Part shown: piece by piece, positions 1 to 64,000 of the stretch
How positions within the stretch are numbered: position 1 is the stretch's first letter
How the letters are laid out: each line of letters begins with the position of its first letter
Assembly (NCBI GenBank): GCA_015680905.1
Contig: CM027385.1
Location: forward strand, 82,109,501 to 82,173,500
Direction: 5' to 3'
DNA: 64,000 nt
Origin: Coptis chinensis
Lineage: Eukaryota > Streptophyta > Magnoliopsida > Ranunculales > Ranunculaceae
Made by a program: the position numbers and the translations under genes
Notes under the pieces: generated by a model
Database searches by the model: none
What the model saw: only the letters and a program-made list of their open reading frames with translations
Told to the model about the DNA's origin: nothing

Positions 1-803
1 CAAATGAATCATGAAGGTTCATCCTACACTTGAATAGCTTTACAAAATCTACTAATTCTACATATCTGGCAAGTTCACCCCTAAACAAAAAAGTCAAGTT
101 CCAGTTAATACTCCTTAAAGGATATATATATATATATATATAAAACTCCTTAAAGGATCAAGCTATCGAGGACGACTGGAAATCTGCTAACTACATGGAG
201 GACCACGACATCCTAACTCTTTTAAACATTTACGGGGGAACAATTTTCATTTTATTTGCTTCCACTACTTACCAACATTAGTACGGGATTGAGGTATTGA
301 ACTGGGAAAAGGAAATAAAAGATGAGAGAGGTCACCCAATTACCTTCTCTATTTCTTCCTAGTCCTTTCTGGTAAATCCAAGCTCCTTGTCTAAGAAACC
401 CAATTACGATTTTTCTACTGAACACACAAAGAAACAAAAATAATTCAGTAAGGCTTACCTGAAATTGAATGAATTTGGTGAAGGGAAAATAATTGCACTG
501 AAGCTTACCTGGTTCACTTTTAATAAAAACGGATGAATGGGAGAAGATATGAAAATGAGTTTTGTATCTAATGGAAATTTCAGTAATAGATTAGCTGCCC
601 ATGTTTTGGACATTTGTTGGTTCTATCGTGGCAATATGATTGGCCTATTTAAGGGTTTATGAATCTTTTGCCATAAGTTTTCTATTTAGATAAATGTGCA
701 TACGTATTAGTTGAAGAAATAGTTTTTTCTATTAAATTATTGAGATATTTAATTTCTTAATGCTATGCTTAATTCAACACTTACAGAAATGCTAGTTAAG
801 TAG
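1..803. other. Intergenic, no gene seen
   Basis: AT-rich non-coding sequence. A short (TA)n run lies at about 125-141. The open frames here are short, lack splice context and resemble no family I know. Confidence 0.6.
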
Positions 804-804
804 T

Positions 805-813
805 TATATAAAA
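805..813 (+). promoter_or_regulatory. TATA box of the proline-rich membrane protein gene
   Basis: TATATAAAA lies about 47-55 bases before the ATG at 860. Transcription would be expected to start near 835-840. That excludes the upstream in-frame GTG at 818 and supports the ATG at 860 as the start. Confidence 0.55.
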
Positions 814-859
814 GAGAGTGTGTGAGAGACGGAAACACAGAATAAACGAAACTCACACC

Positions 860-1369
860 ATGCTTCATCTCCTCAATATCCTTTTCATTTATAGCTCTGC
901 ACCACCTTTTTCTCCACCACCCTTTTCTCCTCCTCCACCATTATCTCCACTACCATTCTCTCCACCATTCCCTCCACCATCCTTCCCGCCACCACTACCA
1001 CCACCCTCCTCCTCACAACATCACAATGAATTTGCCAATATCATAAATACTCTTAAAAAGGTTCTAAAATGGCTTTTAGGCTTTATGGCGGCAGCTGTAA
1101 CTGTTGCGACTTTTGTTAGCATCTGTTGGAAGTGCATGAGATGGGTGTTTTGTTTTGGAAAAACAAAAAAAGAACGAAGAAAAAAGAAACATAAAAGTGG
1201 AAGTACCAGCTCTACAGAAATGGAAAGTAGAAGTGGTGCTGTAGAAATGGAAAGTAGAAGTGGTGCTGTAGAAAGCCGTCAGGATGACTTGGAAGATCCA
1301 TCAGCTTTAGAGCCTGAGGAAAGAGAAGTCCCTTGGTTTGAGTGGGAGAAGGCGGTTTGGAAATGGTGA
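860..1369 (+). CDS. Small proline-rich single-pass membrane protein, unknown function
   Basis: Single-exon gene of 169 residues. I do not recognise the family. Residues 1-13 are hydrophobic and could be a signal peptide. Residues 15-50 are almost only Pro, Ser, Phe and Leu, in SPPPP and FSPP runs that recall extensin or PERK ectodomains. A hydrophobic segment at about 68-90 looks like a membrane span and is followed by a Cys/Trp-rich border. Residues 101-113 are strongly basic, then an acidic tail contains a perfect 9-residue tandem repeat (EMESRSGAV twice, about 120-137) and ends in WFEWEKAVWKW. The layout suggests an outer proline-rich domain, one span and a short cytoplasmic tail. The start is the ATG at 860 because a TATA box sits at 805. 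The in-frame extension to 818 begins with GTG and lies upstream of the likely transcription start. Confidence 0.55.
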   Translation: MLHLLNILFIYSSAPPFSPPPFSPPPPLSPLPFSPPFPPPSFPPPLPPPSSSQHHNEFANIINTLKKVLKWLLGFMAAAVTVATFVSICWKCMRWVFCFGKTKKERRKKKHKSGSTSSTEMESRSGAVEMESRSGAVESRQDDLEDPSALEPEEREVPWFEWEKAVWKW

Positions 1370-1769
1370 GGGAGTTAGGAGTTTGTTTGTTATGTAATGT
1401 AATGTAACTAATATAAGCTTAAGTATGAAGATGAGAAGATCACTGGTGTAAGAAAGATAATGGAAGTTGGTTATTATTATCGAAACAAAATATTTTTCCT
1501 CGCCGCTTTTACCAGGCCACTTCATTTTCGTTTATGTTGATCGACTTAAACTCCCCTGTAGATGGATTCTTGTCTGTAAATTTCCTTCTACCATTTCATT
1601 GATTTTCATGTTGATTGACTTATATTTTATGTCATTTTACTGTCTCAAATAATCTCTTAGTGTCTCAAATGAGTTCTTAATAAAACTGGCCGGTGAGTCC
1701 GAGAAGAAAGATTAAGGGTGCTAAACTCTCTCTTTCATTTTATTGGGCAAAATTGGGTACTTTGAGTTT
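1370..1769. other. Intergenic, 3' flank of the small membrane protein gene
   Basis: AT-rich sequence with no supportable gene. The first 100 bases probably hold the 3' UTR, with TAATGTAATGTAA-type plant polyadenylation context near 1395. Confidence 0.4.
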
Positions 1770-2074
1770 ATCTTTCTTTATTAAATCCAGCTATAAAATA
1801 GGTCATTTATCTCTTTGCATTGCAAAATCGTGGACGTGTTAAAAACAAAACAAGGGTGCAATGATTCTTTTAACCAAATTCAATTGTTAAGTTACAGAGT
1901 GAGCAGCAAGTAATCTAATTTCAGTTGTAGATTGAAAATGACATGCCCATGCATTTTGTTTGGTGTTTCACTCTTTGTTTTGCACTTTTGCTCGTTAGCT
2001 GAACAAATCCAATGGGCCTCCGAATTGAGTCCAAGCCCAATAAAACCGTCCCCTTAAACTTAATAAGCCAAAAA
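1770..2074 (+). repeat. Duplicated upstream region of the ATP phosphoribosyltransferase gene
   Basis: This stretch matches two blocks upstream of the intact gene. About 1780-1835 matches about 2805-2860 (TAGGTCATTTAT core). About 1855-2045 matches about 3750-3946 plus 4470-4520, including the GCAATGATTCTTTT and CCCAATGGGCCTCC stretches. The copy near the intact gene carries extra DNA at about 2870-3740 and a MITE at 3947-4438. It is the promoter part of a segmental duplication whose coding part is the broken fragment at 2075-2371. Confidence 0.7.
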
Positions 2075-2371
2075 ATGGTGTCAATGTTTCAAACCAATCC
2101 TACATTTTTCTCAATACCATATTTACCCTCTCACATTTTTCTAAAACCCAACAGCCCAGTTACGTGTTTTGCTTCTCCTGGAATTTTACTGAACGAACTG
2201 AAATCCGAGCAAAGGTAGAATGGCTTCTGAAACTTTGGTAATTGACAATTGGTCACTCTTTATTTTATCCATTTGAAAGAAATTATGTGAGTTTTTTGTT
2301 AATTTGTTTTATTGTTAAATGAAGGATTGCCAACTTTCTGTTCGACAAGTGAATCCTCGACAATATGACCA
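2075..2371 (+). pseudogene. Truncated 5' copy of the ATP phosphoribosyltransferase gene
   Basis: The sequence from the ATG at 2075 closely follows exon 1 of the intact gene at 4617 (same transit-peptide stretch, then GGTAGAATGGCTTCTGAAAC). It continues through an intron-1-like stretch into the start of exon 2 (GATTGCCAACTTTC near 2324). It is dead: after GAAATCCG it lacks about 16 bases present in the intact exon, so the reading frame ends near 2218; the last bases of exon 1 are missing; and similarity stops around 2371 in exon 2. No later exons are present. It is a partial tandem duplicate about 2.5 kb upstream of the functional gene. Confidence 0.8.
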
Positions 2372-3946
2372 TATGACCGAGTATGGTATCAATTTTTTTT
2401 CTGTGTTTGTGGCCTTGTGGGAAACCGAATCTGGAACTGTTATATAAGACCCATCAATGATTATGATAAGGGCCAATTTCACGACAGTTGATATTGTCTC
2501 CCACAACTATAAGTCTATAACACAGGCATATAAAATGAAAAAATGTGAACGAACTTCAGACTTTTCACCTATCATGGGTCACGGAAAGCAGAAAGTTTAG
2601 ATTTTTTTTACATTAAATAGTTCTAAACAAAAATCTGTCATCGCACTAGCTTACACGACACTGCTTAAGGGTTCTAAGTTAAGGTATTCTCGGTTCTTTT
2701 GAATTTTGTTAACAAATTTTTCTTTATGTGCTAAGTTAAAAAAGGGGTGACTGGGAAAGGTGGGTAGGGGAACAAAATGGTTTCTTGGTAGTTTTTCTCT
2801 TTCTCAAATCCTGCTATTAAATAGGTCATTTATGTCCTTTGACATTGCAAAATCAAGCGTGGAATTTCTTACCGTGTTGGTTTTGTTGGCCAATTAAAGT
2901 TTTAAATCAGTCTGTAAGAAAATTACAATCATCACATTAGCAGAAGATGAACATTGGAAGAATAAGAAAGTAGAGAAGAAAAAAAAAAAGGAAAAGGGAA
3001 ATAATACTATAGTTGTGAACTGTGAATATCAACGTCAAACTCACAATGTCTAATGCATGCGTTTGTGGGAACATTGTCACACCAAAAAGGTGTAGTTTAC
3101 CAGCACAATTGTTGTTTCATTCGTACTTCAGGATGACTGAAATTTTCTGACTAGTTCTGAAAAATCGAAATTCCAATATATTCCTACTAAATTTCAAATT
3201 TTACAATCATCCGTAGTAGTATAATGTTATTTCAATTCCATTTCGTTTTAATTAAAAACCAAAATATTTGACGGAATTCTGCAATTACATTAGTAATCAC
3301 AAATTTATTATCCCCATGTTTATATGCAAGTAGAGTACATAAAAACATGATGATCACCGAGCGGAAGCAACAACTCCAATGTGCGTGCTTAGCTAGTAAA
3401 AGAAGTCATGAAAGGATAGGTTATACAATATAAATATATAATCTATAAGAGTTTGAATCGGTTCCTTTAGAAAAAAACAATGAAAAAGAAAAAAGAAAAT
3501 CTCACAAGCTAATAAGTTTCCTAAAATAGGGCCAGGTATAGAAAGAAAATGACATTCCAACGCCGTCAAGTTAAAGGAGGTATTACCAATAAGAGCGTGG
3601 GTAAATTATGGCACTGGTGTTCAAATTTATGAAATGGCATGGCACTTCATATCTTGTAATCTCATACAGGCTTTGACACATAAATTATTCTTATGCATGC
3701 ATACCAAAGTACCAAACAACGTGTTTCCTTCTTGCAATGATTCTTCCTTCTTGCAATGATTCTTTTGACCAAGTTCAATATTCTTTAACCACAGTTTTAC
3801 AATATAGGTTAATATAGGTTGTTAAGTTAAAGAGTGAGTAGCAATTAATCTAATTAAAGGTGCAGATAGAAAATGACATGCCATCCATTTTGGTTGGTGT
3901 TTGACGGTTTGTTTTGCTCAATTGCACACTGAGCTGAAAAAATATC
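2372..3946. other. Intergenic between broken and intact ATP-PRT copies
   Basis: No gene supported. It holds the distal duplicated promoter block (about 2795-2865), about 870 bases absent from the upstream copy, and the proximal duplicated block (about 3750-3946). A short direct repeat (CTTCTTGCAATGATTCTT, twice) lies near 3729-3765. Confidence 0.6.
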
Positions 3947-4438
3947 AGTGTTCTAAAAAACGCTAGGCGGCAGTTGGGCTGTGGGAGAGCGCTTAGGGCG
4001 TAAGCCTTCTAGGCAGTGTCTAGACGGATTAGGTGCTAGGTGATTTTTTTTTATAATATATATAATAATTCGTCCACACATATACTACAAGAAATGAAAA
4101 AAATCATTTACTATAACTCAAAAAATAAACACAAACAAAGATATACTTATTACAAAAATGCGTAATAATTGAGGAATATTGACTTCATATAAAAACATAC
4201 TCTTTGTTATAGTGACATATAATTTACATTAGACTTAAGTCTTTTAAACTCATTCAAATCTTAAGCCTACACGAGTCTTTATTTTTCAACATTTAATCAT
4301 TCAAAAAAAAAAAACTTAGTTGGATCGCCTAGAGGCCGCCTAGTCAGTCCACCGATTTTTTAAACGATTAGGGCCTAAGCAAGTCGGTTGAGCACCGCCT
4401 AGCGCCTAGAGACTGCCTAGACTGATTTTTAGAACAAT
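3947..4438. mobile_element. MITE (TGTTCTAAAAA...CGCCTAG family), copy 1
   Basis: About 492 bp, no coding capacity. It begins AGTGTTCTAAAAAACGCTAG and ends with the inverted form (ATTTTTAGAACAAT), with GC-rich CGCCTAG-type arms inside both ends and an AT-rich middle. The flanks AAAAATATC (left) and AAAAATCAT (right) look like a decayed 9-bp target duplication. A second, closely similar copy with a clear 9-bp duplication is at 20981-21482, so the family is probably a non-autonomous Mutator-type MITE. This copy sits 180 bp upstream of the ATP-PRT start codon and is absent from the truncated duplicate, so it inserted after that duplication. Confidence 0.7.
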
Positions 4439-4616
4439 GTGAAAAATCATGAAAACATAACCCAATCTAAACCAGGCCAGCCCAATGGGCCTCCAAATTT
4501 AGCACAGGCCCGACAAAGCCGTCACTTGTCACTAAACAAAAAACAAGTGTCATCTTAAACTTAAACCCATCAACTGTTTGAAGAAAATTTTCTTCCGCCA
4601 CCAAAAAAACCAAAAA

Positions 4617-7600
4617 ATGGTGTCAATTCAAGCTTTATTATTTCAAACCCATCCTTCATTTTTCTCAATACCATCTTTACCCTCTTACATTTCTCTAAAA
4701 CCCAACAACACAGTTACTTGTTATGCTTCTCCTGGTATTACTGATAGAACTGAAATCCGTCTTGGTTTGCCAAGTAAAGGTAGAATGGCTTCTGAAACTT
4801 TGGAACTACTCAAGGTAATAATTCACATTTCACACTCCTTATTTATCCATTTCAAATAAAGTATGTTTCTTTTTGTTAATTTGTTTGGTATTAATCAAGG
4901 ATTGCCAACTTTCCGTTCGACAAGTGAACCCTCGACAGTATGTAGCTGAAATTCCACAGGTAATTTGCTGCAATTTTTGAACTGCAATGTTGTTTAGTTG
5001 AACATATGAATGTTGTTTAGTTGGGACATATATAAATATGACCAAGGTATCTATTGATGTTTGTTGCAGCTCTCAAACTTGGAAGTATGGTTTCAGAGGC
5101 CAAAAGATATTGTTCGCAAATTGTTGACTGGAGATTTGGACCTTGGTATTGTGGGTCTTGATACACTGTCTGAATACGGCCAGGTAGGTGTTAAACATTG
5201 ATAATTGAGTTGGCTATGGTATTCTCAGTTCAAATTTTGTGCAGTGTAATCTAATCTTCAAACGAAATAGTTAGGAAGTCAATTCTATGAATTAGTTGTG
5301 TCTTAATTAAGTAGCATGACTAATGAGAGTATGCCCAAATTTTTCTAAGAGTTCTTATTGTTTTGGCCCCCCTTACCTTGGCTTGGACATAACTCAGACA
5401 AAGTAGACTTTTTTACTTTTAACGGTTTGGACATCGTTTTCAATATGGGATGTGAACTAGTACTATTAAACCCTGGGATCATTAATTGGATGTTATCAAA
5501 TTATGATAATATGAAGAAATCAATTCTGTTGCAACATGGACCTGATCTTAGTTTGATTAAGTGCCAATTGTATGAGAAGTAATCGTGTAGTACGGGTACT
5601 GTCTTCGGTCAAATGACATGATCTTTGTTACCTGAAACTTAGTTTGCGATTGAAGTCTTTAGTTTTTTAGAGTGATTGGTGGGCTCATACTTACCATGAA
5701 AGGTTTATTCTGTATATAACTTTTGCAGGGGAATGAAGATTTGATTCTAGTTCATGATGCGCTCGAGTATGGGGATTGTCACTTATCTATTGCAGTACGT
5801 ACTTCTTATGTTAGCTTTGTTTATTGGCTAAAACTAGCATGCTGAATTTTGTCTGTTGTTATCTTCAATACTCTATTCTGATAATTGCGTTTTGTAAATT
5901 GCAGATTCCCAAGTACGGAATTTTCGAAAATATAAATTCACTCAGTGAGCTAACACAAATGCCTCAATGGACCAAAGATAAGCCTCTGCGAGTTGCAACT
6001 GGCTTTACCTATGTATGTTCATAATTTAATACCTCCTTTTGCAATGATTTCATTGTTCTTTCTCAGTGTTTGTTTAAAATTCTTTTCATATGTTCACAAG
6101 TATATACTTGGTTCTTTTTCCTTTGTCAGTTGGGCCCTAAATTTGTGAAAGAGAAGGGATTGGAGCACGTTACTTTCTCAACAGCTGATGGTGCACTGGA
6201 GGCAGCCCCTGCGGTAGGTATTTCTTCTTAACTGTAGAAATTTCTTATGGTTCATTGTATTACCATTCCTTTGTATTGTATTCCCCTCTTTCATAGCATC
6301 TGGTTCTGTAAGTTAGAATTCTCTTGTTGTCCTTAGACGTGGCTTCTTTTCTTTTACTATCCTTGTTTTTCCTCATCTTGTATACACACATGCATGCACA
6401 TACATATGGTTTAAATCCAGTTACTACCATTATTTGACAAATTTGTTTGAAAACGGATTAAAGGGATCCCCTAAATGATGAGATAAGTGCTGATCTTTTG
6501 TGAGGATTATCTCTTCATCATAGATCATCCCGCTTAGCTCTAATATCTTTAACCTCATAAAATATTGTACACAATTACAAAATAATGGACAGTCAATACC
6601 TTCCATATTCCCTATCCACTTTGACATAGTTAGAGGTATTGGAACATACTGATTTTCTGAGAGCACTGGACTCACATAGAACATACAATTGCAAGCAAAA
6701 CACACCAACATCAGCCCATGACAACAGCTCAACAGTGTAAGAAAGAAGTTGAGATTTCAACGTAAAACACCTACTCTAATTAGATCTATGTGAATACTAT
6801 CAATCTGTTCTATCTGAGCAGATAAAAGACATATTACCTATGAACGACTTTTGTGTTTGTTGTATTTCTGTTTCTTCTAGGTGTCATTCTGATGTGTCCG
6901 GGAACTCCTTTGCTGGCGTTTCTCCTTGTTGCCTATGGTTTTCTTAACATTTTCTTTTTTGTTTTAGATGGGTATAGCAGATGCTATTTTAGATCTCGTC
7001 AGTAGTGGAACAACCTTGCGCGAAAATAACTTGAAAGAAATTGAAGGTGGAATTGTGTTAGAAAGCCAGGTAGCCTTTATTTCTAATTTTTGTATGCAGC
7101 TGCTTTCCTAATTTCACTTTCTTATGTCTTGTTAATAGCAAAAATAAAAAAATTTGGGTTTTCTCTCACATTTATTGTTCTCTAGGCTGTACTTGTCGCA
7201 AGCAAGAAATCTCTTATCCAGCGAGAAGGTGTTTTGGACACTACTCATGAAATTCTTGAAAGACTGGAAGCTCATTTGAGGGCAGTTGGTCAGTTCACGG
7301 TGGGCATCGTATTGTTTGTTTGAATTTTTTTTACCCTCAACTCCTTGTCTTGCACTCTTAAGTCATACCCTTTTGGTGGCAGGTAACTGCAAATATGAGG
7401 GGAAGTAGTGCAGAGGAAGTGGCTGAGAGAATTCTAAGCCAGCCGTCATTATCTGGGTTGCAGGCAAGTGTTCAGAAGGAGAGTCTTAACAATTTTCTTC
7501 CTTCTCTGAGTAGGACATACACAGACCACATTTCATTATAGATTTATAGTAGTAATTTTTACAAGAATGCTATCACAAACTTTCAGAATGGGTTGAGGTT

Positions 7601-8607
7601 AACTTGTATTTTATATAGTAATCTTTTTCTATATGCATTTCTGCCAAAAGTGTGAGAAATACATGGTGGTTATACACATACAAATGATTTTCCAGTTTAC
7701 AATAGCTGACATAGGGATTAGTGGACTCTGCTGGGGGGAAGAGAATTTGATAGTTGATGTTACCTTTGCTTTCCATCCCTACTTCTTTAAATATAATAGC
7801 CTCTCATCAATACTATCTGAGGGAATTCTTAGCTGATGTCCAATGACCCAAATATGATGTGATTCTTTCTATGAAAAAATCTACGATGCCATTTTCTTTT
7901 CCTCCAAGTACTGTACTATATTAAAGGTTTTCTTATTTTGAGTGGGGTTTTCACAAATAAAGGTTCTGTTGTATTTTTTTTGATTTAGTTTTGAGATGAT
8001 TTTTAGTAGTATTTCATACAGCATTTGTTGTTAACCGAGAGCAGTTACTGAGATCTTGACATGATTAATAGGGGCCTACAGTAAGTCCCGTTTTCTGCAA
8101 ACGTGATGGAAAGGTTGCATCAGACTTCTACGCAATAGTTATTTGTGTACCCAAAAAGGCATTATACAAGTCTGTTCGACAGCTGAGAGCGGTAAGAAAC
8201 TTTTCCTACTTCACTCATATTACTCTGCGTCAGTTCAATTAATTATTGCATTTTATTCAATTACTCTATCCATAAACTTGAAATACTTTTCATCAATGTT
8301 ACATTGGCAAGCATTGTGTGCTCAAATCCAAGTTTTGGCTGACATGACAACATAAAATCTTATATTGCAAAGTATTCAAGTTTTGGCTAAATGGATTCAT
8401 CCAAGTTGGATATTCACGATATACCTCTGCTGAACTTTTCGGTTCAAGAATTCTTTTTATACAAGTTGCTGCCTTGTGAATTCAGTTGTCTATTTTCGTG
8501 TGTCAAACCAGATTGGCGGAAGTGGGGTTCTTATTTCTCCATTGACGTACATTTTCGATGAAGAGACTCCAAGATGGTGTAATCTTCTCTCGACCCTTGG
8601 CCTTTGA
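4617..8607 (+). CDS. HISN1: ATP phosphoribosyltransferase, chloroplast precursor
   Basis: It catalyses ATP + PRPP to phosphoribosyl-ATP, the committed first step of histidine synthesis in plastids. Eleven exons: 4617-4814, 4900-4959, 5070-5183, 5729-5794, 5905-6012, 6130-6213, 6968-7069, about 7187-7299, 7383-7463, 8072-8191, 8512-8607. They join to about 380 codons in one phase. Residues 1-45 are a Ser/Leu-rich transit peptide. The catalytic core starts at [11 protein letters not shown] (about 48). The PRPP-binding loop DLVSSGTTL lies at about 219-227. The end (about 305-380) resembles the regulatory domain of long-form HisG, so feedback inhibition by histidine is likely by family knowledge. 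The exon at 7383-7463 is followed by GC rather than GT (CAG/GCAAGT). A MITE sits just upstream and a broken 5' duplicate lies at 2075. Confidence 0.92.
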
Positions 8608-9233
8608 TCTTAAGAAGAAGCCAATTTATTGGCAGTAGATGATGGAGAGAATCTATAACACATTTTCTTGAGGCTTAACCAGGAAGTTCATTTACTGTAT
8701 CTTAAACACTTGAACATGTATTTCTTTTTTGTGAACTATCTATTCATTTTGAATAGTAGAAACAATTCAAAGTTAGGTTGCCCTACACTTCATCTGTTCC
8801 AATCCAATAAAACCAAGGCTGCTATTCTTTTGCATTCATTTTCCACATTGTAAAGAAGTCCAAAATGGCTTGTATGGTCACACTGCTCGCTCGTCGACAG
8901 CCACACATGGAGTGAATATAATATCGGTAACAAGTATCACGGAATTTTGTTATAAAATGGATCAGAATCAGATACATTTTTTTGTTAGTTGGTGAACGTA
9001 ACAAATTCAGTGGGTGTAAATAATGACACACCTATAACAACAACAACAACAACAACAACTTTAAAAAAAAAAAAAAAAAAAAATCTTTTATACCTATCTT
9101 GTAATACCTAATCTCTTTCATACCTTCCTCCAAACTTAGCCTCATTTCCCCCAAAAACACACCAGATTTCAGACCACCCCTCAATATTTCCAGATCCCAT
9201 CTAAACTTTCCACGTCATCAATCAAATCTTAAG

Positions 9234-9264
<31 letters not shown>

Positions 9265-9270
9265 TTCAAT
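8608..9270. other. Intergenic with (CAA)n and poly(A) tracts
   Basis: 3' flank of the ATP-PRT gene, then the F-box promoter region. It contains a (CAA)n microsatellite at about 9033-9058, a poly(A) tract at about 9063-9083 and a second at about 9240-9264. No gene supported. Confidence 0.6.
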
Positions 9271-9307
9271 ATGGCCTGAGCCAGATTACACCAATCCGAA
9301 TCCGGAC

Positions 9308-10399
9308 GTGATAATAGACCATGACCATTTCGATCGAATACCGGACTCATTATTACTAATCGTATTTAACAAAATCGAGGACGTGAAAACATTAGGACGG
9401 TGTTGCGTAGTCTCGCGTAGATTCTACGCCCTCGTGCCACAAGTTGACAACGTGGTCGTACGCGTAGACTGTGTGATTTCAGATGATGACTCGTCATCTG
9501 GAAGTGGTTGTAGTGATAAAAATCGAGGGGTGTTCTCGAGTTTTGTTAGATTCTTTTACGGTGGGATTGTTAAGCCACTACAATCAATTGGGCAGTTTCT
9601 TGGTTCGTCGAAAAGATCGAATGGTGGTGGGTCTATAAATTCGACTACTGCTTCGACGTCGGATGATGAGATTGGATCATCATCATCAAGTGGTGTGACT
9701 CATCATTCACCAACACAGGTGTTGAAGAATTTTAACGAGATTCGTAGTCTTCGAATTGAGCTGCCCAGTGGGGAATTGGGGATAGGGGATGCGGTTTTAT
9801 TGAAATGGCGAGCGGATTTTGGTTCATCGCTTGATAATTGTTTCATTTTAGGCGCGTCGTCGGTTATTCCTAAGGAGAATAATGTTACTGTGGCTGTTGG
9901 TAATAGTTCAGATGATAATGGGAGTATTCCTGAATCGTTTTATACAAATGGGGGTTTGAAATTGCGAGTGGTTTGGACTATTAGCTCTTTGATTGCTGCT
10001 TCTGCTAGGCATTATTTGCTACAGCCTATAATTGCTGAGCATCAGACGCTTAACAGTTTGGTTTTAACTGATTCGGATGGGCAAGGGATGCTTTGTATGA
10101 ATAAAGATCAGCTGGAAGAACTGAGGGTGAAGCCGTTATCACCATCTACTGCGGCGAAAAGAACACTTGTGCCTGCTCTTAATATGAGGCTTTGGTATGC
10201 ACCACATTTGGAGCTTCCTAATGGGGTTGTGTTGAAGGGGGCGACATTAGTTGCTATTCGACCGAGTGAACAGACACTGGTTAAGAAGGATGTGTCTGAT
10301 GGATCTTGGGTTTCGACTGCATTTGAGGAGCCTTATGGTACTGCTGCCAAGCTTTTGGTGAAAAGACGGACCTATTGTCTTGAGATGAATTCATTCTGA
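9308..10399 (+). CDS. F-box protein (At5g46170/At1g30200-like), start codon disrupted
   Basis: Substrate-recognition subunit of SCF ubiquitin ligases by family. The open frame gives 363 codons in one exon. An F-box lies at about residues 8-50 (FDRIPDSLLLIVFNKIEDVK, then LGRCCVVSRRFYALVPQVD). A Ser/Gly-rich acidic linker follows (about 60-135), then the conserved C-terminal part (about 145-363). The coordinates start at a GTG, which is not a credible start. The frame stays open upstream to about 9272 but has no ATG. An ATG at 9271 stands directly before the expected N-terminus but reads ATG GCC TGA. One fewer C there would join it in frame to the rest, so either the assembly has one extra base or the start is broken. 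A donor-like AAG/GTAAAT at about 10416 and an acceptor near 12292 suggest a 3' UTR intron. Confidence 0.8.
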   Translation: MIIDHDHFDRIPDSLLLIVFNKIEDVKTLGRCCVVSRRFYALVPQVDNVVVRVDCVISDDDSSSGSGCSDKNRGVFSSFVRFFYGGIVKPLQSIGQFLGSSKRSNGGGSINSTTASTSDDEIGSSSSSGVTHHSPTQVLKNFNEIRSLRIELPSGELGIGDAVLLKWRADFGSSLDNCFILGASSVIPKENNVTVAVGNSSDDNGSIPESFYTNGGLKLRVVWTISSLIAASARHYLLQPIIAEHQTLNSLVLTDSDGQGMLCMNKDQLEELRVKPLSPSTAAKRTLVPALNMRLWYAPHLELPNGVVLKGATLVAIRPSEQTLVKKDVSDGSWVSTAFEEPYGTAAKLLVKRRTYCLEMNSF

Positions 10400-13300
10400 G
10401 AGGCATTCTAGCCAAGGTAAATTCTATTGTTTCCTAATTATGTTAAAAAAAATGTTAATGGACAGTTTGTAGTTATGTGGTATGAACTGTAGTGTAATCT
10501 TAGATGCCAGTACAGAGACTATATCAGTAACAAAAATACAAATGTCGATATCTTATGAATCTGATTGTTGAAACAGTATAATATATAAGAATTACAGTAT
10601 AAAGTATATTACTGTATAGGAGCATATTTTGCAATGGAGTATCCAAAAAAGAATTACAATCACATTTCGTGTAATGGTAGGATTGGTTGATGAGGTCCCC
10701 ATTTGGTGTTGCTATAAATTTGTAGTTTATTTTTCCTTTGATTGGTGGCTCACTCTTTGATCATTATTTTTTTTTAAACTTAACCCATTGTCCAAGTTGC
10801 TGTCCAAAGTGGTTAGAAAAAAGTGTAGGAATCATGCTTTTCCCAATTCCCACTTTTGGATCGCAATTGAAATGGTTAATGTAAGTTATTGGGGATTGAA
10901 AAACTAGGTCAAATTAAATTAAGCAAATTTGAGAAAATTAAGGAAATGCCAAATGGGACTGCAAATTTGCCAAAGTTTCTTCTTTACGATCTATTGTAGT
11001 ATAATATTTGTATGTATGTTCTATCGTCATCATACTATGCAAGTACCCATATCAATAACACAAAGGAAGAATGGTTAGCAAGTGAGAAAATAATGTTATG
11101 AGAAAAATCAGGAATAACATTATGGTACCACATATACTGTTAAGAAATGAAAACTTGGAGTTTAAGGTCTTGCAAATTACGATTGAGAATGGTCTGTCTA
11201 TCCCCAGCTTGCTTTTTTCCATGAGAAAGAAAAACGACTCATGTTTGATATAATATTTAGTACATATGAACATGTCATAACATGTAAATTGGTTGTTTTA
11301 GGTCATAATTTAAGTTTCGTTGTAATCTATTCTAATTCCGTGGAGAGTCGCATAGTAGATTAAGTGCATCAGTCAACCATGGTTCGGAGTATCGGTATAT
11401 GTGTATTGAAGGTTGAACCAAAAGAATCGGGCTAGGGAGGAACAAAGTAATTTTTTAAGACAAGGCTGAACCATTCAAAAGGATTGTGGGTAACTTAAAT
11501 TATTTAGTGGGGAATTGGCTATTTGTTCATCTGGCAATGAGGAACATCATCTGAGATAGTACGACTGGTATTGTATCCTGAGATATGAACATATCATGAG
11601 GAACATCATCTGAGATAGTACGACCAGTATTGTATCCTGAGATATGAACATATCATGACTTGTAAATTGGCTATTATAGGTCATACTTTATGTTTCTTGG
11701 TATTGTATTTTAATTCCACAGGGAGTCACATAGTAGGTAGGTGTAGTGCATTGGTCGACCATCATGGTTGTGTATAACGATGTTGTTGTATATAATGAGT
11801 TTCTGAAGCGTATGTCTGTCGGAGATATGGACCATATATCATTACAATTGGTAAACTTGCAGAGTTTCAATCATATATCACCATATATCATTACAATTGG
11901 TTTCTTAAAAGTCCATATGTTTATGTTAAGTATTTTGGATGATTTTCATCATCAAATCTTGTTTGCTTCTACTCTACCATTGCCTCATTCAATGATTCAA
12001 GCTTCTGTATTGGCCAACCCCAAATAGATGCAAGCCTACAATCCACTCCTCTTTTCAGTGATATAAAATTTGCTTTCTACTATTAAAAGTCTCATGCATA
12101 AGAAAGATATATTATTTATGTGCTTGAGGATATTCATTTAGGCAAAAAAAATTTATTCTTTTTGGCTTTCAGTTTTTCTTCTTTTTTCTTTTAATTTCTG
12201 TCATCTAATTTCATACATGGTCGATGGACTTCAGGAGCTCCATCTTTTTTATGCTAACAATCTCCTAATTCATTCAATTCACTATGATTTCAGGTGAACT
12301 GGTGAAAAAGGTGGTTCCTGTGTTTTGGATGCCAAGGTTGGGTGAGGTGGCTCCCATATTCCAGCCATACAAGTCTTCACTCTTTTTCGTCAGATGGTTC
12401 TTACTTCCTACAGCAGAAATGAAGATTCCAAGTGAATGTCTTTCCAATTGTGCTCCAGTGCTTCAGCTGAAAACTGGAATGTATCTGCTTTTAATTTATT
12501 TCTGCTCACACGCTCATAATAATGCACGCATCCAACTAGGCAAATATCATAAGAGTTTTGAGATTGTAGACATCTGTTTCAGTTGAAAATGTCTTAAATA
12601 ATGTAAATATTGTAGTTATTATGTCAGTTATCTTATTTACAATACCTTCCACATATTATGAGTTTCCTTCTGCCTCTATTTGGTTGATCTTTGGTTCTTT
12701 TTGCAAATATTGCATTCTTCGGCAGAGTGCACTTTTGTTTGTTATCTTTTAGGAGAGAAGAGATAGATATTTGGGTGAGGCGCCAGTCATCCCATATCGT
12801 GAGACTCAGGAAGGTTTTAAAATTTGGCTGTATTCTTATAAAAAGGAGATCTAATGTCAAAACTCATATGTGACTATGCTTCCTTATTTGGTCATGTACT
12901 CATATTGGAATGTTGATGCAAATGAACAAGGCTCTTGCGTTTTGTATGTGCTGCTTGCCTGCTTTTGGGCCATTTTAATCGAGCAAAAGTAATGATAATC
13001 GTCAACATTTCGATCATCAAATTTTGTAGCAATGTTCGCCATGTTTAGATCTTCTGTTGGTAGATTGCGTTATATTTCTTGGGAGATCATTTGCCTTCGG
13101 TAGTTCAAATTAAAACTGTTATGCCAATTCATTGATCCTTGCGATCTGAGAATACCGAAGAGAAAAACTAGTGTAACAAAACCCACAAAGAAAAGGTTGG
13201 CAACTTGGCACTCCAACAGGTTGCCCTCTAGAATCAACCTTTGCTCCCTCCACTTGTCTCTCCACCACCATCACCAATTGTTGGGTATTTGCATGCGATC

Positions 13301-14100
13301 AAAAGACGATGCCTTGTGGTTGATGAAAGTGATTGAGCAAATATCGAACCTCCCCCCACCCCCCGTGATGCCATATCCCATTATGTGTCTATGTCACCAG
13401 TGAAAATTTGTATGGGCAGGAGTCACATTGAGAATAAACTATTTGAGGGCGACGTTTGATTGCATTTCGTGGTGAAATCCCATTTGAAAATGAAACGATC
13501 GACATTGAAGTTCTATCAAAATTTGCAGCTATAAAATGCTAGTATGCTACAGACTTTGGATAAAACTTTTCAGGATCAAAGTTCCAAAATCATTTTCCTT
13601 GAATATTTCCCTCTATCCACTTAAAACAACAAAACAAACGAGAAAGAAAGACAATGACACAAATCCAAAGTACTTCTTAAACCTTTTTTAATATTTAGAT
13701 AAGCCTCAGATGCGACCACCTTGACAATGGACTCCCTCCAAACATCCAGAAACAAGCAAATACCTACATCAAGAATGTTAGTGTTCTTATTTTCATGGGA
13801 TAGTACATGTCTATATCCAAATCGCGCAGTTGTAGCCTTATAGCAACCACCATGAATAATTAACATAGCAATCACCCAAACACCCATGTATATACATCAA
13901 AAAGTTTATGATATGATTTAAACGAGTCAGCTTTAGCTGATTTGGATTTTGGCAGTAAATGATAAATGACATATAGAAGCAATATGTAAATTTGCATACA
14001 TGAACATTGTCTTTGTAGCGAATTCTCAATAGAAATATAATTTACAGGGAAATTGAGAACAGAAAAACAAAAAGATGTAATACCTTAATCATCATTACTA
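10400..14100. other. Long non-coding stretch downstream of the F-box gene
   Basis: No protein-coding gene supported. It may contain the F-box 3' UTR intron (donor about 10416, acceptor TTTCAG about 12292) and the distal 3' UTR. It holds the direct repeats listed separately. An open frame at 13621-13887 on the minus strand has some protein-like composition but no splice link to the small gene at 14101. Confidence 0.45.
11270..11775. repeat. Direct duplication with internal 58-bp tandem repeat
   Basis: About 11270-11395 and 11649-11775 are diverged copies (ATGTAAATTGG / TTGTAAATTGG, then TAGGTCATA, GAGTC.CATAGTAG, GACCAT...ATGGTT). Between them, a 58-bp unit starting TGAGGAACATCATCTGAGAT is repeated in tandem (11539-11596 and 11597-11654), one base apart in identity. 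The two copies may be an old duplication carrying the younger tandem. Confidence 0.65.
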
Positions 14101-14581
14101 TTAATCCCTAATGCAGACACCACCTATTGGATTAAGAATATAAGCGATAAAATGTAAAATGTGCCCAGCACAAGCTTGTAAGGGGTACCCTACATATATG
14201 TTCCAGCTAGAACGCAAGTCATGTAATTTCCCCCATATTCTCACCATCCAATGTTGGTTCCGATTCGTAAGGATTGCTGATTGAAGATAAGCAGAAGCCG
14301 CTTGTTTAACCAATTGGTTTCTAATGCATATATTCGACGAATCGAAACCATTACCTGCCAAAATATGTGTTACAAAAATGAGTTGAAAAAATTTAATTAG
14401 AAATGTAGCAGTAACCTACATTACCTTCGTAATTTGTTGCAGTTGTAAAAGTAGGAGAATGTGGGAGGATATCTCTCAAACTTGTGTACTTCTGATCATC
14501 TAGTAATGGGCACCGGATGATATTAGCCGAATCGTTTTTAAATCTTAATGACAATACTTTTTCAAATTTTTTCATCTCCAT
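14101..14581 (-). CDS. Small two-exon protein of unknown function
   Basis: Exon 1 is 14425-14581 and exon 2 is 14101-14354, giving 136 codons in phase across an intron with donor GAAG/GTAATG and acceptor GGCAG/GTAATGG. The protein starts MEMKKFEKVLSLRFKND and continues SANIIRCPLLDDQKYTSLRD. Across the junction it reads NYEGNGFDSSNICIRNQL, then VKQAASAYLQSAI and HWMVRIWGKLHDLR. There is no signal peptide or clear membrane span. The basic, soluble look and the phase-compatible splice sites argue for a real gene. I do not recognise the family. The last 25 residues may be intron read-through, since the true 3' exon could lie further on. A poly(T) tract directly precedes the start on the coding strand. 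Confidence 0.45.
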
Positions 14582-15469
14582 CTCCAATTTCACAATCCAT
14601 GAAAAAAAAAAAAAAAAAAACAGATTAATCAATGGTGAGTTCTGAATTTAGAGAATAATTTTGTGGACATACACCTATTTGTTGTCTACAAAACTCACGT
14701 GCTTATTGGTGGAGAGGCTGCCCAGAAAAACTATTTACCTGCCCGAAAAAATTGTTTATCTGGCACACATAGTGTTTGGACCAATGAGAAACTGTCCTAC
14801 AAGTCAGTCCACAAATTCGCTCTCCTGAATTTATTGCCACCACTTCTTAAGCCAAGAAATTGATTATATGTTTGTTTTTCATTTTGAGAAACTGAAATAG
14901 AGAATTTGGTGTTTACCTATTTTTTAAGCAGTACCATCAATAGAGTGCTTTTGTCCCGGACAAAACGTTCTGTGGCATATTTATTTGAACTTATTGGCTT
15001 AGTCATGCATTTTCATGTCGCTATTCTCTTTTGGGTATATAGTTCCGTGGTGGAACCGTGATTCTATGGTGCGAGATTATGTGCACACCCTACCCACTTA
15101 AAAAAAATATATGTAATTTTTTTTTGTCAGAAGGTCTAAATAATAAATATCAACAAAATTATGCATTTATTTCAATTCACAAAACTAAAATGCGTTGACT
15201 ACTAATAAGAATTTAATATGGACTAACGAAGTTAAGTACTTAAGACACTTAAGCCATTAATTATTGATACTACTATGTCTATATATATGTCTATGTCTAG
15301 TTCACAAGTCTACATCAATTCAATAAATTGTTAACTTTCTAGCTATAATGTTATAAGTCTATATAACCCTATTATCATGTGGAAAAAACTATAAAAGATT
15401 AATATTGAAAGTAAAAAATTATCTTATTTTGTTTTATTTTGTTTTTGTTTTTTTTAGTGGAATTTTTAT
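14582..15469. other. Intergenic
   Basis: AT-rich sequence with no supported gene or named repeat. Confidence 0.5.
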
Positions 15470-15951
15470 TGATAATGATAACGAATTTTACAAATAATTA
15501 GGGTAATTTGCACAGCAAGTCTTTTCTGAATTTGTTTTTGTTTTTTTTGTTAAGGTCTAACGCTTGTTTAAGAATTGAAAGTGAAAGAAAGGAGGGAGAG
15601 TTCATGGGTTTGTTATGGGTGATTATAATTATACAAACGACCGGTTGGGCTTTGGGCCTTTGGCTATTTGTTTTTTAGTCTCATTAACCTATTAAATATT
15701 CAAAGACACATTTGTTGATAATGATAACAAGTTTTACAAATAATTAGGATAAGCTGCGCAACAAGTCCTTTCTGATTTTTTTTTGGTTAAGGTGTAACGC
15801 TTACTTAAGACTTGAGAGTGAAAAAAAAAAGAGAGTCTACGGATTTGTTATGAGTGATTAGAATTATACAAATTGACCGGTTGGGTTTTGGGCCTTTGGC
15901 TATTTGTTTTTTAGTCATATTAACCTATTAAACATTCAAAGACACATTTGT
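15470..15951. repeat. Tandem duplication of about 240 bp
   Basis: Unit 1 is 15470-15715 and unit 2 is 15716-15951. Both begin TGATAATGATAAC(G/A)A and end CAAAGACACATTTGT, and both contain GACCGGTTGGG.TTTGGGCC. They differ by scattered substitutions and poly(T) length, so this is an old tandem duplication. It ends about 290 bp before the left end of the Mutator-like element. Confidence 0.8.
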
Positions 15952-16239
15952 CCATCTTTAATGGTTTTGAACTCAAAATAAATGATAAATGATAATTTTG
16001 TAAGGACAAAATGAGAAGTAAAAAAAACGTTGGCTTATTAGAATATTTTTTATTAGTTTTTTTTTTCATACTATTTTTTTTGTTGATTATATTCTCACTA
16101 TAGTTGTAAATTTTTTTAGAGTGCGTTAGTGAAAGTTTGCTAAAAAAATTGGGGGATGCGAGTCCTTATAGTTTAAAATTTTTTCTAAGTAATTAGTTAT
16201 GTGATAGTGCAGCTTTTCTAATCTTAAGAGGTGCAACCG

Positions 16240-16295
16240 GAGTAATACTACACTGACACAGAAACTTGACACAGTCAACCAACACACTGAGGTGG
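16240..16295 (+). repeat. Left terminal inverted repeat of the MULE
   Basis: 56 bases from GAGTAATACTACACTG to ACACTGAGGTGG. It matches the reverse complement of 23350-23405 except for three positions near base 25 and one near base 41. Preceded by GTGCAACCG. Confidence 0.85.
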
Positions 16296-16505
16296 ACGCT
16301 GACTTATCAAGTTCCATCTAAGCAAAAGTCAACCCTAAACCAAACCCTTTTTTATTTGTTTTATTTTTTTATTTATTAAACCCTTCGTCTCTCATCTCTT
16401 CTTTTTCAAACTCAAAAAAAAAAAAACACCAAATAACACCTTAACTTATTGATCGTAATATACCTGTTTTAATTATTTGTAATTGTTTACTTCTTTCTTT
16501 TAGGA

Positions 16506-19130
16506 ATGGAGCAAGAAATTTCTGAATTTGACAATATAAGTGTAGAAATGCATGAGGATGAGGGTATCAATGATAAAGAATTGGAAGATACAATTGATGT
16601 TGATGTGGGTATGGAGAATGAATTTGCTCAAGAAGAAAAAGTGGGAGATCCGAAAATAGGAATGGTGTTTGATAATCTTTGAAGGATTGTTTGAATATTA
16701 CACTAAATACGGTAGTGAGAATGGGTTTCCAATAAAGAAAAGGTCTTCGTCGGGCGGAGATGATGGGGTGGTTCGATGGGTGCTTTTACATGTTCTCGAT
16801 CGGGCAAGACAGAGAGCATTTCAAGAAATGCTTTCAAATTGCATCTAGTTACAAAAAACCCAATGTAATGCGAAGCTTAGAGTCGCTTTAGATTCGATGG
16901 AAAGTGGCGGGTGACATCCGTAGTACTTGATCATAATCATGGTTTGAGTCCAGAAAGTCACGATATTTCATAAGAAATCGTGAAATTGAACCGACGCGTG
17001 TCAAAAGGAAACTTGAGATAAATGATCAAGCCCTCATATTCGCCAAACAAAAGTTATTCTTCTTTGGCGGTAGAAGTGGGTGGACTTGATAAACTACCGT
17101 ATTTGGATAAAGATTGTCGTAATTATGTTGAGAAATCCAGATGGTTAAGGCTTGGCAATGGGGATGCTTTACGGTGCTCGTAATTACTTAGCAAAAATGC
17201 AAGCAGATAATTCTAACTTCTATTTCCTCATGGATTTAGATGACAAAGTGGTAGAATAAGAAATTTATTTTGGGCGACGCAAAGGAGCAGAGCAAAGATA
17301 TGAGGAATTCGGTGATGTGATCACGTTCGACACAACTTACTTAACTAATAAGTATGACATGCCGTTTGCTCCTTTTGTGGGTGTGAATCATCACGGTCAG
17401 TCAATCTTGTTGGGTTGTGCTTTACTATCACGTGAAGACACCAAGACTTTTTCTTGGGTTTTTCAGACTTGGCTTGGTTGTATGGGTGGTCGTGCTCCTA
17501 ATGCAATAATTACAGACCGAGACAAAGCCATGCAAAATGCTATAGAAATTGTGTTTCCGAATGCACGCCATAGGTGGTGTATATGGCACATCATGAAAAA
17601 GTTACCTCAAAAATTACGGGTTCATAAGAAGTACGAGTCAATTAAGTTTGCGATGCAACAAACTGTTTATAATTCCTTAACAACCACCGAATTCGAAGGG
17701 AGATGGAACAAGTTTATTGAGAAGTATGATCTTAAGGAAAATAGATGGTTAGATGATTTGTATAAGGAGAGTCATCGTTGGGTTCCTGCATTTGTAAAAG
17801 ATATTTTTTGGGCGGGAATGTCAAGTACTCAAAGAAGTGAGAGCATGAATGCATTTTTTGACGGGTATGTCAATTCAAAGACTACATTGAAACAATTTGT
17901 CGAGCAATATGAGAATGCATTACGGAGCAAGGCTGAGAAAGAAAACCAAGAAGATTTTAATTCCTTCAACTCCCGGGTCCCATGTATTACTCACTATAAA
18001 ATTGAGAAACAATTTCAGGATGCTTATACAACTGCAAAATTCAAGGAGTTTCAGAAGGAGTTAATGGGGAAGCTCTACTGTGATGTGTCTTCGGTTAAAA
18101 AGGAATGTGGCATTGAGGTGTATGAAATTTCTGAAGATGTTATGGTTGGAGAGGTAAATTTGCAACTTACTTTTACAGTTTGCTTCAACCCAGATGACAG
18201 TGACATCAAGTGCAATTGTCGCTTGTTTGAGTTTAGAGAGGAATCGTATGTAAACACATTATTGTCGTATTAATTCAAAAAAAGATTCAAAATATACCTG
18301 AAAAGTACATTCTTCATCGATGGAGGAAAGATGTAAAGAGGTGTCATACAAAGGTTAAAATCAGTTACTTTGATTGGATGCAAAACCCTAAGAATGAACG
18401 TTTTGATAGGATGTGTAATGCCTTCTATGAAATAGCAGACTTGGCAACTGATAATGAAGATAAGACAAATATTGTTATGAAGTGGATTAATGGCTTGAAT
18501 AATGAACTAAAGAAAGGTGAAGGAGCATGTGCGAGTAGTCAGCCAATTACATGTGGAAGTGAGCAACCTACTGCATGTGAAACTAGTGGTAATGTTCATA
18601 CTACAACTAAGGATAATGGCCTTATTCGTAGTCCTCAATCAGTTCGTGGTGCAGGTCGTCCACCTTTCAAGCGGAAGACAAGCAAGCTGGAACAAGCTGT
18701 TAAAAAGTTGTAAGAAAAGAAGAAGAAAGAGGGAAGCGAGAACAAGTCGTTAAAATGAACCAAGGAAAGAAGAAAGGGGTGAGCACAATTGAAAATACAA
18801 TGAATGATTTAGATTTGGAGAAGGTTTGCAAACAACCGTATTGAAATGTTTTTTTTTTAATATTTGATTTTACTTTTTTTTTTTAGTTATTTGCTCATTT
18901 GTATGAATTTTACTTTAAATGTAGGACCCAATTGGTGGATCAGAAGTTATGGAGTCAGGCGAGACACAAGAAAGCATTGCATTAAAGGTTTATATTTATT
19001 ATAGTTTATTGCTGTTTATTATTATATTATTTTTTGAAGTTGTTTCGATGAATTGGATTTATATTCTTGGTACGTAGGATACAATTGGTGGAGCATAACT
19101 TATGGAGTTTGGTGGAAGCATTTAGTAGGC
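16506..19130 (+). pseudogene. Decayed FAR1/FRS-like gene (MULE transposase domain)
   Basis: FAR1-related proteins are domesticated MULE transposases acting as transcription factors; related active MULEs encode similar proteins. An acceptor-like TTTTAG directly precedes the ATG at 16506. The acidic N-terminus runs to 16681, where one extra T gives CTT TGA. Other frames then show the FAR1 DNA-binding domain (FEYYTKYGSENGFPIKKR), broken by several frameshifts and in-frame stops (about 16970, 17020). From about 17311 to 18251 a long frame is intact: FDTTYLTNKYDMPFAPFVGV, ITDRDKAMQNAI, HRWCIWHIMKK and RSESMNAFFDGY, the DDE-type MULE domain. In the SWIM zinc finger (CNCRLFEFR) a 2-base insertion near 18238 shifts the frame; it resumes in 18378-18713 with a GRPPFKRK tail. 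Two related short 3' exons (DPIGGSEVMESGETQES at 18925; DTIGGA at 19079) follow. Confidence 0.85.
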
Positions 19131-19235
19131 ATAAATGAAGAATGAGAGTTAGTCGAAGCAAACCGCTTCTTTTACTCTTAGTTGTTTGTATATTACGGAA
19201 TGACAAAGATAAAAATACCATTTTTATGTCCCTAC

Positions 19236-20368
19236 TTATGGTTTCTTTCTCTTGCAGGTTTTACTCAAATTTTTGCTATATTGGGTGATCATTTGATTCA
19301 TATGTTTGAGAGCTATTTTGGCGGGTTGAAGGCGCATATGTGACATGGTGCTTTTGTTGGGGTTTGTGATAGGACTTTTAGGGGAGTTTTGTATCACAAA
19401 GTCAAGTGTCTTTGTGATCACATTCTTTTTGTAGCATGTCGAGAATATTGTATTGGCTAGAGTGGGTTTTAATCTTTTTGTATGTTGGTTAAACATTGGA
19501 AACAAAGTGTAACAAGTACTCCATGTGAGGATATTGATATAAATGAATGTTTCATTGATTTTTTTTTTAGTTGTATCATTGATTTGTTTTAGCATGATTT
19601 TTATGTCCGAGATCTTTCTCGCCTTCTAAGATCCTTTTCGTGTCCGACTTTCTTTAGTGAAGCCTTTCCCAATTTAGTAGGATCCTTAAGAAGTGTTTTG
19701 GAATCTTTCTTATCTTTAGAAACACTTCCAGTTTTTTGGACTCTGGTGCGTATTTAAAAACCATTACCACTGTGTAATATTATGTTCATTTGGATGGTCT
19801 CAGTGCGTATTTAAAAACATTACCATTGTGTAATATTATCTTTCTTTGGATGGTAGAAACCTTAAACTGATTTCCCACCACAGGTAGTGATTAATTGTGA
19901 ACAGGAGAACCACATAAATAGAAGACTTACTGACTATTGTACATTACAGGTGATACGGTTATACGCAATTGAGTAAGTGGAATTGGCTTTTGAAGTCGAG
20001 TTTTGCCCATGGAGACCTACTCAAAAACGAGAGAAAGTTTCTCTCATTGAAAAACTTTTTGATCAACGCGATGACTTGACCATGCAACAAGTTGCAGCCT
20101 GCGGGTTCGGCCCAAGGAGGAGAGGAAGGGGTGGCGTCCCCCGCAACTTTACTGAGGGCAAGTAGAATCGAACAAAATAGGCGGATGAATGGAAAGGTCC
20201 GAGTCTGCGACAATGCTTGTCAAGACAGAATAGTCATTGACACTTGGGAGTTATTCAGATTGGGCTGATTGGCACCTTGGATATAGTTGAATAACCTATG
20301 GAATCCAAGTTTAGTGGCCTTCTCAAAAGAAATGTCACGAACAGAGCGACATCCATGCAGAATCTCAG
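19236..20368. other. MULE interior, 3' of the transposase-like gene
   Basis: Probably the 3' UTR of the FAR1-like gene, then unidentified sequence. A diverged tandem pair (unit about 58 bp, GTGCGTATTTAAAAAC...GTGTAATATTAT) lies at about 19745-19860. A GC-richer stretch at about 19977-20165 has an open plus-strand frame of 62 codons that I cannot assign; it may be another captured fragment. Confidence 0.4.
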
Positions 20369-20893
20369 AAAGTCTAATCGCAAAAATCAGATTCAAGTGA
20401 ACAAAATTTGTGAATTGGGGTGACTCAATTCCATTACTTAAGATGAATACACTTAATCAAGTATCAATTCAGAATTAGGACATAAAGCTCAACTTTCCAT
20501 TTTGCTATCACGTAAGCCCAACATCGAGATCCAACAAGGATTAGTAGTCATATGAAACTGGAAACTCTCCACCTTTATACGGCTTAAAACTAAAATTAAA
20601 ACTCTAACCCAACAACAAGAATTAGAAATCCTCTTTTTCCCCTATATATAATAACCCTTTCTTTGTTACGTCATACATAAGCAGTCTGTAAAGTCTAATC
20701 GCAAAATCAGATTCAGTGTGAACAACTGTGAATTGGGGTGACTCGATTCCATTACTTAAGATGAATACACTTAATCAAGTATCAATTCAGAATTAGGACA
20801 TAAAGCTCAACTTTCCATTTTGCTATGCAGAAGCCCAACATCAGTATCCAACAAGGATTAGTAGTCATATGAAACTGGAAACTCTCCTGAATA

Positions 20894-21650
20894 CAGGGCC
20901 GGCCCTGAACTTTGAGGGGCCCAAGGCGAGTTTCTTAAAATGGGCCTATATTATTGAGAAAAAAAACAAGTCTTTTATACAGTGTTCTAAAAATGCTAGG
21001 CGGTAGTCGGGCGGTGGGAGAGCGCCTAACGCCTAGACTTTCTAGGCAGTGCCTAGATGGATTAGGCGCTAGACAGTTTTTTTCCTTAATATATAATAAT
21101 ACACACATATACTACAAGAAATGAAAAAAATCATTTACCATAACTTAAAAAATAAACACATACAAAAATACTTATTACAAAAATACATAATAGTTGAGAA
21201 ATATTGACTTCATATAAAAACATACTCTTTGTTATAGTGGCATATAATTTACATTAGATTTAAGTCTTTTAAACTCATTCAAATCTTAAGCCTACACGGG
21301 CTTTTATTTTTTGACATTTAATCATTCAAAAAAAAAAAAAAAAACTTGACTGGACCGCCTAGACTCACCTAGCCCGTCTAATCGGTCCGTCTAGACCCGC
21401 CTAGTCGGTCCACCAATTTTTTAAACGACTAGGGCCTAAGCGAGTCGGTTGGGCACCGCCTAGACCGAATTTTAGAACAATACTTTTATACGATGGGATG
21501 TGGGCCAATGTTTGAGTGGACTGGACTGAACAACCTTGAGTCCTTTACATGTGGTCTAGTGGGTATAAAATTATACTTGGGGGCCCAAAATTTAACCAAC
21601 AAAAAGTGGGGGCCCTAAGCCGCCTAGTTGGCCCCTCCGAGCCGCCCCTT
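20894..21650. mobile_element. hAT-like insertion (CAGGGCCGGCCCTG end)
   Basis: 757 bp inserted in copy 2 of the 321-bp duplication. The left end is CAGGGCCGGCCCTGAACTTT and the right end is rich in GGCCCC...GCCGCCCC on the opposite strand. TGAATA flanks both sides (20888-20893 and 21651-21656), a partial target duplication. The CAGGG start suggests the hAT superfamily, but the right end is not a clean mirror, so the class is uncertain. It is itself interrupted by the MITE at 20981-21482. Confidence 0.5.
20981..21482. mobile_element. MITE (TGTTCTAAAAA...CGCCTAG family), copy 2
   Basis: 502 bp, closely similar to 3947-4438. It starts AGTGTTCTAAAAATGCTAGG and ends with the inverted TTTTAGAACAA. 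A perfect 9-bp direct repeat, CTTTTATAC, flanks it (20972-20980 and 21483-21491), placing the family with Mutator-type MITEs. It has no coding capacity. It lies inside the hAT-like insertion, so it is the youngest layer of this stack. Confidence 0.8.
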
Positions 21651-21887
21651 TGAATAATTCGAGAACCAACAAGAATTAGAAATCCTCTTTTCCCCTATAT
21701 ATAATAACCCTTTCTTTGTTACGTCATACATAAGCAGCAAACTCACAAGCCAAGAAAAAAAAAGTCACAAACAAACTCACAACCCTAGCTTTCTATTCCA
21801 GATGTTTTTCCTTTGTTTTCAACAATAAAATATAGTAGTATAGTAGAAGATATTATCATGTGTACAATAATGTAAAGAGATATGAAG

Positions 21888-22004
21888 ACATTCCACATTT
21901 GAGTTGGAATACAACATACCTCTCCTTCAAACTGATATAAAGACCCAGAGGATGCCTAAAGATGCTCCCATATTTCTGGCAAGCCTCGCCAATAGTTTTC
22001 CTGC
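21888..22004 (-). other. Coding-like island of unknown origin inside the MULE
   Basis: On the minus strand about 22004 to 21900 reads [20 protein letters not shown] and then [10 protein letters not shown], with normal amino-acid balance. A second island on the same strand (about 22352-22245) reads LSNDSTRIETPAWRYIDLGH and then WETFSSLSTESRQDYGIF, following a possible TTGAAG acceptor. I do not recognise either. They bracket the tRNA-like gene and may be exons of another captured gene. Chance open frames remain possible. Confidence 0.3.
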
Positions 22005-22031
22005 TTTCAAGTAATATACAAGAATGTCTAT

Positions 22032-22122
22032 TGGATTTTGGTGGATTCGAACCACCGTCTCTTGAGATGTCGTAGAGATGCACTCAGACTCTCAAGCGCT
22101 TTACCGTTTAAGCTAAAAATCC
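22032..22122 (-). tRNA. tRNA-like gene with oversized anticodon loop
   Basis: The minus strand folds as a cloverleaf: acceptor GGATTTT/AAAATCC (7 bp) with A at position 73; TA linker; D arm GCTT/AAGC with an 8-base loop containing GG; anticodon stem CTTGA/TCAAG; 4-base variable loop AGAC; T arm GGTGG/CCACC with loop TTCGAAT. The Pol III A box (TAGCTTAAACGG) and B box (GGTTCGAATCC) are intact. The anticodon loop is 26 bases instead of 7 and lacks a T at position 33, so no anticodon can be assigned. It could be an intron-bearing tRNA, an unusual tRNA-derived RNA or a SINE-like tRNA head. No T-run terminator follows closely. Confidence 0.5.
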
Positions 22123-22850
22123 ACTTAGGTATACAAAAAGAACATCTACACATACCCAAGGATCAATTACCAAAAAAATATTTGCATTCAAGCAGCATAA
22201 ACGTGCAGTATAAAAAACTTGAAAAAAAACACACAAACAAACCATGAATATGCCATAGTCTTGTCTTGATTCAGTAGACAAACTAGAAAAAGTTTCCCAA
22301 TGACCCAAATCTATGTATCTCCAAGCTGGGGTTTCTATTCGAGTAGAATCATTAGAAAGAACCTTCAATCATAAAAAGTCCAATAGTAGAAAACCAGTTG
22401 ACTAAAGACCAATATGACAGGAAACAAAATTGTCAAACATAAAGTTAAACTTCAACCATCTCAAGCAAAAAGAGCATATTTCTGCTGGTGTAGAGCACCT
22501 GAGCTCACAATCAAGTTTCACATTTATTTGACAATAGTTTACAATGTCCAAACTTTTTCAGACATTTTTTCAAACAGTTCATGTACCCTTACTGCTTTTA
22601 ATTTCTGTCTTTTTGAAGTATGTATGCAAAACTTTTTTCTCCAATGAACTAAAAATTACACAGACGCAAGGATTATTCTTGACCAGAATTAGTTATCTTT
22701 CTCGAGAGACCATTTGAGGTCTCATCCATCAAACGGTGGGGCAAACCTCTGTGCCACATTTTATGACTAGACTGTTTATAGAACAATTTGGCTAGTGGAA
22801 GTGAAAGCCAATAGAGAAAAACACACACGAACCAAACTAGAAAAAATTAC

Positions 22851-23230
22851 CTGTGCAAGTTTGCTACTTGTGTATCCCACCAAACTAGAAAATTTCCTTT
22901 TGCCAGAATTAACATTCATGTCTTCAGTATCGACAAAGCCAACAGTATGCATCTGGGAAAAAAAATAAGAAAAAAAAACAATTGATTGGATACATCAGTG
23001 CAATAGGAGATTAATTCTTCAGATAAAGTTATGAAGTAAATAGCTTTATAACACAATTTTATCAACAATGAAGAATGGTATATAAGGAACTTACAATAGA
23101 GTTCACATTAACAATGCGGCTTGGGGAGCCTCTAATAAGAGACGGTAAAAGTAATATTGAGAGTAATGTTGGTGACAGATGGTTCTTCATACCCATCCTT
23201 TGAAAAACGTTGTGGTTCTGATCACGAAGA
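22851..23230 (-). pseudogene. Captured fragment of a FEY-type short-chain dehydrogenase gene
   Basis: Two exons with the intron kept. The upstream exon (about 23230-23095) reads HLSPTLLSILLLPSLIRG then SPSRIVNVNSI and ends in ATT/GTAAGT. The downstream exon (22952-22851, 102 bp) reads MHTVGFVDTEDMNVNSGKRK then FSSLVGYTSSKLAQ with a CCCAG acceptor and CAG/GTAATT donor. The second has the same length and place as exon 5 of the complete paralogue at 49078-49179. In the upstream exon about 14 bases are missing after GAAGAA, so the frame is broken there. No start, cofactor-binding exon or 3' exons were found. It lies antisense to the transposase-like gene and directly inside the right terminal repeat. 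The sequence is closer to canonical FEY than to the paralogue at 47-52 kb. Confidence 0.8.
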
Positions 23231-23349
23231 AAGGTAAGGGATGGGAGAGAAAGAGCGAGAAGACAAGGGCTTTGAGTTTTTTTATCAAAGAAACGAAAAG
23301 AAAAATGGTATGTTTGACTTTTGATTACGTGGACATAACACGTCACTAG

Positions 23350-23405
23350 CCACCTCAGTGTGTTAGTTGACTGTGTCGATATTCTGTGTCAGTGTAGTAT
23401 TACTC
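23350..23405 (-). repeat. Right terminal inverted repeat of the MULE
   Basis: 56 bases, reverse complement of 16240-16295 at 52 positions, followed by the target copy ATGCAACCG at 23406-23414. Confidence 0.85.
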
Positions 23406-24445
23406 ATGCAACCGCCCCCACACACAACCCCTATATATATCCATCTATGATGTTACAAAGTTAGTTTTTGATTTTACACTATCTTTTTTCCATTGGACAA
23501 AAATTTCCCATATATTAGAAGACACTTTTTAGTTTAAATTTCATAGGCAATCAACAAAGTGATCAACATGCATAGAACCTTTCATTCATTTTCACTTCCA
23601 AGAGCTTTCATGGCAAAATCTTCCGTACAAGTACATCCATTGCTCTCTTTTGTATTTTTTTCTTATTAATATTTTTTGGAAGGGGAGAAAAGTTTATACT
23701 TTCTATGCATGCTTATATATTTCAAGGAAAAAAACCTAAAAAACTCATTTTCCATATGTGAAATAAACACGCCCTTAAGAGGCTATGTGAACTTTACCAC
23801 ATATGCATGTCTGCAATTGCTATGCATTTCCTAAAAACAATGCAACCATTATAATTGTTAGCAATATATATACTTCAAAATTTAAGGTGCGGGAGATGCT
23901 CTTAAGTCTTACCTAACAAGTATGGATTAATCAATCATGATTAAGTAATTAAGGGAAGGGAAATTACTAGTCAATGTCTACATATAACAAAATATTAATA
24001 AGCTAAACCAGCAAATGTCTCCTGGTCAATTTCTTAAGGCACAACCCTCACCAATGACCATATCCAAATTGGTTCAACAAACATCTTCAACTAGCACCTA
24101 GAAAATTGGTTCAACAAACATCTTCAACCAGCACCTAGATATTAAAGTATGACTACGAGTGATCGATTTAGTTGAGTACATTTTGATGGTGTCCAGCATA
24201 GCAATATGCACTCCTTGGATATTCCATGCAACGATCTCTAACAAAGTTTCTGTAAACGTGGCAAATCCTTATTGGACCAACAACGTCGACAGGCATGCTT
24301 TTTAAAAAATTCTTCCGACATCTGTCAAAAAACATACGAACACAAGATTTTGTCAACTTCACCAAAAGTCAAAGCTCATTGGTCCCTTTTCCAAAATGCC
24401 AAACCCGAAAATTCTTCAATATCGACCGAAATCAAAATCAAAGTA
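23406..24445. other. Intergenic
   Basis: No gene supported. A tandem pair of about 37-38 bp (AAATTGGTTCAACAAACATC...AGCACCTAGA) lies at about 24065-24140. Confidence 0.5.
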
Positions 24446-24850
24446 GGACTGTCAATGGATCGGTTTGGGTTGGGTTTTGGAAAATCCGAACCCAAATCGA
24501 TAAAAAAAATTAAAACCCAAAATTGAACCAAACTAATAAAAAAATTGGGAACTTAAAACCGAATCAAACTGATAAGATATATTACAAACTGAATCCGAAC
24601 TGAAAACTATAAAATCAATTAAATTTTAAATTAAATCAATTAATTTCAATCCCATAATTAATAAACATATTCAAAATTAATTATAAATATTATTAAAATG
24701 TCATTTTATTGATTCGGATTCATATCAATTCGGTGGAGAACAAACCCAAAACCAAACCAATAACTTATTGATTGAGTTAAGTTTTTTGGGTCGGTTTTAT
24801 CGGTTTGGTTTGAATCGGTTATTGGGTTATTGAAACCCATTAACAGCCTT
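24446..24850. mobile_element. Non-autonomous inverted-repeat element (CTGTCAATGG ends)
   Basis: About 405 bp, starting GGACTGTCAATGGATCGGTT and ending CCCATTAACAGCC, the imperfect inverse. The arms are rich in CGGTTTGGGTT and AACCCAAAACC type sequence. No clear target duplication. The end motif resembles the better-preserved element at 30182-31038 (TAGGGCTGTCAATGGGCC). It lies just upstream of the ERO1 promoter. Confidence 0.5.
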
Positions 24851-24905
24851 ATAATAAGTGTTAAAATAATAAAATCCATACCGACAACTATATTACCACG
24901 ACATT

Positions 24906-24937
24906 CCAACCGAGATAAAACACGTGGCGCTATAAAA
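24906..24937 (+). promoter_or_regulatory. ERO1 core promoter: TATA box with ERSE-like and G-box-like site
   Basis: CCAAC, ten bases, then CACG (24906-24924) fits the endoplasmic reticulum stress element CCAAT-N10-CACG except for the fifth base. The CACG is part of ACACGTGGC, a G-box-like bZIP site. CTATAAAA at 24930-24937 is a TATA box about 165 bases before the ATG at 25103. ERO1 is a known unfolded-protein-response target, so this site is a plausible control element; that link is inference. Confidence 0.45.
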
Positions 24938-25102
24938 CCGTGTTCATTTCAATTCCAGCTGAAATTTTGGCCCATTGATTTCATTTCACATCAAACAGTT
25001 TTTCTTTCCCTCTTTATTACTTTCTTTCAATTTAAACATCTTCCATTTTTTTTATTTTTTGTTAAAGATTGTTTCTTTGATCTCTTTTCTTTACTTTGGG
25101 TG

Positions 25103-28100
25103 ATGGTGATGGTGAAAGCAAATGTTAATGAGAAGAGTGATGAAATAATAAGTAAGAAACAAAAGGGGCCAACATGGGTTTGGGTTCTTGGAGCTGTTTT
25201 AGCAGTTTTATTAGCTGTTTTTGCTTCAAAGTATTCTTATTTTGATCAGAATAACAAGTCTTGTGATTGTAAGGTATACCTTTTTTTATTAGTTTTTGTT
25301 GAATTTTGTTGTAGAACTTGTTTTTATTACTGTTTTCTTTTGTTTATGACTAGAATTAAGCCCGAGTTGTGATGAAGTGAGAATCTAATTGCTTAATGTA
25401 GGATTGACTATAGAATGCATTATGAAAAGTCAAGTAGGCAATGAATGGTAGTTGATAACTGTGTATGAAGTTTTGATAGTAGCTTGTGAGTCGATGAATA
25501 TATGTTATAGTTTTGATTTTGATTACTGTTATTGAACCCTGTGTTTGTGTAGGATTCACGTAAATATACTGGTATGGTAGAGGATTGTTGTTGTGATTAT
25601 GAGACGGTAGATAGTCTGAACAATGAAGTACTAAATCCATTGTTGCAAGAGCTTGTTACAACTCCATTTTTCCGGTATTTTAAGGTATGCTCTTATCATT
25701 TTGTTATTAATATTATATGTTATCCAAACTGAGTTATTGGTCTTTGTCGTAATTAGCTTTTTGCTATCCTTTCTAAGAATTACTTGTAAACACATACTCG
25801 CTCTTGTAGGAGGGAGAAGTGCTTATAGATATACTTGATATAAGTCCATATAACATAAATTACTTAGCAAGTAGAGTCAAGAGATTCTGAGGTTCTTTCT
25901 TATTTAGTTTATATCATTGGTATTTTGAGTGAACATTTTCAGTTGATCTGCCACTGAAATATTTTGTGATCCCTATTACAGGTCAAATTGTGGTGTGATT
26001 GTCCTTTCTGGCCTGATGATGGTATGTGCCGTCTGCGAGATTGCAGTGTCTGCGAGTGTCCAGATAATGAATTTCCTGAACCATTTAAGAAGCCGTTTCT
26101 AAATAGGCTTTCAAGTGATGATCTAATTTGTCAAGAGGGAAAGCCGCAAGCTACTGTTGATCGTACTTTAGATAGCAAAGCTTTTAGAGGATGGGTAGAT
26201 ATAGACAATCCATGGACGAATGATGATGAGACTGATAATGGTATACACTATCTTAGTTTTCTTTAGTTACTTGGCTGAATATTATTGTTCAAGGAAAAGT
26301 TAAGATGTTGTGTAGTGCTTAATTTCTTTGGCTGTAGTTTGAGTTTTAATTAACATCTAGGAACCACGAAGCGGATTTGTTTTTGAAATTATGTACTGCT
26401 GAAGTCCTTTGTGGATTGTTATGCACTTTAGCTAGATTTGCAAACAATTTTCTATTGAGATTTTGTCAATGATACCTATGTTTTGGTCAAGGATATTCAT
26501 CTTGGATCATTCTCAATGTTTTTTTTTTTATCAGGTGAGATGACATATGTAAATCTTCAACTGAATCCTGAGAGATACACTGGTTATGTAGGTCCATCAG
26601 CTAGAAGAATATGGGATGCTGTGTACACCGAGAATTGTCCAAACCGTGAGTCATCCCTTTCTTATTTTTTTGCTGGATTGATATTATGCGTAAGGAATGC
26701 ATTTTATTATATTTTGGTGAATTCTATTATTTCTTCATCATTGTATTTAATAAAATGTTACTATGTATAGTCAATATATAATTCTTATATAATATTTTCA
26801 TTAATGAATATGACTTTCGTTTTTGAGTTATTTACAAAGGTGTTACACTAAACATTTGTTCACTGAGACTAGGATGGAGTATTGCATTTTCTTTGGACTA
26901 CGTCTTTGAAATATTATACTTCGTTCAAATGTCGCATCTGGCATCTTTAGAAAACTTTGATGAATCCCTGATATATCCCACTGAGGCAGGAGTTTGACTA
27001 CCTTACTGATTTCTTAACAAATTTCTGGTGTTTTTCGTAGTGTTTTTTTTTCCTTGTCCAAAATTTGTTACTTCATGGTTGATAAGGACACAATTCAATT
27101 GTTAGCATTTGTAATTGTATTTACAATAGATTATAGATCTTGTTGCTTTACAGATTTGTAGGTAGTATAGATTCTAAGAAAGTATACTTAGTTTGCAGTA
27201 GTTCCTTCCATCATCTTTTTATAAGATAACAATATGAGTTTATTAGTACTTTTACTTTTCTGTACTATTGTGAATACTGAAGGTAGTTACTAATTGTTTT
27301 GATTAGCACAATTAGTTCTACTTGCATCAGTGTAGCTGTATAGTTAATGTTTGTTGAGATCCAACTTTCTGTGCAGACCCATCTGAAGCCTTTTGCCAAG
27401 AGAAAAGAGTATTGTACAAGTTGATCTCTGGTCTTCACGCTTCCATCTCCGTCCACATAGCTGCTGATTATCTCCTTGATGAAGCTACCAATTTGGTTGG
27501 TTATAGACTTCGTAGACACAGTTTTAAACTTTCTTATCATAACTTTCTACTTATCATAAAATGTTGTTTTCTTTTTCCTTACTGTTTGGGACTTGGGAGT
27601 ATGTGGTAATTCAGAGCCATTTTCTTTGATTCTGTTATTTGTACGTTTTCGACTAACGGGACCTCTGTTTTCTATATCTCCATCACCATATTGTTTGTAT
27701 TACTATATTGAACTATATTAGTATGACCAGTTGTAGATAACTGATACAGTTTCTGCTACTCTATCGTGTGCAGTGGGGTCAAAATCTTGAGCTGTTGTCT
27801 GACAGAGTGCTTAGATACCCAGATCGCGTTAGGAACTTGTACTTCACATATCTCTTTGTCCTAAGAGCTGTGACAAAGGTGAGTGTCAATTGTGACGTTT
27901 AATTTTTTTAGACTTTGAATAGGTTCTCATATTAGCAACTATTTGTGTATGTGTGTTTCAGGCGGCAGATTATTTGGAACATGCCGAATACAGCACTGGT
28001 AATCCAGCAGAAGACCTGAAATCACAGTCCTTAGTAAGACAACTTCTTTACAATCCCAAGTTACAAGCTGCGTGTCCACTCCCCTTTGATGAAGCCAAGT

Positions 28101-29018
28101 TATGGCAAGGGCAAAGTGAGCCTGAGCTGAGGCAGCAAATTCAGAATCAATTTAGAAACATCAGGTGGCGTTCCATGTTACCATATTATGTTCTGTCAAA
28201 TATGTTAGCCAGATTACTTGTCACTTGTTTCAATTCTTTATATACAATGATAAAATCTATCCTTGAAATGCAGTGCATTGATGGACTGTGTTGGGTGTGA
28301 GAAGTGTCGACTTTGGGGAAAGCTTCAAGTTCTTGGTCTTGGCACTGCACTGAAGATACTTTTCTCTGTTAATGGGCATACTAATGTGGATCAGCCTGTA
28401 AGTCCTTCTATACATATTTAGTTGATGTGGTGCCTGTCTTTTGGTTAAGATTAGCTGGTTTTGTTTTTTTATTTTTTATTTTGAAGTTTTTAGAGAAAAG
28501 AGAAATACTTAAGGCTTTGCGTTTAATGTACGTAATGGAGATGGTCGTGCTCCTAATAGATTTTATTTACTTGTTTATTTATCTATTTATTCATATTTAA
28601 ACTTCTTATTTACCCTCTCCTTTGATTAGTGTAGCATGTGTGCTACCGATCAAAGAATATGAGAAGTGAAAGTGTGTGTCTTTGCTATCGATGATGAAAG
28701 GCTAACACGTTGTGGACAATATCCACACTTTCAATAGCAACTAAAGATTGATTTTTTCCTCTAATTTTTAATCCTGTTTGTAGTAGAAGATTGGTTTTCT
28801 AACATGTACAGTTTACCATTCAGTTACAGTTGCAAAGGAATGAAGTGATTGCACTAGTCAACCTTCTCAACCGACTCTCAGAGTCTATTAAATTTGTACA
28901 TGAAATACATGAAATGGATCCCGCAATTGAAAAAACCGTGAAGGATGGAGTGTCTGCACACAGTGGAGAGACCAGCACATGGAAACGCTTGTTGAAGTCT
29001 GTCATTGGGCCACAGTAA
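25103..29018 (+). CDS. ERO1: Endoplasmic reticulum oxidoreductin 1
   Basis: FAD thiol oxidase of the endoplasmic reticulum that re-oxidises protein disulfide isomerase, passing electrons to oxygen. Nine exons: 25103-25273, 25553-25684, 25982-26240, 26535-26645, 27377-27495, 27774-27878, 27962-28164, 28274-28397, 28812-29018. They join in phase to 476 residues, the usual plant length. A signal-anchor helix lies at about 25-41 ([17 protein letters not shown]). The outer shuttle pair is CRLRDC (Cys117, Cys122). The substrate and FAD core includes [17 protein letters not shown] and [15 protein letters not shown]. The FAD-proximal active site CVGCEKC is at 372-378. No key residue is missing. The start is the first of two nearby ATGs (MVMVKAN) behind a TATA box at 24930. 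Confidence 0.95.
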
Positions 29019-30181
29019 GTTCTCTATAATGCATATGAATTGTTGTCATGAATCAACTCATTGTCCCTTTTGGCCTTTGGTAGTATTGGATGAAACTGAC
29101 TTCTATTTATTTGTGCTCTGTTCTAGATAATTGCAACTTGGCATTGGCAAGGGGATTTTGGAAAGTATAGCAGGGACAATTTTGCTGATCGACTGAATTT
29201 CAATTTTGGAAAGTAGAGTAGGGAGTACACCCATGGTAATGGAGAGTCGGTAGGAAACTGAAAACTGTAATTCACTTTTTGGAACATGTATTTTCATGCA
29301 CACTGCAAGACATGAGCTTTATAGGTATAGTCTCAGAAAAAAACAAAGCGGAAGAAATTGTACTTTGTAAGTTGGAACACCCACATATATACATTCAAAA
29401 TCTCACAAGATACTAGTAAGAAAGTTCTGTTTAACGTGATTTGGGCAGTTGATTATCTTAATGTATCTTATTAGTATTTTACAGTCTCACAGATAGTATA
29501 AGGGAGTTTCTTTAATACTTTCGTCATTCTATTTTATACTAATTTCTTCCTCCATTTTATAAGTAAATTATAGTTGTCGCCAATTTTAGAGATTTTCTGT
29601 AATGTGGTCACTTGGTCAATAACCAAGATCTAGAACTTCGGCAGTATGGTTAGCACATGGTATGAGGCTTGATGACAACATTTTAGTATCAAGTGGATTT
29701 CAATTCTAAACATGAAACTTAGTTTTTTAAGATCACATTGGATGGTTTTTAAAAAGAAAAAGAAAAATAATTTCCAAATATGCATCCAAGACAATATTAT
29801 TCAAATAACCAAACCAACAAGCAACAACAACTAAATCTTCAGAAAGTGTTACCAACCATGAACCATCCATGACTAGAATTACATTACATATTGAACATAT
29901 CAGGGGGAACTTGTAACTTGTAATGGCATATACTCTTTTTAACTTTCTCAGTAATGCTATATAAAGTTATAGTTTTCCATCGCAGTCAAGTTCATTAAGA
30001 AGCATTAGCAAATAGCAATGGAACTTGACGATGTATATGGTGTCGACCTTCAATATAATAAACGGAATGTAAATTGCAACCAATCGGTCTTTATATCACA
30101 GCATGGGGCTATAGAGGACTAGTGATACGTAACATCATGGAAACACAAACTCAGAACTGCAAGCAACAAACCCTCTAAAAC
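29019..30181. other. Intergenic, 3' flank of ERO1
   Basis: No gene supported. About 29913-30115 is the sequence that recurs, shortened and diverged, inside the neighbouring element (see the repeat entry). Confidence 0.5.
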
Positions 30182-30480
30182 TAGGGCTGTCAATGGGCCA
30201 CGCCAGGCCCAAAACCAGATTGAATTCAAACCGATAAGATAGGGACTTAGAATTTAAATATTGTCTAATTAAAACAAATTGGGCGTTGATGATTATGGAC
30301 ATAACTTGTAATGGCATATACTCTTTTTAACTTTCTCAGTAACTATAAAAGTAATAGTTTTCCATTTTTTCAGTTTTTAGCAAATAAGCAATGGAACTTA
30401 AATTTATGTGTCGACCTTCAATATATAAACGGAAAATGGTAAGAATCGGTCTTTATATCACAGATGGATTAGTGGTGTAG
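29913..30480. repeat. Flank sequence duplicated inside the adjacent element
   Basis: About 29913-30115 (AACTTGTAATGGCATATACT...GTCGACCTTCAATATAATAA...CGGTCTTTATATCACAG) recurs at about 30303-30465 with small deletions. The second copy lies inside the 30182-31038 element while the first is its left flank. Confidence 0.75.
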
Positions 30481-31038
30481 TGTCACCTATAAGTTTCAGA
30501 ACTAGAGTCTTACTACATTCTATTTCAATTTTTTTAGAAAAATAATAAAAAAATACACTATTTCCCATGTAAAACTTTATTGGACTAGACCGAGACTTGG
30601 ACTTTTAAGAAACGAGTCCAATGGCTCCTATCCTTTTAATAACGGCAAATAAAATCAAAGGTTATTTTTTAGTTTTTCAAATAAGTATTTTTAAATTTGT
30701 ATCCTTATTTTAAAATGGTAAGAGGCTTTGATGGATTATGTAGTGTCAATTAATGATCGAGTCTTAAATCTACGTTTCTACTTCAATTTTTTTTTTAAAA
30801 ATTAAAAATACACTGTTTCCATGTAAAATTATTGGACTTTAGTTCTTGAACTTTTAAGACAAAATTAATCATTTTAAAGAGTAAAATCATTTTACTTTAT
30901 CTTATTTCTTTATATATGGGATGGAGTCATCATTTTAAAAAAAGAAGATAGAGTCCAAAAATCCCCATCGAAAAGACTGACTGTTGACTTTTGGATATTA
31001 TAGTCACATTTTAAGGAGATGGCCCGTTGACAGCCCTA
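30182..31038. mobile_element. 857-bp non-autonomous element with perfect 9-bp target duplication
   Basis: Begins TAGGGCTGTCAATGGGCC and ends GGCCCGTTGACAGCCCTA, inverted repeats matching 17 of 18. Both sides carry CTCTAAAAC (30173-30181 and 31039-31047), a perfect 9-bp duplication typical of Mutator-type insertion. No open frame of note. The interior contains a diverged copy of the left flank and its own partial repeat (TTTCAATTTTTTTA...ATACACT.TTTCCCATGTAAAA at about 30520-30590 and again about 30780-30835). Confidence 0.75.
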
Positions 31039-31340
31039 CTCTAAAACCAGACTAAAATTCCAAACTTAACTTTCGACAAAAACTGCCAAACCGAAATATA
31101 CCAGAAACTGACGGCACGAGATCTTGTACAAAGAAACAAACTTTGAGAAAGTAGCTGAATCCTTGTTACAAGGTTTTGGAATCCAAAATAAAATAAAATA
31201 AATTGATTAATGAGTTTACTTTTAAAACATTATAATAAAAATAATATTCCAAAACTACCCAACTGCTCCACCACCTTTAAATAACACTTCCAAGTATTGG
31301 TTATGTGTTTGCCATTGCTGGTTTTTTCAGTTTTTAAGTA

Positions 31341-34300
31341 ATGGATGGTGATCAAGCTAGTTCATCTTCATTAGGACCTGCTGGTGTTTCACATCCTTCT
31401 TGGCGACACAAAGGTATAAATAATAATAATAATAATATGTTTCATTGTTTTGGTTTGCATTGTTGGTCTTTTTATGGTGGTTTGAAGATTGAGGGAAGTC
31501 ATTAGTAGAATCAAAGAGAAAGATATTGTTTTGATTATGTTTGGCAACCTTGCAGTTCTATATCAATTTACACAACAAAGTCTCCCAGCTTGTAAACCTG
31601 TTTTGACACCAACATGGGTGAGAAATGTGCCATCTTAGTTCTTGAGTTTGTTTTTTTTCAGAATATATTCTTATACAATTTGTATGTAATATGTGTTTGT
31701 TTCTTTTCAGGTGATTACTTGTTTTTTCTTGGTGGGCGTTATATTTATTCCTGTTGGTCTTACTGCTCTACGTGCTTCTCAAAGTGTAATATCTCTGTTT
31801 ACTTGATGTTTCAATTGCATGTAGATATGAGCTGCAATACTTTTGATTTTAGTTCAAAAGCACAGGGGATTGAGTCTGTTAAGTTAATTTGCTTTTGTAC
31901 ATTACTTTCTAGGTTGTTGAAATTGTGGACCGTTACGACACTGAATGTATACCCAAGGCATTTCAAGGTAATAAGGTGGCATACATTACAGACAGTTTAA
32001 GTCCCAAGAACTGCACTCGATTTTGAAGGTGATAATTAATGTTTCTTATTATTGGTAAAATTCAATTCCTTTTATTTGATTTTGAGCAAGAAGCTATTAT
32101 ATCGTACTCATACCAATCTTAAAGTATAAGAGAGTCCTGATTGCAAATAAAGTCAGTAGCCCACTCCCCAAAAGCTTGGACACGCACTAGCCCAATTAAG
32201 CAATGCCTCTTTGACCGCTTCCACTATCTTTGGAAGGCCCTTCTCCTTATACTCGAATCATCAAGTTTCTTTCCGTCCACCAAGTCCATATAATAGCGCT
32301 TGGAATATGATCCACTAGCAGTTTAGCTTCACTATATAAGTATATAATGGACCCGCAATCAACTCCTTCACCAATGCATCTCTAACGTTTAATGGTAAAT
32401 CCCCAGGTCTATCGAATGAACAATGGAATGATGGGAGGATGAAAGGTGGTCCAGTTAAATTGGTCTGAACTCTGAAGGGGGTCTAATTATATAACCAAAT
32501 GCCTGTCCAGTGTCCATGACCCTAGTATTTGACTTTTGGTTACGTGGGATGGGATACGTCACGGACATAAAAACTGAAAAACTAATATGGGTGGTTACTG
32601 GCAGGACACCAAGAGATACTTGGTGCAATATGCAGGGCAGATCTACATATACTATGACTTTCTTGCCACACCAAATGATTAGTCTTGGACAGTTCAAATT
32701 TAACCCTCTGCGCAAATGGTTTATTTATTTATTTATTACAAATAATAGGCACATATAGTTTGTTCTGCTTCAACTATTTGCAATGAGTCATAGAGTCATG
32801 GACCTACAATGCCAAATGGAAATCTCATCAATTTTACTAAATCAGATTGTTCACAGATGGGAACTCTGCTAACAGGAATTATGTTGTAGGTGCATAAGCG
32901 TATGGAAGCTCCAATTAATATCTACTATGAGCTCGATAACTACTACCAAAACCATCGGAGGTAAGAGTTATTCTCATAGCATCAGTTTTTTTGGTGTTAT
33001 CTTTTCACTGGAAATTACTGATTCATTGAAGAAAAAAGTATTGTTGTAACATCTTTTCAGGTATGTTAAAAAAAAAAAATCATTGCTTGGATTGAAGAAA
33101 AAATCATTGCTTGGGGCGAGAAAAAAAAATCATTTCAGCTAAGTCCCTAAATAAATTTCAGGTATGTTAAAAGTAGAAGTGATCAGCAGCTTACACATGG
33201 ATTGAAGTACGATGACACTAGCTCATGCAAACCTGAAGACACAAACAATGGGCTCCCTATCGTTCCTTGTGGATTAATTGCTTGGAGTTTATTCAATGAT
33301 ACTTTTAGTTTTGTACGTCAGAGATCAGAGCTGAAGGTCAATAGGAGGAACATTGCTTGGAAAAGTGACAGAGATCACAAGTTTGGGAAGCACGTGTATC
33401 CCTTCAATTTCCAGAATGGGACCTTGATTGGTGGTGGAAGACTTGATCCAAATGTTCCTGTAAGTATTAACAGTTAGAGAGGTAGTGTATTTGAGTTCCA
33501 GTTCTTTAAGAAAATAGCTTGTTCCTCTAAGGCTCAATAATCAACTTGCTAAGAATGTTAATCACCGTAATCAGCACTTTACATATGGCTGTTCGTACCA
33601 GGATTGGCAAACATAAGTACCCATTGTCACACCACTGATTTCAGAGAAAAGTTAGATTGGGTCTTCCAAGTTCCTTTGGCCAAATTTCAAACTGAGGAAG
33701 TTGATCTAACCTTTTGAAATTGTTGCTTTGAAGCTTTTTATTAAAAAAATGAAAATGATGGATAAGTACTAGAAAAATGACATTTACAGCCTTGTTGGGA
33801 TAATGAAATCATAATCCATGCTACCTTTGCTAGAAGGTAATTGAGTATATTAGCAAAAGAAAAAAAAATTAAGTTTGTTACATCAGGTGAAAGCCCTGAG
33901 TGGGCTCTCCAACGTTACATATTCTACAATGGAGAACTGATTCTCTATCCTGTGTACAAATGTAGTCCTAGTATTCCACCATGTTTTCTCCTTTTTCAAG
34001 AGTTGATCCTTTTTTGGCACATTAGTCTGCCCCAAAATTTACCTCTCTAAAAGTACTTGTAAAGATGATATTGCCTTTGTCTTTTTATCTATTCCAGTCT
34101 GCTCTACATGTCCAGTGCACATTGTTGCTTTGATATGCTCTCACTCCCGCTAATGAATCAGATTCTACTCAAATGTATTCCCACCCCAGCTCCAGTGCCT
34201 TTAATATGCTACAAGTAATGACACTAGAAAATTAAAGTGCAACAGGAACACGAAGCGTCAAAGAAATTGACAATAGTTTGGACTTTATTTAGTTGGCCTA

Positions 34301-36599
34301 GCTAAACATTGGGTACTGACCGTTTGGATCAAGCGTGAGTGTTGGTCTTTTAAGTAGGTTAGGCTTATTGGATGTTGGTTTAGATTGTGAGGCCATGTGC
34401 AATGAAGTTGTGCTTGTTTTAGTTTGTGGTGTCTAAGTATAAGTTCGTTGCATGCTCATTCCATTGTGGTATATGAGAATTTAATATTCTTCATATTTCA
34501 CACACACTGTATTATATTTATGTGAGATTTGCCAAATGTAATTGAGGATCAAGTGATGTGGATCACCAAAGACTTCAAGTGAAGAACTAAGCAAAAGTGC
34601 CTACCATGCTGGGTGGTTCAGTTTAGGCCATTGTGAACTGCATCCACTGAGGTGCTTCTTTTGTACTATCCAAGAGCTGCAATGGGTGTTATATTAAAGC
34701 TAGTTAGAGCGTGTGGTTGGTGAAGTTTTTACTTGAGTTAGATGTATGATAAGTGTAGAAATAAGTCAAATAACAAACAAGATAAACAGTCTGCTCATTG
34801 CTGATTCTATCATTTTAATAGTTTTAAATCTCTCAAAATGGATGACAACGATTAAAGAATTTGGTAAAGTAGATAACATGTTGCCTTTCACTTTTTTGTG
34901 GTTCCTTTGCGACTGTGAGGAAATAGTATGAACTAGGTGATGAAATTGTAGTTCCAATTTAAGACAACGAAATGAAACAAAAGAGTAAAATAAAAACAGT
35001 ATAGTTATCTCATCTTTCTCCTGTGTGTTATTACCCAACATGTCATGTACCGCCGCAGTTGTAAGAGTGTCCTCTTTGTAACAATGGCATTCTTATTTTA
35101 GCCACCTTTTTTTTTCAGATGAGGTTTTTCTGACATCTTCTTTTGTACATCTATTAGCTAAGTGACCAGGAAGATCTTATTGTATGGATGCGTACTGCTG
35201 CTCTTCCTAGCTTTAGAAAGTTGTATGGCAGAATTGAAGAGGATTTAGAAGCTGATGAGGTGATTGAGGTGGACGTTATTAACAACTACAACACATACAG
35301 TTTTGGGGGCAAGAAAAAGCTTGTCCTTTCAACATCAAGCTGGTTGGGAGGAAAGAATGATTTCCTTGGGTTGGCCTATATTGCCGTTGGATCTTCATGC
35401 ATCTTCATCTCATTTGTCTTCTTGCTGCTTCATGTGAAAAGTCCGAGGTAAAAAGGTTTGCCGCTTAACTAGTATGTTCTAATTTAGTTGCTTGCAATGT
35501 GCACATCTTGTAATTTCTGAGGTGTTTAGAGCAGATCACAGCTGTTTTTTCTATCATCTTATTGTGACATTCTAATACCTGCTAGTATAACACACGCTTG
35601 TCTACTTTTCTTGGTTTGCCAAGTCCAAAAACTAGGCACATCCTAGATATTGCTAGGATGCCTAGATCAAGTAGGGTGATTGGTCCAAAACCCCTCCTCC
35701 ATATTGAATAAATGCTCCTAATTGCATTGTTTTTCTTTCTCATACTTACCTTATTCTAGTACCTTAATTATAGGTGATCAAATATTTTAATGTATTAACC
35801 CATTAATAGACAATTTGGGCCAGTGTAGTAGTGCACTACCTATAACTTAAAAGTGAAACTGCTTGTCATGTGCTGTTATGGTTGTCTGGATGACAAACTA
35901 AGGCTTGTCTATGTATTTCTGAGATTTGTCATTTATTTTTAATTCTTTTTTTTTAGTAAAAGGGAGATCTTATGTTAACATAAAGTCAAAAACAAGTACA
36001 CTTCCCCTGTGAAATATCATCCCCAATTCCCCATCACCCCTTGGAAATTAGAAAATGGCTCTAGGGGCAGTCCACACTCTTACTCTGACCATGGGCTTGG
36101 CCCCAAGGTTCATGCTTTGTGCCAGCATATTCCCATGACGCAAGGAGCCTAAAACATTGTGGCTTGGCCCCAAGGTTCATTCTTTGCGTCAGCATATTCC
36201 CTTGACGAAAGGAGCCTAAAAATTGTGATTCAGCTTAGCAGGGGAGTGGTGGCGGGCACAAATTACAAGTGCCTAAAACCAAAGTACAAAGTTATTTACT
36301 AAATGGTGGCGCCTAGCTACCCACAATATCAACAAAGGTATAAGTTCTGAATGAAAGAGCCTCCGTGGAACAGTTGAAAATGTGCTCCTTAATGTTGAAC
36401 AAAAGGTTACCAACAACCAAAGGTTATGTTCCGCTGGGGTTGAAAATCCTGGACTATAATGTACTTGTTATCAAAGCGTTGTTCCTGCCTTTATGGCATT
36501 TGCTACTTCTTACCTTCCGAAATGTTGTTTTTTTGCATCTACAGGCCTCGCGGTGATACACCTTACGTAATTTGGACCAGGAAGAGCAATGCTAGTTAA
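31341..36599 (+). CDS. ALIS: ALA-interacting subunit (CDC50/LEM3 family), apparent frameshift
   Basis: Beta subunit that chaperones P4-type lipid flippases (ALAs) out of the endoplasmic reticulum. Eight exons: 31341-31413, 31556-31617, 31711-31785, 31913-32028, 32890-32960, 33162-33459, 35158-35447, 36545-36599. Family landmarks in order: FTQQSLPACKPVLTPTWVIT and the first membrane span (about 46-65), VVEIVDRYDTECIP, NCTR, INIYYELDNYYQNHRRYVKS, PCGLIAWSLFNDTF, the large exoplasmic loop, NNYNTYSFGGKKKLVLSTSS, and a second span near the end. All splice phases agree except after exon 4: the exon reads CGA TTT TGA AG/GT, a stop where relatives continue into the next exon. One extra T would restore phase. 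Either a one-base assembly error in a T-run or a real lesion making this a recent pseudogene. Everything else is intact. Confidence 0.85.
32155..32330 (-). other. Possible LINE reverse-transcriptase tail remnant in an ALIS intron
   Basis: Minus strand reads LLVDHIPSAIIWTWWTERN followed by a stop and a frameshifted remainder. The IIWTxWxERN pattern is typical of the C-terminal zinc-binding region of plant LINE reverse transcriptases. Only about 60 codons remain and the frame is broken. Confidence 0.35.
33051..33175 (+). repeat. Duplicated splice-acceptor and exon start in the ALIS gene
   Basis: TTTCAGGTATGTTAAAA occurs at about 33055-33071 and again at about 33157-33173. Between them an AAAAAATCATTGCTTGG motif is repeated. 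Only the second acceptor is followed by the conserved continuation AGTAGAAGTGATCAGC, so it is taken as the true start of exon 6. The first is a decoy copy ending in poly(A). Confidence 0.65.
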
Positions 36600-37206
36600 G
36601 ACGAGTGTGACGGTGAACAAGCATATTTTGCATGCCGATCTTTAGAAAGACGTTGTTCCTGCAAGAGGGGGATGCACCTATACTTGTAATCAGATTCAAG
36701 TGTACAGAATTTATATGAGATATGGATGTGGATGGTGGCAAACTACTAAGAACTGTATGAAATCGTGTCTCATACTGCATTGTGTATCAAATTTTGGAAT
36801 CATCAAAAATCATATATTATACTGTATTGTGTCTCAGGTTCTGGAAAGATCGTATTTTTTATGTGTAACAAAGTAGTATGTACAAAACCAATGAGCGACT
36901 GTATATATATAAACTTTGCAGGGAATGAAAGGGGTGGCTGGGTTTAAATATTGCAAACCATCTACAAAGAAACTGATCGTATCGGCAGAATTTATCTCAA
37001 TAAGAGAACGAATTTGTGGACAGGCATAGAAATGACAACTCCTAGTGTTCCATGCCAAACGGATTCAAATAATATACGTGATTTTGCGCACTGAATATAC
37101 AGGGGCCGGAAATTAAATTCTGTGAATATGAAGATACACATCGTATACTAGAGAAGGCCACAGAGTCTCTTTCCCTTATGCTTTCATGAAAATTACAAGA
37201 AGTTAA
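36600..37206. other. Intergenic, 3' flanks of two convergent genes
   Basis: No gene supported. It holds the ALIS 3' UTR and the probable 3' region of the small minus-strand gene. Two near-identical TCATACTGCATTGTGT / TATACTGTATTGTGT stretches lie at about 36770-36830. Confidence 0.5.
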
Positions 37207-37470
37207 CTAAACGTGAAAGCCCAGCCTCTTCATTCTTGTGGACCAAGTACAAGGAAGGCCACTCTTGCCCAAAAAGGAGAAAGTTTGCAAAATTGAAAAT
37301 GAAATATGAAAGAACACGTCCATTAGTTTTGAATCTTCTTTGGAATCATTTCTTGCCTCCTCAGTAATAGTCTCTAGTTTTGGAGAATTTGATGACTTCT
37401 TTCTATGATAAATGAGCCTGGCTGGATAAACTTCAATCCATGAATGCAAGTATCTAACATGCTTTCCCAT
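37207..37470 (-). CDS. Small protein of unknown function (87 residues)
   Basis: Single-exon open frame starting MGKHVRYLHSWIEVYPARLI. Residues 22-50 are Ser/Lys/Glu-rich (YHRKKSSNSPKLETITEEAR). A hydrophobic stretch at about 51-66 (VFFHISFSILQTFSFLG) could associate with membranes. The case for a gene is a TATA box at 37608-37614 on the coding strand, about 140 bases before the ATG, and a balanced composition. I do not recognise the family, and no splice sites or homologous copy are visible here. Confidence 0.4.
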   Translation of the reverse strand: MGKHVRYLHSWIEVYPARLIYHRKKSSNSPKLETITEEARNDSKEDSKLMDVFFHISFSILQTFSFLGKSGLPCTWSTRMKRLGFHV

Positions 37471-37607
37471 TCTTGTGAGCCAAAATATTAGTCAATCGAG
37501 CACTCAATTCCTCTTAATAATCAAGCACCTTTTTTTGAGAAAACGAGCTTAGCTAAGAACACTTGTTGATTGAAAATTTGAATTTTTTTGGGTGAAATGT
37601 GTCTTGT

Positions 37608-37614
37608 TATATAT
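37608..37614 (-). promoter_or_regulatory. TATA box of the small minus-strand gene
   Basis: On the minus strand GCATATATAAC, giving TATATAA about 140 bases before the ATG at 37470, leaving a 5' UTR of roughly 110 bases. Confidence 0.4.
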
Positions 37615-38530
37615 GCAGAACAGTTTCAAACGTGTGGGACAAAGAAGCAAAGGGAAGTTAGAACTTAGAAGTCAAAGGAATTGACATGAAATTTCATGTT
37701 AGTTGCATGTAAGTTGTACCTGCTAATTTTGTGCTTTCCCAGTGGAAATTTACAACCTCCCTATAAAAAAGTAGAATCAAATCTCATGAAAATATTGTTG
37801 GACAGCATATTTCAACCTCCAAGTTACACTTGACGTAGTTGAAGACTTGAAGGTATGTGTTAGATTAAAACTACAGGTCCACAAGACCACAAGACCACGA
37901 CCACAAGTCCACAACAACGACGTACCAACTTGCAACGTATTATTCAAGTTACTCTCTTAGTGTTGGTTTGGAAATGGTACCATATAGAAACCACTACTAC
38001 AACATGGTTACATATAAGAACTACTACAAAATTTGGAACCAAAATCAGCTGATCCAGTGCCAATCTATATGTTCTGTAGTTTTTAGAATTGGAATTTGGT
38101 CTTCAGTTTTATGATTTTGAGATCTAAATTATAAGTAGGGAAATCACAATTAACCTATAGATTGTTGATGATCGAGAAATAACATACGAGGATGAAAGTA
38201 ATTCTTTACCCAACCCAAAAAATTAAATAAAAGTTAGAATCCATTGCAAAACACCAAAAATTAGTGGTGGTCCGGAGTCCGGACTAAATTGACCCATGAA
38301 ATATGAATGGTATAAGGAGGTAGCCCTTTCTCAGAACTTTATACTCTGAAAGTGGTACACAAAAGAGCTGCCAAATACAGATTCAGATAGGCGATCGTGC
38401 ACATAGATGGGACATCGTGGTACGACAAAGGAGTCGTCCTTCTATATCAACATTCTCATTGGAAGAGGAAAATGAAAGAATGTAATACGAAATTGTGAAT
38501 ATAAGTATACTTTGATTTTGGTAATGAAGT
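37615..38530. other. Intergenic
   Basis: No gene supported. A short ACAAGTCCACAA / CACAAGACCACAAGACCACGA repeat lies near 37875-37915. Confidence 0.5.
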
Positions 38531-39504
38531 CTTAAGAGCATTTTTAGGAGAGCTACCAAAAAAAAAACCAAAATTTTGAACAAAAAACACCAAACCAAAA
38601 AAACACCAAGCAACTTTAGGAGCAACATCAAATTTTCGACATCAAACTACGCGGTTTTGGATAAACCGCGCTTATATAACTTCACGCAGCTTTTCCCCAA
38701 AACGCTTGCATAGAAGCCCATCCGACAGGCTAGTCGACGCGGTTTTGAGAAAACCACGCCATGTATCGTACATAAACTTTTTTCTTTTTTTTCTTTCCCA
38801 ATCTGACCACGCCATATAAGCCCAATTAGAAGCCCAAGCCCACGCGGTGTTGGCAAAACCGCGGTTTTCTTGCACCGCGTGAGAGTAATTTGATCTGGCG
38901 ACGAATCTGGAACCAAATATTGGCCGATTTGGTGTTTGGTTTGGTGTTTTCATCAACATGTGACTCTTAAAGTTGAAAAAACACCAAATTGTTGGAAATT
39001 TGGTGTTTGATGCTAGGTTGATATCACTCTTAAAGATGCTTTTAGAGTATCTTTAGGAGAGATACTTTTCTAGCATCAAACACCAAATTTCTAACAATTT
39101 GGTATTTTTTCATTTTCAGGAGAGTCACATGTTGATGAAAACACCAAAAAAATACCAAACCAAACCCCAAATCGGCCAAAATTTGGTTCCAGTTTTGGTG
39201 CTGTATCAAATCTCTCACGTGGTTTTTTTTAAAACCGCGCGGTTTTTCTAACACCGCATGGGCTTGGGCTTTTAAGTGGGTTTCTATGGTGCGTGAGAGA
39301 TTTGGAAAAAAATAAATAAGAAAATTAATGTGCGACACATCGCGCGGTTTTCTTAAAACCGTGTGTGTTTGGGCTTTTAAGATAGGCTTCACTGCACGGT
39401 ATTGAGAAAACCGCGTAGGCTATATGGTGCCCCGTCATTTAATGTCGAAAATTTGATGTTGCTCTGGTTAGTGTTTTTTGGTTTCTCTCCTAAAATGCTC
39501 TAAG
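38531..39504. repeat. Pair of adjoining MITE-like units with (G/A)AGCAT...TTAGGAGAG ends
   Basis: The outer ends are inverted: TTAAGAGCATTTTTAGGAGA at 38532 and, reversed, TTAGAGCATTTTAGGAGAGA at about 39504. Near 39035-39060 a second junction carries the same motif (TTTTAGAGTATCTTTAGGAG) with GATGCTAG / CTAGCATC arms, so two related units of about 510 and 460 bp abut, or one element duplicated. Both contain several CGCGGTTTT / AAAACCGCG palindromic motifs and CACCAAA / TTTGGTGTTT runs. No coding capacity. Confidence 0.6.
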
Positions 39505-39648
39505 TTGATCTAGGAAAACTGAAAATTCGAAGTGAGAGATCCTCAGGCTAGATTAAAATTCTCGTACTCGTTACAAATTTGTTTAGGAAACATGGCCAAA
39601 AATTGAACCTAGACATTTTATTAGAAAAGTTCAACAAGATCAAATTTC

Positions 39649-42508
39649 TCAGGCAATGCCATTCACCAAGTCTAAATTTTCGTCATCTGCTGATTTCCTT
39701 AATCGGTCAGCTGCTTTACGAACCTGCGCAAGATAATTCAGGGTAAGTGATTAGTGTTATCTTTTGTATATATGTTTTTTCCTGATAAAGTTTTATGTAA
39801 TGAATGCATGTAAACTAGTTTTACTAGGCCGCATGAACAAATTACCTCTTCATCCCAATTAGTCCTAACAGTTAAGATTATAAGCGTCAATGTTTGTAGA
39901 GAAACTCCAAGTATCATTCCCCACCAAATCCCCTGAAGAATCCGTTTACATGTTCAGTAACATATAGAGTAAAACTATTAGAAAAGGGAAGGGAACTGTA
40001 GTAAATTACTTACAGTTGCTCCTAAATTTGTTTTGAAGCCCAAAACACACCCCACAGGAAGCCCAATAATGTAGTAGGTACCGAGGTTAACATAGGCCAC
40101 CAGGGCTTGCCATCCACTTCCAATAGCCACACCTTGAAATCCCAAAAACACAAATTCACATTCATATATAATCGAAGCACAAACCTTTCCATCAGCATAG
40201 CTCATCAAATTACATATTACCTGAAAGGATGGGTTGGATTCCATTTAAGAACACTGAAATGGCAAGCAATGGAGTCAATTCGGAAACTGCTGCTATGACT
40301 GCTTCGGTTGTAGTGAATGCCTTGCTTAAGGCGGTGCGACATATCATAACAAATGTACTGAAAATCAAACTGATCAAAATGCTGGTCGCAGTAACAACTA
40401 TAACTGAGAATCTAGCAACTCTTGGATGAGCTGCACCTAGTTCATTACCGACTCGAATGCTGCAAAAGATCGAAGAGACTAAAATATTGTCAAATGAATG
40501 GAGTAACTGATTAATTTCATCAATTTTGTCACCACGTTTTACTGACCTGGCCGCTGCGCTAAGGCCCAGCATAAACTGCATATCCAAATTCAAGTAATTC
40601 ATGCTGAAATCAGTAGAACAGAAAAATGTTAAAGCACAATAGACAGGTGAAGAAAAAGCCCAAAACAAGTCATGTTTTGGTGCGGATGTGCTATGGTAGT
40701 CTCATATGCCACCATGGGATCAAGAAGTAGAACATGGTAAAACCGTACCATACAGAGATGGAGTCAAGTGAAACTGTAGGATTAGGGAGGAGTCCTGATA
40801 TAAGTACAAGTCCTTGGCTATACCATATTTCCAAGCTGTGTCAACACACAAGCAAGATTAATTACTTCCCTATCAGTTGGAAGGAATGTAGAACCTTAGA
40901 AATAACGATAAACGTTGATTTTACCATAACATAATAGCAGATGCAGCTGTCAACTTGAAATAAGACCACAACCCCTTAAAAGCGTTCATAGAAAATCCAT
41001 TCCAAGTTTCCTTGCAAGATGGACTCAGAATTATATAAAGCCCAGTGACTAAAACTAACAGCCACCAAGAGAAGCTCAATGTAAGAGCTGCTCCAAGAAG
41101 CCCATAACTCAAGACATCCACAACCAACCAAGTAAGAAGCAAATGAAGAAGTAAAACACCTACAGAAATATAAGCCAAGGGGTTCACAATATTTTGTGCT
41201 TGTAAATATCTTTGCATTGGGCAATAAATTGCGAATGCATAAAGCTGAGGAAGAATGCCTCGTGCAAATATTTGGCCTTGTTCAGCTATGCTTGCCGATT
41301 GACCAATTGCTTGGAGGAACTTTTCCGAGTACCAATAGAGGAAAGAGAGGAGAACTGCTGCTGCCAAATGTAAAATAATGGCTTTCTGACAAATTATACC
41401 CAGTGAAGCATACTTCTTGGCTCCATAGGCTTGGCCACACACAGTCTGAACAGCACTTGCCATGCCCAACTAGAAAGAACGATAGAAAAAATTGTAAGTA
41501 ATTATATGCTTGTATATTGACCAATTTACGAATATAGTTTGATAGAAATCATCTTATCACATTGGTAGATATTTGCAATGCTATCCAAATTCAGGAACCG
41601 GATACATATTTCTGACATCTAGCTAACGATTTTATCTCCCCTTGTTTGACCATAGAGATATCATCCATTAATTTCCAATATATCTACGAAGTATGTAGGA
41701 ATTCCAGGGGGGTCAAATATAGATCAGACCTTCTCTTAAATGGATTATACGGACATGGTGTCTTGGACAGTTTATTTAGTGTCTTGAACAGATTATATAG
41801 TGTCTTGAACAACTTTTTCATTTATGCTTATTACATTGTCGTGGGCAAAGACACCAAATAAACTATTCAAGACACTAAATAAGATGCGTCAAGACACTAT
41901 ATAATATGTCCGTAATCCGTTTAAGAGAATTTCTATAGAGGACTATATAAATATGTCTTTTAATGAAGTCAACTTCATAGATGAGAAGGGATGTCCGGCC
42001 TCTTCATTTTTTTGTTTTTTTATGAGGACAAGCAGAGCCATAATGTACACTGAGACTGAATCACTGTTAGCGACTTAGCGAGTAACCTACTTAAGCAAAT
42101 CTTCCGTAATTGCGGGATGATAATGAGAATATATAAATCAGTAATAATGATGTTGAGCAAGTCATTATAAGGGAAGCATATATATACCATGATTCCATAA
42201 GCCAGTCCTTGAATTCCCACATTGGCTATTGAGACTCCAGCAAGTTCCAATGTACCCAAGTGCCCAGTAAACATCTGAGTTATCAAACTAAGCATGAAAT
42301 TGAAAATTGAAACAATGATTGAAGCTCCTGAAAGGAACCACAATATTCTAGACTCCCAACCCACAAGACTAAGCCACCATCTGTAAGGTACGGTCTTATT
42401 TTGTGCAAGTAACTCTTCGATTGCATCCGATGACTGACCAGCTAGCCCAACTTGTGAATCATGTCTTTGTAGTAACAATGGTTCAGCCGGATCACCATTC
42501 TCATCCAT
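39649..42508 (-). CDS. DTX: MATE efflux transporter (DETOXIFICATION family)
   Basis: Membrane antiporter moving organic compounds such as flavonoids or xenobiotics against H+ or Na+. Eight exons in coding order: 42188-42508, 40925-41469, 40749-40835, 40547-40603, 40221-40459, 40014-40132, 39846-39932, 39649-39723. They join in phase to 509 residues. Landmarks: acidic N-terminus (MDENGDPAEPLLL), QMFTGHLGTLELAG, LGMASAVQTVCGQAYGA (MATE motif 1), SCLEIW-type motif CLEIWYSQGLVLISG, CMNYLNLDMQFMLGLSAAAS, IRVGNELGAAHPRVARFSV, TPLLAISVFLNGIQPILSG and WGMILGVSLQTLTLIILTVR. Twelve membrane spans are expected. The motifs suit the DTX33/35-like tonoplast flavonoid branch, but the substrate is inference. 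Intron 1 holds a small inverted-repeat element. Confidence 0.93.
41720..41940. repeat. Small inverted-repeat element in MATE intron 1
   Basis: TTCTCTTAAATGGATTATAC at 41731 is mirrored by GTAATCCGTTTAAGAGAA ending at 41929. Inside, AGTGTCTTGAA-type units recur in both orientations (about 41775-41815 and 41860-41900), so about 200 bp can fold into one long hairpin. It resembles a MITE. Confidence 0.6.
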
Positions 42509-43501
42509 GAGTAAATATTGTATTGCTTAGAAACATTAAGCACTTCGAGTTCACTTACACTTGTAACAAGATGTTGTTTTAGGTTTGAAGATAAATAGTA
42601 CTAGACGTCGCCAATGTGCATGTCTACCCTTCCTAGTAGGACAGGTAGTTCCATGACTAAATCTAACCTTGTGGGCATTCATGTCACCAAACTCTCAAGG
42701 TAAACAAATAGTTTTATTTTTTAATTTTTTTCTTTTATGAACAAAACTTTATTGATGAGAAACATATTACAATCTACTAGCTGACATAAAAGTCTAAAGA
42801 AAAAAAAAAATCACACCGCCGGACTTGTTTAGCCCTGAATCATCGCAATGACCTGAACAGTACAACACCTCGATGTAATTATGTTAGTCGTTAATTAGGA
42901 CTTCCCAATTGATGACTTGAATCCTGAAATCTGTAACCTCTATTCTTAATATATAGTACGTACTGCCAACCCAATACCTCGGGCACTGCTTGAGGTATAG
43001 TGGTTATTTCACCTGTTTCCAATTTATTAACTCAGAACAACTTTCTTTCTATGCCAAATCGGCTGGATCCGGAAAAATATTGACAATAATATAATGTGCT
43101 AGGCTTGTTTACTGAAAATTTGAAATATAGTGGACATGACTTGAGAATGTGGCCATGTGGGGCGTGCAAAAGTTTAAACATCCTGACATTGGCAATATTT
43201 CTCAATGAGAAATGCTAGCGAGCTCCAGCAAAAAAAGATGAGAAATGCTCTCTTCTATAGTGCAATGAAAGAGGGAGCATAAAATAGGATTTCATAGGTA
43301 AACAATTGTCACACGCTCGCACTTAACTTGGGAACAAGCATTTCATATAAAAAACAAGACTAGCATTAAACACAAAAATTGATTGTATCCATTACGAAGA
43401 AGAAGAAAAAACCCCTCTACTTCCGCCCTTCAATGTTCTTGGTTAGTTCGGAATAACTGCAAACGCGCCACTAACATAAATAGAGTAGCATTACCAAAAT
43501 T
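42509..43501. other. Intergenic between MATE and ZIP genes
   Basis: MATE promoter region and ZIP 3' flank. No gene or named repeat seen. Confidence 0.5.
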
Positions 43502-44792
43502 TTAAGCCCACTTAGCGATAAATGACATGCCACCAGCACCAACAAGGACTGCAGCATATGACTTGAGTTGGAGCTTGATACTACCTTGCAACTTTGGGCC
43601 CATAAAATCTTGCGCTAAAAGGTCTACCAATGCCATGTATATTAATAACCCTGCCGATGAAGCGTTTAATAGTCCAACTGTAATCAAAGCTGTTGGGCTG
43701 TTCTCTTTGTAGACATTTGATAACAACATGCCTAGAACAATCCCAAATGGGGTTATGGCAGAGAAAAAGAACACCATAATACCACTCTTCATTTTCGTGT
43801 ATTGTGCCTGAATTACAAATGCAATTACAAGTAAAATTAAAAGTGTTAAGTGAATGCAAAGAATAGACAATCGAAAGAACATAAAATTTGATATGTTGTC
43901 ACCTGGAGTATGCTACCACCTAGACCCATTCCTTCAAACATTTGATGCAAGCAGAGAGCAGCTATCAAAGGCTTTATTGTGCAAGTGTTACTGGAGGCTC
44001 CCATTGAAAGCCCAATAACAACAGAATGAACAATAATACCTAATTCAAGTACCTGGAATAATTCGTACCAAGTAAAATGTAATATCATACTTAAAAACGT
44101 GATTAATAATCGTGGATATGGGAATATTGCCTGAACTGTGTTCAATAAGAAAAACTCACCATAGCAATCACACGATATCGCAATAATTGTTGACTCTCAG
44201 CTCCCTCCTTTGGACCATGATGATGTGAGTGCCCATGGAAATGCATGTTGTTATTAACATCAATCACAACCGCTTCAGTATCCTTAGTAACATCATCATT
44301 ACTTTCTTTGTTACCGGGATCCACTTTGCTAACAGACTTATTTTTCTGGCTATAAACACTAGTAGCCATGGAATCAACCATTAATGTGAAAATAGCAGAC
44401 AACATAGCTACAAACCCAGTAAAAGGAAACTTGTGCCAAGGATTATCCTTCAAACAAGCTGACGATAACATGTCAAAAGAATCAGGTAAAACGTGCATGA
44501 AACCCGTGGCAAGAATAATACCCGACGCAAAGGCTTTAACAATAACAAAATAACTTCTATCGGGTTGCAATGCTTTGAATCTAGTTGTGAGAAGTGGTAA
44601 ACAGACACCAATCACACTCGTCGCCAAAATAGATCCAAAGGCTGTCCACTGTAGCTTCCGTGCTTTTGATTTGTTGACACAATGACCACTTTCTTCAGCC
44701 CCACAATCTTCATCTTTAGACATGACTTGAGATGAGAAGCATGAGATGAGTAGAAATAAGATTAAAATGAGTTGGAGATTAGAAGTAGTCAT
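43502..44792 (-). CDS. ZIP: ZIP-family zinc/iron transporter
   Basis: Divalent metal importer (Zn, Fe, related ions) of the plasma or endomembranes. Three exons in coding order: 44160-44792, 43903-44052, 43502-43807, giving 362 residues. Residues 1-24 are a signal peptide. [19 protein letters not shown] precedes span 1. The cytosolic loop between spans 3 and 4 has the metal-binding His cluster [10 protein letters not shown] (184-193). The ZIP signature [12 protein letters not shown] begins at His220 in span 4, and [12 protein letters not shown] (His247, Glu251) lies in span 5, supplying the transport-site residues. The end is [12 protein letters not shown]. Length and intron positions match plant ZIP1/IRT-like genes. 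The start is the ATG at 44792 (MTTSNLQ); the frame is open further upstream but crosses a poly(A) tract and gains no domain. A TATATAG-like TATA lies near 44990. Confidence 0.93.
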
Positions 44793-45592
44793 TGGAGTGT
44801 AACAATTTCTTTTTCTTTTTTTTTTTTTTTTCAAATCTTTAAAGTTTTGAGGATTTTTATAAGAGGAATGGACCTTGGGTTTGCAAATGACAATTAATCG
44901 AACGAAAAATGACAATTTTCATATTGCATTAAGTGTTTGCATGTAACGTGCAATGGACGTTGAGAGAGGCTGCTATGGTGAACTTTTATTTTCATATATA
45001 GTCTGTACGTGTGCCTTATACACTATTTGGAACCTTGGCAGGAGTTGGAGACGCTTTGATATCAAAATTAGGAAACATATTCTGTAATTGTTGCTGGAAA
45101 AAGTGTGGAGATTACACCATTGCATGCGATTGGTGTACGTAGAATTTGCTCACATGGTCATGGTTTTTGCTTTCCAGTCGCACAATTCTTCTTTTTTATT
45201 TTATATTCTTATTCGAAGCTCAAATAGGAATACACACATATCGAGCGTTTGGCAACATTATGATAATGCATTATAGGACAAATAATCTATTATGGTTATT
45301 ATTATCATAGTTGTTTTTGGGTATAAAAAAACTTGTTTAGTATTTTGGTAGAGAATTTTAGAAATCATTATTTCATTCTCAAATTAAAATGAGATAATCA
45401 ATTAAATCATAAACAAAAAAAAACTAGTTTAAAGAATGAGAAACAAAAATTGTTGAGCTTTCTTCTTCAAATGAGTTATCTTATTTTTATTTTTTTTCTT
45501 TTTTAGTAATTTTCTCTTTCCATATTTGTTCCAGTCATTAAATAAAAAATTGTTTTGTATTTGGTTGTTTGGTATCATTGCTTCCATAAAGA

Positions 45593-46012
45593 TTTAAGTC
45601 AAAATCATTTATGTGAAAATTGATTTTAAAAATAAAATTAGTTCGATCTTGCAATATTAGTTCATGGTTAGAAATTATTTGGAGAATTTTAGTATGTTTT
45701 GTTTAGCAAAAAAGATATTTTATGAATAGATAACAAATAAGTCATACATAGCAGTCTTCAAAAGTACTCAAAATACTCCATGACAAATCAAAACTGCCTC
45801 AGTTTAAGTCAAAATCATTTATGTGAAAATTGATTTTAAAAATAAAATTAGTTTGATCTTGCAATATTAGTTCATGGTTAGGAATTATTTGGAGAATTTT
45901 AGTATTTTTTTTAAGCAAAAAGAATATTTTATAAATAGATAGCAAATAAGTCATACATAGCCAGTCTTCAAAAGTACTCAAAAGACTCCATGACAAATCA
46001 AAACTGCCTCCA
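45593..46012. repeat. 210-bp tandem duplication
   Basis: Units 45593-45802 and 45803-46012 both begin TTTAAGTCAAAATCATTTAT and end GACAAATCAAAACTGCCTC. They differ at only a handful of positions, so the duplication is fairly recent. Confidence 0.85.
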
Positions 46013-46644
46013 TTGATTGCTTTAACCAAGCCTTGACAGACTGAAAACGAGTATATATTTCCAAGGATCTATTTTTGGTGGCAATGCAACGGTTGCTTCA
46101 GCAATTGAATGGGTCAGGGCAGACTGAAAAGCCCAAACGTTCTTGAGAAAGTCCAACGTCGTTTAAGCCTTCTAGGTTCCAAAAATAGAATGCACCTGAT
46201 TTTAAATGGCAACCATTTTGAATTCCTTCTATTTGAGTCGGGTAGATGATCTTGCCAGCCATGTACGTAAATTGGGCTCTATCCATTTGAGTTATCGATG
46301 GCTAACTTGGTCCATTGCTTTTCATGGGAGTTACCTGATGCAGTGGCCTAGTGATCCATTCGACTTGTGGCTATATTCACTTCTCGCCTCCATTCAGTCC
46401 ATTGCCCTATAGTTGATTCAGTGGCACCTTGAGTTCTATCCTGATAACATGCTTCCCAAGTTTTCGGGTAGCAAAACCAATTACGTTGCCATGTGTCAGA
46501 AAGGAGGCACTTACGAGATGAAAAAAAAAACGTGCCATAGTACTCGTTGTACACAAAACAAAAGCAAAACCCACCCCCACAAGTAACAGGATGAACACTG
46601 CTGGGGTTTAAGCTAGAGCTCTGAGCAGAATATGTTTCAAGTAT

Positions 46645-46790
46645 ATGCCTGTATTGCTTTTGGTAATAGGTGTTTAATGTTTCAAGTATGCATTAATGCA
46701 TCTATAATTTATTGCTTTTGGTAATAGGTGTTTAATGTTTCAGGTATATATGCATTAATGCATTGCTTTTGGTAATAAGCATGTGTTCGG
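46645..46790. repeat. Short tandem repeat, about three copies
   Basis: The unit (A)TTGCTTTTGGTAATAGGTGT TTAATGTTTCA occurs at about 46653, 46710 and, partly, 46764, separated by palindromic ATGCATTAATGCAT segments. Confidence 0.7.
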
Positions 46791-47176
46791 TGTTCCTAAT
46801 TCATTCTCCATACTATTTAGAGTTTTTGATATGTTCTAAACATTGCTATCGAGTGTCTAATCTTGAGCTATAAAATCTACAAAATCTTTTATTAATCTGT
46901 GACTCTGAGATTGACATGAAAAAGAAAAGGCGTTTTCGCGAGTATGTAAGAAAGGCCATGCTTTCAGTTTCTTCAAACAGGACGACCCTCTAAATCTTAT
47001 AGAGGGTCGACCCTGCATCCAACAGCAGAAAAACAAAAACCATATGCAGTTTATCTTGTGTGATATGATACTCTTTCTATTTCATTTACTGGAATTTTGA
47101 TGATACAAATAAGAGGCTTCTCTACGTATAAGGTACATGATTAATTTGCCAAAGATATACTATTTCAAATTGATTA

Positions 47177-50100
47177 TCAGCTGTCCAAAACTTCAGATAA
47201 ATAATCTTCCTTTAGTTCCAGAATTGCCATTGTCTTTTGCCAAACTTCTAAGCATGTATCCACGTCCTCAGCTTGTGGTGACAACTTCCCGGGTTTACAA
47301 CTACATGAGTAATATGCAAAGCCCTTAATCAAATTCTCTGCCACACTATCACTTGTGGCACAGTATATTGTACTCCTTGCTCCTATTGTTGTTCAAAGAA
47401 GCATTAAACATTTTAGTACAAGATAGTATTTCATTTTCACTACTATTGTAGTGAGAGCAGAAAAAGAAGAGGATTTTTTATAATTAGCCAACGGCTTGAT
47501 TAAAATTTATAATGAAAACTCTCGTCTATATGTGCGACAGAAGAATAAGTTAGCATGCATGCTTAGTAGCCAGCTACCTTGTCATTTTCACGCTATTAAA
47601 TTAATCGAATTGAAGCTGAATACTAGAGGAAAATAAGGAAATGATCTCATTATTAGCTAGCGGATTACCTTGATCAGCATCGAACATAAAAAATAATTTT
47701 TGCTTCGTCCCACCATTCTGAAAAATATATATACAGTACACATCAAATACTGAATTATATATAAGTATTTTTTTTGTTTCTTTGGTGGCCGGTAAGTCAA
47801 AATTGTATTAAGAATCTAAAAAGTTACAGAGTGTATGGAAGTGCAAATACTACATTTAGGTATGCTATATATATGCCTGTATATATGAAATATTAGGCAA
47901 TGTCCTCTAGAACAAAACATTTTCTTATCCCAATTAGCATCTTATTATGATAACATCAACAACTAACCAAGTTAGTGCAGACTGCTCCTGGGTGCACTGC
48001 AATGCATTGTATGGAAGCCTTATGCTGGTCTGAGAGCTTGCTAGCAAGGACCTTGAGGAACATGATCTACAAAGTACATATAAAAGGGAACCAAAAAATA
48101 ATTTCATGTTCATAACCAAAAACGATAGCTATTAACACTAGGTAGTGCACCACGTTAATTTTTTTTTTTTCGACAATGAACACCACGTTAAGGCTCTGTT
48201 TGGCTGCAAGAGATATTGTATTACTTAACTATGATTAGGTGATACAAGTCATGAGATGAAGTACTTGTGTGTCTGCCTCTTATCCTATCACATGTTTTAC
48301 TTGGCTACTGTTTGGTTGACATTCACACCTATATACTCATTTTTTATATCATACAAAAGAAAAACTAAAAAAAAAAAAATCATATACAAAATTTGCAAAT
48401 AAAAACTTAAAAACAAATAAAAACTAATAAACAAATAAAAGGGAAAAAAAAAAAAACTCTAATTAAATATTGAATACATAAGCACTCAATTGATTTATAC
48501 AAAAAACATCCCAAAAAAAAAAAAAAAAAAAAAATCCCAATTTGATTAATAATGTGAAGATTTAAACACTACTTTATGGAGAAAAAAAAAGTTTTAATGT
48601 GAGAAAATAAAAAGGTGGAGAGAAAAAAAATACATAAGAAAGTTCCATTAATAAGATTCGAAAGAGAGAGGGAGGAGGAGAAAGAGAGATAGGAAAAACA
48701 TAGCTTTTATTATTTTTATTTTTTTCACTTTCATGGATAAAAACACCACGTTAAGTTTTTTTTTTGTTCCTGACAATGAACACCCACGTTAAGTAAAAAA
48801 CACATATCAAGATAAACATATTGGAACCTGACTTAAAAATGGATAGTTTCACACTGCCAAACAGTCTTTGAAAAACTTACATATTCATTGATTTTGTTTA
48901 AAAACATAGTTTGTACAAGCCAAAAGCTTTGTCAATTTTAGGTTTTCAACGTAAACTTTGTCAATTATGAATGACAAATGGCATCTTCGAAATGTATATA
49001 AATAGGATTTTGTCAATTTGCATTTTGCCTTTGGGTTGTAAAAAACAGTAATTAAGGAAAAATATGGTTGTACGTACGTGTGCTAGTTTGCTGGATCCAT
49101 AGGCTCTTACGCAGTTGAATCTTTTATCTTCCATCTTGCTATTCCAATACTGAGGTTCAACCACTCCACAATGATGACCCTTCAAGAAAAACAATGGAAT
49201 CATAAGCAAAATAATGGTCAGCGCATATTCCTGAAAAACCAGCTAGGATGCAAAACCTCAAATTTTATCTGCAAAATAAAATGATGTCTATCATAATAAT
49301 ATAATATTACTATTTACTAGTATTTTGCCTGTGCCTACGGCACTGTTTCCATCCCGGCCCCCCACCACAACTGTCCGGAACACACCACACGGCCCACTGC
49401 CCCTACCAATAAATTTAAGCAATTTTTCTTTTACTTGAAAATGATCCAATACTTTCACTGCCAAATATTAAACTAAACACACCTAGCCTATAAGTCATTG
49501 GAAATCATAAGTTGGATCTAATAGTGTTTAGGTGGGTGTGGGGGGCCACACCTATCTGTATTATCATAATACCAGTTGTATGCAATGAACACCATACGAC
49601 AATGGCAATTTCAAAACCCGGTTCAAGTCCATTTCCAATCTAATTTAAATTACACATGCACCCCCGCCAATGAAAGCCCAACGCCATTGTGTTCACAATT
49701 TTTGTTGATTTTTTGTTGTTTTTTTGATTTCACTATCATAATTGCTTCTTGCCCGTGCTATCCACTCTTTTCAAAACCCACCATCCAATCCGGATTTAAA
49801 TTCATATTTTAGATCCAAAAAAAGCCCAACCCAATAAATTTTGTTGTAGAGGATCCACTACTCTTGCCCAATAACTTATCCACTATATTTTATTAGATAT
49901 AAATAAATTAGGGTATACCCACACCATTATATTTTATTAGATAGAAATTAGGGTATGCTGCCTATAGTCTGCAATTAAAAAATGAGCCCATGCTCACATT
50001 TTCAGGTCTATAAAGATTCGGCCCATTGTTGACTTTTTTGTGTAGAATAAATGAGATGAGAAAAACTTTTTAACTCACCCCTTATACTTTATCATTGTTT

Positions 50101-51872
50101 AGTGGCTTTAGTTAGGGGATGTGCCGACGTCTCACTTCACGTGGAATTTGTCTCCCCACTCTTTTCTTTTTTATTAGATAGAAGAAGATATCCTATCGCT
50201 CAAGTTTCTATCCACATAAAAAATGCATGTCATCAATCGTCATACTTTAAAGATAATAGTAAGAGAATTGGATAGGACAAAGAGCTAATTTATAATAAAA
50301 AAATACATTTAGATAGAGAAGAAATAAGGAATTACCACAGAATTGACATTGATTATGCGTGAGGAAGGAGTTCTGAGTAAAGATGGTAAAAGTAGCAGAG
50401 TAAGTAGTGCCGTTGCAACATGGTTCACATGTATGTGTTGTTCAATCCCACCATAAGTAAACTTCTGTCCATCTAAAAAGAAAACCAAAAAATTTAGAAA
50501 GGATGGCAACACATATTTTCAAGCCTGATGCACGTTCGGTTTGGGAGGTATCTGAGTATAATTTTTGGTGCCTTTTATGGCCTCAACCGGCCTCGCAGAC
50601 ATAATATTCGGATATCCCTCAATTATTGTATTATGTACAACAGCATTTCTTTAGGGGGTACATCTTAAACTCTCATTTTACAGGCCGGTATACCTTCCAG
50701 ATTACAGAGTCCTGCATTGTTGATTAATATATGCAGTGGTACTTCACGTTGTTTCCATTGATCAGCAAAGCTTCGAACAGATGAAAAGGAAATAAGATCC
50801 AACTCCATAACCTACACATAGAGAACCTCTGTTAACAAGAGAAGTAATAGGGAGAATGTAACATCTTCAAAGAGTTGCACCATAATGCACTCCCTCCAAA
50901 GGGAGTAAAAAATTCTGTGTTTCTGGGAGTGTTATCCTATATAAAAGTTTTGCTTCTTATCATTCTTGTGTCAATTTTACCATAACACAGGTAATAACAG
51001 TTGCTCGAAATGGGACAAGTATGTATAATGAGCACATCACCTCTATATTTAGGACTCTTCCATTATGTGCCTCTTCTTTCCATATAGATGCAAGTTCTTT
51101 TGCAGCCTTGACATTCCTGCAAGCCATGACAACATGGGCTCCAGCCATAGCGAATTCCCTGCCATTCACACCATCTTGTAAGTTTATCATTGTATCATCT
51201 GCTTTGCCAGAGGTCAGAGGAGCACTCCAACAATTTAGTACAGGAAATATAAGAAGACCGAAAGAATTAAAGCGGAGATATTCTAAATGTTTCTGATCTA
51301 TGATTACATTACCAGTATATACATCCGTTTTTTGTCCTATTAATCTCTTTGTCATCGTCCTATTAGTATCTAAGCCTTTTTTATCTATGATACCTCACCT
51401 AAATATTCAAATGATTTTCAATAATTTACCACTTCTTCATAGGTTCAATGCTAAATATCTGACACCAACACTCAAGTCAAGTTCATTTATACAGCCTTTT
51501 CTTAGGCTCAAGACGAAAAACTCAACATATTGATTAGATGTATGGTCAGTGTATGTCGGCTTTTGAGTAACCATATGCACCATGAATCCATGATCAGCTA
51601 ATATGAATATCTCAATCCTTATAAGCATTACACACAATGAACAAATTGACTGTAGGACAGGTAAGAAGTAATAATTACTTGGCTGTGTGAAGTCCAATAC
51701 CACTGGTAGAGCCAGTGACGATGACATAGAGACCAGATAAATCCTTGAATTGTAGAAGAGAAGAAGTTGGTGGAAGATAGTAGGTGATGAGCTTTTGAAA
51801 TACAGTCTCCTTAAGTATCTCCCATGACCTTACCAGTTCCCAAATGTTCATCAATTCTGTCTTCCAGTCCAT
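47177..51872 (-). CDS. Short-chain dehydrogenase/reductase, FOREVER YOUNG (FEY)-like
   Basis: Eight exons in coding order: 51679-51872, 51041-51158, 50694-50811, 50336-50472, 49078-49179, 47968-48066, 47669-47717, 47177-47382. They join in phase to 340 residues. The N-terminus (KTELMNIWELVRSWEILKET then VFQKLITYYLPPTSSLLQF) is the FEY signature. The SDR fold has cofactor motif TGSTSGIG (53-60), NNAG (135-138), catalytic Ser188 in NVNSV, and YGSSK (Tyr216, Lys220). FEY is linked to leaf positioning and meristem development in Arabidopsis; the enzyme substrate is unknown. The segment after NVNSV (GHHCGVVEPQYWNSK) departs from canonical FEY, so this is probably a diverged paralogue. An imperfect TIR element sits in the intron at 48067-49077. 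A (CT)n tract lies directly before the start codon. Confidence 0.92.
48191..48870. mobile_element. Inverted-repeat element in an intron of the FEY-like gene
   Basis: Left end AGGCTCTGTTTGGCTGCAAG, right end GCCAAACAGTCTTT, a common plant MITE end type (hAT-like). The interior is very A-rich with several poly(A) runs. Nearby direct repeats CACCACGTTAA...TTCNTGACAATGAACACC at about 48149-48191 and 48744-48795 complicate the borders, so the limits are approximate. Confidence 0.45.
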
Positions 51873-51894
51873 CCTCTCTCTCTCTCTCTCTCAA
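51873..51894 (-). repeat. (CT)n microsatellite in the 5' UTR of the FEY-like gene
   Basis: About ten CT units directly abut the start codon; on the coding strand it is a (GA)n tract. Confidence 0.8.
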
Positions 51895-52167
51895 ACAAGG
51901 AGAAAAGTATAACACACAAGATACAAAAGAAATTTGTATGGTTTAGAATATAAACTAACACCAGCAAGTCTTTTAACAGTTTATAGGCTGTGCACAAGTA
52001 CTAGAGATTTAGCTTATTCTTTGTCCCTACTTGCTCACCATTTATTTTATTTTTTTTTTGGATAAAACTACTTGCTTACCAAGTTACATTAAAAAAAATT
52101 GTTATTTCACGGGGTAAAAAAAAGTCAAATTGGGTTGACCTTGTGTTTTTTTTCAGTGTATTTGGGT

Positions 52168-53455
52168 GGAGACCCATCTAGATATAATTGGCCCCATAAA
52201 ACTAGTTTTAGTGGAAAATACTTATTTCATAAATAAAGTTACCCCGATTAAAAACCGTTAATTTGCTTTTTTTTCTTTTGAACGTTGGTTATATTCCTTG
52301 TTAGAGTGTTAGTGTTTGTCGTGAATAAGAAAAATGTAATATAACAATGTCTGATATTAATACTTCATGCACATTTTTTCATTGACCTTCAGTTTCCCTA
52401 TGCCTGTGTGTTCGGTTGAAACTTCCTAATGTTTGGTTAAAACAGGACACTTTTTTTTTAAAAATCACTCCAATTAATTGCATTGAGTTGTCATCAATTA
52501 TGTCAAATACAAAAAGAAATAGTAAAAAAAAATTTTTCACCTTATGACCATCTAGTATCCTCTCATTCTCAATAATTTCTTTCTTTACAATTGTGGATTT
52601 GTATTAATTTTCATTTGACGATCAATCTCAATTACTTATTCACCTAAATTTTGATTATTTTTCAAATAAATTAGAATTAAAATCAATTTTTTCCTTTTCT
52701 TAAATATTTTTTTATTAATAACTCAAATTAATTCCAAAGTAATCTAGTCTAATATTATTCACCTAACTTGATTTCTTGAAACGACATGATTGTTTCCTAA
52801 TGCATTCATACTTATAGAATTTTGTTGATTGTTCCATTCATTGCATTTTTGAAAAGCAAGAAAAAAGTTTTTAAAATTAAAATTATTGAAATCATACCTT
52901 AGATCGACTATGTCACAAGAAAGTCTAAATGGGCTAGGGGTTAATATCTATTGAAAATGAATTTTTAAATAAAATTAACTTTGAAAGCTTCTTGATAATT
53001 TTGCAGCCAAAAATGCGAGAAGGAAATATATTTCGATGATCCAATTTCTGTTGATGGAAGACTGGAAGAGGGCCACATTTTGCCGTTTGCACAGGACCAT
53101 TGAAAACTCAGGGACGGCCCTGGAGACCCATCTAGAATACTAATTGGCTCATCTAGTGGGTGGGGTGGGGTAGGGTGGGGTGGGGTGGGGTGGGGTAAAT
53201 ACTAGTTACCCCTCTTAAAAGTTTGTTGCTTTTGGTTGTTTTCTTTTGAACGTTGGTTATATTCCTTGTTAGAGTGTTAGTGTTTGTCGTGAATAAGAAA
53301 AATGTAATATGGTTCGTGCATATGTCTGTATAGTTATACTTCATGCACATTGTTTCATACACCTTCAGTTTCCCTATGCCTGTGTGTTCGGTTGAAACAG
53401 GACACCCCTTTGCCTGGATGTTTGGTTAAAACAGGACACTCTTTTATTTAAAAAT
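52168..53455. repeat. Direct repeat of about 300 bp, copies 1 kb apart
   Basis: About 52168-52460 and 53122-53455 share GGAGACCCATCTAGA, a long identical core (GAACGTTGGTTATATTCCTT then GTTAGAGTGTTAGTGTTTGTCGTGAAT split here) and TGCCTGTGTGTTCGGTTGAA. The downstream copy has acquired a TGGGG microsatellite (53157-53197) and a duplicated AAACAGGACAC segment. Confidence 0.8.
53157..53197. repeat. (GGGGT)n microsatellite
   Basis: About eight GGGGT units with one GGGTA variant, present only in the downstream copy of the 300-bp repeat. The G-runs could form a G-quadruplex on the plus strand. Confidence 0.8.
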
Positions 53456-54493
53456 GTTATTGCTTACATGGACTCCAGTTAAGGCATTGAGTGAAGGAGC
53501 TAAGAGTTTTTCTTGTTAGTACCGTTAGAAAGAACGGTAACACTAGAACTATTTTTGTCTTGGGTAGGCAAGAGGAACATTTCACGTGTGGGTGTATGTG
53601 TGTTTCTCTATCTGTGAGACAGTGGTCATCTACAGTGGTCATCTACAGTAGAGTCAGAACTTAGAATACAGCATCACTTTCTGCCCTGCTATCTTTTAAG
53701 CTAAAATAATCAAACTGAATTCCTTGAATTTAGTTTACAGGTAGTTCAGGCCGAATTTTCTTCTGTATCAAGTTAAAGTCCGAATTTCACAAACTGTGTG
53801 TACGTTGTCACCTGACTCCTTGATGTATGAGATAATGTGACTTTACTTACATTAATCACAACCAAGTTGATGAAGTGGATCCCTACATTTGGTGGAGTCT
53901 GAAACAGGTCGACTCTTTTCTTGGAACTCCCCAACACATTTCAGCAATGAAGGCACGAACTCATCAAAATAGTTTACAAGTGAAACATGATCAATTTCAA
54001 ACATAATTGTAAATCATTAAAACTAGTTAACCAATTCAATTGCCTCGGAAATATTCTGCAAGTAAAGTAGCTGTGATGAGTATGTTGTAACCAGTAGTGA
54101 GAACTCAGAAAGCTGTAATATGTGAAATGTTGCATTTTCAGACAATTATACATTCATTTACAACATCAAAAGAATATTTTCGAAATTGCTTTTTCGACTG
54201 TCCTTGTAGCTGTTACAGATGGATGACTACGTTTTTTTCAGTAATTCGGATGATCTCTTTTCTTTACAACAAAAGGATGACATTTTTGCCCAACTATATA
54301 CAGCATCGCATACAACAATTGGAAAAAATCAGCATTATCTCAGATTCTCGGAATCAAGTATTCAGTGTATAGGGAAGACGTGTACCGATTAAACATTTTC
54401 CCAGAATGGAACCTGTACGAGGGAAGTAAAGCACAGTAGGCTTCCATCGTGTAGAACATTGGCTGGTTAAAGATCTGCATCAGCTTACCACTT

Positions 54494-56762
54494 TCACCGC
54501 CCAAACCCAGTTCCTGCTATTGCTGCTGCCATTGAAGATGATGCCTCTTCAAGTGTCCTCTGCTTCTGCACTGTTGTAAAGGCCTCGATAACGTCCCCAC
54601 TTTCCCAATCAACATAATCATCCATCCCCATACCACATTCCAGTCCGGCACTAACCTGATAATAGTGGGTGATTAGCTTATGGGAATAAGAAAAGTATAG
54701 ATCCTAGCAAGCCTAAATATGCTTCCAGTTCAAGTCAGACGAAAATTATGTTTCTGAACAATCATCAAAGTATAAATTTAGTAAAATGTGTCAGTTCAAA
54801 GAAAAACTAAGATCAACTTGTCTTTTCTGAAAATGTATCAATCTTTCTGAAATCCTAGAACTTCATTTTAACCACAGGCTTACTGCAGTTTTCCAAGACA
54901 GGAGTAAAATCTAACTTTCAAGGCATACCTCTTTCACCATCTCCTTCACTCGTCTCAGAGAATCAAGAACACCAACATATACAGTTTTTCCATTTCGAAC
55001 AACTTTAAGTCCACAGCCTTTCACAACTTTTCCTTCTGTCACCATGCATCCAGCAACACGACCACTGCCACTGCTGAATACCGCACGAACTACTGCTGAT
55101 CCAATTGGTATTTGTTCCTAAAAAGTGACGAGATGGTATATATCAGCTGAAAGTACTTGTAATTCAAAATTGTGGAGGTGTAGCATAAAAGAGGGGGTGT
55201 TTACAGGTACAATGCAGCAGTTACAACCTAGTACTCTATTTGAAATTCAAGGTTCAAGCCATAAAACCGCAACCACTTCATGTTTAGAGAAGATGAGAAA
55301 CAGCTCATTTCATTATTTTTGTTCTTTTGTTTTAGCCAAAATGATCTTCCACTCATATATTGAGATATGAAGATATCTTGATCTGATTCAATCATTGATG
55401 GGACACAAATTCCACCACACTTAGGCCAAATCCAACGGTTGGTGTGCTGCATCTTAATATACTCATTCTACAGTGGGAAGGGATGAGGGAGTGATCTCCA
55501 ACTATTATCAGCATAGGATGCCAGATCGAGTGGCGTCTGAAGAGGAAGCCAAACACTTGTATTTGAGATGAGGGACTCACACAGCTGGGAGCCAGTAGGA
55601 AGGGATGAGGGAGTGATCTCAATATACTCATTCTACAGTGGGAAGGGATGAGGGAGTGATCTCCAACTATTATAAGCATAGGATGCCAGGTCGAGTGGTG
55701 TCTGAAGAGGAAGCCAAACACTTGTATTTGAGATGAGGGACTCACAGCTGGGAGCCAGTAGGAAGGGTGTCTGGAAAGCATGAAGGCTACTGCATACTGA
55801 ATAAATGGCAGAATATATGAATGCAAATATGCGGGGATAGTGAAATGCAGATAGAAGAATGCGGATATAGGAGCTGTTGGAACTTGATTTTACTAATTAT
55901 TGGTGTTTTAGGAGAAGACTGGAGTTTGTCTGATGGACCAAAAACAGATAGAGTCTACCTTGCAAGCACCCTAGCATCCAACAATCATATATGAGGAAAG
56001 GAAAATAAAATAGGGGCTATTAGATTCAAAAAGCTCACCTCAACAGGCACTAGAAGTCCTTCCATTGCATTTCGCACATCATCTATTAGTTCATAGATGA
56101 CTTTGTAAAGCCGAATTTCAACGTCCTTTTGATCTGCATAACTTTTGACTGAACCTGGTGCTCTGACATTGAAGCCTAATATAATAGCCTTACTAGCAAC
56201 AGCAAGATCAATATCACTTGTGCTCACATCCCCAGTGGCTTGCAGCAAGAACTTTAGAGTGACATTATCTTGCGGGAGCACATTAAGGGCTTGTCTTATG
56301 GCCTCTATCGATCCCTGAAATTGATCAGGAACTCTCGGTTACTTATAGAAGAAAGTTAACATAGTTCATCTTCGGAACAGACCTAACCTCCTAACCAAAG
56401 GTGCACAAACGGACAAAAAACAAGATGAGACAGGAGTACAGGACTCCATGGTTTTCTGTTTCATTGGTCCTGTCTCCCTCAAATTACCAATTTTTTTGCT
56501 TTGAACAGAATCGTGTGGGGTATGCAATCCGTTCTGTTGATCAGAGTCAGTCCAGGCATGTGAAGCCAGACTTCGTATTGGGTCGTATTAGGGAAAAAGA
56601 CTTCTCGGTTGGATTAGACCGAAACCTGAGAGTTGTCCCAAATTGCACCCCGAGCTGGGTGACTACCACTTTTCGGACCGGACCAGAGCAAACGGGCGTG
56701 ACACACTGACACCCAATATAACTGAGCTCCCAACAGTAATAGAATGGGCTAATGCATCCATT

Positions 56763-56794
<32 letters not shown>

Positions 56795-59700
56795 GGGGTG
56801 TTAATAAACTTATCTCGAACCATTAGGATACCTGTAAATCAACTTTCATAACAATATTCAGCTGGTGTAAATCTATTCCAGCCTGCTTTCCTGCTGACAC
56901 CGCTGACGCTAAAGAAGAAAGCGTAATTTTCCCATCCCCAGCCTTTGCTGATATTCTTTCATCCCGTAATGACTCTGCACGTGACTCTGCCTTTTCACGT
57001 GCAACATCAAGGGAGTCAACCACCTCAAATTCATCACCAGCAACAGGAACATTGTTTAAACCAATGACCTGCAACATCGATGTGAGCAACAATTAGCAGG
57101 TATCAACTGAACCATTTATTTAGAGTAGAATGATTAATGTAGAATAATATGGAATGTGCACACTTTCACCCCAATAAAAAATTAGGTTTCTGAAAGTTGA
57201 TAAAATAATTGTTTGTTATTCCACTTTTTCATCCTTCCAGACATTCGATCTTAAGTTTCTTGAAGATTTTATATCTGGGCACATCATTCCCATGGACATG
57301 CTCTTCAGTTACGCTAGAATTGCAGATTTTCTGATGTACTACACGACATAAAAAGATGCCAATAAGCACTAAGGGCAAAATTGAGATATTGTAATCATAC
57401 TAACATACCATGCGATGAGAGCCCTCAGATCAATTTGCTTTAGAAATCATTTAGCAAAATCACTCACATACCAATTATAAGGAAAAGAACTGGTGAAATC
57501 TATGAAGTAACCCCTTCATGAGCGTAAAGTACTACTATACAAATGCATGCACTTTACACAGTTGGATGCATCTTTGTTTGACCATTTACAGAAGATAGTT
57601 TTTTCTGTACCTATAATTGACACTGCAATATAAAAGTTCGGCCACCGAAGAGATACATTGTTTATCTTATAGATGCCAAAGTTAGGTCATTTCTACCATA
57701 TGTAATTGTTTGACAGATAGAGTATATGGAATTTGCATTTAGAAATGCAAATAGAAAATTATAACTTTAGAGTTGCATTTTCTAATAGAAAAGACTAAAG
57801 AAATACATTCAGCAACTTTTTATTTCCAACTTATGATGTTGCAATCCTTATACAAGCAATATGACAAATTCAGTACTCTGACAAAATATATTTAAATATT
57901 GGTCAGAAAATATTTTGGAAGAGGAAACACAAGGAATAGAACTAAGAACCTGGACAGCTGAAGACGGACCAGCTTCATTAACACGAGTTCCAACATCATC
58001 AAATAAGGCTCGCACCTGCACATTGGTCACTATCAGACTTAGTCCATTAGATGTTGCAAACAGAAATGCACCGATGTTTGCAGCATTTTAAGTTTATTCA
58101 TCTGGGTTCTAAATAGCTACAATAACAACAGTAACGCATTAACCGACCTTCCCGAATGCTCCACCACAAACTACTACGTCCCCTCTTTTAAGGGTGCCAT
58201 TTTGCACAATGAATGTAGAGATAGGTCCTTTTGATTTGTCAAGTCCGGCTTCAATAACGGTGCCCTTTGCATTTCTATGAGGATTGGCCTTCAATTCTTG
58301 CAACTACGCATTAAAATAAATAAATACTGTTATAAGTTAAATTAATAAACATATCTCCAATACATTAACGAATACTAAAAATATTAAAATTGCCATCCTA
58401 AATAAATTTTGTGAGTGTGAAAATCATGTGTTATACATGTCTAATGGAAAACGTCGATACAAGTATAGAGATAATTTTTGGTGCAAAACATTTCCCAATT
58501 CTAATGAAATAATGAGAGTTGGTAAAGATCATAGATGAGAAGAGATTTTTACTTTAAGACTTCCAACATATTGACTGCCGCATAATATTAAAGCTGAATT
58601 GTTAAAATGTGATGAAACATCAGGTGTAAATTTTGTATGGATGGTTTTCAGCACTAAAACTGTGAGCAAATCACCTTAGGATGTGTATTTTCCACACAAA
58701 AAAAAAAGTAAAATTACAGCTTTAGAACACATTATTGCCAATTATGCACTTGCAATTTGTCAATTGAACATGTGGGGTACTTAAACAAAGCTGTTTTGCT
58801 TCACTCATTTTATAGGTAAGAAATAAAATTGTAATTGACTTGCAATCTCAGTTTAAGAAAAGAAGAATAAACACATATTTGAACAAATGTTATCAGAAAT
58901 AACTAAATAGAAGACTCAAAATAGAAACACCACGTATACCTCTGCAACAAGCATGACAGTTTCCAACAGGTCATCCACGTGCTGCCCTTTAAGAGCACTG
59001 ATCTGATGGAGCAATTAACTTATGTATTAGTAGCCAGTATAAAGTGGATAAGTTAACAGTTCTGAGACTCAGGAAATTAACCTGAACCATTGGGACGTCG
59101 CCACCCCATTCTTCAGGCATAAGTCCAATTGAAGAAAGTTCTTGCATAACTCTTTCCGGGCTTGCTCCATCTTTATCTATCTGAAAAACAAAAAATAGCA
59201 AAAAAAATATAAGAATTTCTCATGTTTAGCCATTACTGAATAAGTACACTAAATAGTTTACCTTATTTATTGCCACCACGATTGGCACCCCAGCTGCTTT
59301 AGCATGAGCTATTGCCTCATTTGTCTGAGGACGGACACCATCATCAGCGGCCACCACAATGATAGCAATGTCCGTCACCCTTGCTCCACGTGCTCTCATT
59401 GCCCCAAATGCCTAAAATGGAATTTTCATCATAATAAAATCACAAACCAGGGCATAGCTCATATCAGAGACTGCATTACTACCTTTATTTTATAATTTGA
59501 AAAAGGTAATACGAGTGCTAGAAGTATAAAGACAAACATTTCTTTCCTCCCAAATTACAAATCGCACAAAACGAGGAATAGTACCAGAAACCTACTTTTA
59601 GAACTACAAAAGAAACTGCATTGATTACCTCATGGCCAGGTGTATCCAGGAAAACACATGATTGTGGCTTGCCGTCAACAGGAACAAGAACTTTATAAGC

Positions 59701-61642
59701 TCCGATTCCTTGTGTTATTCCACCAGCTTCGGATGCAGTTACCTGTTACACAACAGTCCATTTTCTTTTACAGAGCAGAATTATATTCCTGAAAGAGTAA
59801 ATAGACCATGATTTTTGTAATTCAATCCTAATGAAGTGAGACTGGGACCATCACTAAATAAGTTACCTAGTTCAGTAATTTTCATATTTTAAAATTATTT
59901 CTCTACTGAAATATGAGAGAATTGCACAAAATAAAGTGCCGCAGAGAAATGTTACCTTGCTTTTACGTATATAATCCAATAGAGTTGTCTGTCAAGTGGA
60001 AACATCACATATTAGCAAGTTCTGATGGGACATCATCAGTGAACATTGATAACCACCAACAGAAAAGAGACATTGATTTGGCAGTTTTGGTACTTACTTT
60101 CCCATGGTCCACATGACCCATTATGGTAAGAACAGGAGGTCTTGCTTCTAACTTGTCCAGGTCTTCCTCGTCGAAAATTTGCTTTTTCTTTGCCATCTCT
60201 TCAACTCTGACAGAGACAGCATCTATTACTTCTACCTCATACTCTGCACAGACCATCTTGACCATGTCTCTGTCCAAAGTCTGAACACCATCAGGCTTGA
60301 TCCCTTTAGAGTATAGGTAACCAAGAATTTCACCTTCACTGATGGCCAAATTGTAAGCCAATTCCTCGGTCAACATCCCTTCTTCATCCACCTCAAGTAT
60401 ATCTACTCTAACAGGAGCTGCATCCTTAGCTGCCTGGAGCCTTGCAGCTCTCCGACTTGCTTTACTCCATTTTCTCCCTTTCCTAGCCTTTGCAGCACCA
60501 GGAATCGAAACATTGAGTTCAGAAGAATCTTCATCAGGGATATCAGCAGCTGAACGTCTTCGTAGACCGCCAGAAGCACCAGGTTTCTTACGATAGTCAT
60601 CTTTAAACTTTGAAAAGGCAGGATTCTTAATTGGTTTTGGAGGGGGTATAACTGCTCGAGCAATCAAAGGATCAACCACCGTTTTCTTGGATGCAAACTT
60701 GTCAATCAGGATTGGCTTCCGCTCTTTGGACTTTAAACTCGGTCCTGCACCATCATCAACTGGCGGCCGCGGAGCTGCTCCAATGTCTTTCAAGATAACA
60801 GCCCTTTTTATGGGTGGGGGAGCTGGAGCTACCGCAGGCCTTGCGAGCAATGTTGGTTGAACTTTTGGAGGGGGTTGAGGTGGTCTAAGAGGGGCATGAG
60901 GTCGAGTGTCTACTTTCTCAACTTGCTCTTCATTGACATTCTCTTTCTCAATCTCATTCTCAGTCTTGATAGCCTTAAGAGGTTCCTTAACAACCTTTTG
61001 CACACTTGCAACAGGATTACCTTTCCGCCACACGCTCTTCAAAGTCTTAGACTTCTGAGTTGCCCCTGTATTCACAGTTTTAGTCGTTCTCGCAAGAGGT
61101 CGTCTATTAGATCCTGGTTTACTACCAACTTCACCATTTTTACTTATCTCCAGTTTTTTAGGCGCGGCATTTTCCAATTTTTCTGCCTTCTCCAAAACCT
61201 CTCCTAATGACTCAATCACCTTATTTCTTTCCTCCACATTCTCCGTCTTCTCAATAACCGTTTCCCCATCAAGTTTCATTGGTGTCCAAACCTTGGGATT
61301 CATATTAACAATTGGTTGTTCACTCTTAAGTTTCAAAACAGGTCTAGGAGCCGGTTTAAGTACAAGATCACCATCATCATCTTTATTACCTCTGAATGTA
61401 GTATCCAACGATACCGAATTCCCCTTCTCCGTAATCAAATCAGTAGTAACCATACATTTACAAACCGATACACAATTCCATCTATTCCTAACCAAACCAT
61501 AACCAAAACTAGTAATACATCCTTTAAATGCCGAATTCCTTGGCACTAATAACTTATTACAATTATTATTACCTTCAAAATAACCACATGAATTCACTCT
61601 CACTACACTTCCTAGACTAGCTAGTGAAGCCATTGAAGACAT
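54494..61642 (-). CDS. FUG1: Translation initiation factor IF-2, chloroplastic
   Basis: GTPase that delivers initiator tRNA to the plastid 70S ribosome. Twelve exons in coding order: 60098-61642, 59956-59988, 59629-59742, 59262-59411, 59082-59180, 58940-59002, 58148-58303, 57950-58015, 56832-57068, 56039-56314, 54929-55117, 54494-54655. All join in phase to about 1029 residues. Residues 1-60 are a Ser/Asn-rich transit peptide; 70-480 are a long charged, Pro-rich IF2 N-terminal extension. G1 is GHVDHGKTT, split by intron 1 after Lys515. G3 is DTPGHE (559-564) and G4 NKID (613-616). IF2 domains II, III and C2 follow, ending [11 protein letters not shown]. The length matches the Arabidopsis plastid IF-2. 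Intron 10 carries a tandem duplication. Confidence 0.96.
55455..55770. repeat. 166-bp tandem duplication in an IF-2 intron
   Basis: Units 55455-55620 and 55621-55770 share AATATACTCATTCTACAGTG, GGGATGAGGGAGTGATCTCC, GAGGAAGCCAAACACTTGTA and GGGAGCCAGTAGGAAGG. Few differences, so fairly recent. The duplication keeps one minus-strand frame open, but this lies in an intron and I see no gene. Confidence 0.85.
56761..56798. repeat. (TG)n(AG)n compound microsatellite in an IF-2 intron
   Basis: GTGTGTGCGTGTGTGTGTGAGAGAG-type run (interrupted TG then AG) inside intron 9. Confidence 0.8.
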
Positions 61643-62227
61643 AATTCTTTAACTCAGCATTAACTAAAATAACTTCTCTATCCACTAGCTCTCCTTCAAA
61701 ATATCAAAAAATGCAAAAAGCTCAAGTGTCTAAATTCTTTATCCAATAAACTCAATTACCCAAGTTGTCAATTCATCCAATACTTGTTTTTCTTCCTTGG
61801 GGTATGATTAAAAAACCAAACTTTACACTATTTTGACAAGAAAGTAAAGAAACTAAGCTAGTTAACTTGAGCAAGTAATAAAGGAAGTGAAAAAGAGAGT
61901 ACCTTTTGAAGAATGAAGAGTGTGGGAAGTTTTTTTGAGGAGTGGGCTAGTAATGGAGAGGAGAGTTTTTTTTGGGTGGTGGGAAAAAAGGAACTTATTT
62001 GTAAGTTATGCTGATGTGGCTGTTTCTCCACTTTTCAGTTGATACGATAAGGTTTTTGATAGTCTTTTTGCATCATCTTCTTTCTTCTAAATTTCGACTT
62101 GTCTTTTTCTATTCAACTCTAGTTTTTATTTTTTACTTTAATTTTTTTTGTACATTTTATTTCTGATATATAAATATATCCAAGGAACCATGATTTTACT
62201 GTTTTTAGTGTAGTCATAAGGTATTTA
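61643..62227. other. IF-2 promoter and 5' UTR region
   Basis: Upstream of the IF-2 start codon. A possible 5' UTR intron exists, but I cannot fix its sites. No other gene seen. Confidence 0.4.
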
Positions 62228-62748
62228 TAGGAGTGGAACTTGGGTCGGGTTAGCTCCATAGACTAAAATCCGATTTTTGTTGGTCAGATCCGTGGTCCGG
62301 ATTTGGTTTTGTAAAATCAAAATCCGACTCGGTTTTGGATTGGGCTCGGATTAGAATATAAAAAAATCGAAAAACCTGAACTCGTGGGCATATATATACG
62401 TATATATTTCATTATTCCTTATATTTTTGTAAAAATTAAGGTTGAGAATCTCTATTTTAAAAAGAATAATGTAATTAACAAAATTAGTTTTCCTTTTAAA
62501 CAATCAAATCTCTTTGATTTCATTAAAATATTTCAATTTTGATATTTTTTATCTCATAATTTCTAAAAAAATCCGAAAAATTTGACCAACCCAACATAAC
62601 CCAATCCAACCCAAATTAGTCGGACTTGGCTTGAAAATTTAAGAACCGACTAAGACTTGGTTTCAAACTCGAGGTTGAAACATTTGAAACTCAGATTAAA
62701 TTCGAGTTATGCTCAACCCGACCCAACCCACCTGAGTTCCACCCCTAA
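62228..62748. mobile_element. Inverted-repeat element (TAGGAGTGGAAC ends)
   Basis: Left end TAGGAGTGGAACTTGGGTCG, right end reversed TAGGGGTGGAACTCAGGTGG, then CGG/GGGTT-type arms around an AT-rich centre. About 520 bp, no coding capacity, no clear target duplication. MITE-like. Confidence 0.55.
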
Positions 62749-63638
62749 TACAACCAAGAACTCCAAGTAGCGCATAATGAGACACCATCGGTTATGTATT
62801 TGTCCATGACAAAAAGAGTGTGGAACAAATTTAGATCTACTTACCCAAGTACCCAACCCATGTCCATGACTCGGCCAAGAAATACGCAATAAGCCCAAAT
62901 TCAACATTTGGGCCCATTACTTTCCTGGCATGGGCCATTTTCCAAGCCCACGATCGTCCAAAAAAATTATGACTCTATAAACCCTAGTACCCTACAACGA
63001 ATTCAATATTTTGGAGGATGGAAGATTATTATTTGTTCTTGTGATTGAGTTTGAGTTTGCAAAGACAATTTGGTGGTAAAGAGAAGATTAATGCAACCCC
63101 GTTGCAGTGCTGATAGAGTCCTCTCACACCCTCATACACTTCTCCCACTTAATGTGGGCTTTGGATATGACCATTTCGGCATTTCCTAACAACCAATGCA
63201 AGCATGCAGGTAATCGTTTAGTTTTAATTTGCTTATTGGCCTTATACTGATTTTGTGATTGTTTTCCATTACCTATATCATATGTGATTTGGTATAAACG
63301 TTGGCACAAAACTTGTCTCAAAGACTAGAAGTATAGTAATATTCGATCTCCAAGGCCAATTTAAGTTGTGAAACAAACCAAAATATGCAATGCAGTATAG
63401 TTAAAACTAAAAACTAGGAAAGTGAAAATCCAAGACAACACCAACAATGGATATGATGGAGTCATGGAGAGTAACAAAAGGTATCAAATTAAAGACATAT
63501 GGTGTACTGTAGATCTTAATTTCAATGGCAAACTCTAGAGGAATATGAAGAAATTCAATTATTCTACGTATGTGTGAATGACACCAGGCCAACTCAAACT
63601 ACGTCCATCCTATCTTCGATCAGCTTCTCCTCCATGAT
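62749..63638. other. 3' flank of the MADS-box gene and intergenic DNA
   Basis: No gene supported. Minus-strand transcripts of the MADS-box gene probably end here, after the exon beginning at 63639. Confidence 0.45.
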
Positions 63639-63958
63639 TCTGCAATTTTATTGGAAGGCAAACTGTTAATATTTCTGCATGCTATAATTAACTATCAACA
63701 AGAACATGATCGACGCAAGGAGCTAGCTAGGAATTACCAAAGCTGCAAGCCGGGGCGAGAGAGACTTATTTCTTGCAAGTTAGGCTGTGTAGGCTGAAGG
63801 CGATAGTGAAGCTGAGGAGAGAGGGGAGACAGCTGGAGCAAGTTCCGGGCATGCTCATCTCCATAGAGTCCAAAATGTTCAAGTATTGGCTGCTCTACTA
63901 CTGCCTTCTGTTCCATCACTGCGTGCTGGCGCTCCACTGCTTCTTGGTGGTCCATAAG
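63639..63958 (-). CDS. B-sister type MADS-box protein, C-terminal exons (gene runs off window)
   Basis: Only the 3' end is present. The exon starts at 63958 after a TTATTTAG acceptor. It reads LMDHQEAVERQHAVMEQKA, then EHFGLYGDEHARNLLQLSPL and YRLQPTQPNLQEISLSRPGL. YRLQPTQPNLQ is the C-terminal motif of B-sister MADS-domain factors (TT16/ABS, FBP24 group), which act in ovule integument and seed-coat endothelium development. The frame can end at TAA (63734-63736) after QLW. If the donor at 63737 (TTTG/GTAATT) is used with the acceptor ATTGCAG at 63640, the stop TGA is formed across the junction and the protein ends QL. The MADS, I and K domains lie beyond 64000, so the exact subfamily is uncertain. 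Confidence 0.75.
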
Positions 63959-64000
63959 CTAAATAATGAAACAACCACTCAACGAATAATCATACCAAAG

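Follow-up and report, generated by a model that had tools for sequence, protein, structure and literature searches.

Gene capture by Mutator-like elements (MULEs) is usually explained by the copying of chromosomal DNA. Accounts of MULE capture that deal with introns describe, in the passages available, exonic together with intronic sequence, and none of these passages reports an exact splice junction. Among titles and abstract openings of the open-access literature, no report was found of spliced or RNA-derived capture by MULEs or of tRNA genes in MULEs. A survey in animals is described as having dropped captured intronless copies of multi-exon genes to exclude retroduplicates (PMC8277862), and RNA-derived captures may therefore be under-counted. 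In the classification outlined in PMC6446971, elements of the Jittery group (group 36) carry an N-terminal FAR1 domain, a MULE core and a C-terminal SWIM or CCHC domain between inverted ends of 39–292 bp, and FAR1 is also present in half of the members of one Hop sub-group. Host-derived ULP sequence is reported within grapevine MuDR-like and Jittery-like elements (PMC2528002). MULEs that have both a transposase and cargo are already known; spliced capture is the unusual part of the locus described here.

The window analysed is a stretch of 64,000 nt of Coptis chinensis contig CM027385.1 (GCA_015680905.1; genome 936 Mb), and a MULE occupies its positions 16240–23405 (Table 1). It is highly probable that this is a decayed, formerly autonomous-type FAR1–MULE–SWIM (Jittery-type) element with host captures, a short-chain dehydrogenase (SDR) piece from the chromosome and a SOUL heme-binding piece most likely from spliced RNA.

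Table 1 Features of the MULE and its flanks (positions within the window)
Feature	Position	Strand	Basis
Left target-site duplication GTGCAACCG	16231–16239	.	Copy pairing; empty site
Left terminal inverted repeat (52/56 identity to the right end over the outermost 56 bp)	16240–16332	+	Arm complementarity, alignment, genomic copies
Transposase gene remnant (FAR1–MULE–SWIM in relatives), broken frame	16506–18843	+	End placed by comparison with L009
Open stretch encoding PF10551 (MULE transposase domain)	17260–18270	+	Pfam
Captured SOUL heme-binding gene fragment, exon 1 fused exactly to exon 2	19965–20451	-	Comparison with parent L042
Tandem duplication of ~318 bp, first copy (approximate limits)	20409–20688	+	Not in L009, L010, L019
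Duplication of ~318 bp, second copy, divided by nested insertion (approximate limits)	20727–21737	+	Sequence comparison
Nested insertion	20889–21661	.	Missing from L009, L010, L019
Inner insertion, 9-bp duplication CTTTTATAC, TGTTCTAAAA ends	20981–21482	.	Relative at window 3946–4438
tRNA-like gene (cloverleaf, anticodon arm extended)	22032–22122	-	Rfam, folding
Captured SDR gene fragment with introns	22589–23234	-	Parent L038
Right terminal inverted repeat	23314–23405	-	Arm complementarity and alignments of both ends
Right target-site duplication ATGCAACCG	23406–23414	.	Copy pairing; empty site

Comparison of 16240–16295 with the reverse complement of 23350–23405 showed 92.857% identity over 56 positions (52/56), the value given in the initial annotation. 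The 73-nt arms are complementary at 84%, and local alignment of the two ends extended over 164 columns (73%, E 3e-23). The flanking sequences agree at 8/9 positions, confirming the proposed target duplication in an imperfect form; the single-copy target expected without the insertion is GGTGC(A/G)ACCGCCCCCACAC. A genome search with the terminus, suggested as a check, did recover other copies: the left 73 bp gave at least 40 matches (E 1.3e-29 to 7e-14, best 40 of 116 candidates), showing that the inverted repeats are common to dispersed copies. Sixteen copies, including that in the window, were paired end to end, a few end positions being assigned manually from TIR matches. The 9–11-bp target-site duplication of MULEs was seen as perfect duplications of 9 or 10 bp in 10/16 pairs; duplications were imperfect in 2/16 (window, 8/9; L009, 8/10) and absent in 4/16 (L012, L019, L020 and L027). 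Because the right flank is single copy, except for one 53-bp partial match, the left flank, which is a repeat, was used for the empty-site test. The result showed that 9/9 informative copies of this repeat, and likewise L054, are uninterrupted across the insertion point and represent the empty site. With inverted ends, genome-wide copies, target duplications and an empty site, the composite Mutator-like element of the initial annotation is real. A transposase acting on the inverted ends would have placed it, with formation of the 9-bp duplication, within the tail of a different repeat; the site lies 1.7 kb upstream of a probable ERO1-like gene.

The MULE-type transposase is represented in the window copy by PF10551 (1.5e-38) in a broken frame. 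FAR1 was detected in L011, L018 and L031 and SWIM in L009, L010 and L031, so that the FAR1/FRS-like gene with a MULE domain proposed earlier is borne out by window and relatives together. Neither FAR1 nor SWIM was recovered from the window copy's own pieces, and those at 16506–16679 and 18237–18710 had no Pfam match; the Jittery arrangement of N-terminal FAR1 and C-terminal SWIM is thus found in the relatives and not in the window pieces. A stop-to-stop scan with introns ignored (pieces of at least 130 aa), which covered 10 complete copies out of 18 transposase-bearing loci, showed that none of the 10, the window copy included, has the one continuous transposase frame of an autonomous MULE. 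The window element is therefore no source element today, and its description as 'source-type' fails in the present tense. Since no intact copy occurred among those examined, the case for a decayed, formerly autonomous-type MULE is drawn from the domain architecture. In three long-branch copies, differences from the window copy fall chiefly at the third position of codons (L031, 10/14/24; L033, 6/11/21; L036, 8/17/23), a lean that is clear in only 3/17 compared copies; over all columns there were 86/93/94 polymorphic and 22/27/37 informative sites. A transposase piece of L031 matched no solved structure by sequence.

The window SOUL and SDR pieces had no Pfam match of their own, and their naming therefore rests on parents and relatives. 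For the SDR piece, the host-gene fragment noted earlier in antisense, identity to parent L038 was 90% over 681 columns with gaps and 96.1% ungapped (614/639 columns), exons and introns alike. L038 itself has two SDR-exon Pfam matches, both under the Pfam cut-off. The template of the fragment was chromosomal DNA, introns included. An SDR-like stretch at 50.3–51.7 kb of the window resembles the parent gene at 69–76% in two short stretches and is consequently not the parent.

The SOUL fragment, which was absent from the initial annotation together with its intron-free junction, matches parent L042, where a 212-aa reading frame extends over two exons; within the family, a SOUL Pfam match was obtained in L016 only. 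Fourteen copies entered the junction test, of which three stop short of the junction. The results showed that none of the 11 copies reaching across the junction retains the 2946-bp GT-AG intron of the parent, whose loss is exact in each; these copies derive from one ancestral event (93.2–96.7% identity outside gaps). Within L042, the second SOUL exon shows an AG acceptor at the corresponding position (acceptor only seen), and in paralog L055, read by eye, an intron interrupts the matching residue in identical phase. As paralogs show it at the same place, the intron is, on sequence comparison, old. Two further loci were rejected: L041 (C6:87969800–87971600) as SOUL parent, because MULE sequence flanks SOUL on both sides, and L040 (C8:86570400–86572200) as parent of the L016 interior; L040 agrees with portions of L016-type elements and of L022 but not with the window SOUL piece.

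The exact exon–exon junction implies that the SOUL fragment was most likely copied from spliced RNA, an RNA step that is strongly inferred. An intron-free parental allele, now lost, is a possible source. Spliced SOUL RNA could have reached the element as cDNA used in transposition-gap repair or through uptake of a retrocopy by the element, and these two routes are both contained in the best explanation. The second has about an even chance: an ordinary retrocopy made by retrotransposon enzymes, later captured as DNA by a MULE or landing in one, is a common process that accounts for the exact junction. However, no free-standing intron-free SOUL copy was present among 30 genome matches (42/42 candidates scored; three in L042, two in L055, two in the putatively MULE-derived L041 and 23 in MULE copies), although such a retrocopy may have been lost. 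In addition, visual inspection of the SOUL borders, both of which lie within coding sequence, revealed neither the poly-A run nor the flanking duplication of a processed copy. Only tentatively can it be proposed that reverse-transcribed SOUL mRNA directly filled a gap in the MULE during repair, with genomic DNA serving for SDR, which would bring both capture routes together in one element.

The tRNA-like gene reported earlier was recovered with the fold and score of a tRNA (Rfam RF00005, 59.5 bits). ARAGORN without introns found no tRNA in the window; with introns allowed it returned Gln, Ile, Cys, Arg or Val across copies and nothing in others, so that anticodon identity is not stable. No host origin emerged from the contexts inspected among the best 40 of 94 candidates. 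Selection on this gene as useful to the element, e.g., as an RNA polymerase III unit, would be in keeping with its presence in 17/30 loci, with the clean cloverleaf of the window copy (z -3.9), with a ~140-bp block around it that is alignable while its flanks are not, and with the 5/10 comparable copies in which, CpG sites excluded, it is more similar to the window copy than noncoding element DNA is. Over all sites, however, it is less similar than noncoding DNA in 9/10 comparable copies, no pair is altered on both sides and 2/8 folded copies are degraded (L025 without cloverleaf, L012 without anticodon arm); moreover, the window copy has no T-run terminator close behind the gene. Divergence comparison and pair counting therefore give selection no clear support, and we regard it as improbable; the gene is presumably an old passenger.

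Returning to the SOUL junction, uptake of exon 1 and exon 2 as two DNA captures, joined by chance without RNA, would agree with the ability of MULEs to pick up several fragments. The join nevertheless lies exactly at the GT-AG intron borders in every spanning copy, making chance joining very unlikely. A classical Pack-MULE, a gene-piece carrier without transposase, is suggested by the enclosure of host fragments (SDR and SOUL) within MULE ends and by L016, L017, L027, L032 and L037, which have SOUL sequence and are transposase-less in the fetched stretch. This reading is hardly tenable for the window element, because transposase sequence lies beside cargo in the window copy, L009, L010 and L019. 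An identified host fragment was present in 9/18 fetched transposase-bearing loci. These, together with the grapevine cases described in PMC2528002, indicate that transduplication by a transposase-bearing MULE was correctly recognized in the initial annotation and its rarity overstated. Least of all, with negligible probability, could the locus be a domesticated FAR1/FRS host gene amid chance repeats: FAR1/FRS proteins are described with these same three domains (PMC8599713), but the target duplications and empty site rule it out, in line with multiple copies, inverted ends and a broken frame.

The decayed MULE belongs to a family whose members show transposase, cargo and tRNA-like parts in differing combinations. 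Its lineage probably acquired host DNA several times, the cargo lying antisense to the transposase, and transposition would have raised the number of cargo copies, in company with the transposase as well as in shorter relatives that lack it. Shorter relatives L014 and L015 carry beta-amylase GH14 cargo. L011 and L018 share only the left part up to 20167 (96–99% in compared parts) and L016-type copies only the right part from 20165, the breakpoints of these two derivative classes lying no more than 3 bp apart. Fusion of two halves at ~20166 was considered as the origin of the transposase-plus-cargo form and set aside, since the SOUL fragment is unbroken there, as in L042, which makes the undivided form the likelier ancestral state for this fragment. 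The younger nested insertions noted earlier were verified by their absence from three relatives; with the ~318-bp duplication, which like the broken transposase frame had gone unnoticed, they would have arisen later, in the window copy.

If this reading is true, a multicopy MULE family in which an exactly spliced host fragment accompanies one with introns would show that RNA-derived sequence, too, can enter and spread via class II elements. Compared with the Jittery group as set out in PMC6446971, the likeness lies in the FAR1–MULE–SWIM plan and the inverted ends and comes from domain content, not from a tree; the table for the plant sub-group gives no host cargo and target duplications of 8 bp or not indicated, whereas they measure 9–10 bp here. 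Pack-MULEs likewise hold host fragments between MULE ends, and the SOUL and GH14 relatives fit them, but the window element also has transposase remains. Transduplicating MULEs of grapevine and the ULP-carrying Kaonashi (KIU) elements, as presented in PMC2528002 and PMC13317346, resemble it in that host-derived sequence occurs in elements that carry genes of their own or are classified by such genes, and differ in their cargo. The mouse zygote system outlined in PMC4516963 involves experimental breaks in an animal and no transposon cargo; what it shares with the window element is spliced RNA sequence at a repaired break, there supplied by reverse-transcribed spliced mRNA.

The inverted repeats of the Mutator-like element (MULE) at 16240 and 23405 are identical at 52 of 56 positions; its ends show 84% complementary agreement over 73 nt and, by local alignment, 73% over 164 columns, and the 9-mers on either side, GTGCAACCG and ATGCAACCG, match at eight of nine bases. 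In the 935.6-Mb genome, where the window is C9:82109501-82173500, the left 73 bp, used as query, gave at least 40 matches (the best 40 of 116 candidate places all matched). A family sample of 30 loci was examined, comprising the window copy and 29 further fetched loci (L numbers below). The results showed that 16 loci paired end to end, ten with perfect 9- or 10-bp target duplications, two (the window copy and L009) with imperfect ones and four (L012, L019, L020 and L027) with none. No full second end was found within the fetched stretch in the other 14, and in L037 it is present as broken pieces only. The initial annotation was right about the element and its class as a MULE, and other copies of its terminus exist.

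The right flank is single copy except for one 53-bp partial match, and the left flank (15940-16239) is a high-copy repeat with 660 candidate places (41 matches among 40 places scored). Ten copies of this repeat were fetched, of which L047, taken on the wrong side, was uninformative. All nine informative copies read ...GGTGCGACCG or ...AGTGCGACCG followed directly by CCCCCACAC or a one-base variant, L054 reads ATACAACCGCCCCCACAC at the empty site, and the window reads ...GGTGCAACCG, the MULE and then ATGCAACCGCCCCCACAC. These uninterrupted copies therefore indicate that the MULE inserted near the end of another repeat, duplicating 9 bp, in which a single base has changed since. To the right, the repeat resumes as CCCCCACAC...CCATCTAT, and the insertion lies close to its end. 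An ATG at 25103, 1.7 kb downstream of the right end, probably begins an ERO1-like gene, judging by the N-termini of ERO1 proteins, and a later stretch (27923-28297) matches PF04137. The window copy later gained a tandem duplication of about 318 bp and a nested 773-bp insertion (20889-21661), inside which lies another of 502 bp (20981-21482), bordered by CTTTTATAC. At 3946-4438 there is a relative of this inner insertion (81.5% over 493 columns), rich in CTAGGCGG-type sequence.

Captured fragments and tRNA-like gene in the window MULE
Feature	Position	Strand	Parent or aligned locus	Score
SOUL heme-binding gene fragment	19965-20451	antisense	L042	
SDR (short-chain dehydrogenase) fragment	22589-23234	antisense	L038, C1:3020900-3023100	
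tRNA-like gene	22032-22122	(-)		59.5 bits

In L042 (C1:34314500-34318600), the SOUL parent gene, a 212-aa reading frame extends over two exons separated by a GT-AG intron of 2946 bp. In Pfam, the relative L016:1394-1777 matched PF04832 (9.9e-22) and the window piece 19962-20216 had no hit. At the splice point, CATAG is followed directly by GTTATTC in the captured copy. When 14 SOUL copies were aligned to the joined L042 exons, 11 spanned the junction (window, L009, L010, L019, L024, L016, L017, L027, L032, L037 and L041) and three (L011, L018 and L036) stopped short. None of the 11 carries an insertion of more than 20 bases at the junction, and they are 93.2-96.7% identical to the joined exons outside gaps; as the copies have one ancestral capture in common, they are not independent events. 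A second SOUL exon inside L042 (48% at the amino acid level) shares the position of the AG acceptor, the acceptor alone being seen, and in the paralog L055 on C5 (45-50%) an intron matches in both residue and phase, its borders being GTAAGG and CACAG as read by eye. Judged from these sequences, the 2946-bp intron is old. Given the exact junction in the captured copies and the old intron, the SOUL fragment most likely passed through spliced RNA.

Both fragment borders fall within coding sequence, and neither poly-A nor a duplication was seen there by eye. After 42 candidates were scored in a SOUL search, all 30 matches lay in L042, L055, L041 (a SOUL locus with MULE sequence on both sides) or MULE copies, with no free-standing retrocopy among them. 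Entry could have been through either cDNA used directly in gap repair or uptake of a retrocopy since lost. Near 20166, inside the fragment, two derivative classes are broken to within 3 bp of each other: L011 and L018 retain what lies to the left of that point, L016-type loci what lies to its right. The exactly spliced capture in a DNA transposon family is a finding added to the initial annotation, and no description of one was found in the open-access literature as listed by title and abstract. One survey (PMC8277862) describes discarding captured intronless copies of multi-exon genes as a control for retroduplicates, so similar cases elsewhere may have been filtered out.

The SDR fragment aligned to its parent gene L038 at 90% over 681 columns, gaps included (614 of 639 ungapped columns, 96.1%; 44 gap columns). 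The alignment crosses exon, intron, exon and intron; the SDR capture was at the DNA level. Two of five L038 pieces matched consecutive parts of PF00106 (6e-4 and 7e-4, under the curated cut-off); the other three had no Pfam match, nor did the 37-aa exon captured in the window copy. SDR-type stretches 69-76% like L038 also occur at 50324-51741 (minus strand), 28 kb from the MULE.

Alignment to the window copy showed transposase sequence in 18 of the 30 loci and none, within the fetched stretch, in 12. L009, L010 and L019 have the whole plan in common with the window copy, SDR cargo included, without the nested insertion and the extra copy of about 318 bp. Nine of the 18 carry an identified host fragment: SOUL sequence in the window copy, L009, L010, L019, L024, L011, L018 and L036, and a WD40-like piece in L013 (L013:2113-2376; best PF25174, 8.6e-07, well under the curated cut-off). 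Transposase and host cargo together, considered uncommon initially, are thus less rare, and more host fragments may exist, as the Pfam search covered ten cargo stretches. SOUL sequence without transposase was found in L016, L017, L027, L032 and L037, each with SDR sequence in or near it (for L032, past the fetched end). The transposase-less L014 and L015 carry beta-amylase (GH14) pieces (L014:2847-3215 and L015:2045-2413; PF01373, 1.2e-15 and 4.4e-16). The inverted ends of L016 (501-857 and 3381-3737) are 357 bp long, 96% complementary and extend into captured SDR sequence.

Folded alone, the tRNA-like gene forms a cloverleaf whose anticodon arm is long (-30.7 kcal/mol, z -3.9). It occurs in 17 of the 30 loci, 12 of them transposase-bearing, and is split in L013; 12 of 14 loci submitted passed the Rfam threshold (L013 and L031 failed). 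Eight further copies were folded, among which L025 gave no cloverleaf and L012 lacked the anticodon arm. In a test for selection on 16 sequences (14 distinct), no pair had changed on both sides. Identity to the window copy is 87-100%; over all sites, noncoding element DNA scores higher than the gene in nine of ten comparable copies (exception, L019), and with CpG sites omitted the gene scores higher in five of ten. The best interpretation is that the gene is an old passenger. Locus L039 (C5:4143100-4145400) has two inverted tRNA-like blocks around sequence from the transposase 3′ side, and paired block matches at C3:118843689/118844998 and C42:34274/35892 may resemble it.

The window ORF 17260-18270 matched PF10551 (1.5e-38), and pieces 16506-16679 and 18237-18710 matched no Pfam family. 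Among relatives, Pfam detected FAR1 (PF03101) in L011, L018 and L031, the MULE domain in L009, L010, L011 and L031, and SWIM (PF04434) in L009, L010 and L031. Ten of the 16 paired elements contain transposase sequence. A stop-to-stop scan (pieces of at least 130 aa, without intron modelling) took in ten of the 18 transposase-bearing loci; none of the ten transposase-bearing paired elements has a single frame over the gene, the longest open piece being 467 aa (L031), and the earlier label 'source-type' does not hold for the window copy today. Differences from the window copy are about even across codon positions in most of 17 copies, with a third-position lean in L031 (10/14/24 at positions 1/2/3), L033 (6/11/21) and L036 (8/17/23). 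Taking all copies together, 86/93/94 columns are polymorphic and 22/27/37 are informative. This modest signal is consistent with past constraint on the gene and present decay. According to PMC6446971, FAR1 occurs in half of the members of one Hop sub-group, and the table of that paper gives the plant Jittery group FAR1, SWIM and inverted ends, all of which the present family has, a likeness of domain plan and ends.
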